Positions 1 through 44,591 of a stretch of DNA of 44,591 nt are shown piece after piece. This DNA comes from Bacteroidota bacterium (GTDB taxonomy: Bacteria > Bacteroidota > Ignavibacteria > Kryptoniales > JAKASW01), in assembly GCA_021811615.1 (NCBI GenBank), contig JAJZNW010000033.1, positions 1 through 44,591 on the forward strand. The letters run 5' to 3'. Position numbers and translations under genes: made by a program. Position 1 is the first letter of the stretch; each line of letters begins with the position of its first letter. Under the pieces are notes generated by a model, which did no database searches, was not told the origin of the DNA, and saw only the letters and a program-made list of their open reading frames with translations.

Positions 1-1738
1 GTGATTCGATGCGCGCCTTGTCCTCGAATATATGTTTGCGCTTTTCGACAAGGCGCTCGAGCTTCGGATGGATCGAGAAACCTTCCGGGAGTCTCAGCAG
101 CTTGTCGTTTATCGACTGAAGCCGCTTGATGTCTACCTGTGTCTTGATCCTTTTCGCAGCGCCCGTAGGGGGCGGAGTAGGTCGTGATTCGATGCGCGCC
201 TTGTCGGCATCGAGAGAAGATAAAGCGTTCTGCAGCTTGTCGAACTGTTCCTTCACCATGTCTGATGCCTCCGGCCCGGTGACTATTCCGCGCTCCCCGA
301 GCACGGTAGCCCACTTCTGGCGAACCGTCGGCATGTTCTTGATCGTCTCGTACATGAGCGGCTGCGTGAATGTAGGCTCGTCGCTCTCGTTGTGCCCGTG
401 ACGCCGGTAACCTACGAGGTCGATCAGAAAATCTCTGTGGAATCTTTCCCTGTAAGCCGAGGCGATCCTGATAGATTCGATGCATGCGATCGGGTCGTCG
501 GCATTTACATGGATTATCGGGATCTCGAAACCTTTTGCAAGGTCGCTCGCGTATTTCGTGCTTCTCGTCTCATCCGGCGAAGCCGTATAGCCGAGCTGGT
601 TGTTCGTAATTACATGAATCGTCCCGCCCGCCGAATATCCCTGCAGCATCGACAGATTGAGCGTCTCTGCCACGATTCCCTGGCCGGGGAACGATGCGTC
701 GCCGTGGATGAGAATCGGAAGCGTGATCCCGGGGTCGAACAACGGCGTGCCCGGTTTGTGCGCGTTCGTTCCGGCGGCTCTTGCCATTCCTTCGATGACC
801 GGATCCACCGCTTCGAGGTGACTCGGATTGGGCGCGAGGAATATCGATAGGCCTTGTTCGGTGCCGTTCTTCTGCACCTTGATTGCCCCGCGGTGATACT
901 TCACATCGCCGGTCCAGTCAAGATCCGCCCTTGAGTGCTTCTGCGGGGTCGGATCCTTGAACTCCGCGAGTATGGCGGCGTACGGAAGCTGAAGTAAATG
1001 AGCGAGCACATTGAGTCTCCCGCGATGCGCCATCCCGATCACGATTGCGCTTATCCCGGATTGTGAGGCGAGCTGGACGACTTCGCCGAGCATCGGCACG
1101 AGCATGTCGACGCCTTCTCCGGAAAATCTGAACTTCCCGGGGAAAGACCTCTGCAGGAACTGCTCGAACACTTCGGCTTCAGTCAGGCTCCGCAAAAGGG
1201 CCTTCTCATCTATGTGAAGGTTTGGTGGTGCGAATTGTTTCCCCTCTATCACGTCCCGGAGCCAGCGCCGCTCGGCGGCGACGTTCACATGTTCGAAATC
1301 GAACCCGATGGTCGATGTGTAAATCCCCGTGAGTGCCTCGATAGCTTCGAGCGCGTTTTGCGTCCGGGCGGCAATCGGCCCGCCGACAAGATCCGCGGGA
1401 AGGGCGCGCAGTTCGCGGTCTGTCAGACCGTGCGAGTCCTTTCCGAGGATCGGGCTTCCGAGCGGTAACAGACCTAAAGGATCGATCTTTGCCGCAAGAT
1501 GGCCGAACTGTCTGATATCCTGCGCCAGTCTCGCTACAGACAAGATGGTCTGCCAATTTTCCCCCACTGAATGATCGGAAGGTGCTTGTCGCGCGGTTGT
1601 CTCGTCCCGGGTGGGTCTCCAATTCTGGAAAAACTTCTTTGTCTCCGGATCTACTGAAGATGGGTCGTTGAGAAATCTGTCATAAAGTTCCAGGACATAA
1701 CCGGCATTTGGTCCGTAGAACTCTCGTAGTGTATCCAT
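1..1738 (-). CDS. sucA: 2-oxoglutarate dehydrogenase E1 component, N-terminal part (runs off the window)
   Basis: E1 of the 2-oxoglutarate dehydrogenase complex: thiamine-diphosphate-dependent decarboxylation of 2-oxoglutarate in the TCA cycle, cytosolic. The minus-strand frame is open from ATG at 1738 down to base 1, giving 579 codons of an expected ~900 or more; the 3' end lies outside the window. The N-terminus (MDTLREFYGPNAGYVLELYD) matches the short E1 N-terminal domain that contacts E2. Further on are GMAHRGRLNVL, the diphosphate-binding HGDASFPGQG (about 680-710), HVITNNQLGYT and GYRRHGHNESDEP, all typical of SucA. There is no E2-like N-terminal fusion of the actinobacterial Kgd type. 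No strong SD precedes the start. It is divergent from the sdh operon, another TCA enzyme, so the 346-bp gap probably holds both promoters. The last codons at the window edge read DKARIES where the family normally has a conserved W after the acidic residue (see findings). Confidence 0.95.
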   Translation of the reverse strand, partial: MDTLREFYGPNAGYVLELYDRFLNDPSSVDPETKKFFQNWRPTRDETTARQAPSDHSVGENWQTILSVARLAQDIRQFGHLAAKIDPLGLLPLGSPILGKDSHGLTDRELRALPADLVGGPIAARTQNALEAIEALTGIYTSTIGFDFEHVNVAAERRWLRDVIEGKQFAPPNLHIDEKALLRSLTEAEVFEQFLQRSFPGKFRFSGEGVDMLVPMLGEVVQLASQSGISAIVIGMAHRGRLNVLAHLLQLPYAAILAEFKDPTPQKHSRADLDWTGDVKYHRGAIKVQKNGTEQGLSIFLAPNPSHLEAVDPVIEGMARAAGTNAHKPGTPLFDPGITLPILIHGDASFPGQGIVAETLNLSMLQGYSAGGTIHVITNNQLGYTASPDETRSTKYASDLAKGFEIPIIHVNADDPIACIESIRIASAYRERFHRDFLIDLVGYRRHGHNESDEPTFTQPLMYETIKNMPTVRQKWATVLGERGIVTGPEASDMVKEQFDKLQNALSSLDADKARIESRPTPPPTGAAKRIKTQVDIKRLQSINDKLLRLPEGFSIHPKLERLVEKRKHIFEDKARIES

Positions 1739-2084
1739 TTTGGTTCGTCAATTTTTTATTTTTTCCGTAAGACGGTGCGAATCTCGGTATCTGCTTATTT
1801 GCACGAAAGATGATGCAATAAGGGCCAAGGAGGCCGTTCGTATCCCGTCACACAGAACTATCTTTCGCTTTCGTCCGGGTCTAGTATAATAAAAAGATTC
1901 CTCTTTTTCATCTGATTTGACAAGCCTCCAGTCGGGCACTTATTGTCATAGGTGTTGTCAATTTGTGCGGTAGGTTCGCGGAATAAAGTCAAAAGCGTTT
2001 ATTTATTCAAAAAAAGGTGGAATCGTTGCATAAAAAGGGGGTGTTCGTTAACTTTTGCCAGCTAAAATTTTCAAGGAGATAACG
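1739..2084. promoter_or_regulatory. Divergent intergenic region between sucA and sdhC
   Basis: This 346-bp AT-richer gap separates two divergent TCA genes and must carry the promoters of both. TTGTCA occurs twice, at 1943-1948 and 1955-1960, and a TATAAT-like string lies at 1885-1890, but I cannot pair any of them with a correctly spaced partner box. An SD (AAGGAG, 2073-2078) precedes sdhC. The 63-residue minus frame inside (1748-1939) has no recognisable content. Assigning promoters to this gap rests on gene arrangement, not on a recognised motif. Confidence 0.4.
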
Positions 2085-2501
2085 ATGGCATACCAACCAA
2101 AACCGCCCGAAGGATGGGTTAAAACTAATTTAAAGTACACGAAGGAACGTGGAAGTGTGGCGTGGATTCTTCACAGGATCACCGGACTCGGTCTTACTGC
2201 CTATATCTATGTTCACATTTATGCGCTCACCTCTCTCACTCAGGGGCCTAAAGCATTTGACGACGAGATGAAATTGTTTCAGACCCCGGTATTTCATGTC
2301 CTCGAATGGCTCCTATTCTCTCTGGTCGTGTATCACGCGCTCAACGGCATGAGGATAGTAATTGTCGACTGGGCAAATGGGGCAAGGTATCACAAGAAAT
2401 TGCTCGCGGTAGTCTACGGACTCGGAGTCGTTCTCTTCATAGGGATGGGAATCCTTATGTTCAGGGAACCTATTGCTAACATGTTTGCATCGTTAAGGTG
2501 A
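2085..2501 (+). CDS. sdhC: Succinate dehydrogenase cytochrome b subunit (SdhC)
   Basis: Membrane anchor of succinate:quinone oxidoreductase (complex II) that helps bind heme b and quinone. The protein has 138 residues, starting at the ATG after AAGGAG (2073-2078, 6-nt gap); an upstream in-frame TTG at 2055 is less likely. Three membrane helices lie at about 27-50, 68-95 and 105-126. The motif ILHRITG (28-34) is the SdhC 'HRxTG' signature, and His84 in VVYHALNG sits where the E. coli heme-ligand His84 lies. The residue matching E. coli quinone-site Ser27 is Trp here, while Arg31 is kept, so the quinone pocket may differ, perhaps for menaquinone. First gene of sdhCDAB. Confidence 0.93.
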   Translation: MAYQPKPPEGWVKTNLKYTKERGSVAWILHRITGLGLTAYIYVHIYALTSLTQGPKAFDDEMKLFQTPVFHVLEWLLFSLVVYHALNGMRIVIVDWANGARYHKKLLAVVYGLGVVLFIGMGILMFREPIANMFASLR

Positions 2502-2509
2502 GGTGAAAA

Positions 2510-2860
2510 ATGTATAATCACACTGGTTCGAGAGGGAGCGGCGCTCCCGGATGGATACTTCAGCGAATCACGGGGGTTTTGTTGTTCGTTGTGGTACTGA
2601 CACATTTCTTCGTAATGCACGCCAACCCTGCTAGCGGCCACACATATGCCGCGGTCCTCGCAAGAATGCACGATCCGTTCTGGAAAATGTTCGATCTAAC
2701 TTTCATAACCGTCGGACTGTGGCACGGTCTCAACGGGACGTGGGGAGTATTCCGCGATTACAAGATGAAACCTGCCGTCAGCCTTACTATATACGGCGTT
2801 ATCATTTTGTCTGGGATCGCTTTCTGGGTCCTCGGAGTCAATACAATTCTTTCTTTCTAA
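2510..2860 (+). CDS. sdhD: Succinate dehydrogenase membrane anchor subunit (SdhD)
   Basis: Second membrane anchor of complex II, 116 residues, 8 bp after sdhC, with a GAGGTG SD just before the ATG. Three hydrophobic helices lie at about 15-37, 58-80 and 90-113. The signature LWHGLNGTWGVFRDY contains His72, at the position of the E. coli SdhD heme ligand (His71), and Asp83-Tyr84, matching the E. coli quinone-site Asp82-Tyr83. With His84 of SdhC this predicts one b-type heme between the anchors. Two separate anchor proteins indicate the SdhC+SdhD architecture, not the fused cytochrome b558 found in many Bacteroidetes. Confidence 0.9.
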   Translation: MYNHTGSRGSGAPGWILQRITGVLLFVVVLTHFFVMHANPASGHTYAAVLARMHDPFWKMFDLTFITVGLWHGLNGTWGVFRDYKMKPAVSLTIYGVIILSGIAFWVLGVNTILSF

Positions 2861-2875
2861 ATCGAAAAGGAATTC

Positions 2876-4636
2876 ATGATGATCAAGCATCAGTATGATG
2901 TGGTTATAGTCGGAGCGGGCGGGGCGGGACTCCGCGCAGCGCTGGAGATTCCGGAAGGATTCAGCTGCGCCGTCCTTTCTAAAGTATTCCCGACCCGTTC
3001 GCATACCGGGGCGGCGCAGGGGGGGATCGGCGCCTCGCTCGGTAACGAGGAAGAAGACAGTTGGGAATGGCACATGTTCGATACCGTGAAGGGGAGCGAT
3101 TACCTTGGTGACCAGGATGCCATCGAAATAATGGCCAAGGATGCCGTCAGGGCAATCATCGAACTCGAACATATGGGCATGCCTTTTTCCAGAACCCCCG
3201 AAGGAAAAATAGCACAGCGGAGATTCGGCGGGCATACAAGGCCCGAGAACCCTGATGATCCCGATTCCAAGAGAGTTGCCGTGAAGCGGTCGTGCTATTC
3301 CGCCGACAGGACCGGGCACATAATGCTTCATACGCTTTATGAGAACTGCATCAAGCAGAAAGTCCATTTCTTCTCGGAGTATTTCGTCACAGACCTCGTG
3401 ATGTCCGGGAAATCCTGCGCGGGCGTCGTCGCTATGGATATCGCGACGAGCGAGATCCATGTGTTCCATGCCAAGGCCGTCATGCTTGCCACCGGCGGTT
3501 ACGGAAGGGTCTTCAGGATCACTTCCAACGCCCACGTCGGCACTGGAGACGGGTTTTCTTTCGTCTACAATAACGGCCTGCCTCTTCAGGATATGGAGTT
3601 CGTACAATTCCACCCGACAGGTCTCTGGAAGCTCGGAATCCTTATTTCCGAAGCGGCCCGCGGCGAAGGAGGTATACTCCTCAACAACAAGGGAGAGCGT
3701 TTCATGGAACGTTATGCGCCGACCGTGAAGGACCTTGCCCCGAGGGATATGGTCTCACGCGCTATCATAACCGAGATTCGCGAGGGAAGAGGCTTCAAGG
3801 GAAGCGACGGTACAAGTTACGTCCAACTGGACGTCTCGCATCTCCCAAAGGAAGTCCTTAACGACAAGCTTCCCGAAATAACTGGCTTCGCACGGACCTA
3901 TCTCGGCGTGGAGCCTACCAAAGAACCGATACCCATCCAACCGACGGCGCATTACGCGATGGGCGGTATCCCGACAACGGTCGACGCCGAGGTCACGCGC
4001 GACAAGAAGCGGACCACGGTCACGGGCCTGTACGCCGCCGGCGAGGCTGCGTGTGTCTCCGTACACGGGTCGAACAGGCTCGGGACGAATTCTCTTCTCG
4101 ACCTGATAGTCTTCGGACGAAGGGGAGGAAAGGCGATCGCAAAATTCATCAAGGATGCAGAATTCGCACCGCTTCCTGAGGATGCCGCCGAAAGGACGAT
4201 TGCACGGATCGATACTCTCATGAATTCCAAGGGAAAAGAGAAGGTCGGTGCCCTTCGGACGGAACTTCAGGAAAAGATGATGGAGAAAGTAGGGATCTTC
4301 AGGAACGAGAAAGACCTTACCGAAATGACTGCGGAAATAAAGAGCCTTCGTGAGCGGTACAAAGAAGTCTCCATAGACGACAAGGGAAAGGTCTTCAACA
4401 CCGATCTGATGGAAGCTCTGGAGCTCGGCAACCTCATCGAGACGGCCGAACCTATCATACATGGCGCGCTGGTGAGACAGGAATCGCGCGGTGCCCATTC
4501 GCGCGAAGATTTCCCGAATAGGGACGATAAGAAGTGGCTCAAGCATACTCTTATCTACAAGACCGACGGGAAACCCAAAATAGACTTCAAGCCTGTCTCC
4601 ATCACTCGTTTCCAGCCAAAGGAAAGAAAGTACTGA
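2876..4636 (+). CDS. sdhA: Succinate dehydrogenase flavoprotein subunit (SdhA)
   Basis: Catalytic subunit that oxidises succinate to fumarate with covalently bound FAD, on the cytoplasmic face of the membrane. The protein has 586 residues, a normal family length. N-terminal dinucleotide fold [14 protein letters not shown] (9-22); [15 protein letters not shown] (41-55) carries His43, which matches the FAD-linking histidine. Substrate-site motifs [14 protein letters not shown] and HYAMGGI follow, then the C-terminal flavoprotein domain. Start: tandem ATG codons at 2876 and 2879 after AAAGGAA; either is possible. It lies 15 bp after sdhD and 15 bp before sdhB, so the four genes form one operon. 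Confidence 0.97.
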
Positions 4637-4651
4637 AAGGACGGCCGAATA

Positions 4652-5359
4652 ATGAAAGTAACCCTACGAATACAAAGATATAATCCCGAGAGGGATTCCG
4701 AACCCTATTACCAGGAATTCATTGTGGAGGCCGGAGACGAAAAAGAGAGGATACTCGATCTCCTTCTCCAGGTCAAATGGAAATACGACGGCACGCTTAC
4801 TTTCCGACGGTCCTGCGCACACGGCGTGTGCGGCTCAGACGGTATGAGGATCAACGGGAAGAACAGGCTGGCGTGTTCCACTCTCCTGAGAGATGTCAAC
4901 TACAAGAAGCCGATCGTCATCGAGCCTCTTCCGTCTATTCCGATAGTCAAGGACCTCATCGTCGACATGTCGGACTTCTACAAGAAGTATGAAGCGGTGA
5001 AGCCTTACCTTATCAACAATTCACCGCCTCCGGAACACGAGCGCTACCAGAGCAACGAGGACGCGGAAAAATTGTTCGAGTCCGCGAAGTGCATACTCTG
5101 CGGGTGCTGCACGACATCGTGTCCGTCGTCGTGGTCTGACGAGAACTACATCGGGCCGGCAGCGCTGTTGAAGGCATACAGGTTCGTCTTCGATACGCGC
5201 GACGAAGCCGCCGACGAAAGACTCGACGTCGTCGACACTCCCGACGGCGCCTGGCGGTGCCATACTATTTTCAATTGCGTCGAAGCGTGTCCCAAGGAAA
5301 TCAACATCACGTGGCACATTTCGAAGCTTAAGAAGCGTCTCGCCGAAAGGGAAATGTAA
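4652..5359 (+). CDS. sdhB: Succinate dehydrogenase iron-sulfur subunit (SdhB)
   Basis: Electron-transfer subunit linking the SdhA flavin to the quinone site. The protein has 235 residues. N-terminal ferredoxin domain with the [2Fe-2S] ligands Cys55, Cys60, Asp63 and Cys75; an Asp in place of the fourth Cys is also seen in E. coli SdhB at the same position. The C-terminal domain carries CILCGCCTTSCP (Cys147, 150, 153 and 157) and CHTIFNCVEACP (Cys203, 209 and 213) for the [4Fe-4S] and [3Fe-4S] centres. Last gene of sdhCDAB, followed directly by a strong hairpin terminator. Confidence 0.97.
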   Translation: MKVTLRIQRYNPERDSEPYYQEFIVEAGDEKERILDLLLQVKWKYDGTLTFRRSCAHGVCGSDGMRINGKNRLACSTLLRDVNYKKPIVIEPLPSIPIVKDLIVDMSDFYKKYEAVKPYLINNSPPPEHERYQSNEDAEKLFESAKCILCGCCTTSCPSSWSDENYIGPAALLKAYRFVFDTRDEAADERLDVVDTPDGAWRCHTIFNCVEACPKEINITWHISKLKKRLAEREM

Positions 5360-5384
5360 ACACTGGCTTCATCTATGAGAATCG

Positions 5385-5414
5385 AAAGGCGGGTTCTATG
5401 CCCGCCTTTTTTTT
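5385..5414 (+). terminator. Rho-independent terminator after sdhB
   Basis: A perfect 9-bp stem (5385-5393 pairing with 5401-5409), GC-rich with an AAGGCGGG core and a 7-nt loop, followed by an unbroken T tract to 5414. It starts 25 bp after the sdhB stop and ends the sdh operon. Confidence 0.92.
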
Positions 5415-5518
5415 AAGACTGCTACACACCATCGTATGAAGTGTGAAGAAATTTCCCGCTCTAAGTTGAGCCCTACTTTCAGCCTTTCGCAATCCTCCGT
5501 AACCATTTATATTATTGC

Positions 5519-8500
5519 ATGTTAAAGAGAACAATATTAACGATCACGTTGCTATCGATAGCGCTGGTCTCCATTTCATACGCCCAGGAGAATCAATCCG
5601 ATTCCGACATGAAATTCGGAATGGAGCTCTACCAGAACAAGATGTATGACCTTGCCGAGGAGCAATTCACTAAATTTCTTCAGGAGTATCCCGCCTCGCC
5701 GTCAGCCGGACAGGCCAGGTACTATCTTGCGATGTCGCAGTACCAGGAAAACAAGTTCGGCAGCGCCGCGGCGAACTTCCAGGCTTTCGCCGTACAGTAC
5801 CCGAACGATCCTCTCGCCCCGAAAGCATGGCTGAGTGCCGGCGAATCCTACGCGAAAGTAAAAGACTACATGAACGCCGCTCTCTCTTACCAGAGATTCC
5901 GCGTGTTTTACCCGACCGACGCAAAAGCCCCCGGCACGCTTCTCAAGGCGGCGAAATATTTCGAGCTCGCCGGCGACACCGCCCGGGCAGAAGAGTCGCT
6001 CGTCGCAATCGTGCAGAACTACACCACTACCTCAAGCTACTTCGATGCCACGCTGTGGCTCGGCAATCTCTACTTCACGTCCGGTGACCTCTCCAGGGCC
6101 GAAGACCAATACAAAGCTCTCCTCACTTCGGACGATGATTCAGTGCGCGTCATGGGACTGCTCGCACTGGGCAAGCTCGACCGGCTGAGGGGAATGCCGC
6201 AGCAGGCCGAAGCCTTTCTGCAGGACGCTGCCGACTTGAATATCGCACCGCAGAGCTTCGACGCGATGCTGGAGACGATAGAAATCGACCTCGCTGCGGG
6301 AAGCTACACACTCGCCTCGCGCCAGGCCGCCATGATCGATTCAACCAAATTGTCTCAGCCGCAGAGAGAATGGCTTCTCTTCGAAAAAGCTTATTCGGAA
6401 ATCGGCCTCGGCAATCGTTCGTCCTATCCGGCGAGTGCCCTGTTCTCCCTTCCGTTGAAGTACAGGGTGAGGCTCGCACAGCTGCTCAATACTAAGGGGA
6501 GGTACGGTACCGGCATATCGATCCTCGGCAACATGGCGGAAAGCGAATCGTCAGAGTCTATCCTGAGACTCTATTCTGAACTCGCCTTCAGAGCAGGACG
6601 GATGCGGCTCGCCGACTCGCTGCTTACGATAGCCGTCGCTAAGTCGAAACCTGTCGACGTCAGCCTCGTTGCAAAACTGCTCGAGATTGAAAACAGATAT
6701 ATAGGCGATCCTGAGAAGATCAGAGAGACCTTCTACCGCTATGAGAATGTCCTGAAGCAGCGCCCTGATCTTTATGATTATTACAAGGCCCTATCCGAGG
6801 AAGAGGTGGGCGATTATGAGGCGGCCATCCGCGACTTTGAAGATCTGACGGCAGAGTATCCCGAATCGGATTACGCCGGAGCCGCAGACAGCCTCTCGAA
6901 ATACGACAAGAATTACAAGGTCGTCAACTACCGCGATGCCGTGGTTACGATGGCAGACATTCTCCTCGAGCAAGGATCGGCAGACAGGATTAGCGCGTTG
7001 TTCCATCTGGGCAACCTTTATGAAAATGAGTTGAAAGATTACAGCAAGGCTGCGAGAGTTTATAAACAACTCGCCTCGATCTCGGCGGGAGATACCGGGA
7101 GGGTCGCGGAATTCAAGTACGCGGAGGCGCTGGAGAAAATTCCCGGAGACGGAAGGGGTGAGTCTTCACAAGCATACCCTATCTATCAGCAACTCTCGGC
7201 CGGACTTCAGACGGACAGCGTTGCCAAACGCTCGCTCCTCAGGCTCGCGGAGATGCAGGCTCTGTCCAGCGATTCTCTTGCGGCGGAAGGCTCGGCGCTG
7301 AGTTTCCTGAAACGATTCCCGGCTTCGCAGCAGGCTCCTCATGCCTATTTGATTCTTGCTGAGTCACTCTACGGCGGCGGGGCCTATCACGAGGCGATGG
7401 CGCAGGGCATCCTCGCGGGAAACCTGCCTGAGGCGCAGCTGATCGTAGCGAAGGCTGAGATTGCCCTCGACTCCCTCCGGGACGCAGAACAGACCCTGCA
7501 GGTCTTCATCGGCTCGAACCCTTCAAAGAAGTATTGGCTGGAAGGGAACATGCTCTATGCACACGTCCTTGAGAAGATGAACAAGGACGCGATGCCGACT
7601 TACTCCCGGATACTCCAAAAACTGCAGCCATCACGGTATAAGGACGAGGTCGCCGCTCGACTGGCAAACTATCTATACGCGACAGGCCGTTATGACACCG
7701 CTTACACCGTCTACAGGAGTATCGGGACGGACGAGCTTTGGTACAGCAACCCACCGTCGATTCTTTACAAGATGGCGTACTGCAAACTCAATTCAGGCGA
7801 TCTTAACGAAGCGAAGACTCTGTTCCAGAAAGTCGCGACTACTTCCAGCGACTCGTCCCGCGTGCTCGATTCATATTATCAGCTCGGGAATATTTACGCT
7901 ACCCTCGGCGACCGGAAGATGAGCGCCTCCTTCTATGAGCGCGCAGGCAGTTCGAAACCCGATGCCCTGGTGAAGGCGGCTGATATCTATTTTGCAATGA
8001 AAGATTACGCGGATGCAGCAAGGGTTTATGGTGAGGTAGTATCCGATGCCAATTCCGACACGCTCAGGGCATATTCCGCGGCCAGGCTCGTCGATATCGA
8101 TTACCTCGGCGGCAATCTCAAGACCGCAGATCTCGATGCGGCAAGGTTCAGGAGAACCTATCGGGACCCCGGAGGGAAATATTGGGCGCGCTTCCTCGTC
8201 GACAAGGCGGATTACTTCATTCAAAATAAGAATTATGCGGAAGCGGAACGTCTCCTGGCAGATGTGGGACGTAACTATAAGAGCACCCCAGCCTATCCGC
8301 GCTCGCTCCTGGACGAAGCGCAGATCTCGGTTGCACTCGGCGAACTCGACATAGCCGAACAAAGGCTGAAGTCGCTCATCGCAAAGTTTCCGCAAGCCGA
8401 TGTCGCACCGGAAGCCCATCTGGAACTCGGCAATATCTATTATGCAAAGCAGAAGTACCAGGATGCTGCCGATAATTTCAGGGCCGTCTATCTCGATTCG

Positions 8501-9022
8501 CTCGCCGAACAGACACTGGTGCGTGACGCGATGAGCCGGCTCATAAGCTCCTACGAGTCCGTCGGCATGTACGACGCCGCGCTGGACATCACCAGGAAGT
8601 TCATAAAGATGTTTCCCGAAGCCAAATCGATAATGGACAAAAGGATCCAGGTCGGAATTCTCTACGAGGAACTGAGGTATTTCGACCAAGCGCTCCTGAC
8701 TTTCAAAGGTCTCATAAAGGAAGCGAACCGTGATTATCAGGCGGAACTTCACTATTATGTCGGAGCGATATACGACGACAAGGGCGAATACGCTAATGCG
8801 ATCCTGGAATTCCTTAAAGTACCCTACCTGGTACGGCAGAATGCCGTTGTTGACTGGGCCGCGCAGGCATACTATATGGCAGGAAAGTGCTATGAGAAGC
8901 TGAACAAGCCGAACGAGGCCATTGCCATGTACGAGAAGATCGTTCACAAACCGAACACCGACCCGACTTTCATCGCCGGTGCGGAAAGAGAAATAAACAG
9001 AGTAAAGGCGTTGCTGAAATAA
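5519..9022 (+). CDS. Large exported tetratricopeptide-repeat protein
   Basis: An 1167-residue protein with a Sec signal peptide (MLKRTILTITLLSIALVSISYAQ, cleavage after about residue 22), so periplasmic or outer-membrane associated. The rest is almost wholly alpha-helical TPR repeats. The first part (about 30-150: LAEEQFTKFLQEYP, then AAANFQAFAVQYPNDP) looks like the BamD/CpoB outer-membrane-lipoprotein type of TPR, but there is no lipobox cysteine. Repeats of the form YxxAAxxYxxLxxxxPxS continue to the C-terminus, with the clearest ones after residue 900. The start is ATG at 5519; no SD is visible, only an AT-rich stretch, so the message could be leaderless. The stop overlaps the next ATG (TAATG). 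Probable role: scaffold for envelope assembly or secretion; the partner is unknown. Confidence 0.85.
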   Translation: MLKRTILTITLLSIALVSISYAQENQSDSDMKFGMELYQNKMYDLAEEQFTKFLQEYPASPSAGQARYYLAMSQYQENKFGSAAANFQAFAVQYPNDPLAPKAWLSAGESYAKVKDYMNAALSYQRFRVFYPTDAKAPGTLLKAAKYFELAGDTARAEESLVAIVQNYTTTSSYFDATLWLGNLYFTSGDLSRAEDQYKALLTSDDDSVRVMGLLALGKLDRLRGMPQQAEAFLQDAADLNIAPQSFDAMLETIEIDLAAGSYTLASRQAAMIDSTKLSQPQREWLLFEKAYSEIGLGNRSSYPASALFSLPLKYRVRLAQLLNTKGRYGTGISILGNMAESESSESILRLYSELAFRAGRMRLADSLLTIAVAKSKPVDVSLVAKLLEIENRYIGDPEKIRETFYRYENVLKQRPDLYDYYKALSEEEVGDYEAAIRDFEDLTAEYPESDYAGAADSLSKYDKNYKVVNYRDAVVTMADILLEQGSADRISALFHLGNLYENELKDYSKAARVYKQLASISAGDTGRVAEFKYAEALEKIPGDGRGESSQAYPIYQQLSAGLQTDSVAKRSLLRLAEMQALSSDSLAAEGSALSFLKRFPASQQAPHAYLILAESLYGGGAYHEAMAQGILAGNLPEAQLIVAKAEIALDSLRDAEQTLQVFIGSNPSKKYWLEGNMLYAHVLEKMNKDAMPTYSRILQKLQPSRYKDEVAARLANYLYATGRYDTAYTVYRSIGTDELWYSNPPSILYKMAYCKLNSGDLNEAKTLFQKVATTSSDSSRVLDSYYQLGNIYATLGDRKMSASFYERAGSSKPDALVKAADIYFAMKDYADAARVYGEVVSDANSDTLRAYSAARLVDIDYLGGNLKTADLDAARFRRTYRDPGGKYWARFLVDKADYFIQNKNYAEAERLLADVGRNYKSTPAYPRSLLDEAQISVALGELDIAEQRLKSLIAKFPQADVAPEAHLELGNIYYAKQKYQDAADNFRAVYLDSLAEQTLVRDAMSRLISSYESVGMYDAALDITRKFIKMFPEAKSIMDKRIQVGILYEELRYFDQALLTFKGLIKEANRDYQAELHYYVGAIYDDKGEYANAILEFLKVPYLVRQNAVVDWAAQAYYMAGKCYEKLNKPNEAIAMYEKIVHKPNTDPTFIAGAEREINRVKALLK

Positions 9023-10278
9023 TGTTCGAGAAGGAAATCACAAGCTACGCGTTCAACGTCACGAAGCGCTATACAGGCGACCGCGTGAAATTGAGCAGTC
9101 TCATGTCCGACGTGGAACTCCCCGAAGCGTTCAGGAAATTTGCCGAGGCCGAGGTGGACGACATCATCGACATGGAGGAGTTCGACAGGAGCAGGACGGG
9201 GAAGTTCGACCTGTCGAAGCCGGAGATCCAGGCGCTGTTCAAGGAAGTAAGACATATCCTTAAGAGCTCTCACGAATTCACCCGCGAGGAGTTCATGGAA
9301 CTCGCCGACAAAGCTTCCAAGTTCCTCTTCAATTATGTGATTCGCCCGAAGTGGACTCTCGAGAAATTTCTGTTCAAAGGCGAGAATTCCATAGATGCGG
9401 TTTCCATCCGCAAAGCATCCAGGTTCTTTCATTACTACGCCTATTATCCGAAAGGGATAATGGAGTATCTCGATTATCACGGCAAGACTTCGCTCGATAT
9501 AGAAACCTGGAAGAAACTACATGCGAAGATCGACGAACACCTGATAAGCACGCTCCCGGCTAAGCTGAACAGCCTAACTGCACCGCTTTTCGGTTTGTTC
9601 AGGTTTTCGTCCGACACGGATCGGGTACCGACGGATGCGGCTGCTCTCTTCTTCAAGGACAAGTCGGCAAACGAAATCGTAGACAGGGTCGAATTCGCAA
9701 GGGAAGTCAAGAGCATACGCACCGTCGATGTCATGACACTCGCTATGATTCTCGAAGCCGCGTCACGCGATGTCGACCAGAACGTTGCGGTGCTTCCGAA
9801 GACCGAAGAGCCGCCGAAAGAGTTCAGGAGCTTCGAGCGACAGAAGGTGACCCACCCGCTTCACCCCGAAGAACCGCCGGCACCGCAGATCCCGGACGTC
9901 GTTCTTAACGAAACTCCAGGCGGTCCTGCCCGGCCCGAGCAGGCTAAGCCCTTGACCCGGCCGACTCAGCCGCCGCGTGTGGAGCAACCCCGCCGCCAGG
10001 AGCCCCAGCGAAACACCGCCTCCACTTCCGTGCGCAACTACATGTCCGCGAAACTGGAAGACAAGATCATCAAGAAGATATTCCGGGGCAGCAGATCCGC
10101 TTACCAGATTTGCCTCCACAAGCTGGATGAGAGTGCAGACTGGCACAACGCTTCGAGGGTTGTCGAGGGAGCATTCATTGACAACGACATCGACCCTTTT
10201 TCCAAGTACGCGGTTGCGTTCACTGACGCGGTAAGCGCGAAGTTCCGCGGATCGCAATCCTTCGATAAGAAATCGTGA
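9022..10278 (+). CDS. Conserved-looking protein of unknown function, translationally coupled to the TPR protein
   Basis: A 418-residue soluble protein with no signal peptide or membrane helix. I do not recognise its family with certainty. Layout: a helical N-terminal domain (about 1-260) rich in Phe/Tyr and charged residues; a Pro-rich linker (about 265-335, with PPAPQIPD and PTQPPRVEQPRRQEP); and a compact C-terminal domain (about 340-415: KLEDKIIKKIFRGSRSAYQI, then WHNASRVVEGAF and PFSKYAVAFTDAV). The Pro-rich tether suggests two domains joined by a flexible spacer. The ATG overlaps the upstream TAA by one base, so its translation is probably coupled to the exported TPR protein although this protein is cytosolic. 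obgE follows 14 bp downstream. Confidence 0.75.
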   Translation: MFEKEITSYAFNVTKRYTGDRVKLSSLMSDVELPEAFRKFAEAEVDDIIDMEEFDRSRTGKFDLSKPEIQALFKEVRHILKSSHEFTREEFMELADKASKFLFNYVIRPKWTLEKFLFKGENSIDAVSIRKASRFFHYYAYYPKGIMEYLDYHGKTSLDIETWKKLHAKIDEHLISTLPAKLNSLTAPLFGLFRFSSDTDRVPTDAAALFFKDKSANEIVDRVEFAREVKSIRTVDVMTLAMILEAASRDVDQNVAVLPKTEEPPKEFRSFERQKVTHPLHPEEPPAPQIPDVVLNETPGGPARPEQAKPLTRPTQPPRVEQPRRQEPQRNTASTSVRNYMSAKLEDKIIKKIFRGSRSAYQICLHKLDESADWHNASRVVEGAFIDNDIDPFSKYAVAFTDAVSAKFRGSQSFDKKS

Positions 10279-10292
10279 TCGAGTCGTAGCCG

Positions 10293-11276
10293 ATGGCCCA
10301 TTTTGTAGACGAGGCGGTTATTCATGTCAAGGCCGGCGACGGCGGGAACGGCTGCGTCAGTTTCAGAAGGGAAAAGTTCATCCCGCGCGGCGGACCTGAC
10401 GGAGGAAACGGCGGCCGGGGAGGCAGCATAATCCTCGTCGCTGACAAGAGCCTTACAACGCTTCTCGATTTTCACTACAGAGCTTCGTTCAAGGCGAACC
10501 GCGGCCAGCATGGGCAGGGCTCTAACAAGTACGGCAGAAGCGCCGAGGACCTCATCATAAAGCTTCCAACGGGCACCCTCGTGATGGATGCCGAAACGGA
10601 AGAAACGGTAGTCGATATGGTCCAGGACGGCCAGGAATTTGTCATCGCCAGGGGCGGGAGGGGCGGAAGAGGCAACGCGGAGTTCGCAACCCCCACCGAC
10701 CGCGCTCCCAGAAGGGCGGACCCGGGTGAGACCGGAGAGGAGAAAACTCTTAAACTCGAACTGAAGCTTCTCGCAGATATCGGTCTCGTCGGATTTCCAA
10801 ATGCGGGAAAATCTACCATGCTTTCCGTCATCTCGGCCGCCAAACCGAAGATAGCAGACTATCCTTTCACTACGCTTGCGCCTATTCTCGGGATTGCCAG
10901 CTTCCGCGACAGGTCGTTTGTCGTTGCCGACATGCCGGGACTGATTGAAGGTGCGAGCAGCGGAAAAGGCCTTGGGATCTCCTTCCTTAAACACATCGAG
11001 AGAACGAAGGCGATAGCTGTGCTCATCGAGTCGACATCGGCCGACCCGAAAGGGGATTACGCCAAACTTATGGAAGAGATGCGGCTCCACAGCAGGGATC
11101 TTCCCTCGAAAGTAAAGACCGTCGTCTTCACGAAAACCGATCTCGTCGACCATGATGCATTGAAAGCGCTCGGGAAAATTGCCTTTCCGAAAAAGCTGAA
11201 GGTACTCTTTGTCAGTGCGGTTACCGGAAACGGTATAGAAGAACTTATTAAGAGATTCTGGGAATCGTTGAAGTAA
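10293..11276 (+). CDS. obgE: Obg-family GTPase (ObgE/CgtA)
   Basis: Ribosome-associated GTPase acting in large-subunit maturation and stress/growth control, cytosolic. The protein has 327 residues. Gly-rich Obg fold (1-157: FVDEAVIHVKAGDGGNGCVS, then PRGGPDGGNGGRGG) followed by the G domain: G1 GFPNAGKS (167-174), switch I region YPFTTLAP, G3 DMPG (213-216), a G4 reading TKTD instead of NKxD, and G5 VSAVTG. The C-terminal OCT domain of Gram-positive Obg proteins is absent, as in many Gram-negative short forms. No clear SD; it lies 14 bp after the unknown gene and is probably cotranscribed with it. Confidence 0.96.
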   Translation: MAHFVDEAVIHVKAGDGGNGCVSFRREKFIPRGGPDGGNGGRGGSIILVADKSLTTLLDFHYRASFKANRGQHGQGSNKYGRSAEDLIIKLPTGTLVMDAETEETVVDMVQDGQEFVIARGGRGGRGNAEFATPTDRAPRRADPGETGEEKTLKLELKLLADIGLVGFPNAGKSTMLSVISAAKPKIADYPFTTLAPILGIASFRDRSFVVADMPGLIEGASSGKGLGISFLKHIERTKAIAVLIESTSADPKGDYAKLMEEMRLHSRDLPSKVKTVVFTKTDLVDHDALKALGKIAFPKKLKVLFVSAVTGNGIEELIKRFWESLK

Positions 11277-11787
11277 CATCGCCCTCTCCTCCCTTGCACA
11301 CTTGAGACACTGAAAAGGGCGCCAGTTCCATCGGGTAAGTGCCGGATAGAGACCCGTCCGTAATATTATCCCGTGCCGGTTTCGCGCAATTGTCAGGCGC
11401 CCATTTTAACGAATGATGCAGAGTCGATGGGACCGCAACTGGACGGCTACACCCGCATCGATGCGCATCTTGATTTTCCCCGATGCCGGAGATAAATTCT
11501 TCTGCATAGGCCGTCATTACTTCCGGCTAAGATCCAAAGGTCAGAACCTCACAAGGCAGCACCTCTTACCAATATCCGGCTTTCAACGACTAACGTTGAA
11601 GACGTCGAACCCAGTGATTCATCTCATTTACTTGCTTACAGATTGGAAGGAACATTCTTCTTTTTGCTGACATTTTCTTCCCCGCCGCCCGGTGGGGAAG
11701 AACCACAATCATCCGTTGACGGCCAAGATCTGGACTCCGCCAGCTATCTATTATTTCTGTCCTTTTCCCATGAAGAAGGAGGGAAAT
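11277..11787. other. Non-coding gap with one perfect hairpin
   Basis: This 511-bp gap between obgE and the first sensor gene has no convincing ORF. A perfect 9-bp inverted repeat (11675-11683 with 11694-11702, loop 10 nt) lies about 85 bp upstream of the sensor start. Neither flank carries a T tract in the direction needed for a terminator, so it could be a leader hairpin or operator. A second, looser pairing (11280-11285 with 11316-11321) directly after obgE could be a weak terminator. I do not recognise any riboswitch consensus. Confidence 0.35.
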
Positions 11788-13146
11788 ATGACGCAAGGAT
11801 ACGAAGAATCTTCATTGGACGTGCGAGCGAAAGTCCGATTCGAAATGATCCATACGGCACTCGACCACGTCAGGCAGATCCTGTCCGCGACAAATTCGAA
11901 GGAAGAATTAATCGGAAAAGTCTGTGAGATCATGGTGAGCGACGCAGGATACCTGATGTCATGGATCGGTTGGCTGAACCCGAAGACGCACATAGTGGTC
12001 CCAGCAGCTTTTGCAGGCGCACCCGCCGAAGAATACCTCGGTTCTGTCAGAGTCACGGCAGACGGTAGTGAGAAGGGGCAAGGTCCGACAGGGAGGGCGT
12101 TGCGGGAAGGCGGCCGGTTCGTATGCAACGATTTCCTGTCAGATACGCGTACGGAACCCTGGCATGTCGCTGCCCGCAAGGCGGGTATTCGCGCCTCCGC
12201 TGCTTTTCCGTTCAGATGCGGCCGGACGGATGCCTGCGGAACGTTGAATTTGTACTCCCGTGATCTGAATGCTTTTGAGGATACAGACACGTCGCTGCTC
12301 GAGCAGATCACCGCCGATGTTTCAAACCGGCTTGGAGAAATTTTCGGTGCTGAAAAGGATGGAAGTCAAGCGGTCGGGACCGGTGATCTGGAGCAGATGT
12401 TCAGGGATTTTGCGGAGTTGGCCGACGAAGTATTCTGGATAATGAGGACCCAGCCGGAGTTGATACTTTTTGTGAACCCTGCATTCGAGAAGGTGTGGGG
12501 TAGACCGGTTTCGGAGCTTTACAGGAATTCACGTCTTTGGATCGACTCTATTCATCTTGACGATAGGCCTCGCATAATTGAACTGTTTTCAAATTGGATA
12601 CAGCGCATACCCGGGTCGACCTATAATGTAGAGTACCGCATCGTTAGGCCTGACGGGAAACTGAGGTGGATTCACGATCGAGGGGTCGCGCTTGTCGAGG
12701 CGGGTGAAGGAACCGTTACCATGGCGGGAATAGCCGAAGACATAACCGACCGTAAGGTTACCGAAGAGGACCTTGTCCAGTCCCGCGAGCGGTACAAGAG
12801 CGTTCTCGACAGCATGCTGGAGGGATGCATGGTGATAGGATTCGACTGGACATACATCTACGTGAACGAGACGGCCGCCCGTCATGGTTACCAGGAGAGA
12901 GAAAACCTGCTCGGACGGAGAATGACATCGGTGTACCCCGGCGTCGAGAAGTCCGAAGTCTTCATACATTATAAGCATTGCATGGAAGAGCGCGTTCCAC
13001 AACGTTTTGAGTCGAGCTATACTTTCGAGGACGGAACTACGAACTGGTATGAGTTCAGGGTCACGCCTGTCCCGGAAGGGATATTTGTCCTCTCACTCGA
13101 CATCACGGACCGCATCAAACCGAGGAGACGGACCGAAAAAGGTTAG
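11788..13146 (+). CDS. GAF-PAS-PAS sensor protein without an output domain
   Basis: A 452-residue soluble protein starting at the ATG after AAGGAGG (11776-11782, 5-nt gap); upstream in-frame starts lack an SD. Residues about 20-195 form a GAF domain of the GAF_2 type used in multi-sensor kinases (VCEIMVSDAGYLMSWIGWLN, then GPTGRALREGGRFVCNDF). Two PAS domains follow: about 208-330, ending GIAEDITDRK, and about 338-445, ending LSLDITDR. The protein stops eight residues after the second PAS, with a basic tail and no HisKA, HATPase, GGDEF, EAL or HTH domain. The next gene, also an output-less sensor, starts 8 bp downstream. Likely role: ligand- or redox-sensing partner that signals by protein contact, or the front half of a split kinase. 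The tail may reflect a +1 frame change (see findings). Confidence 0.85.
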   Translation: MTQGYEESSLDVRAKVRFEMIHTALDHVRQILSATNSKEELIGKVCEIMVSDAGYLMSWIGWLNPKTHIVVPAAFAGAPAEEYLGSVRVTADGSEKGQGPTGRALREGGRFVCNDFLSDTRTEPWHVAARKAGIRASAAFPFRCGRTDACGTLNLYSRDLNAFEDTDTSLLEQITADVSNRLGEIFGAEKDGSQAVGTGDLEQMFRDFAELADEVFWIMRTQPELILFVNPAFEKVWGRPVSELYRNSRLWIDSIHLDDRPRIIELFSNWIQRIPGSTYNVEYRIVRPDGKLRWIHDRGVALVEAGEGTVTMAGIAEDITDRKVTEEDLVQSRERYKSVLDSMLEGCMVIGFDWTYIYVNETAARHGYQERENLLGRRMTSVYPGVEKSEVFIHYKHCMEERVPQRFESSYTFEDGTTNWYEFRVTPVPEGIFVLSLDITDRIKPRRRTEKG

Positions 13147-13154
13147 GAGATCAA

Positions 13155-14741
13155 ATGGGACTTGGTTCAGGATCGGGCATAAGGGTCAGGATATTTATCG
13201 GCTTCGGCGCCCTGGTCTTCGTACTGCTCGTGATTTTGATAACGGCCTATCTGGCTCTCGATGAATCCCAGCGGGCACAGAGGAGAATTCTCGAGTACAA
13301 CTTCGGAAATCTGTACGATCTTCCGGATTACAGGGCGAATCTTAATGCGCAACGGCTCGCAGTAGCGCTCCTTCTGGAGAGCCCGAAAGAGAGCTGGGAC
13401 ACGCTCGCGGCACAGCTTGAAAGTCGGCGTAAGAAAGCGGACAGTCTGGTCAACAATCTCATCCTCAGGTTCCGTGATTTTCCGGTCGAGTCGGAGCGGC
13501 TAGGGGTGCTGATCGCCGCAAGGGATAGATACAACAGGGTACAGAATCTCCAGCTGGAGCTCCTTGCCGACGGAAAATTGGACGAGGCAAAAGCGTTGTT
13601 CCTTGGTACTCAAATGGAGAATTATGCAAGGATACGCGAGTTGGCCGGGGAGCTTGAAGAGACTGAATTAATCGAGACGCGCGAAATAGTCGGTCGTGCT
13701 GAAGAGGACGCGGCGTTGAGGATTCGTGAATTCCTGATCCTCGGGATCATAGGTGTCCTGATCGCCGCGGCCCTCGCCATTTACCTGACTCGAACGATTT
13801 CGTCGAATGTGTTGGAAGTCGGCTCGGCAGAAATTGCAAGCTCAAAGGCTAACAGGGCTTTAAGAATGTTAAACGCTTGCAGATCTGCGGCAATCCGGGC
13901 TTCTGACGAGACACAGCTTCTCGAGAACGTTTGCCGTGCCGTCGTCGAAATGGGCAGCTACAGAATGGCGTGGGTAGGTTATGCCGACGACGATAAGGAT
14001 AAGTCGGTCCGCCCGATGGCCTTTGCGGGCGAGGACGGCGATTATGTCGAACATGCGAAGATATCGTGGGGAGACAACGAAAGAGGGCACGGACCGACCG
14101 GTACTTGTATTAGAACCGGTGAATTGGTGATTGCAAGAGATACTTCGACAGAGCCCGGTTACGAACCCTGGCGGTTCCGTGCAGCGGAAAATGGGTATCG
14201 CTCGTCCGCGACCCTTCCTCTCAAGAACGATGGAAGGACGTATGGTGCACTGATGGTTTACTCGTCCGTCGCGGATGCGTTCGACGATCGCGAAGTCGAG
14301 CTTTTGAGGGAACTGGCGGACGACCTCGCCTACTCTACGGCATCGCTCAGGGATCAAACGGCACGTTCGATGGCGGAGAAGAAAGCGCGCGAATCTGCCG
14401 CCTACGCCAGAAGTCTGCTGGAGGCAAGTGTCGACCCGCTCGTCGCCGTCAGCCCGTCCGGAAAGATCACGGATGTCAATCTCGCTATGGAAGAAGCGAC
14501 AGGTAAAAGGCGGGCGGAGCTTCTCGGGTTCGATTTCTCAGCGTGCTTCTTCGAGCCTGAAAAGGCGGCGGAAGGACATAGAAAAGTGCTTGCCGAAGGG
14601 AGCGTCCGTGATTTGTCCCTGACTCTCAGGCACCGCTCGGGGCTGCCCGTTACAGTCGTGTACAATGGGAGCGTCTATCACAATGATTCGGGCGAACTTC
14701 AGGGGGTCTTCGCCGCGGTAAGAGAAAACTCTAAGCGTTGA
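13155..14741 (+). CDS. Membrane-anchored GAF-PAS sensor protein without an output domain
   Basis: A 528-residue inner-membrane protein. TM1 at about 11-33 and TM2 at about 192-212 enclose a ~155-residue periplasmic helical domain resembling the four-helix-bundle sensors of chemoreceptors and CHASE3 proteins. There is no obvious HAMP. The cytoplasmic part has a GAF_2 domain (about 238-395: RMLNACRSAAIRASDE, AVVEMGSYRMAWVGYA, GHGPTGTCIRTGE) and one PAS domain (about 412-524), after which the protein ends in VRENSKR. It therefore stops exactly where a kinase core normally begins. The SD AGGAG sits in the 8-bp gap after the upstream sensor, so the two are one transcript. Downstream is a hairpin shared with the convergent lat gene. 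It could work as a heteromeric input subunit for another kinase, but the partner is unknown. Confidence 0.85.
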   Translation: MGLGSGSGIRVRIFIGFGALVFVLLVILITAYLALDESQRAQRRILEYNFGNLYDLPDYRANLNAQRLAVALLLESPKESWDTLAAQLESRRKKADSLVNNLILRFRDFPVESERLGVLIAARDRYNRVQNLQLELLADGKLDEAKALFLGTQMENYARIRELAGELEETELIETREIVGRAEEDAALRIREFLILGIIGVLIAAALAIYLTRTISSNVLEVGSAEIASSKANRALRMLNACRSAAIRASDETQLLENVCRAVVEMGSYRMAWVGYADDDKDKSVRPMAFAGEDGDYVEHAKISWGDNERGHGPTGTCIRTGELVIARDTSTEPGYEPWRFRAAENGYRSSATLPLKNDGRTYGALMVYSSVADAFDDREVELLRELADDLAYSTASLRDQTARSMAEKKARESAAYARSLLEASVDPLVAVSPSGKITDVNLAMEEATGKRRAELLGFDFSACFFEPEKAAEGHRKVLAEGSVRDLSLTLRHRSGLPVTVVYNGSVYHNDSGELQGVFAAVRENSKR

Positions 14742-14749
14742 CGCGTAAC

Positions 14750-14797
14750 AAAGGGTAACCGTCGGCTTCCCGAACCCGGGCGCGACGGTCACCCTTT
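14750..14797. terminator. Bidirectional terminator between convergent transcripts
   Basis: A 15-bp stem with one A-C mismatch (14750-14764 with 14783-14797) whose outer ends are AAAGGG and CCCTTT, plus a smaller GC pairing in the loop. The left arm begins AAA and the right arm ends TTTAAA, so it can act in both directions. It lies between the sensor gene stop (14741) and the lat stop (14808). Confidence 0.8.
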
Positions 14798-14807
14798 AAA
14801 TCTTAAC

Positions 14808-16223
14808 CTAAGCTTCCATTTCTGAAAGCGACTTCGTGATAATCTCAATCCCTTCATCGACCTCAGGCTGGCTCAGGTTCAACGGGGGCCTGAAGCGTAT
14901 CGTGCGCTCGCCGCATCCGATAAGCAGCAGCCCCTTGTCGAATACCCTTCGCCTTAATTCAAGTCTGTTGTCCGCGGAAGGCATGTCGAACGCGCAGAAC
15001 AATCCGAGACCGCGAGGATTGATTATCAGCGATGGGAACTCCTCGGCCAACTCCGTTATCCTCCTCAACAGATAGGTCCCAACCTTTTCGGCATTCTCGA
15101 CGAGCCGTTCTTCATGAATGATTTCGAGGAACTTCGTGAAGCGTACCATATCCGTCAGGTTCCCGCCGAATGTGCTGTTGAGCCTTCCGGGCGTTGTGAA
15201 CACATTGTCTCTTACTTCGTCGAACTTTCTACCGGCGAGAACGCCGCAGACCTGTGTCTTCTTTCCGAACGATATCGCGTCGGGCTCGACGAAATGCTGG
15301 TGTGCCCACATCTTTCCAGTGAGGCCGATGCCGGTCTGGACTTCGTCCATTATCAGGATTATGTCGTTCTCGGAGCAAATCTCGCGGAGCTTCTCGAAGA
15401 ACTCCCTTCGGAAATGGTTGTCGCCCCCCTCCGCCTGTATCGGCTCGATTATCAGTGCCGCCAGGTCCTTCCCGAACTCGGATATCGCCTGCTTCAGCTG
15501 GTTCAACGAAATTTCTTCCTCGTGTTTGACGAAGTTCAGGTTTTCATCATCGAGCGGGAAACGGACCGCAGGATTGTGAATCCGCGGCCACCTGAATTTT
15601 GGAAAGTACTTCGTCTTGATCGGATCGGTGTTTGTAAGCGAAAGCGTGTAACCGGTGCGTCCGTGGAATGCACGCCTGAAGTGAACGACTTTCAGCCGGT
15701 CCTCATCGCTGTCCGACTTATATATTCCTGCCTCGATATTCTTTCTCATCCTGTAGTCGAACGCTGCTTTCAACGCGTTCTCCACAGCGAGCCCGCCTCC
15801 CTCGATGAGAAATGCATGTGGGAGATAGTCCGGGATCGCAATCCTGGAAAATGTCTCCATAAATTCGGCCATCTCAACTGTGTATGAGTCGGAGCTCGAA
15901 GGCTTGTGAACAGAGACTCTCGCGAGTTTCTCCAGAAAATCCGGAGCCGTCATTTTGGGATGGTTGAATCCGACCGGAGACGATGCAAAGAACGTGAAGA
16001 AATCCAGGAAATACTTCTTCCTTCTCGAATCGAATACATACGATCCTTTGCTTCGTTTCAAGTCGAAGACGACGTCGAAACCGTCGACAAGAAGATGCCT
16101 GCGGAGGACATCCATTACTCTCTCCGGAGTTACGCTCTCGGAGTATGCGATCGTGCCGGCACTGACATCGTGCTCCTTTTCTCTCGCTCCGGCTGCTCTG
16201 TTTCGTGTGTCATTGATAAGCAT
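14808..16223 (-). CDS. lat: L-lysine 6-aminotransferase (lysine epsilon-aminotransferase)
   Basis: PLP enzyme transferring the epsilon-amino group of L-lysine to 2-oxoglutarate, giving 2-aminoadipate 6-semialdehyde and glutamate; cytosolic. The protein has 471 residues and belongs to class-III aminotransferases. It closely resembles actinobacterial LAT (Rv3290c type) from memory: HKPSSSDSYTVEMAEF, FHGRTGYTLSLTNTDPIKT, PIQAEGGDNHFRREFF, the cofactor-binding Asp in DEVQTGIGLTG (Asp293), the Schiff-base lysine in SFGKKTQVCGV (Lys321 or 322), and RLNSTFGGNLTDMVR. An AAGGTGA SD precedes the ATG at 16223. It lies 18 bp downstream of an aldehyde dehydrogenase gene in the same direction, which fits the next step of lysine breakdown. 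Ordinary ornithine or GABA aminotransferases lack the KTQVCGV and NLTDMVR strings, so the lysine assignment is fairly firm. Confidence 0.9.
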   Translation of the reverse strand: MLINDTRNRAAGAREKEHDVSAGTIAYSESVTPERVMDVLRRHLLVDGFDVVFDLKRSKGSYVFDSRRKKYFLDFFTFFASSPVGFNHPKMTAPDFLEKLARVSVHKPSSSDSYTVEMAEFMETFSRIAIPDYLPHAFLIEGGGLAVENALKAAFDYRMRKNIEAGIYKSDSDEDRLKVVHFRRAFHGRTGYTLSLTNTDPIKTKYFPKFRWPRIHNPAVRFPLDDENLNFVKHEEEISLNQLKQAISEFGKDLAALIIEPIQAEGGDNHFRREFFEKLREICSENDIILIMDEVQTGIGLTGKMWAHQHFVEPDAISFGKKTQVCGVLAGRKFDEVRDNVFTTPGRLNSTFGGNLTDMVRFTKFLEIIHEERLVENAEKVGTYLLRRITELAEEFPSLIINPRGLGLFCAFDMPSADNRLELRRRVFDKGLLLIGCGERTIRFRPPLNLSQPEVDEGIEIITKSLSEMEA

Positions 16224-16241
16224 AAATCACCTTTTGGGAGT

Positions 16242-17762
16242 TTAGTTTTTCTTCCGGTTGTTGCCGGGTTTGTCTGAATAAGTGTCTATTTGTGCTCGCT
16301 GCAGCTTGTCGCTGTAATCGACGTACACGGTCTTTGTCTCCGTGAAGAAGTCGAATGCGCTTGCACCGCCCTCGCGGTGGCCGTTCCCGGTCTGTTTGAC
16401 TCCGCCGAACGGCATGTGTGTCTCCGCACCAATCGTCGGTGCGTTTATATATGTTATGCCCGCTTTGATGTCCCGTATCGCTTTGAATGCGTCGTTTATG
16501 TTCCTTGTGTAGACCGCAGAGCTCAACCCGTAGATGGTCCCGTTGAGAAGTTCGATCGCGTGGTCGATCGAATGTGCCTTCATCACGCTGAGGACCGGGC
16601 CAAAGATCTCTTCGCGGGCGATCGTCATCTCCGGCGTGACGTCGGCGAATATCGTCGGCTTGTAAAACCATCCCTTCTTAAGATCGCCACCCGTCGCTGC
16701 CTCACCCCCTATTACAAGCCTCGCGCCTTCCTTCTTGCCGATCTCTACGTAAGAGTGGACCTTCGCCCGCTGTGCTTCGTTGATGCAAGGGCCGACTTCC
16801 ACCGACTCTTCGAGCCCGTTTCCGAGTTTCAGTTTTGATGCCCGCCCGGCCAGCATGTCCAGAAACTTCTCATATATTCTCTCGTGTACGATCAGGCGGC
16901 TGGTCGCAGTGCAACGTTGTCCCGTAGTTCCGAACGCTCCCCACAAAATTCCTTCGAGAGCCAATTCTATGTTCGCATCGTCCATGACAATTTCCGCATT
17001 CTTCCCTCCGAGTTCGAGGGAAACGCGCTTCAGCGACCTCGACGCGACTTCAGAAATTTTCTTCCCCACCTCCGTCGATCCCGTGAAGCTCACCAGCTCT
17101 ACGTCCTCGTGTTCCACGATCGCCATTCCGACTTCACTCCCGCCGCCGTGCACGATGTTCACAACCCCGTCGGGCACTCCGGCCTCAACGAGAATGTCGA
17201 CCAGGGTCGCGGCGGTCTTCGGTGTGTCGGACGCCGGTTTGAATACGATTGTGTCTCCCGAAACGAGTGCGGGGAATATCTTCCACGTGGGGATCGCCAT
17301 AGGGAAGTTCCACGGGCTGATCACTCCCGCGACACCGGCCGGGACCTTCATAGACATCGTGAACTTGTCCTTCAGCTCGCTAGGCGCCGTAACCCCGAAC
17401 ATTCTTCTTCCTTCGCTCGCTGAATAATATGCAGTATCTATCCCTTCCTGGACGTCGCCGCGGGTTTCGAGAAGTACTTTCCCCATCTCACGGGTCATCT
17501 CTCTGGCGATTTCGTCCTTGCGGGCGACCATAATGTCACCCGCCTTCTTTACAATATCTCCTCTGCGGGGAGCAGGGTAGAGGCTCCACTCTCTGAAAGC
17601 CTGCTTGGCAGCATCTACTGCCGCGTCGACGTCTCTAACGTCGCTCTTTGGAAATATCCCTACAACTTCGTCCCATTCGGCCGGATTTCGGTTCTCGAAT
17701 GTTCTGCCCGACAAGGCATCCATTTCCTTGCCGCCTATGAGATTTCTAAATGCTTTTGGCAT
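16242..17762 (-). CDS. NAD(P)-dependent aldehyde dehydrogenase, probably 2-aminoadipate 6-semialdehyde dehydrogenase
   Basis: A 506-residue cytosolic ALDH superfamily enzyme. Oxyanion residue Asn152 in SPWNFPMAIPTWK, cofactor Lys175 in FKPASDTP, SFTGSTEVGKKI, general base Glu250 in SLELGGKNA, and nucleophile Cys284 in GTTGQRCTATSR; the oligomerisation end EIFGPVLSV...MPFGGVKQTGNG is complete. All catalytic residues are present. The ATG at 17762 has a GGGAG SD. Its stop is 18 bp before lat, so the pair is an operon with this gene first. From this pairing the likely substrate is the semialdehyde made by Lat, yielding 2-aminoadipate; the sequence itself does not fix substrate specificity, and succinate-semialdehyde or other ALDHs look similar. 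Confidence 0.88.
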   Translation of the reverse strand: MPKAFRNLIGGKEMDALSGRTFENRNPAEWDEVVGIFPKSDVRDVDAAVDAAKQAFREWSLYPAPRRGDIVKKAGDIMVARKDEIAREMTREMGKVLLETRGDVQEGIDTAYYSASEGRRMFGVTAPSELKDKFTMSMKVPAGVAGVISPWNFPMAIPTWKIFPALVSGDTIVFKPASDTPKTAATLVDILVEAGVPDGVVNIVHGGGSEVGMAIVEHEDVELVSFTGSTEVGKKISEVASRSLKRVSLELGGKNAEIVMDDANIELALEGILWGAFGTTGQRCTATSRLIVHERIYEKFLDMLAGRASKLKLGNGLEESVEVGPCINEAQRAKVHSYVEIGKKEGARLVIGGEAATGGDLKKGWFYKPTIFADVTPEMTIAREEIFGPVLSVMKAHSIDHAIELLNGTIYGLSSAVYTRNINDAFKAIRDIKAGITYINAPTIGAETHMPFGGVKQTGNGHREGGASAFDFFTETKTVYVDYSDKLQRAQIDTYSDKPGNNRKKN

Positions 17763-17982
17763 CGTGAGCTCCCGTCTAAGTATGTAACCGTTTTTGTTCT
17801 TTAACGATATTTTACATCTCTGTCGCCCTTGAGTCCTTGCCTAAGATCATAGTAACGGTTCTTCTAAGCGGATTTGTCGTGTAGCTGTCCCGGTTTTCAT
17901 TTCGGTGATTTCTGGATATATGTTGTTCATGATCCTTCGGCGCGCCGTCCGGGATCTTCCGGCCCGTCGCACTCTCATTCTC

Positions 17983-18300
17983 CTAGTCGGGACTGAAAAA
18001 AAGGATTATAGAAAGTATCAGTACAAGTATCGGAAGCAGCGAGAAGAAAAGGATATAATGGAGCGGCCTGCTGAGCACCAGCTCGTCATCCCGGAAAAGA
18101 TGCTTGCTTACAAGATGAGAGCCGGCAACTGAAGAGCCCGCCGCCAGAACTACCAGCGTTATAGACTTGATCGGTCCCATCGAAAATTTTAGGAACGTGA
18201 TTTGCGCCGCCATTGCAATCGTCAGACCGGCGAGCAGCCCGTAAAATCCACCGAGCCACACCAGGAACGACTTGTTTTGCATCAGCGACGAAGATTTCAT
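17983..18300 (-). CDS. Small integral membrane protein of unknown function
   Basis: A 105-residue protein with three likely membrane helices (about 11-38, 43-62 and 80-102: LLAGLTIAMAAQITFLKF, SITLVVLAAGSSVAGSHL, YILFFSLLPILVLILSIILF). No motif I recognise. Its ATG overlaps the purB stop (ATGA), so it is the last gene of the plsY-htrA-purB transcript and probably translationally coupled. The 220-bp gap between it and the ALDH start (17763-17982) shows no further gene. Confidence 0.7.
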   Translation of the reverse strand: MKSSSLMQNKSFLVWLGGFYGLLAGLTIAMAAQITFLKFSMGPIKSITLVVLAAGSSVAGSHLVSKHLFRDDELVLSRPLHYILFFSLLPILVLILSIILFFSPD

Positions 18301-19595
18301 TCTTTCAATCCAAGACTTCTGTAGATATAATCCACGTTTCCAAGGAGCGAATTAAGATCGAATATCTTCTCAAGCTCATCGCGTGCGATCTTCTCGCTGA
18401 CTTCCCGGTCCCCGGCAAGAGCCGCCAGAAAATCCTCGCCTGTCTCCCAGCAATGCATCGCATTTCTTTGTACGATCGCGTACGCCTGTTCGCGGGTAAG
18501 GCCTTTTTCGATCAGCTTCAGGAGAACGTCTTCGGAGAAGAAGAGTCCGTGTGTAATCTGAAGGTTCTTCTGCATTTTCTCCGGATAGACCACGAAATCC
18601 TTGAATATCTTCTGCGACTCCAGGATCATGAAATCCAGACCGAGCGTGGCGTCGGGGAATATGACCCGCTCGACGGAAGAGTGAGAGATGTCCCGCTCGT
18701 GCCATAGAGCCTGGTTCTCCAGTGCAGACATGGCGTAGGACCTCATTAGGCGCGCTATCCCGCATATCCTCTCCGCGTTGACAGGGTTGCGCTTGTGCGG
18801 CATCGCAGACGAACCCTTTTGCCCCCTCGTGAAAGGTTCCTCCGCTTCCAGTACCTCGGTCCGCTGAAGGTGTCTGACTTCGAGTGCCATTTTCTCGAGC
18901 GTGCCCGCGACAACGGCGAGGACAGTCATGAACTGGGCATGCCGGTCCCGCTGGATCACCTGGGTGGAGGCGATTGAAGGGCGGAGGCCGAACCTCCCGG
19001 CGACATATTTCTCGACTTCGGGTGAAATGTGCGAGTAAGTGCCGACTGCTCCCGATATCTTTGCAACTGCAACTTCCTCGTTGGCCTTCCTGATCCGCTC
19101 GACGTCGCGGCCGAGTTCATCGTACCAGACAGCCATCTTCAACCCGAATGTTACAGGCTCTGCATGGATCCCGTGCGTCCGTCCGATCATCGGGGCATCC
19201 TTGTATTTAAGGCTTAGTTTCCCGACCATCTCACGAAGCTCCGAAAGGTGTTTCTCGATTATCTCGCCGGCCTGCTTCAATTGAATGGCGGAAGCCGTGT
19301 CGAGCACGTCGGACGAGGTCATGCCGAGGTGCACGAAACGCGCTGCCGGTCCGACGTTTTCGCTGATGTTTGTCAGAAAGGCTATGACATCGTGCTTGAC
19401 TGTCCTTTCGATCTCGTCGATCCTGTCGACGTCGAACTTTGCCTTTCGCTTTACCTCCTCGACCGCCTCTTTCGGGACTCTCCCGAGGTTTGCCTGTGCT
19501 TCCATCGCAGCAATTTCCACGTCCAGCCAAATCCTGAACTTGTTCTCTTCACTCCAGACCCCGCTCATCTCCGCGGGGGAGTATCTCTTTATCAT
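18297..19595 (-). CDS. purB: Adenylosuccinate lyase
   Basis: Purine synthesis enzyme cleaving fumarate from SAICAR and from adenylosuccinate; cytosolic homotetramer. The protein has 432 residues, the usual length for the short bacterial form. Fumarase/aspartase superfamily motifs: GMTSSDVLDTA (91-101), general-acid His141 in GRTHGIHAEPVTFG, and the signature KGSSAMPHKRNP (260-271) with catalytic Ser263. Start ATG at 19595 overlaps the end of the htrA gene (ATGA), and its stop overlaps the next ATG, so translation is coupled on both sides. Confidence 0.97.
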   Translation of the reverse strand: MIKRYSPAEMSGVWSEENKFRIWLDVEIAAMEAQANLGRVPKEAVEEVKRKAKFDVDRIDEIERTVKHDVIAFLTNISENVGPAARFVHLGMTSSDVLDTASAIQLKQAGEIIEKHLSELREMVGKLSLKYKDAPMIGRTHGIHAEPVTFGLKMAVWYDELGRDVERIRKANEEVAVAKISGAVGTYSHISPEVEKYVAGRFGLRPSIASTQVIQRDRHAQFMTVLAVVAGTLEKMALEVRHLQRTEVLEAEEPFTRGQKGSSAMPHKRNPVNAERICGIARLMRSYAMSALENQALWHERDISHSSVERVIFPDATLGLDFMILESQKIFKDFVVYPEKMQKNLQITHGLFFSEDVLLKLIEKGLTREQAYAIVQRNAMHCWETGEDFLAALAGDREVSEKIARDELEKIFDLNSLLGNVDYIYRSLGLKE

Positions 19596-20797
19596 TTCGC
19601 AGGTTTCCTTCCAACCGTAAGTGTTATTGTCAAAAGCCTGTTGTCGCGCAGGATCTCGAAGCGGATGCTCTCTCCCGGTCTCAAATCGTCGAGCTGGGAC
19701 TGTAACGACCCGGCACTCCTGACAGGACGCCCCTGATACTTTAATATCAGGTCTCCTGCTTCAAAGCCGCTTCTTCTTGCCGGGCTGCCTGAGTCGACAT
19801 TGCTTACCAGCGCGCCGGTTGGTTCGCTGAGCCCGAAATATTTCGCCATCTGTTCGTCGAGAGATTGAAGCTGCAAGCCGGTCCATGCGTCTCGCACCAC
19901 CTTCCCATATTTTCTTAGTTCGTCCACGACACGCTTCACCCTGTTTATAGGAATCGCGAAACCGTAACCTATATACGCGTTGCTGACACCCGCCGTGTAA
20001 ATCATCGTATTCATTCCGATGACCCTTCCATTAGCGTCGACCAGAGGGCCCCCGGAATTGCCGGGGTTTATCGCGGCGTCCGTCTCGATCATATTGCTGT
20101 AATTCCTTGAGCCGATCTTCGCCAGGTTCATCCCGAGAGAGCTAACAACCCCTACAGTCACGGTCGGCTTGTCGTTTATGTCGAAAAGTCCGAACGGGTT
20201 TCCGAAGGCGACTACCCATTCACCCACAAGTATGCTGTCGCTGTCGCCTAACTTACAGTAGGGAAGGTTGTGCCCGTCGATCCTAAGCAGTGCGACGTCC
20301 GCCTGATCGTCCTGACCGATTATCCTGGCGCTTCGCTTGCTGCCGTCCGTCATCGTGACGATGATCTTAGTGGCATTTTTCACAACATGCTCGTTCGTGA
20401 CGATGTAGCCGTCCGGCGAAATCACGAATCCCGATCCGAGACTCCGCACCTCAATCTTTTGTGAACCGAAGAACTGTCTGAAGAAAGGGTCGTTTCCGAA
20501 AAACTCGCGGAACATCGGGTCGTTCATTGAGAACGGGCTTTGCTGCTCCTGGACCGCCGTAACATTTATTCCAACAACAGCCGGACTTATCTCCCGTACG
20601 GCTTTCGTTATTGCGGTCTGCCTGCTGCTCGTCGGATCGCCGCTGTCCGACCGGCGCTGTGCCGCGAGAAGATTTCCAGTGAAAAGCGAGACAAAAAGAA
20701 TAACCGCAACAAGTCGCGAAAGCGGGAACGTTTCCGGGCCCGCAGATCGGCGGATCCTGCTGGGATCAAACTGCGTAAGTGAAGTCTTTTTATGCAT
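19592..20797 (-). CDS. htrA: HtrA/DegP-type periplasmic serine protease with one PDZ domain
   Basis: Envelope quality-control protease, 401 residues. An N-terminal membrane or signal segment (about 28-46, LVAVILFVSLFTGNLLAAQ) places it in the periplasm. Trypsin-like domain with the catalytic triad His137 (VTNEHVVK), Asp167 (DDQADVALLRID) and Ser248 (NPGNSGGP), then one PDZ domain (about 305-395: GDLILKYQGRPVRS), so it has the DegS/HtrA single-PDZ layout, not the two-PDZ DegP layout. The segment between residues 85 and 112 is rich in Phe and Met. Its start overlaps the end of plsY by 8 bp and its stop overlaps purB, so it is the second gene of a tightly packed operon. Confidence 0.95.
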   Translation of the reverse strand: MHKKTSLTQFDPSRIRRSAGPETFPLSRLVAVILFVSLFTGNLLAAQRRSDSGDPTSSRQTAITKAVREISPAVVGINVTAVQEQQSPFSMNDPMFREFFGNDPFFRQFFGSQKIEVRSLGSGFVISPDGYIVTNEHVVKNATKIIVTMTDGSKRSARIIGQDDQADVALLRIDGHNLPYCKLGDSDSILVGEWVVAFGNPFGLFDINDKPTVTVGVVSSLGMNLAKIGSRNYSNMIETDAAINPGNSGGPLVDANGRVIGMNTMIYTAGVSNAYIGYGFAIPINRVKRVVDELRKYGKVVRDAWTGLQLQSLDEQMAKYFGLSEPTGALVSNVDSGSPARRSGFEAGDLILKYQGRPVRSAGSLQSQLDDLRPGESIRFEILRDNRLLTITLTVGRKPAK

Positions 20798-21359
20798 TAC
20801 TTATTTCGGTCCTCAATGGTAATAAATGTTTCGAAAGCACGACTGCGATCAGCCCGGCGGAAAGAATCAACGGGAACGGTGCCGGATATGTCTTCATGAA
20901 CAATGGTATGGATGCAAGCACTATCCCGATGACGCTCGATAAGTACAACCTGAGCCCGACGGCTCTCAACAGGAAGTAAATGAACAGGTATAACAACACT
21001 GCCAGGGGTTGTACCACCAACAGTGCTCCCGCCGCTGTTGCGAGACCCCTCCCACCTTTGAACCGGACAAATAGCGAATAGTTGTGTCCGACAACAACAA
21101 AAAGCGCGGCGATCATGCCGGCTACCATTCCATAATTCCAGAATGAAAGCGAAGTTACCAGGAATCCCTTCGATATGTCTATCGAAGCGACGATGATCCC
21201 TATGGATTTTGAGCCGGTGACTTCATACGCGTTCATGGCGCCTAAATTCCCGCTTCCGTTCCTTGAAAGATCGACATTGCGGAAGTACTTCCCAATCACA
21301 TACGCCGTCGGAAACGATCCAACCAGGTAAGAGACTATGGCGGCGCTTAGTCCTAACAT
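20790..21359 (-). CDS. plsY: Glycerol-3-phosphate acyltransferase PlsY
   Basis: Integral membrane enzyme that transfers an acyl group from acyl-phosphate to glycerol 3-phosphate, the first step of phospholipid synthesis. The protein has 189 residues with about five membrane helices. All three PlsY motifs are visible: GSFPTAYVIGK (15-25), GSGNLGAMNAYEVTG (about 36-50), and GHNYSLFVRFKGGRGLATAAG near the middle with the Lys-Gly-Gly-Arg-Gly core. First gene of the minus-strand operon plsY-htrA-purB. No SD is evident before the ATG at 21359. Confidence 0.95.
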   Translation of the reverse strand: MLGLSAAIVSYLVGSFPTAYVIGKYFRNVDLSRNGSGNLGAMNAYEVTGSKSIGIIVASIDISKGFLVTSLSFWNYGMVAGMIAALFVVVGHNYSLFVRFKGGRGLATAAGALLVVQPLAVLLYLFIYFLLRAVGLRLYLSSVIGIVLASIPLFMKTYPAPFPLILSAGLIAVVLSKHLLPLRTEISNA

Positions 21360-21706
21360 TTGGCATATTAGGCAAAATGTGACTGAATTTCAATGATATG
21401 CGGCGAGTCGCTGCGGGCTACTTTGCTCCGTAAGAGGAATTGCCGCAGGTCTCGTGAAACCGGCTTCCACATTTGCACCCCAGGAGTTTCTTCTTCCGAT
21501 TTGTGCCATTGGAATTCAAAACAGCCCGCTACCCGATAGTTGGGAGTCGGCTGATCCGGATGCAGTTGAATAACCGTCGATGCCCAAAAGCGACCAAAAC
21601 AACTCGACCCGCGCTTCGTCCCCAAATGGCATGAGCCTGACATGATCGGTAGACCTGCCCAGTCAGATGAGAAGAAACGCATCTGACTTTAGGCGCAAGC
21701 CTAAAA
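21360..21706. other. Gap between plsY and the DUF4402 cluster with tandem hairpins
   Basis: A 347-bp gap. Just after the stop of the first DUF4402 gene (minus strand) lie two perfect hairpins: a 7-bp stem 21688-21694/21699-21705 with a 4-nt loop, and an 8-bp stem 21662-21669/21680-21687 with a 10-nt loop. No T tract follows, so they may act as mRNA-end protection or part of a Rho-type terminator. A 104-residue minus frame spans most of the rest (21368-21682) but has no recognisable domain, SD or signal, and I do not call it. The plsY promoter must also be here. Confidence 0.45.
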
Positions 21707-22219
21707 TCAATATGTAAGCGTCAGGACGTAATTTCCGCTATACGATCCAGCCGTGGCATAACAGCTATTGAAAGCGCCTCCCAGCCGAAAGTGAATAAGC
21801 CCGTCGGAGCCGATTGCCGCCGTCCCTCCCGTCACAGAAGGGAACTCATTCCTTTTTTCCCCTCTCGAATTGCCGTTGCTCCACACGGAGATATCGGTTG
21901 ACAATGCCAAGGTTCTTCCCTCATTACTGCGAAGAATCACCATGCTGGGTATTGAAACGGCTACTCTGGAAGTGGGTTGTCCACTGACCGTGAGAAACCC
22001 ATAATCTGTTTTAGACTTGGTGGTTTGCCGAAACCTCCCTCCGGTTTCAAAATAATCGAACTTGATTCCCTCTAGGGCAGTCACGGCGGTCGCCTGAATA
22101 ACAACGACCGTGATCGTTGCCGATGCAGAGGCTTTTGTTTGACCTGAACAGATATTCGCCTTTCCCGCCGAGAGCGAGAAAAACGCCAATACACCTAACG
22201 CACTGACCCGCTCGACCAT
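21707..22219 (-). CDS. Secreted DUF4402-type beta-sandwich protein, copy 1
   Basis: A 170-residue protein with a signal peptide (about 1-26) and SD GAGGAGG before the ATG. After the signal it shows the pattern shared by the three genes here: an alternating Ala/Ser-Thr first strand (ASASATITVVVIQATAVTAL), a middle of beta strands, a Gly-rich HFRLGGAF segment and a final strand GSYSGNYVLTLTY ending exactly on Tyr. This resembles DUF4402, a family of small secreted beta-sandwich proteins, but this copy is the most divergent: it lacks the aromatic 'YFTF' strand. Its role is unknown; surface fibre or matrix subunits are plausible. It ends 348 bp from plsY. Confidence 0.65.
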   Translation of the reverse strand: MVERVSALGVLAFFSLSAGKANICSGQTKASASATITVVVIQATAVTALEGIKFDYFETGGRFRQTTKSKTDYGFLTVSGQPTSRVAVSIPSMVILRSNEGRTLALSTDISVWSNGNSRGEKRNEFPSVTGGTAAIGSDGLIHFRLGGAFNSCYATAGSYSGNYVLTLTY

Positions 22220-22442
22220 TTTTCCTCCTCGAACCCAAGATGGCTAAAACCTGACGCGTTGTTTTATCCGATGAAAGCGTCGTGGTACGAGTTTAACCAG
22301 TATTCCAAACAAAGTCAAGCTTGAGCAGTAAGGTGAGCGTCGTTCTCAACCCGGCTCTCTTTGAAAGTGTATCTCACAGCGGCGACTTCCGCATTCAAGG
22401 ATGAATGAGCCGGACGTGCCGGGGTGACTCTGAGAGTCGAGC

Positions 22443-22985
22443 CTAATACGCGATGGTCATGGTGAAATTACCAATGTAGACGCCGAGCGGTTGATCGGGG
22501 GAGAGTTTCGCCGAACCGCCTACCCAGAAATGGTAGTGACCCTTTGAATTTGTGACCAGGCCGGTCCCGTCCTTGATAATGATGGACTGAGCCTGAACGG
22601 AGGTGGGACTTCCCGCCAGCTCACCGGTGAATTGTATCGAGCTACCGTTAAACGTCAAACGAGTCGAAGAGAAAGTCACGATGATCTGAGTATGCGGTGA
22701 CGATCCAAATGTAAAATAGGCCGCCGAGCCGCCCCCGGTTACCGGGTTGACCTGGATCTCCGTTACACCCTGTACGACCGTCCCGAGCTCAAGATTGCGT
22801 AAGGCGGACAATGAAACCAATCCCTTGACAACAATGTTTGCCGATGCAAAAGCGGTTGTAGTCTGGGCATACGCATTTGTCCCGCCCACGATGAGCATGG
22901 CCGCGATCAACGCCTTCCCGGCAAAGCTGCTCTTTATGTTGAAATGGAACGGTGGGTGTTCTTTCTCCATCGTTCTAAATATCAT
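22443..22985 (-). CDS. Secreted DUF4402-type beta-sandwich protein, copy 2
   Basis: A 180-residue protein. Signal segment at about 24-40 (GKALIAAMLIVGGTNAYAQ), cleavage likely after YAQ. DUF4402 features: FASANIVVKGLVSLSALRNL, LELGTVVQG, a Gly-Gly-Ser-Ala turn leading to AYFTFGSSP, GHYHFWVGGSAKL, and the terminal strand GVYIGNFTMTIAY ending on Tyr. The start is uncertain: ATG at 22985 or the in-frame ATG at 22970, neither with a strong SD. It is separated from copy 1 by 223 bp and from copy 3 by about 106 bp. It is much closer to copy 3 than to copy 1 in its middle strands. Confidence 0.72.
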   Translation of the reverse strand: MIFRTMEKEHPPFHFNIKSSFAGKALIAAMLIVGGTNAYAQTTTAFASANIVVKGLVSLSALRNLELGTVVQGVTEIQVNPVTGGGSAAYFTFGSSPHTQIIVTFSSTRLTFNGSSIQFTGELAGSPTSVQAQSIIIKDGTGLVTNSKGHYHFWVGGSAKLSPDQPLGVYIGNFTMTIAY

Positions 22986-23091
22986 TGATTAATGAAGTCT
23001 AAACAAGGGATAACGGGAGCGGCATCGTCCTGGAGAAAACGAATCTGTTTGCCGCTGCTGATTTCAAGGTTGGAGCGATATTATCCGTGCT

Positions 23092-23586
23092 TCAGTAAGT
23101 GACCGTAAGATCAAAAGTCCCTTGATAAGCTCCGGCTGGAAGAGTGTTTGTAATCGGAGCCGTCGTACCACCCACCCAGAAATAGTAGTAACCAGTTCCG
23201 TTAGTCGTTACGTCTGACCCGCTCGATATTGTAGTGGCGGAAGTCTGACTCGATGACGACGAAGCTCCTACAACGGAAGGAGTCCAGGCGATACTCCCGG
23301 TGGTGAAGGTCATCGGTGTGCTGGTATATGATATCGCGCAGGAGTGGTTTGCCGAAGTCTGCAGCGTAAAATAAGCGGCCTCGGTCCCGTCAGAGTTTGG
23401 ATTTACTACTGCCGCAGTTGAATCCTGAACGTGAGAGGGGAAATTCAGGTCGCGCACTGTCGTTACCGTCACCTGGGCGTTAACTGTAAGGTTCACGGTG
23501 GCAGAAGCAGTTCCTGATACTTGGGCGAAAGACCTGGTTCCCCAGAAAGCCACCAGAAGAAAGGCGACTGGGATGTATTTTTTCAT
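23092..23586 (-). CDS. Secreted DUF4402-type beta-sandwich protein, copy 3
   Basis: A 164-residue protein starting at ATG 23586 with a GGAGA SD; an in-frame TTG at 23601 overlaps that SD and is less likely. Signal peptide MKKYIPVAFLLVAFWGTRSFAQ. Mature protein: GTASATVNLTVNAQVTVTTV, DLNFPSHVQD, DGTEAAYFTLQTS, a Ser/Thr-rich loop (SSSSSQTSATTISSGS), GYYYFWVGGT and the terminal strand GAYQGTFDLTVTY ending on Tyr. This is the best match of the three to the DUF4402 pattern. The Ser/Thr-rich low-complexity loop and C-terminal Tyr suggest an extracellular structural protein. Confidence 0.78.
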   Translation of the reverse strand: MKKYIPVAFLLVAFWGTRSFAQVSGTASATVNLTVNAQVTVTTVRDLNFPSHVQDSTAAVVNPNSDGTEAAYFTLQTSANHSCAISYTSTPMTFTTGSIAWTPSVVGASSSSSQTSATTISSGSDVTTNGTGYYYFWVGGTTAPITNTLPAGAYQGTFDLTVTY

Positions 23587-23826
23587 CGTATCTCCGCGCA
23601 ATTTAATAAGTCACATTCACTATACGTAACATTCGCAAAAAAAACAGATGGGTGCCGCTGCATCCAGGGACTCGAAAGTCTTACCACGGTCTCAAGTAGA
23701 CCGCCGTGTGCCGGCCGGCGCGTACGGTGGAGAGCGTCCGCTTATTATTAAGCAACGCGTATGCCGAGATCGGCGCTACTAATTCTGCCGATTTGATGCG
23801 TGTTGTGTATCATGTTTACAAAATCT

Positions 23827-23852
23827 GTAACATTTCTGTAATTGTATGTTAC
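23827..23852. promoter_or_regulatory. Inverted repeat upstream of the DUF4402 genes (possible operator)
   Basis: GTAACAT (23827-23833) and ATGTTAC (23846-23852) form a perfect 7-bp inverted repeat with a 12-bp spacer, in the most AT-rich part of the 460-bp gap between rho and the DUF4402 cluster. It lies about 240 bp upstream of copy 3. The spacing suits a dimeric regulator or a stem. The rest of the gap has a second hairpin after rho (24013-24019 with 24024-24030, 4-nt loop) and nothing coding that I can support. Confidence 0.35.
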
Positions 23853-24047
23853 TTTTCCCCTACGCCTTCGAAAGGCTGGTCGTAAACGCCATCGTGGAAG
23901 GAAACCGCCCACAGTGTTTCCAAACGGACCTCCGGGCGAGAATTCACCGGGAAGCCAAGCCTGCACCGGAGCGGCTGCAAATAATCATGAGGAAAGGTGT
24001 ACAAGTAAGTGCCGTTCGTATCCACGAACGATTCGGGCGTTACTAAC

Positions 24048-25190
24048 CTAAAAGTTAGAAAGAAGCTTCTCGTTTGTCGGATATCGCCGGATCAGTTTAA
24101 GGACATTCTGCATCCCTTCGCGGGGCGACATTCGGGCTATTGATCTCCGCAGCTCCTGATGCTCCCTGAGAGAATCGCCGAAGAGCAACTCTTCCCGGCG
24201 CGTACCTGAGACACCGAGGTTGATTGCAGGAAAGATCCTTTCATTCGCGAGATCCCTGTCAAGGACGAGCTCCATGTTTCCCGTTCCCTTGAATTCCTGG
24301 AATATCAGCTCGTCCATCCTGGAGTTCGTGTCCACCAGGATCGTGGCGATAATTGTAAGCGAGCCGGCTCCTTCGAATTTCCTCGCCGCTCCGAATATTC
24401 GCTTGGGAACTTCGAGCGCCCTTATATCGACTCCGCCGGACATGGTCCTGCCGCTGCTCTTCTGATGGACATTGAAGGCGCGGCCGAGCCTCGTCAGAGA
24501 ATCCAGGAGGAGGACGACATCTTTGCCTGTTTCTACTTTCCTCTTAGCGTATTCGGGGACAAGCTGCGCCAGCCGAACGTGGCTCGAAAGGTCGTTGTCA
24601 TTGGAACTGGCAAAGACTTCGCCGCGAACGGACCGTTTCATGTCTGTAACTTCTTCCGGACGTTCATCGATAAGAAGAACGATCAACTCCACATCCGGAT
24701 TGTTCTGGCTTACGGCGTGAGCGATCTGCTGCATCAGGATGGTCTTACCGGCTTTCGGCGGTGAAACTATCAATGCACGCTGTCCTTTCCCGAGAGGGCA
24801 GAAGAGATCGACTATGCGCATCGCGGGATCCGAAGCCGGCCCTTCGAGCCTGATGATTTCACTCGGTGAGACAGCCTCGTGCTGCGAGAACTCCGCAATT
24901 GTTTTCCATTGATCGGGATTGACCCCGTTGATCGCGTCGATATTCTTTGCTTCCAGCCCCTTGCCGTTTCCGTTCGCTGCACTTCCGGAGATGAAGACTC
25001 CCTGGCGAAGGTTGAATCGGGAGATGATTGATTCGGGTACGAAGATGTCGCTCTTGTTCGCGCCGAGGGAGAGGGTTAGGTTCCTTACGAAACCCATTTC
25101 ACGAGGCTGTCGGTTGTGTCGGTCGCCATGCATATGCTGCGGCCCTTTGGGACGGCCTCTTTCAATTTCGAGAATTCCCGAAAATGTTAT
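24048..25190 (-). CDS. rho: Transcription termination factor Rho, apparently with a non-canonical start
   Basis: Hexameric RNA-dependent ATPase/helicase that ends transcription. From ATG 25133 it reads 361 residues: end of the RNA-binding OB fold (DIFVPESIISRFNLRQGVFISG), Walker A SPPKAGKT (124-131 in that numbering), LLIDERPEEVTDM, and the Q/R-loop region DSLTRLGRAFN, GGVDIRALEVPKRIFGAARK and MDELIFQEFKGTGNME, so the motor is complete. The OB fold, however, needs its first strand, and that strand is present in frame upstream (FSGILEIER, matching the family's GVLEI) back to 25190, with no ATG, GTG or TTG before the TAA at 25199-25197. A perfect GGAGGT sits at 25199-25204, 8 nt before an ATA and 5 nt before an ACG. 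I therefore extend the gene to ATA 25190 (380 residues). The N-terminal Rho_N helical domain is absent. A basic insert (RGRPKGPQHMHGDRHNRQPR) interrupts the OB fold. Confidence 0.9.
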   Translation of the reverse strand: MTFSGILEIERGRPKGPQHMHGDRHNRQPREMGFVRNLTLSLGANKSDIFVPESIISRFNLRQGVFISGSAANGNGKGLEAKNIDAINGVNPDQWKTIAEFSQHEAVSPSEIIRLEGPASDPAMRIVDLFCPLGKGQRALIVSPPKAGKTILMQQIAHAVSQNNPDVELIVLLIDERPEEVTDMKRSVRGEVFASSNDNDLSSHVRLAQLVPEYAKRKVETGKDVVLLLDSLTRLGRAFNVHQKSSGRTMSGGVDIRALEVPKRIFGAARKFEGAGSLTIIATILVDTNSRMDELIFQEFKGTGNMELVLDRDLANERIFPAINLGVSGTRREELLFGDSLREHQELRRSIARMSPREGMQNVLKLIRRYPTNEKLLSNF

Positions 25191-25198
25191 CGTTGCTT

Positions 25199-25204
25199 AC
25201 CTCC
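25199..25204 (-). promoter_or_regulatory. Strong Shine-Dalgarno that decides the rho start
   Basis: GGAGGT on the minus strand, 8 nt before ATA 25190 and 5 nt before ACG 25193, but 65 nt from the first canonical ATG (25133). Its position argues that ribosomes start on a non-canonical codon, as infC does with AUU. An in-frame TAA overlaps its end, so translation cannot begin further upstream. Confidence 0.6.
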
Positions 25205-25867
25205 AGTTAAGGTATCTGTCGCTGTTCCGCACATGTCGCGGTGTATAATTCTGAGTGCTCTGCAATTTGGTCGCTGCTTCATTGTTCATTCGCGATCTCA
25301 AGGCATCCTCTGCCGCAGAGCGATTAGAACCGAGGATTCTCCGGCCTCAAATGAGTGGAATGTTGTGCATTCGTTGAAAGCGGATCGATCTATCGGATCC
25401 GAGCGTACGGAAGTTGATCCCTGTTCATTCTGCTACCGACGCACCAAAGATATTCGATTGCACAATGTTTTTCAAGGCAAGCAAGCAAGGTATGTTGAAA
25501 ATGAGAATTCCGGCGGCCGTGCGCCAATTCCTGTCATGAAACGCCGGGTAAAACAAGGCCGGCGGATTCACACTGCTCAGTATTGTCGCAACGAAGCCGT
25601 GAGCACGTCCATCATCGGTTCAATCAGTGTCGGGGAACGCTCCGCAAGGCAGATCGGGACTAAAGACTTGATCCTTTAAGTCGATAAAGAGGATAGGAGG
25701 CGGTTCTTGCAGTCGGAGGGAAGGTCGGAATTAGTATGATTTTGCTGACTTTCTTACATCAGTTTGTTACCTTAGTTGACATTCGAGCCATACCTTCCGG
25801 TGTGCCGAAATTTGACTATGCAAACATCGACCTATATCGAACGGGTTGACTTCTCAAGGAGAAGAGC
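25205..25867. other. Divergent intergenic region between rho and the giant sensor kinase
   Basis: A 663-bp region carrying the rho leader and the kinase promoter. I find no gene I can support: a 187-residue plus-strand frame that starts inside rho (25116-25679) has no domain, SD or plausible composition. No riboswitch or tRNA was recognised. The kinase SD AAGGAGA (25856-25862) closes the region. The long leader upstream of rho would leave room for rut-type autoregulation. Confidence 0.4.
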
Positions 25868-28800
25868 ATGAAAAAAAACGACCCTTCCAACTCATACCGA
25901 GCATACTCCAGAGAGATAATCTACTCGACGCTGAACGTCGGGCAGGATTCGGAGCAGTCTCTCGACTACGTCGGCGAAAATGCCGGGAGGATTCTCGGGT
26001 ACAATCCAATGCTTACGCCGGGCGAAGAGAACGCTTGGCTTTCTTCGGTGCATCCGGATGACAGAAATGAAGTCGCCGGGAACTGGCGCAAGGTATATGA
26101 GTCGCAGAAACCCCGGACAATCGAATACCGAATGAAAGCCGGCGCCGGTTCCGGTTATTTATGGATAGAGGATAGAACGGCTCCGCGCCTCGATGCCGCC
26201 GGCAAAGTGATGGGAGTGGTGGGATCTGTTGTTGATATCTCGTCGTCAAAGCTGCGCCCCCGTAAGAAGAGCCGGACCGGCTCGGTCGAGGAAGCTCCGG
26301 GATCAAAAGTATCGAAGGAGAAGACTGCCCGGTTGAACCGGATGCTTCGGATGCTGTCTAACGTGAACCAGCTTATCCTCCGTGAAGAGAACCGCGACTC
26401 GCTGTTTCAGGAGGTATGCAACGCGATCGTGGATGGCGGTGAATACCGGCTTGCCTGGATAGGCCTTGTGGACGACGGCGGCAGTAAGGCGACACCCGTT
26501 ATCTGGAGCGAAGGAGGCGGAGAACTTCTGAAGGGGACGAAGATTCCGCTCGGACCGGGTAAGGCGGGCGAGATCATGGTACAGAGCGCCGTGGAATCGA
26601 AGAAAGCTTCGCTTTTCAACGACCTGACCGCCGGCCCGGCCGCCGAAGGCCTGCGTCTGAAATATCTGGAACGCGGCTACCTTTCGGCGGGGTTCTTTCC
26701 GATGCACATCCGGGGTTTCGTGGAAGGTGTAATCGGGATATGTTCCGATGAAAAAAACTTGTTTGATCGGGAAGAGACTTTTCTTCTCTCTGAGCTTGCC
26801 GACGACATCGGCTTTGCACTCTGGGCGATAGAATCAAGGGCACAACAGGCGGCAGCTGCAGAAGCGGTACGCGACCGGGAATTCTGGCTGAATGAATCGC
26901 AACGCGTTGCGCATATCGGATCTTACGTCTACGATTTTACGAAGCGAAAATGGTCGGGGACCATGGAACTCGGCGATCTGCTCGGACTTGACGGTGCTAA
27001 TGAGCGCGAGGTGGAATCACTGTTGAATGTCGTCCACCAGGATGACAGGGAATGGATCGTCGGAAAAGTGAGAAACATGTCGGGCCCCAATGGCCGGATG
27101 GAAGAGGCGTTCAGAATCGTAAGGGCATCGGACAAACAGGTAAGATGGGTGTGGGCGACCGCAGAGATTCGAACCGACTTTTCCGGAAAGCCCGCGAAGC
27201 TGTTCGGTACGATGCAGGACATAACGGCGCGCAAACAGGCTGAAGATGCATTGGCTCAAAGTGAAAGCCTGTTTCACACTTCCTTTGAGAATTCATCTAT
27301 GGGGATAGCCTTGCTCGCTCCCGACGGGAGATACCAGAGAGTCAATGCCAAGTTCAGCCGGATGATTGGATACTCAAAAGAAGAACTGCTGAAGTTGAGC
27401 TGCAAGGAGATCACTTTCCCCGAAGATGCGGCAGTTGCCGACGTTGTCCTCGCCGAGGCATTCGCAGGGAAGACCGGCGGCGTCGTAGAGAAACGCTACG
27501 TCAGAAAGGACGGGCAGATTATATGGGTCGAGTTTTCCGTATCGCTGGTCCGGAACCTTAACGGTGAGCCCGGATACCTGATTGCCAATTTCAACGACAT
27601 AACCAAGCGAAAGCGTGCGGAGGAAGATTTCAGGAATGAGCACATCCTGCTGAGAACACTTATCGATAACCTGCCGAACTCTATATATGTGAAGGATACG
27701 GAATACAGGAAAACGCTCGCGAATCCTGCAAATGTCCGGCATACCGGGAAGAACTCGGAATCTGAAGTTCTCGGGAAGACCGATTTTGAACTTTATCCTT
27801 TCGAACTCGCGCAGAAATACAACAATGACGATCAGGCCGTTATCCGGGACGGGAAGGCGATACTCATAACGGAAGAATACGGCTTTACACAAAGCGGAGA
27901 GAAGAAGTGGCAGCTGACTTCGAAGATACCGCTTCGTGATAAGAACGGTAAGATAGTGGGATTAATCGGAATCGGCACCGACATTACCGAAAGAAAGCAC
28001 CTTGAAGAGGCACGTGAAGAGGAGCGCCGTCTCCTGCGCACCTTGATCGATAATCTTCCAAGCGCAGTATTCGTCAAGGACACGGAATTCAGGAAGACCG
28101 TGGCGAACAGGGAACACCTACGGGGTATCTCAGCCCAGCTCGGAAGGCAGAACCCGCTCGAAGAATTCCAGGTCCTTGGTAAAACAGACTTTGAAGTTCT
28201 GCCGAAGGCATTGGCTGAACGCCACTTCAGAGAAGACCTGAAAGTGATCCGCGATGGCGAGATGATCCTGGATCAGGAAGAATTGGAATTCGATGCGGAA
28301 GGAAACAGGCACTGGAACCTTCTGTCAAAGATACCGCTGCGGGATTCAAACGGGAATATCTCAGGTTTGTTGGGCATAAAGACCGATATCACTGCGAGGA
28401 AGCTTGCGGAGGAGGCCATGTCCCGCGAACGACTGCTCCTCCGGACTATTATCGATCGCCTTCCCGCTTCAGTGTGGGTCAAGGATAAGTCGTACAGAAA
28501 AACCCTGGTCAACCGCGCGCACGTCGGACGCATGTCCCTTTTCGCAGTCAGGAATATCACCTCGGAGTTCGATCTAATCGGTACGACAGACTTCGATATG
28601 TACTCGCCGGACAAGGCAACGATTTACAATCTTGAAGACAGAGAAGTGATAGTACACGGGAAGTCGGTCATCGACCGGGAAGAGCTGGTTGTAGATTTAA
28701 AAGGGAACAGACACTGGCAGCTCGTTTCGAAAGTTCCCTTGCTCGACGAATACGGACTGACTACGGGACTCGTGGGAATCGTCACCGACATCACGAAACA

Positions 28801-31800
28801 GAAAGAGGCCGAGGAGGAAAGCGCGAGGGGGATGGAGCTCCTCAGGACGCTGATCGACAACCTTCCTAACGCTGTTTTCGTGAAGGACAGGAATTTACGC
28901 AAGGTGATTGCCAATCCTTCTCACGTCAGAAGGATTAGTCTCCTTACCGGGGGAAAATTCGCCACCGAGTCCGACCTGATCGGCAGAACGGATGAAGAAA
29001 TCCTTTCGCCTGCGAAGAGCCTGATCGACGAAGACGAGCGGGTTATTAACGAAGGGGTTGCCATACTGAACAGGGAAAATCATTCGGTAGATGCGGACGG
29101 CGAAGAACGCTGGGAACTCGTATCGAAAATACCTTTACGCGATAAGACCGGTGAGATAACCGGCTTGGTGGGGATCACGACCGAGATCACTGAACAGAAG
29201 CGCGTCCAGAAGGAGCTGAGGACCTCAGAGGAGACTCTTGCGAGGATCACGGGCTCGATAAGCGACATCATTTATAGTGTCAATGGAAGGACGGGCGAAT
29301 TCGAATACCTGAGTCCCGTGTTCGAGAAGGCGCTTGGTTATTCGTTGAGCGACATAAAAACCATGGGAGGGCGGTGGGCTTTTCTCTTGTCGGTTATCGA
29401 GGGTGCAGACCCGGCCGCGACAGACCCCGTCATGGACGAGATGCAATATGAAAATGCGGAGTACCAGGCTACATGGGAGAACTGGTGGAAGTGCAAAGAC
29501 GGCACGAAGCGTTTCATCGAAGACGAGTCTCTCCCGGTTTATGAAGATGGGCGGCTTGTCAGGATAGACGGGGTCTTAAGAGACTTCACCGAAAGAAAAC
29601 TCGCCGAAGAGGAGATCGAGAAAGAGCGCGTGCTTCTCAGGACACTGATCGACAACATCCCGCACGCAATCTATGTAAAGGACAGAAACTACAGGAAGGT
29701 GATAGCAAACCCGGTCGACGTCCGGCAATTCGCAGGCCTGTCATCTGAGGCTGAGATCATCGGTAAAACTGATTTCGAAGTCTATCCCAGGGAGAGCGCG
29801 GAGAAATATTACGAAGACGACCGGCGGGTGATAGAAAACGGCGAGTCAATAGTTGCCAAAGAAGAGTTCCTCCCGGACGTTGACGGCAGAGAGCATTGGA
29901 TCCTTACGACAAAGGTCCCGTTGCGCGGGAATGACGGTGCCGTCAATGGACTGGTGGGTATCGGGCTCGACGTTACCGATATACGCACGGTGGATGAAGC
30001 ATTGAAACGTTCCGAGGCGGAACTCCGTGCTCTCTTCGAATCGATGCACGACGTCGTAATGGCGATCGACTCCGAGGGGAGGTACGTCAAGGTAGCTCCT
30101 ACCGATCCGTCGCTCCTGTATAAACCCGCGCCGGAAATTGTCGGCAGGACTCTCTTCGATGTTTTACCGGAAGACCAGGCGAACCAGTTCTTCGGCGTCA
30201 TCACGGAAACTCTCCGGACGGGGGAGATACATACTCTCGAGTATATGATGGTCATCGAAGGAGATGAACGATGGCGGTCGGCAACGGTCTCTCCGATGAA
30301 CGACAACACCGTTCTCTGGGTCGCCCGCGATACAAGCGAGCGGAAGAAAATGGAAAAGGAAATTACCGACTCGGAGAAGAAATACAGGGAGCTCGTCGAA
30401 AACGCGCTTGTCGGGGTTTACAAAATCAACCTCAGCGGTACCATAGTCTATGTAAACAAGGCTATGGCAGATATGCTTGAGTACGATTCTCCTCAGGAGC
30501 TGATGTCGGTCAGTTTCTCGTCTTTATATAATGATGTTGAAGACAGTGCAGGACTCATAGACGAGCTGCGGACATACGGAAAGACGGATCAGAACAGGGA
30601 AGTTGAGCTGAAGACGAAGACAGGGAAGGTTCGGAATGTCCTGATAAATGCGTCGCTCGAGAAGGACGTTATCTCGGGAATGGCGAAGGACATTACGGAG
30701 ATACGGACACTCGAGCGTCAATTCATACAGACTCAGAAGCTCGAAGGGCTCGGGAACATAGCGGCAGGTATCGCCCACGACTTCAACAACATACTCGGCG
30801 TCATACTCGGCTATTCGGATCTCCTCGGGCAGTCGGAGTACAGCAGGGAAAAATTCCAGAGAGGCATGCAGGCGATCGCGAAATCCGCCGACAGGGGGAA
30901 GTCACTCGTGCGTCAGCTGCTGACATTTGCCCGCAAAACGGAAGTCGAGTTCGAATCCGTCGATCTCAACAGTTCCGTTGCGGAGATGGAAAAGCTTATG
31001 AGCGAGACATTTCCAAAGACCGTGGAAGTGCGTACCCAGCTCGCGAGAGATATTCCTCCCGTCCACGCCGATGCGACTCAGATCCACCAGGTCATATTGA
31101 ACATCTGCCTCAACGCCCGCGATGCGATGCCCAAGGGAGGAATCCTTTCCATTTCCACAGATGTCGTCTCCGGTTTCACTCTCAGCCAATTCCATCATGA
31201 AGCGGCATCGGATAAATACGTCGAGCTCCGCATTGCGGATAACGGAACCGGGATGGAGGAAGCGATCAGGCAAAAGATCTTCGAACCGTTCTTCACGACT
31301 AAAGGTATCGGGAAGGGCACCGGGCTCGGTCTGTCGGTCGTCTACGGGATAGTCGAGAGTCATAAAGGTTTCATCGATGTGGAGACTGAGCCGGGGAAGG
31401 GAACCGCGTTCCGTATTTACTTCCCCGTACTGAAACATGAGACGGACAATGGCGCTCATCAGGACGACGCATCCGGCGTCGACCGCGGGAAGAGAGGGAA
31501 TATACTGGTAATTGAAGACGAGGAAATGCTCAGGGAGCTGCTTCGTTCCGTCCTGACTTCGAGAGGGCACAACGTGATTTTCGCCAACGACGGCGAGGAA
31601 GGGCTTTCGACTTTCGTTGGACAGAAGGACGGGATAGATATTGTCCTTTCTGACCTCGGCCTGCCGAAGCTGGGTGGTGAAGAAGTGGTCAGGGAGATCA
31701 GGAAATTATCGAAGACGGCTAAAGTCGTTGTCGCGAGCGGCTTCATCGCGCCGGAGGTGAGGGATGAATTGGAAGAGATGGGCGTCAACTATTTCATCCA

Positions 31801-31861
31801 GAAACCTTACAGGACGGCAGAGGTGCTGAATGTTGTGGATGCCGTACTTTCTTCGAAGTAG
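25868..31861 (+). CDS. Giant cytosolic hybrid histidine kinase with about 11 PAS domains
   Basis: A 1997-residue protein with no signal peptide or TM helix. ATG 25868 follows AAGGAGA. Approximate domain order: PAS 10-120; GAF_2 155-325; PAS 341-460; PAS 465-580; four tandem copies of one PAS module (593-710, 721-845, 857-978, 991-1110), each beginning [10 protein letters not shown]-x3-VKD and containing GKTDFE or a variant; PAS 1118-1245; a fifth copy of the module 1256-1373; PAS 1382-1495; PAS 1502-1615; HisKA with His1637 in [11 protein letters not shown]; HATPase with [21 protein letters not shown] and [14 protein letters not shown]; and a receiver 1877-1995 with Asp1929 ([12 protein letters not shown]). 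All kinase boxes and the receiver acidic pocket are intact, so it should be active. The five modules differ at synonymous sites, so they are old duplications. No cognate regulator gene is adjacent. Signals are unknown; heme, flavin or other PAS ligands are possible. Confidence 0.95.
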
Positions 31862-31918
31862 GTAAGAGCGCTTCGCTCTGCGTCACGCGAGCATCAGCTG
31901 GTACCGGGGCTCGAATTC

Positions 31919-31989
31919 AACCGCGAAGATCGCCAAGAGGCGCCAAGAAGGAATTATTTACTTTGCGTTCCTTTGCGCACTGGGAGGTT
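31919..31989. repeat. Imperfect palindromic intergenic repeat, copy A
   Basis: The left half has AACCGCGAAG and two CGCCAAGA-like boxes; the right half has CTTTGCG, CTTTGCGC and GAGGTT, giving an imperfect inverted repeat with an AT centre. It has the look of a widespread family of bacterial intergenic palindromes with 'AACCGCnAAG/CGCCAAG' boxes. A related copy lies inside the MITE-like element at 36110-36274. Around it, in the 250-bp gap after the kinase, are a small hairpin right after the kinase stop (31865-31870/31874-31879) and a 7-bp stem at 32055-32061/32072-32078. There is no gene here. Confidence 0.55.
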
Positions 31990-32111
31990 AAATTTTAGCT
32001 TCAGTCAGCACACCAAGTCCTGCTTACCCGCCAAGGACGCCAGGACGCGGCAAGCGGGGAGTGGTTCGATCCTCCCCGAGCAAAATCGCTGTTTTTGAGC
32101 CAGAAATGATT

Positions 32112-32545
32112 ACGAGGTAATCTATGGAGGTCAGGGGCTGCCCAACGGAGGTTACCAGGTAATCTCCCGAGGTCAGGAGATAATCGCCGGACATTACAGG
32201 CTAATCGCCGGAGGTCATGCGGTAGCCGCCGGCGGTCAGTGGATAGCCTCGCGAGATTACCTCTTAACCTGCCGACATCAGGAGGTAATCGACGGAGGAT
32301 AAGGCGGTAATCTCCGGAGATCAGGAGCTGATCTCGCGAGATTACCTTCTAACCTGCCGACATCAGGAGGTAATCGACGGAGGATAAGGCGGTAATCTCC
32401 GGAGATCAGGAGCTGATCTCGCGAGATTAATTGGTGATCGACGGAGGTTACCAGGTGATCACCGGAGATCAGCATGGTAACCAACTTCGGTCAGTCGGTG
32501 ACCTCGGTAGGTCAGTCGGTGACCGGCAGAGGCTGGTGATTAATC
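32112..32545. repeat. Tandem array of about twenty degenerate 21-bp units, with an 85-bp higher-order repeat
   Basis: The core GGTAATC or a variant recurs with the first base of the core at 32116, 32158, 32179, 32200, 32221, 32242, 32263, 32284, 32306 and 32327. That is every 21 bp, with one 22-bp step and one unit (near 32137) too degenerate to score. The unit consensus is roughly GGTAATCnCCGGAGGTCAG. A block starting CGCGAGATTAC is repeated almost identically 85 bp apart at 32250 and 32335, with a partial third copy at 32420; 85 is four units plus one base. Units also contain GATTACC, the complement of GGTAATC, so hairpins are possible. On the minus strand part of the array reads as a heptapeptide repeat (DHQLISR, DQLLISG), but the 22-bp step breaks any long frame. 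It abuts a recombinase remnant. Confidence 0.85.
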
Positions 32546-32915
32546 GGAAGGACCGGCATACCTTATTGTCCGAGTCCGCGTTGCAGCAGCTGCGCAAGAA
32601 TTACATGGAGTATCGGCGAAGGACTACTTATTCGAAGGGGGAAAAGGTAGGAAGCACATGGCGGAACGGAGCGTTCAGAATGTATTCGAGCGGGCGGTAA
32701 AGGAGGCCGGGATACGGAAGGAGGTTGGGATACATAGTTTGAGGCACAGTTTCGCGACGCATTTGCTTGAGGCGGGGACAGATTTGAGGTCCATTCAGGA
32801 GATACTTGGCCATGGCCGGTCGCAGACGACGGAGGTATACACGCATGTGAGTCAGAAGTCACTTGGAAAGATCTTGGATCCTTTAGATATTGCGCCACAG
32901 ACAAGAAGGAGGTAA
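32535..32915 (+). pseudogene. Tyrosine recombinase (XerC/D or integrase type), N-terminally truncated and frameshifted
   Basis: The C-terminal half of a phage-integrase-family recombinase. The first frame reads NRKDRHTLLSESALQQLRKN, then the frame breaks near 32614-32619. After one base the homology goes on in another frame: KDYLFEGGKGRKHMAERSVQ, then VGIHSLRHSFATHLLEAGTD, IQEILGHGRSQTTEVYTHVS. Catalytic His-x-x-Arg, the second His and the Tyr nucleophile are present; the N-terminal SAM-like domain and the first Arg motif are gone. The break is explained by loss of one C in CGGC(C)GAAGG. The 5' end runs straight into the 21-bp array, so the array replaced or invaded the N-terminal part. The longest intact piece starts at an internal ATG (32658) and is 85 residues. 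Not functional as it stands. Confidence 0.85.
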
Positions 32916-33030
32916 ACGCCACAAGGCGTCATTCCTCGGTACAGGAAAAACGCCATATGTCAGGGATAGAATAGTTATCTGACAGCGCAATCGCATGGAT
33001 TGAACAGAGTAAGAAAGGAGGATACTCAAA

Positions 33031-33455
33031 ATGGTTTCCAGAATGGTTCCATTGCTTTGTATGATGTTTGCCTCCTGCGACTTGTTTTCTCCGGATACCT
33101 CGAAGCAGGTGAGTACAAGCATCGGGTTTCGTACGTTCCTCAAGAGTCAAGTCTAACACCCTTTCAGAAGGAAGCCACGATGTCCAATTTGTTCAGATAT
33201 TTATGCATACTGGGGCACTCGATGAATTGGATACTTTCCATGGGACGTATCAGAAGGACCTTATCCCTGGCACTGCGAAGACCACCATGTGGCTGACAAC
33301 CAGAGAGCAGGAGATTATCGTTACTCTTTGGAGCGCTACAGATTCTTCTCTCTTTGCCAGACACCATTGAAAGCATAACCCAACTGATAGGGGACATCGT
33401 GGCTTCCAAGCCAGAATACAAGTCACTTCCTCCTACAAAAGGCGGCTACCAATGA
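33031..33455 (+). pseudogene. Frameshifted small lipoprotein gene
   Basis: ATG 33031 follows AAAGGAGG and begins a lipoprotein signal MVSRMVPLLCMMFASC with a plausible lipobox (FASC), but this frame stops at 33156 after 41 residues. A second frame carries on with protein-like content (SNTLSEGSHDVQFVQIF, HTGALDELDTFHGTYQKDL, TTREQEIIVTLWSATDS) and stops at 33370. A third frame continues DTIESITQLIGDIVASKPEY and stops at 33455. Read across two frameshifts (near 33145 and 33350) this gives one lipoprotein of about 140 residues. I do not recognise its family. It may be a real pseudogene in the decayed patch, or sequencing errors could have split an intact gene. Confidence 0.55.
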
Positions 33456-33822
33456 TTCCCATTGTCTCGTGCCACATGTCGCCGGGCTCGCTTCATCGCC
33501 CTCTGCCGCACCCATCGATCTTCGCTCACTGAAAGCTGCATTTCGCGACCACTGTCTCCCGGCGAACTGCGCCATCACCGCATACGGAATTGCATCAGCA
33601 AGGAGAGTCTTGAGAGACCGAAGGTCTGTTTTGCTTGCTCTCCTGATCGGCTGCTTTGGCTCGTGGGCTCCGGGGAGTACTGCCCTTCATTGCGAAACTG
33701 GTGTGTGAACGGTAAGGTCATGTTGTAGCAATGAAGGATGTGTTATAATTGAGGCGAGAGGTCTGGGGACGTACCGTCCTAACAGGGCCAATTACCTGGA
33801 TTTGTAAAAGAGGAGTACTGGA
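33456..33822. other. Non-coding gap with a 10-bp inverted repeat
   Basis: A 367-bp gap before the pentapeptide-repeat gene. Overlapping frames of 79-88 residues on the plus strand show no domain and no SD. A perfect 10-bp inverted repeat (33684-33693 with 33728-33737, 34-bp spacer) lies about 90 bp upstream of the next gene. Probably the tail of the decayed region plus the promoter of the next operon. Confidence 0.35.
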
Positions 33823-34398
33823 TTGGATTCTGTCTCATTATTTAAGAAAACGTTTGACGGCATCGATTACAGGTCCGGGCCTCTGAACAGTGGAGAGTAT
33901 GAGGAGTGCCGGTTTGTAAACTGCGACTTCTCAGACACCGACATCTCGGGCGTAAAATTCATAAATTGTGAATTCGTTGGATGCAATCTGAGCGTTGCTA
34001 AATTATCCGACACCGCCCTGCGTGACGTCAAATTCAAGGAGTGCAAACTCTGGGGGCTCCGATTCGACCTGTGCAGCCAGTTCGGCCTTTCGGTGAGTTT
34101 TGAGGGATGTTCGCTCAACAACGCGACGTTTTACCGGACAAAGATCAAAAAGACCTCCTTCATCGGTACTCAGCTGAAGGAAACAGATTTTTCACAATGC
34201 GATCTCACGGGCGCGGTCTTCGACGAGTGCGACCTTGCCGGTGCGATGTTTGACAATTCGATATTGGAGAAAGTTGATTTCCGGACATCCTGCAATTACT
34301 CAATCGACCCCGAGAGAAACAGGATAAGGAAAGCCAAGTTCTCACTCCCGCATGTACTCGGACTTCTGAACAAATATGATATCGAAGTCGGTGACTGA
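33823..34398 (+). CDS. Pentapeptide-repeat protein
   Basis: A 191-residue soluble protein starting with TTG 33823 after AGGAG (33811-33815, 7-nt gap); no earlier ATG is available. From about residue 22 to 160 it is built of A(D/N)LxX-type pentapeptides with central Leu/Phe and many Cys/Asp (CRFVNCDFSDTDISGVKF, CDLTGAVFDECDLAGAMF), which fold into a right-handed quadrilateral helix. It ends with the SIDPERNRIRKAKFSLP tail seen in many Bacteroidota members. Length and fold match MfpA/Qnr-like DNA mimics that bind gyrase, but most pentapeptide proteins have unknown roles and nothing here proves gyrase binding. It overlaps the next gene by 23 bp. Confidence 0.9.
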   Translation: MDSVSLFKKTFDGIDYRSGPLNSGEYEECRFVNCDFSDTDISGVKFINCEFVGCNLSVAKLSDTALRDVKFKECKLWGLRFDLCSQFGLSVSFEGCSLNNATFYRTKIKKTSFIGTQLKETDFSQCDLTGAVFDECDLAGAMFDNSILEKVDFRTSCNYSIDPERNRIRKAKFSLPHVLGLLNKYDIEVGD

Positions 34399-34915
34399 AG
34401 GAGCCGCTGAACCGAGGATCGAACATTCGAACCAAAGGATGTTCCTTGGCAAACGACTTGTGACGACCCTATCCGAAGATCGTACGTTTGAACTGTGGAG
34501 AGAGTTCATGCCGGTCAGAAATGAAATCGGCCGGAGAGTTGGAACAGAACTGTATTCGATAGAAGTCTATCCGCCGGGTTATTTCGACGAGTTCGATCCG
34601 TCGCTGGGATTTGAGAAGTGGGCCGCGGTGGAGGTGAAGGAGGCCGGGGCGGTTCCCGCCGGCATGGAGACCATCGTGGTCCCCGAGGGGCTCTATGGAA
34701 TATTCCTGCACAAAGGGCCGGCGACCGAAGGGATCCGAACGATCCAGTACATTTTCAGCACCTGGCTCCCTGCCTCAGGCTTTCTGGTGGACGGCAGACC
34801 TCATCTTGCTGTGATGGGAGATAGATACAGGAAAGACGATCCGGATTCTGAAGAAGAATTGTGGATCCCGATAAGACCGAACTCCGAACGGCAGGCAAGG
34901 GGAAGCGCGCTGTGA
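34376..34915 (+). CDS. GyrI-like / Cass2-type small-molecule binding protein
   Basis: A 179-residue stand-alone effector-binding (GyrI-like, AraC E-binding) domain with no DNA-binding HTH. Family marks: TFELWREFMPVRNEIGRRVG, ELYSIEVYPPGYF, FEKWAAVEVKEAGAVPAGME, GLYGIFLHKGP, WLPASGFLVDGRPH and the terminal DPDSEEELWIPI with the ligand-pocket acidic residues. Members bind hydrophobic or cationic drugs (Cass2) or affect gyrase (SbmC/GyrI). The start at 34376 lies inside the upstream gene in another frame, with no SD, so translation is probably coupled; a second in-frame ATG at 34439 is possible. Paired with a pentapeptide-repeat gene. Confidence 0.85.
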   Translation: MISKSVTEGAAEPRIEHSNQRMFLGKRLVTTLSEDRTFELWREFMPVRNEIGRRVGTELYSIEVYPPGYFDEFDPSLGFEKWAAVEVKEAGAVPAGMETIVVPEGLYGIFLHKGPATEGIRTIQYIFSTWLPASGFLVDGRPHLAVMGDRYRKDDPDSEEELWIPIRPNSERQARGSAL

Positions 34916-35003
34916 ATGGAGCCACCGGTTCTTCAGAAATCAGAGATTAGAACATTAGTGTGATCGACCGCGAACAGATATTTCCGCTTCGCAGTCTTTT
35001 ATA

Positions 35004-35924
35004 ATGTTTCCTGTACCGGTATATTGTGCCATGTTTGTTCAATTTTCTCTTGTCTTTCTAGCTGCGGTGCTCGCAGGATTTCTCGGGGCGCTGGTCGGCA
35101 TCGGGGGCGGTGTCATAATAGTCACGGCGCTCTCACTGTTCTTCCACCTTCCGATCCATATTGCAATTGCAGCGAGTCTAGTGTCGGTCATCGCAACTTC
35201 GATCGCGGGGGCGCTCCGCTTCGTGAAGCAGAGGATCGCGGACGTCAGGCTGGGAATGTACCTGGAAATGGCGACGACAATGGGAGCGCTGGCTGGAGCC
35301 TTCATTGGAGTCATTCTGAATGCATATCTCCTCAGCCTGCTTTTCGGCGCGTTCCTTCTGTATACCGCCGTAAATTCTCTGAGGAAGGAATTGAAAGCGA
35401 GGGTCGCGATGGAGACCCAGAGCGGCGAAGCGTCGGCTGTCTCTGAATCTTCCAACGGCACTCGGCAGCTTCTCCGAAGGGGGAGCTACTACGACAGATC
35501 CACCCAGTCGACCATCAGTTATACCCCTGTCGGAGCGTTGCCGGGTGCTCTCGTCGTTTCGTTTGCAGGTTTAGCGGCAGGACTTCTCGGAATAGGGGGA
35601 GGCGTCATCAACGTCGCGGCGATGAACTCGATCATGAAGGTTCCGGTCAAAGTCTCAATTGCGACCAGCCAGTTCATGATAGCGGTTACTGCCGCCACAG
35701 GTGCGATCGTCTATTTTCTCGCCGGTGGAGTGGATGTGTATGTCGTCGCTCCGGCCGCCCTCGGAACATTGCTCGGGTCGACGCTCGGCGGTCTGGTCAT
35801 GAACAGGCTACCCACAAGGCTCATCAAAACGCTATTTCAGTTCCTGCTGCTCTACCTTGGGTATCAGATGATAGCAAAGGGTATTCTTATGGGGTTCGGT
35901 TTCAGACTTCCCGGCATCGTTTAG
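35004..35924 (+). CDS. TauE/SafE-family sulfite/organosulfonate exporter-like membrane protein
   Basis: A 306-residue polytopic inner-membrane protein made of two similar halves, each beginning with the family's Gly-rich loop: AGFLGALVGIGGGVIIV (about 23-39) and AAGLLGIGGGVINVAAM (second half). About eight helices. The halves are split by a hydrophilic loop of ~50 residues (about 128-175: KELKARVAMETQSGEASA, then YYDRSTQS). Family members export sulfite, sulfoacetate or related anions; the substrate here cannot be told. Start: ATG 35004, or the in-frame ATG 35031 (MFVQFSLVF); neither has a good SD. Single-gene unit. Confidence 0.88.
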   Translation: MFPVPVYCAMFVQFSLVFLAAVLAGFLGALVGIGGGVIIVTALSLFFHLPIHIAIAASLVSVIATSIAGALRFVKQRIADVRLGMYLEMATTMGALAGAFIGVILNAYLLSLLFGAFLLYTAVNSLRKELKARVAMETQSGEASAVSESSNGTRQLLRRGSYYDRSTQSTISYTPVGALPGALVVSFAGLAAGLLGIGGGVINVAAMNSIMKVPVKVSIATSQFMIAVTAATGAIVYFLAGGVDVYVVAPAALGTLLGSTLGGLVMNRLPTRLIKTLFQFLLLYLGYQMIAKGILMGFGFRLPGIV

Positions 35925-36109
35925 CGGATCATACCACGAGATCGTCATAATCTCGAATTTGACTCAATGTCATCGGCACAATTGAACCGCTAAAGCCGCG
36001 ATGAAGTGGCGGGAATCATTACCGCTGTTCTTGCGCCGCTGCATTTCTCCCTCCGGCTGAAGTCTGCTCGAAGTCCTTTGAAAGCCTGCAGCGGGGCGTC
36101 GGCAGCTGG

Positions 36110-36274
36110 TAGTGTCCTAATTTGATTTCCTTTACAAAAGTGTTTGAAATGAACCGCCAGGATCACGGAGAAACGCCAAGTTCTTCACTTCAGAATTATC
36201 CTTCGCGGTTCCTGGCAGACTTTGCGGTTAGCTAAGAACTTTCTTAGACAACGCGTGTTAAAATTAGGACACTA
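36110..36274. mobile_element. MITE-like element, 165 bp with perfect 14-bp terminal inverted repeats
   Basis: TAGTGTCCTAATTT at 36110-36123 and its exact reverse complement at 36261-36274. It has no coding capacity. The core (about 36149-36234) holds a second inverted structure with AACCGCCAGGA and TCCTGGC...GCGGTT, related to the palindrome at 31919-31989. The ends begin and finish with TA, which could be a TA target duplication of the IS630/Tc1 kind, but I see no longer direct repeat flanking it. The rest of the 480-bp gap between the transporter and the peptidase gene (35925-36406) shows no gene. Confidence 0.7.
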
Positions 36275-36406
36275 CCCGGCAGCCCATCTCATTGAAATTG
36301 ACTCACACATGCCTTAGCTTTGTGCAGTCGTGTTGATTTGTGCGCGACATTGCTATACCAATTGGGCTTAACCTTTCTGATCGTGGGAACATTTAATGGA
36401 GGATCT

Positions 36407-38608
36407 ATGAGAAAGAACTATTCCAGCCTATTCATGGCTTTGGCTCTCGCCGCGGCCATCCCGTTATTAGCGGGGTCGATTTTTCGAAACTCGGGCACGC
36501 GTTCGGCAAACCCGGCACTGGCGGAGTCCGCAGTCCGGACAGTTCAGGGCTTTTCCCAATCGAACCCGTTCGCTAATCCGAGTCCCCTTCAATTTCAGGC
36601 GCCTGAATTCGACAAGATACATGATTGCGATTATCAGCCCGCCCTGGATGAAGGGATGCGACTTCAGAGTCTGGAGATCGACAGCATCGCGCTCAACCCC
36701 GAGCCGCCGACTTTCGGGAACACGATAGTTGCGATGGAGCGGTCGGGCGAACTGCTCACGCGCGTTTCAAAAGTGTTCTTCAGTGTCATACAATCGAATA
36801 CGGACGATACTCTTCAGAATCTACTTTCCATCGAAGCGCCGAAGCTGGCCGCGCACTCCGATGCAATCTATATGAACCCGAATCTCTTCGGGAGAGTCAA
36901 GACGATATACGACAACCGCAGCGGCCTTAACCTCTCACCGGTGCAGAGGATGCTCGTCAGGAGATATTACACGGATTTCGTCCGGTCCGGCGCGCTTCTG
37001 TCCGAGGCAGATAAGGCGAAACTGCGGGAGATCAACCAGGAAGAGTCCAGACTTGTCACGGATTTTCAGAGCAGACTTCTCGAGGCGACAAAGGCGGGCG
37101 CGCTCGTCATAGACGACAAGAATAAACTCAGCGGTCTGAGCGATGCCGAGATCGCCGCTGCCGCCGAGACGGCTCACAATCGCGGAATTAATTCACCGGA
37201 TACGTGGGTCCTTCCTCTTCAGAATACGACACAGCAGCCATACCAGGTGTCGCTGAATGACAGGTCGGTTCGTGAACGGCTCTTCGTGTCGTCGACGATG
37301 CGGGCAGAGCATGGTGACAGCAACGACACGCGCGGAATCATAGTGAAGCTGGCAGAACTTCGTGCCGAAAAGGCGAAGCTCCTCGGCTTTCCGGACTATG
37401 CCGCCTATGTCCTTGAGGACCAGATGGCAAAAACTCCGGCGGCGGCCATAAAACTGCTGACCGATCTTGTACCGGCGACGATGGCAAAGGCGCAGGGAGA
37501 AGCAAAAAGAATGCAGGCGCTGGTGAACAAGGCGCACGGTGGCTTCGAGCTGCAACCGTGGGACTGGCAGTACTATGCGGAGAAGGTTCGCAAGGCAGAG
37601 TACGACCTGGATGAATCACAGATTAAGCCGTACTTCGAACTTAACCGTGTCCTGCAGGACGGCGTGTTCTACGCAGCCAACAAGCTGTACGGGCTTTCTT
37701 TCAAGGAGAGGAAAGATATCCCGGTTTACCAGCCCGACGTGCGGGTGTTTGAGGTATTCGACGAAAACGGCAAGCCGATCGCGCTGTGGTACTGCGACTA
37801 CTTCAAGCGCGACAACAAGAGCGGCGGGGCATGGGAAGACACTTTCGTTGACGGTTCGGGGCTGATGGGGACTCATCCGGTGGTATTCAATGTCGCCAAC
37901 TTTGCCAAGCCGGCCGCCGGGCAGCCTGCGCTTCTAAGTTATGACGATGTTACTACCATGTTCCACGAATTCGGACACGCGCTTCATTCCATGCTCACTA
38001 CAGTCGAATTTCCGAGGCTTGCCGGGACTAACGTGCCGAGAGATTTCGTGGAACTCCCTTCGCAATTCAATGAGCACTGGGCGCTTTATCCTGAAGTACT
38101 TGCTCACTATGCGAGGAACTACAAGACCGGTGCGCCGATGCCCGAGGAACTCGTCGCGAAGATAAAGGAAGCCAGGACATTCAATCAGGGCTTTCAGACG
38201 CTCGAGTATATAGAAGCTTCGCTTCTCGACATGGCCTGGCATACTCTCCCAGCCGGCGCGAAAGTCGCGAATGTCGATTCGTTCGAGACTGCCGCATTGC
38301 AGCACTACGACGTCTACATGAAGCTCGTCCCACCAAGGTACCGGTCGACTTACTTCGCTCATATCTGGGAAGGAGGTTATTCGGCGGGGTACTATTCATA
38401 TATGTGGGCCGAAGTGCTTGATGACGACGCCTTCGAGTGGTTCAAAGAGCATGGCGGCCTCACTCGCGCGAACGGAAAACGTTTCGAGGAAATGATCCTC
38501 TCTAAAGGAGGCTCGGAGGATGCCGGAGCGATGTACCGCGCATTCCGGGGCCGTGACGCAAACGTCGATGCCTTGCTCAAGGATCGCGGACTGACCGGAG
38601 CCGAGTAG
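36407..38608 (+). CDS. dcp: Exported M3-family zinc metallopeptidase (peptidyl-dipeptidase Dcp type)
   Basis: A 733-residue protein starting at the ATG after GGAGG (36399-36403); a longer in-frame reading from 36320 lacks an SD and would bury the signal peptide. N-terminal signal MRKNYSSLFMALALAAAIPLLAG predicts export. The catalytic motif FHEFGHALHSM gives zinc ligands His520 and His524 and catalytic Glu521; the third ligand is probably Glu556 or a nearby Glu in the following SQFNEHWALYPE region. The C-terminal ...YYSYMWAEVLDDDAFEWF and YRAFRGRDANVDALLKDRGL are typical of Dcp/oligopeptidase A. Dcp removes C-terminal dipeptides. An export signal on Dcp is usual in Bacteroidota and points to periplasmic peptide breakdown. 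Stand-alone gene. Confidence 0.95.
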   Translation: MRKNYSSLFMALALAAAIPLLAGSIFRNSGTRSANPALAESAVRTVQGFSQSNPFANPSPLQFQAPEFDKIHDCDYQPALDEGMRLQSLEIDSIALNPEPPTFGNTIVAMERSGELLTRVSKVFFSVIQSNTDDTLQNLLSIEAPKLAAHSDAIYMNPNLFGRVKTIYDNRSGLNLSPVQRMLVRRYYTDFVRSGALLSEADKAKLREINQEESRLVTDFQSRLLEATKAGALVIDDKNKLSGLSDAEIAAAAETAHNRGINSPDTWVLPLQNTTQQPYQVSLNDRSVRERLFVSSTMRAEHGDSNDTRGIIVKLAELRAEKAKLLGFPDYAAYVLEDQMAKTPAAAIKLLTDLVPATMAKAQGEAKRMQALVNKAHGGFELQPWDWQYYAEKVRKAEYDLDESQIKPYFELNRVLQDGVFYAANKLYGLSFKERKDIPVYQPDVRVFEVFDENGKPIALWYCDYFKRDNKSGGAWEDTFVDGSGLMGTHPVVFNVANFAKPAAGQPALLSYDDVTTMFHEFGHALHSMLTTVEFPRLAGTNVPRDFVELPSQFNEHWALYPEVLAHYARNYKTGAPMPEELVAKIKEARTFNQGFQTLEYIEASLLDMAWHTLPAGAKVANVDSFETAALQHYDVYMKLVPPRYRSTYFAHIWEGGYSAGYYSYMWAEVLDDDAFEWFKEHGGLTRANGKRFEEMILSKGGSEDAGAMYRAFRGRDANVDALLKDRGLTGAE

Positions 38609-38703
38609 CTTTTTTCAACCCGGCCTTTGCCGATTTGTCTTCCGGCCGGCGGGCAATTTTGAGATGTGAGATCAGCACGCTGGTAATACTGAACTGAGCA
38701 GGA

Positions 38704-38748
38704 GATTCCCACGGACTGGATCCTGTTCGCTCCTTCTCCGTGGGAGTC
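38704..38748 (+). terminator. Candidate terminator hairpin after the peptidase gene
   Basis: An 11-bp stem with one wobble pair (38704-38714 with 38738-38748, TCCCACGG core, 23-nt loop) about 95 bp after the dcp stop. It is followed by TTCGTTCCTT, not a clean T run, so termination is uncertain. The rest of the ~440-bp gap to the next gene (38609-39049) shows no gene. Confidence 0.4.
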
Positions 38749-39049
38749 TTCGTTCCTTGATCCTGATCTGAGTTCATCGAAAAACGCAGGGAGGCGAATC
38801 ACCGGAACTCGCTTCGCTGACTCCTGCCGGTATGCTGCTCCATGTTGCACTTCATCAGAAGAACGGATAATTTCGAATGTCAGCGGGCTCAAATGAAAAA
38901 AGAACATCGTATCGTAGAAGTGATTTTGTGAATAAAAAAACTATCCGGCGGCCTGATTCATTCGGCTGATATTCGGATCCGTTGACCTGCGTTCGGTTGA
39001 GCCGGATTTTGGGCTCGATACCGGTCAACTCTTAATGCTGGAGGCGCGC

Positions 39050-39424
39050 TTGAATTCTAAAGATCCGAAGATCACTGCGCTTGAGTTTAATGAATGCATT
39101 ACCAGACACGATGTCGCGGCTCTATCGGCTCTGATGTCCGAAACCCACCTCTTCGTCGACAGGGAAGGGACCGAAGAGCGGTCTAGAGAACATGTTTCGG
39201 GGATCTGGCAGGAGTTTTTCGGCATGTTCCCGAAATATCGAAATACGATGGTGCGCGTCGAATCGAAAATCGATACCGTCATTATGATAGGGTACGCATA
39301 TTGGAATGAAGAAAACAGACGCGACCCGGCGATTTGGGTCGCAAAGATAGTTGACGATCACGTCGCTGAATGGCGGATCTATTACGATACCGCGGAGAAC
39401 TGGAATAGATTGGAGATTGACTGA
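39050..39424 (+). CDS. SnoaL/NTF2-like small protein
   Basis: A 124-residue protein from TTG 39050, which sits 5 nt after GGAGG (39040-39044). The in-frame ATG 39035 lies upstream of that SD and would add five residues. The pattern NECITRHDVAALSALMSETH, FVDREGTEE, WQEFFGMFPKYRNTM, then VESKIDTVIMIGYAYW and VAEWRIYYDT is the NTF2-like/SnoaL alpha+beta cone fold, common for small enzymes and ligand-binding domains. No catalytic residue set that would fix a reaction. Single gene, no operon partner within 90 bp. Confidence 0.75.
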   Translation: MNSKDPKITALEFNECITRHDVAALSALMSETHLFVDREGTEERSREHVSGIWQEFFGMFPKYRNTMVRVESKIDTVIMIGYAYWNEENRRDPAIWVAKIVDDHVAEWRIYYDTAENWNRLEID

Positions 39425-39560
39425 TTGATTCTGCCATTTTCGGATCGAGATCTTATTATCACAAGTCATCTTCTCCAGCTGCGGTGTATTACAGCATGAG
39501 AATGGTTCGGCCGGCGGTTTGCGAATCGAAGACTGCCGAGAAGATCACGAGGAAGAAGAA

Positions 39561-39920
39561 ATGGACGATTTGAGCGTATCAAGCCTGATCGCTTTTTGCG
39601 GATTGAATTGTTCCACCTGCCGGGTTTACACCGCTACGAGAGAAAGGGACGCGGTCAGGCAGAAGGCAATCAGGGAGGAAATCGCTGCGACGATCTGCGA
39701 ACGTTACGGGAAGCGTGTGACCGCAGCGGATGTCACCGACTGCGACGGGTGCAAATCCGGAACAGGCCGCCTTTTCTCGGGATGCCTTAAGTGCGAAATC
39801 CGGCAATGTGCCACCGAAAAGGGGAAAGGCCTCTGTGCATTCTGCGAGGAATATCCCTGTGAGAAGCTCCACAGGCTCATCCTTACCGAGGTCATAGACA
39901 ACGATCCGAGTGAGGCGTGA
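39561..39920 (+). CDS. DUF3795-type cysteine-rich protein
   Basis: A 119-residue protein from ATG 39561 after a purine-rich GAGGAAG; an upstream in-frame TTG (39519) would add a non-conserved acidic stretch. It has twelve cysteines: FCGLNCSTC at the N-terminus (Cys13, 17 and 20), CDGC (61, 64), then pairs and triplets up to CAFCEEYPC (92, 95 and 100). This CGxxCxxC...CxGC...CxFCxxYPC layout is DUF3795, whose role is unknown; zinc or Fe-S binding is likely. Convergent with the beta-barrel gene 62 bp away. Confidence 0.82.
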   Translation: MDDLSVSSLIAFCGLNCSTCRVYTATRERDAVRQKAIREEIAATICERYGKRVTAADVTDCDGCKSGTGRLFSGCLKCEIRQCATEKGKGLCAFCEEYPCEKLHRLILTEVIDNDPSEA

Positions 39921-39982
39921 GTGTCATGCCGCTGTTGTGAGGGTCTCAACGGATCCCTCTTCAGATAAGAAATGCCGGACGC

Positions 39983-41089
39983 TCAGATCTCGATTCCCAC
40001 GCCGAGGCAGGCAGAGTTGTACTTCGCCACGTCATAACCCACACTGATATTGACCGCGTAGAGCATCCGGAGTGAGAATCCGATCGTAATGCTCGTCACG
40101 TTTTCGCCGGTAAGGGAGAACGAGACCGGAACTGAGATCGGCTGGTTCAGTGGACCGGTGGTCTGAAAGTCATACGAGATATTCATCTTTGAAGACTCGA
40201 ACGAAAACCCGGCGAACGGCGTGATGTTCAAGAGGCCGGGGCCGAATGTCTTGCTCGCGTAGATCCCGAATTCGCTCGCGGTGCTTTTGAATACGCTCCC
40301 GATCTTCAGCGTCTGGGTGAAGTAGGCAAGAGACAGGTTGAGGGGGACCGGGCTCCCGAACCATACAAGCGGATCGTGCTGGATACCGAAGCCGAAGTAA
40401 GAAGTGTTTCCTAGTTTTGAGTTGATGCTGCTCGTCGGAAGAAACCTTACCGAAACGTCGGTACCGAGGATTGTGCCCGCACTGAACTGGAAAGCACCCA
40501 TGGGGAGAAGCCTCAGGTTTTCGAGAAAACCTGTGACGCCGGTCGATACGACAAGAGGATTGAGATTCACGCTCTGTTTCGTTCCGCTGTAGTTGACCGT
40601 TGCTGTGCCGCCACCGAACCTTACCGCGATCGTATCCAGCTTCGAACCGACGATGGTCGGACCCGCTATCGTTACGTTGAAGGGAATCTTCATGATCTCC
40701 GACCTTATTGAGTCGCGAAGCGCTCCTGTATAGCTTCTCGGTATGAGCAGATCTGCCTGGTTGTGGTTGAATTCGAAAGTCCCCTGAGCGTCGAAACTCT
40801 TGCTTGATGGCGAAAAGAAAGACCCCATTCCGACAATCCCGAGTTTGATATCAAGCGACGCGATCACCGGCGGGGGAACGCTCTCCACCCAACCAGAATT
40901 GAGGTCCGCGCCGAATCCCGATACTATCGGCGCGACGTATCCTCTCGCGGCGGACTCCGCCAGTCTGCCTAGAGTTGATACGAGACCGTTTTTATTTCCT
41001 GACGTCTGCGCGTATGAGGTTGAACGGAGAACGAAAATGGCTGTCGATATAAGCACTGACTTGCATATTGAGCCGTAACGATTTGGCAT
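39983..41089 (-). CDS. Predicted outer-membrane beta-barrel protein
   Basis: A 368-residue protein with a signal segment (about 10-28, ending TSYAQ). The mature part is Gly/Ser/Thr-rich with alternating hydrophobic strands typical of an outer-membrane barrel (IGFSLRMLYAVNISVGYDVA, LNISPFAGFSFESS-like strands). An N-terminal SAARGYVAPIVSGFGADLNS segment is like that of a Bacteroidota porin-like family (I think DUF6588, uncertain). The C-terminus ends in a strand (SACLGVGIEI), as barrels often do. Export to the outer membrane is predicted; substrate unknown. The GNAT gene lies 44 bp upstream in the same direction and may share its transcript. Confidence 0.72.
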   Translation of the reverse strand: MPNRYGSICKSVLISTAIFVLRSTSYAQTSGNKNGLVSTLGRLAESAARGYVAPIVSGFGADLNSGWVESVPPPVIASLDIKLGIVGMGSFFSPSSKSFDAQGTFEFNHNQADLLIPRSYTGALRDSIRSEIMKIPFNVTIAGPTIVGSKLDTIAVRFGGGTATVNYSGTKQSVNLNPLVVSTGVTGFLENLRLLPMGAFQFSAGTILGTDVSVRFLPTSSINSKLGNTSYFGFGIQHDPLVWFGSPVPLNLSLAYFTQTLKIGSVFKSTASEFGIYASKTFGPGLLNITPFAGFSFESSKMNISYDFQTTGPLNQPISVPVSFSLTGENVTSITIGFSLRMLYAVNISVGYDVAKYNSACLGVGIEI

Positions 41090-41133
41090 GCCTTCTTCTA
41101 AGGTTATGTATGATCAGGGCAATTCTAAGAGAA

Positions 41134-41640
41134 TCACAACTGGAGGGCAGCAGCTTCGTCAAGCTCATTGCCCGCGAGCCGGTAGACCCTCCATTCATTC
41201 ATCGGCTTTGCGCCCATGGATCTGTAGAAGGAAATTGCTTTTTCGTTCCAGTTGAGCACGGCCCATTCGAATCTCCCGCAATCCCGCTCTTTTGCGAGCT
41301 TCGCAAGGTAAATCAGAAGCCGTTTGCCGTAGCCCTTCCCGCGGAATTCGGGTTTCACATAGAGGTCTTCGAGATAAATTCCCGGTTTGCCGAGGAAAGT
41401 CGAAAAGTTGTGAAAAAAAAGCGCGAAGCCTACAGGCCTACCGTCCACTTCGGCCAGCACAACTTCGGCTACGTGCTTTTCAAAGATACTTTTCCTTATC
41501 ATCTCTTCAGTCGCTTCAACTTCGTGGAGAAGCTTTTCAAACTCAGCGAGTTCCCTGATAAACCCGAGTATCGTCCCGCTGTCCGATTCGCGGGCAGCCC
41601 TGATACGGAATCCCGTACCGCTATTTTCATCTTTGCTCAT
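41134..41640 (-). CDS. GNAT-family N-acetyltransferase (diamine/thialysine acetyltransferase-like)
   Basis: A 168-residue cytosolic acetyl-CoA-dependent acetyltransferase. I start it at ATG 41640, 5 nt after GGAAGG; ATG 41643 and GTG 41646 sit too near the SD. The GNAT fold is complete: N-terminal FRIRAARESDSGTILGFIRE, strand 4 with IYLEDLYVKPEFR, and the acetyl-CoA loop RGKGYGKR (100-107), then FEWAVLNWNEKAISFYRSMG. The ELAEFEKLLHEVEATEEM and LNWNEKAISFYRSMGAKPMN strings resemble the spermidine/spermine and thialysine N-acetyltransferase branch, so a small amine substrate is likely but not proven. Confidence 0.9.
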   Translation of the reverse strand: MSKDENSGTGFRIRAARESDSGTILGFIRELAEFEKLLHEVEATEEMIRKSIFEKHVAEVVLAEVDGRPVGFALFFHNFSTFLGKPGIYLEDLYVKPEFRGKGYGKRLLIYLAKLAKERDCGRFEWAVLNWNEKAISFYRSMGAKPMNEWRVYRLAGNELDEAAALQL

Positions 41641-41851
41641 CATCACCTTCCGAGAAATTCAAGTTCCCGATTTGTTTGTGAGAATATAGAAGCAGGAGAG
41701 TGGAAAGACAAATATACGACGCACTAATTGAATCGGATTACAATGAGCCATCACCGGCATGTTCGCCGGGGATTTTGGTAAGTTATGTTCCTTGTGTTAT
41801 AATCTAGCGGTATGTCAGCGGGAGAAATGAATTCAATGGAGGGCTCTAGGC

Positions 41852-42775
41852 ATGAAGCACACCCCGGCGGTCTCGCTGCTTGCTTTTGCGGTTTGTTCGG
41901 CGCTTCTGGGTCTATCAGGACAACCGCATCAGGGAAAGATGACTGTCATGCCTGACGGCGATTATGTTCTCACGTCGGGAAAACTGAAGATGACCGTGAA
42001 TCCTCGTGCAGGGGCACGAATTGTTTCGTTGAAGCTGGGAGGTTACGAGTTTCTTACCGGACGGGAGGTCATGGAAGGGAATTACGGCTCAACATTATGG
42101 CCGAGTCCACAATCTTTATGGGGATGGCCGCCTCCACCGGTGCTTGACAGCGATCCGTGCTCCGCGAGCGCGAGCGGCGACACTGCCACTTTCGTAAGCT
42201 GGAAAGATGCGAGGACGGGGCTACAGGTCATCAAGAGATTCTCGGCAGGCAAAAACGGACGCATGGACCTTTCATACACAATGATAAATGTGACGGACTC
42301 TTCCATGAAAGTCGCTCCGTGGGAAATCACGAGGGTCCACAAAGGGGGACTCTTGTTTTTCCCGGTTGGGGGCAATCCTCTCGGGAGGAAATCATTCGAC
42401 CCCGCGCCTGTCAAAGTGATCGACGGTATAGCATGGTACAAAGATTCTGTAAGGAGACCGGATGAGAACCTTCTTACGACTGCGAACGGTACCGAAGGCT
42501 GGGCGGCATATGTCATCGATGAAAGACTCTTTGTGAAAAGATTCCGCAATGTCCCGAGAGATAGCGTTGCGCCGGGGGAAGGTGAAATCGCTTTCTACGT
42601 CAGTAAGGAGGCGGACTATGTGGAATTCGAGATACAGGGCACGTATCAAAACATAGATCCCGGGGCACAATCGCAATGGAACGTGGAATGGATGGCTGCG
42701 GAAATACCAGGTAAGATCGCGGTCCACGCAGGAAGCCCTGATCTGGTTGAGTTTGTAAGAAGACTTGTCAGGTAG
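41852..42775 (+). CDS. Exported DUF4380 / mutarotase-fold-like protein
   Basis: A 307-residue protein from the ATG after GGAGG, with a signal peptide (about 1-24, VSLLAFAVCSALLGLSG). The mature part reads like a galactose-mutarotase-type beta-sandwich: YVLTSGKLKMTVNPRAGARIVSL, GYEFLTGREV, YGSTLWPSPQSLWGWPPPP, MINVTDSSMKVAPWEITRV, and EWMAAEIP near the end. These fit DUF4380, thought to be carbohydrate-related. No catalytic pair can be named with certainty. Divergent from the GNAT gene and 395 bp before the T9SS cargo gene; no operon partner. Confidence 0.75.
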   Translation: MKHTPAVSLLAFAVCSALLGLSGQPHQGKMTVMPDGDYVLTSGKLKMTVNPRAGARIVSLKLGGYEFLTGREVMEGNYGSTLWPSPQSLWGWPPPPVLDSDPCSASASGDTATFVSWKDARTGLQVIKRFSAGKNGRMDLSYTMINVTDSSMKVAPWEITRVHKGGLLFFPVGGNPLGRKSFDPAPVKVIDGIAWYKDSVRRPDENLLTTANGTEGWAAYVIDERLFVKRFRNVPRDSVAPGEGEIAFYVSKEADYVEFEIQGTYQNIDPGAQSQWNVEWMAAEIPGKIAVHAGSPDLVEFVRRLVR

Positions 42776-43170
42776 CCGGTCCTGTTCGGCGCGAGGAAAC
42801 CGCAGAATACAGCCGTCCAGATTCACGAGCCGGATATTCAAATCAGTTAACCCTGGAATTCCGTCTCCCGCCCACGCGGTGCTTCGGGCAGGTTACGCGT
42901 ATTTACATTTGGATTTGCGCGCGAAGAACTGCGAGATTTGTACGTGGTACCTTTCGGGTGAATGGGCTTTCTGCCTATTCATACTGAGCCTGTAAGCGTT
43001 TTGAGGCGAGAAGCTGCCGGATGTTGCACTATGACGCCGCTTCGTCTAAATTTCTGCGAGGGGAGCTCGAAGCAGGTCGTGTGGTGGAAAGTTCCTCGTG
43101 TCTGCATCTCAGTCTCTCTATATCGGCTGGATGCTGTGTTCCCCTCAGGCCGTGGGAAAGGAGGTATCTT
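42776..43170. other. Gap before the T9SS cargo gene; no gene seen
   Basis: A 395-bp gap. Plus-strand frames run through it, including one in frame with the next gene from 43021, but without SD or signal peptide. The only strong signal is the SD AAAGGAGGT (43157-43165) at the end. The promoter of the next gene must be here; I cannot place it. Confidence 0.4.
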
Positions 43171-44472
43171 ATGAGCACCTTATTACGAATTCCATTTTTG
43201 GCGGTCCTGATGCTTACCGGAGTTGAACGGTCGGACGCACAATGGCTGGTGCGAAACAGCGGCACGACGGACAAACTGACGGATGTCGTTATGTTGAGCA
43301 GATCGATCGCCGTCGTCGTCAGTAAAGCGGGACCAATCCTCGTAACAACTGACGCTGGGGTGACATGGCAGGATGTCACGCTCCCGTTGTCGTACGGCGG
43401 GCATTGGAACGCAATATCGTTTTGCGATTCCGCGAGCGGGTACGCGGCCGGCGATCAAAGTGCCGTATTCTGGACGCTGAACGGTGGGGCGGGTTGGATG
43501 TGGAGGTACCTCCCGGCGAAGCGCTCCTGTTATTCGGTCCTTTGTACAGGGCCCGGTTCCTGTTACGTTGGCACCGATTCGGGCTGGGTGTTCAATACAT
43601 CGGACACTGGCCGGACATGGTCCTCCGAGAAGATCAGCGAGTGGCCTGTCAGGTCGATATTCCGCTGGCGGGGAGAATCTCTTGTGGGTGTTTCAAAATT
43701 CGCGATTACTTCTCACTCCTTCTGCACTCAATACGTTTTGCCGTCACCTTCCTGGGGCGAAGTCGAGATTCCCGGATTGGAGCAGCCGGGCTCTGAGGCG
43801 TATGACGCTGAGTTCGCACAAAACGGAGGACCGGTCTACATCGTCGGTGGACATGGAGACTATTTTTCAAGGCCCGTTGTGCTTAGAAAGCTGCGCTCCG
43901 ATACTAGCTGGCAAGATGTTTCCCCCGCTACGGGCATGAGCGGGATTTTTACAGGAGTCTCCGCTCCGTCTGCTAGCTCGGTCTATATCTGCGGAAGCGG
44001 CGGTGTCATGTACAAATCTACAGATGGGGGAACGACCTGGGGAAGGCAGGATGTACCAACGAAGCTCGACATCAACGCGATTTGTTTCTTCGATGAAACT
44101 CGCGGTTTCGCGGTCGGGGACTCCGGTCTGATACTCTATACACAAACCGGCGGACTGCTCGGACTCGATGACCGTACCGCAGCCATCCCGGCGGAGTTCG
44201 AGCTGTTCCAGAACAATCCCAACCCGTTCAATTCGGCTACAAATATCGAATATCGGATTCCCGACTTCGGATTTGTGACGTTGAGAGTCTACGACGTCCT
44301 GGGAAGACAGGTGGCGGCGCTGGTCAACGAAGTAAGAAGGCCCGGAAGCTATAAGGTGGTGTTTGACGCCCGCAGTCTTCCGAGCGGCGTGTATTTCTAC
44401 ATGCTGACGGCGTCTCCGTTTTCAGGTGAACGTGGCATGAGCCGGCTCAGGAAACTCGTCCTCCTGAAATGA
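43171..44472 (+). CDS. Secreted YCF48/BNR-like beta-propeller protein with a type IX sorting domain
   Basis: A 433-residue protein starting at the ATG after AAAGGAGGT, with signal peptide MSTLLRIPFLAVLMLTGVERSDAQ. The body (about 25-330) carries Asp-box/YCF48-type blades: TTDAGVTWQDVT, NTSDTGRTWSSE, KSTDGGTTWGRQDV, each followed by a hydrophobic strand such as GFAVGDSGLILY; these fold as a beta-propeller. The last ~85 residues are a type-A T9SS C-terminal domain: FELFQNNPNPFNSATNIEY, LRVYDVLGRQVAALVN, RSLPSGVYFYML, ending KLVLLK. It is therefore exported by Sec and then T9SS, and probably attached to or released from the cell surface. Binding target unknown. Confidence 0.93.
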   Translation: MSTLLRIPFLAVLMLTGVERSDAQWLVRNSGTTDKLTDVVMLSRSIAVVVSKAGPILVTTDAGVTWQDVTLPLSYGGHWNAISFCDSASGYAAGDQSAVFWTLNGGAGWMWRYLPAKRSCYSVLCTGPGSCYVGTDSGWVFNTSDTGRTWSSEKISEWPVRSIFRWRGESLVGVSKFAITSHSFCTQYVLPSPSWGEVEIPGLEQPGSEAYDAEFAQNGGPVYIVGGHGDYFSRPVVLRKLRSDTSWQDVSPATGMSGIFTGVSAPSASSVYICGSGGVMYKSTDGGTTWGRQDVPTKLDINAICFFDETRGFAVGDSGLILYTQTGGLLGLDDRTAAIPAEFELFQNNPNPFNSATNIEYRIPDFGFVTLRVYDVLGRQVAALVNEVRRPGSYKVVFDARSLPSGVYFYMLTASPFSGERGMSRLRKLVLLK

Positions 44473-44591
44473 GTGCCAAGGTAAACTGTCTTGTTTCTAT
44501 TCGGATGAAAAGTTCCGAACACAGTAAGACTCTGCAGCTGTGTAGTGAGGAGTCGGTGTATGGCTGGAAACGGCTTTACGCTAAGCGACTC

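Follow-up and report, generated by a model that had tools for sequence, protein, structure and literature searches.

How does translation of a rho-like gene begin when its open frame offers no canonical start codon ahead of the first conserved residues? The question is posed by a gene on the minus strand of the 44,591-nucleotide stretch of DNA analyzed here, which we call the window. The open frame that contains the gene spans positions 24048-25196 (minus strand). G010 and G003, the two closest genomes of the genus, encode proteins that are 96% and 92% identical to that of the window, respectively. The gene and its start region comprise the following features:

24048..25190, minus strand: rho2, a short Rho paralogue with an OB RNA-binding domain and a RecA-like ATPase and without Rho_N, given from the proposed ATA to the stop codon.
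25199..25204, minus strand: GGAGGT Shine-Dalgarno (SD) sequence, identical in G010 and G003.
25199-25197, minus strand: in-frame TAA, read from the sequence.
25194..25196, minus strand: GCA, aligned with the ATG start of G011, G001 and G009; ACA in G003.
25191..25193, minus strand: ACG, the alternative start codon; spacing to the SD 5 nt; also present in G010 and G003.
25188..25190, minus strand: ATA, the most likely start codon, a third-base near-cognate of AUG; spacing to the SD 8 nt; also present in G010 and G003.

Profile, domain and tree data indicate that this gene is a second, short rho paralogue and not the housekeeping rho. It scored 413.9 bits in a profile search with TIGR00767, below the curated cut-off of 509.45. 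The genome to which the window belongs, a draft of 4.49 Mb in 150 contigs that is 84% complete, holds four matches to this profile: the window gene, a gene on a different contig (C118) with 681.5 bits, and two weak matches of 56.4 and 40.5 bits. The gene on C118 starts with ATG and encodes Rho_N, Rho_RNA_bind and the ATPase domain. The window protein matches Rho_RNA_bind (PF07497) with 30.3 bits against a cut-off of 27 and ATP-synt_ab (PF00006) with 84.6 bits; no Rho_N was found in it by Pfam at E ≤ 0.001, whereas the domain is present in the other Rho of the genome, to which the window protein is 49% identical. Rho chains in the PDB match the window protein with E-values of 1e-90 to 1e-88. 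When 54 short paralogues and 13 other Rho proteins were placed in one tree, the short paralogues grouped as a single clade with a support of 0.999. Since the protein has no Rho_N, falls below the cut-off and groups in a separate clade, and since another contig carries the housekeeping rho, we refer to the gene as rho2. The initial annotation had called it rho; it is instead a divergent short paralogue, and the rho on C118 begins with a regular ATG.

Among the matches listed, the nearest named relatives (56-71% identity) were three Ignavibacteria/Ignavibacteriae metagenome-assembled genomes (MAGs) and one Bacteroidetes MAG, which makes an Ignavibacteria-like host probable. Orthologues of rho2 were identified in 12 of the 13 genus genomes (E ≤ 1e-120) and in 55 genomes of a class-wide set of 391 (E ≤ 1e-108), where the clade of short Rho proteins without Rho_N coexists with the housekeeping Rho. 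Judged by title and the start of the abstract, the open-licence PMC matches listed included no paper on a short second Rho in this group, nor any describing a rho gene that starts non-canonically.

On the minus strand of the window, the frame contains no ATG, GTG or TTG between the TAA at 25199-25197 and the ATG at 25133, its first canonical start. This agrees with the initial annotation, which had also given the spacings correctly: ACG 25193 follows the end of GGAGGT after 5 nt, and ATA 25190 after 8 nt. After ATA 25190 (minus strand) the codons are ACA TTT TCG GGA ATT CTC GAA ATT GAA AGA, and the frame after the ATA encodes TFSGILEIERGRPKG... with no stop until 24048. The residues FSGILEI align with the first OB strand throughout 34 Rho sequences (the window protein and 33 others, housekeeping Rho included), which bears out the earlier assignment of FSGILEIER, upstream of ATG 25133, to the first strand of the Rho OB fold.

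The substitution pattern points in the same direction. Over FSGILEIER the window and G003 differ by two synonymous and no nonsynonymous changes. Codons 2-21 differ between the window and G010 by two synonymous and three nonsynonymous changes, a stretch too short to prove constraint for that pair. Over codons 22-382 the dN/dS ratio is 0.03-0.05 in the three pairs of window, G010 and G003, and by this measure the body of rho2 is under strong purifying selection. Around the start, 36 of the 42 columns of 25211-25170 are invariant, as compared to a leader mean of 0.68 and a value of 0.46 for third codon positions. Of 1391 stretches of 42 columns, 93 score above it, and the block is thus well kept without being the best-kept stretch. 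Judged from these alignments, the rho2 N-terminus is coding. Because FSGILEI is aligned across Rho, only synonymous changes separate it from G003, and three species share the SD/ACG/ATA block, the missing canonical start amounts to more than chance.

One alternative to a non-canonical start would be translation from ATG 25133, with the conservation upstream as a relic. We regard this as highly improbable, even though it is the window's first canonical start and G010 has an ATG at the same place (and another at codon 8). G003 carries TCG there, and its earliest in-frame ATG is codon 57 with no canonical start before it, which refutes the idea for that genome; in addition, a start at 25133 would remove the first OB strand, which is kept in all 34 aligned Rho sequences. 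ATG 25133 was therefore ruled out as the start.

Before FSG, G010 and G003 share the block ACTGGAGGTAA(G/A)CAACGATAAC with the window, and ATG, GTG and TTG are absent ahead of FSG in all three. The tree places the three in one clade with a support of 0.996. The remaining nine genus orthologues have an ATG ahead of the OB strand; the non-canonical start is thus found in 3 of the 12 genus orthologues, all from one clade. Alignment with the starts of relatives, suggested earlier as a check, shows that G010 and G003 lack the ATG too and that the ATG of the next relatives (G011, G001 and G009) aligns gap-free with the codon at 25196-25194, which is GCA in the window and G010 and ACA in G003, and not with ATA or ACG.

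The three genomes of the clade vary at about half of their third codon positions, of which 45.8% are invariant. With no canonical start before FSG in any of these divergent genomes, base-call error is excluded as the cause in this clade, including the misreading of ATG as ATA that had been considered the main alternative. Sequencing or assembly error, or a decaying pseudogene, might be suspected in a draft genome of 150 contigs and 84% completeness, but the same block in two other truly diverged genomes and the dN/dS of 0.03-0.05 in the body refute this for the clade, and we give it next to no weight. The pseudogene was ruled out by the dN/dS ratio in particular. Thus, with three divergent genomes lacking a canonical start before FSG, the proposal of a non-canonical start is supported.

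We also read the 5' ends of rho2 across the class, at 55 loci (the 55 class genomes minus G352, plus G391). One locus, L195 from G391, is cut by the contig end, leaving 54. A canonical start is absent before the OB strand in 4 of these 54 short orthologues, namely those of the window, G010, G003 and G266, the last a single MAG from another family:

L194 (G266:C61) 2530-2522, minus strand: ACG region of the G266 rho2, also read as L160, with ATC two codons on.

G266 has ACG where its relatives G361 and G280 have ATG, and no canonical codon follows until position 48 of its open frame. In the tree it falls beside G361 and G280 and apart from the window clade, suggesting a separate loss of the ATG, although an error is possible there since it is a single MAG. 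Counted in this way, the 54 orthologues contain two separate losses. As a control, 89 other rho loci (L001, L023-L034 and L039-L114) yielded no case without a canonical codon before the OB strand, a weak comparison given that long N-terminal regions hold such codons by chance. A survey for other non-canonical starts, in which stretches of the window's own genome were compared with G010 and G003, covered 94 conserved ORFs and gave 45 flag lines. The flags were noisy from overlapping genes, antisense ORFs and conserved leaders, and a codon test gave no clean-up; by eye, only infC and rho2 were conspicuous, an impression and not a measured rate. The suspicion raised by one survey ORF (L139) was dropped, its start being normal.

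The reading that we prefer, with a probability of roughly 60%, is that rho2 initiates at a near-cognate codon, probably AUA 25190, behind a strong SD and with a low, IF3-sensitive yield. In the three-species clade, the codon aligned with the ATG of the relatives reads ACA or GCA, and initiation would have shifted to a near-cognate codon behind the strong SD, most likely AUA 25190. The 30S subunit would be anchored by GGAGGU and AUA poorly recognized by the initiator tRNA, such that the Rho2 protein would be made at a low level, rising when the start-codon discrimination of IF3 relaxes. The codon used, the low yield, the IF3 dependence and the selective advantage of such a start are all features that we infer for rho2. 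Loss of the ATG could also represent drift toward low expression and not regulation, and in G010 the ATG at codon 8 could start a protein lacking only the first residues. A feedback of Rho on its own synthesis, as proposed in the initial annotation, is unsupported: the gene, a divergent paralogue, scores below the Rho cut-off, and the rho on C118 starts with ATG. On its own, a weak start codon would make expression depend on the initiation fidelity set by IF3, as with infC, and not on Rho.

Near-cognate starts have a precedent within the genus. The infC gene of all 13 genomes (L125-L137) has no ATG, GTG or TTG before the conserved N-terminus; the frame reads ATC (nine genomes) or ATT (four), followed by AAC in all 13. 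A purine-rich SD precedes the ATC or ATT: AGGAG lies 7 nt before it in ten genomes and 6 nt before it in G006 and G002, and G005 has GGAGG. Based on the sequence and the known case of infC, we read these ATC and ATT codons as the starts. AUH starts are probably commonplace in the genus, the pattern being shared by 13 of 13 genomes. In Staphylococcus aureus, infC and ccpN start at AUA and cvfC1 at AUU, all behind extended SDs (PMC13009471). When cells grew in poor medium, the reporters for cvfC1, ccpN (AUA) and citZ (AUA) yielded about 10% of what AUG gave, and in rich medium the ccpN reporter reached up to 30% (PMC13009471). Carried over to rho2 by analogy, such yields suggest that the weak start codon would act as a brake on the amount of Rho2 protein.

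Which of the two near-cognate codons is used is a closer matter. ATA is probably the better candidate, at about 70:30. It differs from AUG in the third base only, like AUU and AUC, whereas ACG differs in the second. Across 444 sampled ORFs (31 stretches of the genus and one neighbour), the aligned spacing of strong SDs peaks at 3-4; against a background of about 6, 15 ORFs have a spacing of 5 nt and 10 a spacing of 8 nt. The spacing of 8 between GGAGGT and ATA is thus occupied, yet beyond the peak. Spacing therefore favours ACG slightly, and codon identity favours ATA. That both codons are retained says little, since both are ordinary here (ATA makes up 32% of the Ile codons and ACG 35% of the Thr codons in 13 window genes) and G011 has both downstream of its ATG. 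Initiation at ACG 25193, with the mechanism otherwise the same, is rather unlikely, with several points in its favour: a spacing of 5 is the aligned spacing of most infC starts in the genus and is fuller than 8 in the ORF sample, ACG is kept in the three species, and G266 has ACG in place of the ATG of its relatives. On the other hand, ACG has a middle-base mismatch to the initiator anticodon, and in G011 it stands after the ATG as an ordinary Thr codon. In a study of all 64 codons in E. coli, AUA reportedly initiates better than ACG. We continue with AUA 25190 as the preferred start.

Upstream of the SD, the leader contains three candidate elements:

25447..25475, minus strand: promoter-like TTGAAA-N17-TATCTT, from a pattern scan; kept in three species.
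25198..25214, minus strand: hairpin UACCUU-AACUG-GAGGUA over most of the SD, from predicted folds.
25187..25234, minus strand: upstream ORF (uORF) in the -1 frame, 15 codons plus a stop, the TAA of which overlaps the ATA (ATAA).

The promoter-like element, a pattern with one match against 0.7 expected in shuffles, would imply a leader of approximately 250 nt. Conserved blocks at 25300-25475 (minus strand), such as GAGGCCG..AATCCTCGGTTCTAATCGC.CTGCGGC, are common to the three species. No Rfam family matched at gathering thresholds anywhere in the window, the rho2 leader included. The hairpin is predicted for all three species in their two longer folds and recurs in the consensus fold; the shortest fold of G003 lacks it. 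A switch between a conserved CCTC in the leader and the GAGG of the SD was considered and dropped, because UACCUU, close by, is the partner of the SD in the consensus fold.

The uORF raises the possibility that a leader peptide (25234-25187) is translated and that ribosomes restart at the overlapping AUA, the AUAA forming a 4-nt overlap like AUGA and coupling rho2 to the leader. Its start is ATG in the window and GTG in G010 and G003, at the same aligned place, and in each of the three species the TAA overlaps the ATA. Termination-reinitiation usually goes with short overlaps (PMC10666635). However, by eye no SD precedes the uORF, chance ORFs of 15 codons are common, and three sequences are too few for a coding test of the uORF. 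Coupling would also be unnecessary given the strong SD beside the ATA, and we consider it improbable; direct initiation at AUA behind GGAGGU is the reading retained.

The surroundings of rho2 are partly shared. In the window, G010, G003 and G011, rho2 is divergent from a large PAS/histidine-kinase gene. The window copy (25868-31861, plus strand) encodes a hybrid histidine kinase of 1997 aa that combines many PAS domains with a GAF and a receiver domain; in G003 the related ORF has only 1149 aa. On the other side, at 21707-23601 (minus strand), three DUF4402-like proteins are encoded beside rho2, one of them just under the Pfam cut-off, with 27-90% identity between species. DUF4402-like genes follow rho2 in seven of the nine other genus loci read; of the other two, the G012 contig ends there and G002 lacks them.

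If the preferred reading holds, a conserved near-cognate start in a paralogue of a termination factor would tie initiation fidelity to transcription termination. More speculatively, and in our view rather unlikely, the short Rho paralogues of the class may repeatedly have come under IF3-coupled near-cognate initiation, here combined with the AUAA uORF and the SD hairpin, such that a second Rho would be made only upon a change in initiation fidelity or leader translation. The state of translation would then be directly linked to transcription termination. In practical terms, gene callers restricted to ATG, GTG and TTG would truncate the Rho2 protein within its RNA-binding domain. The finding also points to a little-studied clade of short Rho proteins beside the normal Rho.

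Rho2 and the housekeeping Rho described by TIGR00767 have the OB RNA-binding domain and the RecA-like ATPase in common, whereas Rho2 is without Rho_N, scores under the curated cut-off and belongs to the separate clade. Few natural bacterial genes are known to start at AUA or ACG. The closest parallel is infC (AUU, AUC or AUA), which has an AUH start behind a good SD, as proposed for rho2, and does so in 13 of 13 genomes of the same genus; the difference is that IF3 acts on its own start codon whereas the Rho paralogue does not, and rho2 would instead follow IF3. In S. aureus ccpN, cvfC1 and citZ, and in E. coli pcnB, which reportedly starts at AUU, a non-canonical start holds translation low, as we suggest for rho2, but these are other genes in other phyla, and the attenuation measured there is conjectural for rho2. 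In sum, rho2 is best read as a new gene with a conserved near-cognate start of the infC/ccpN kind.
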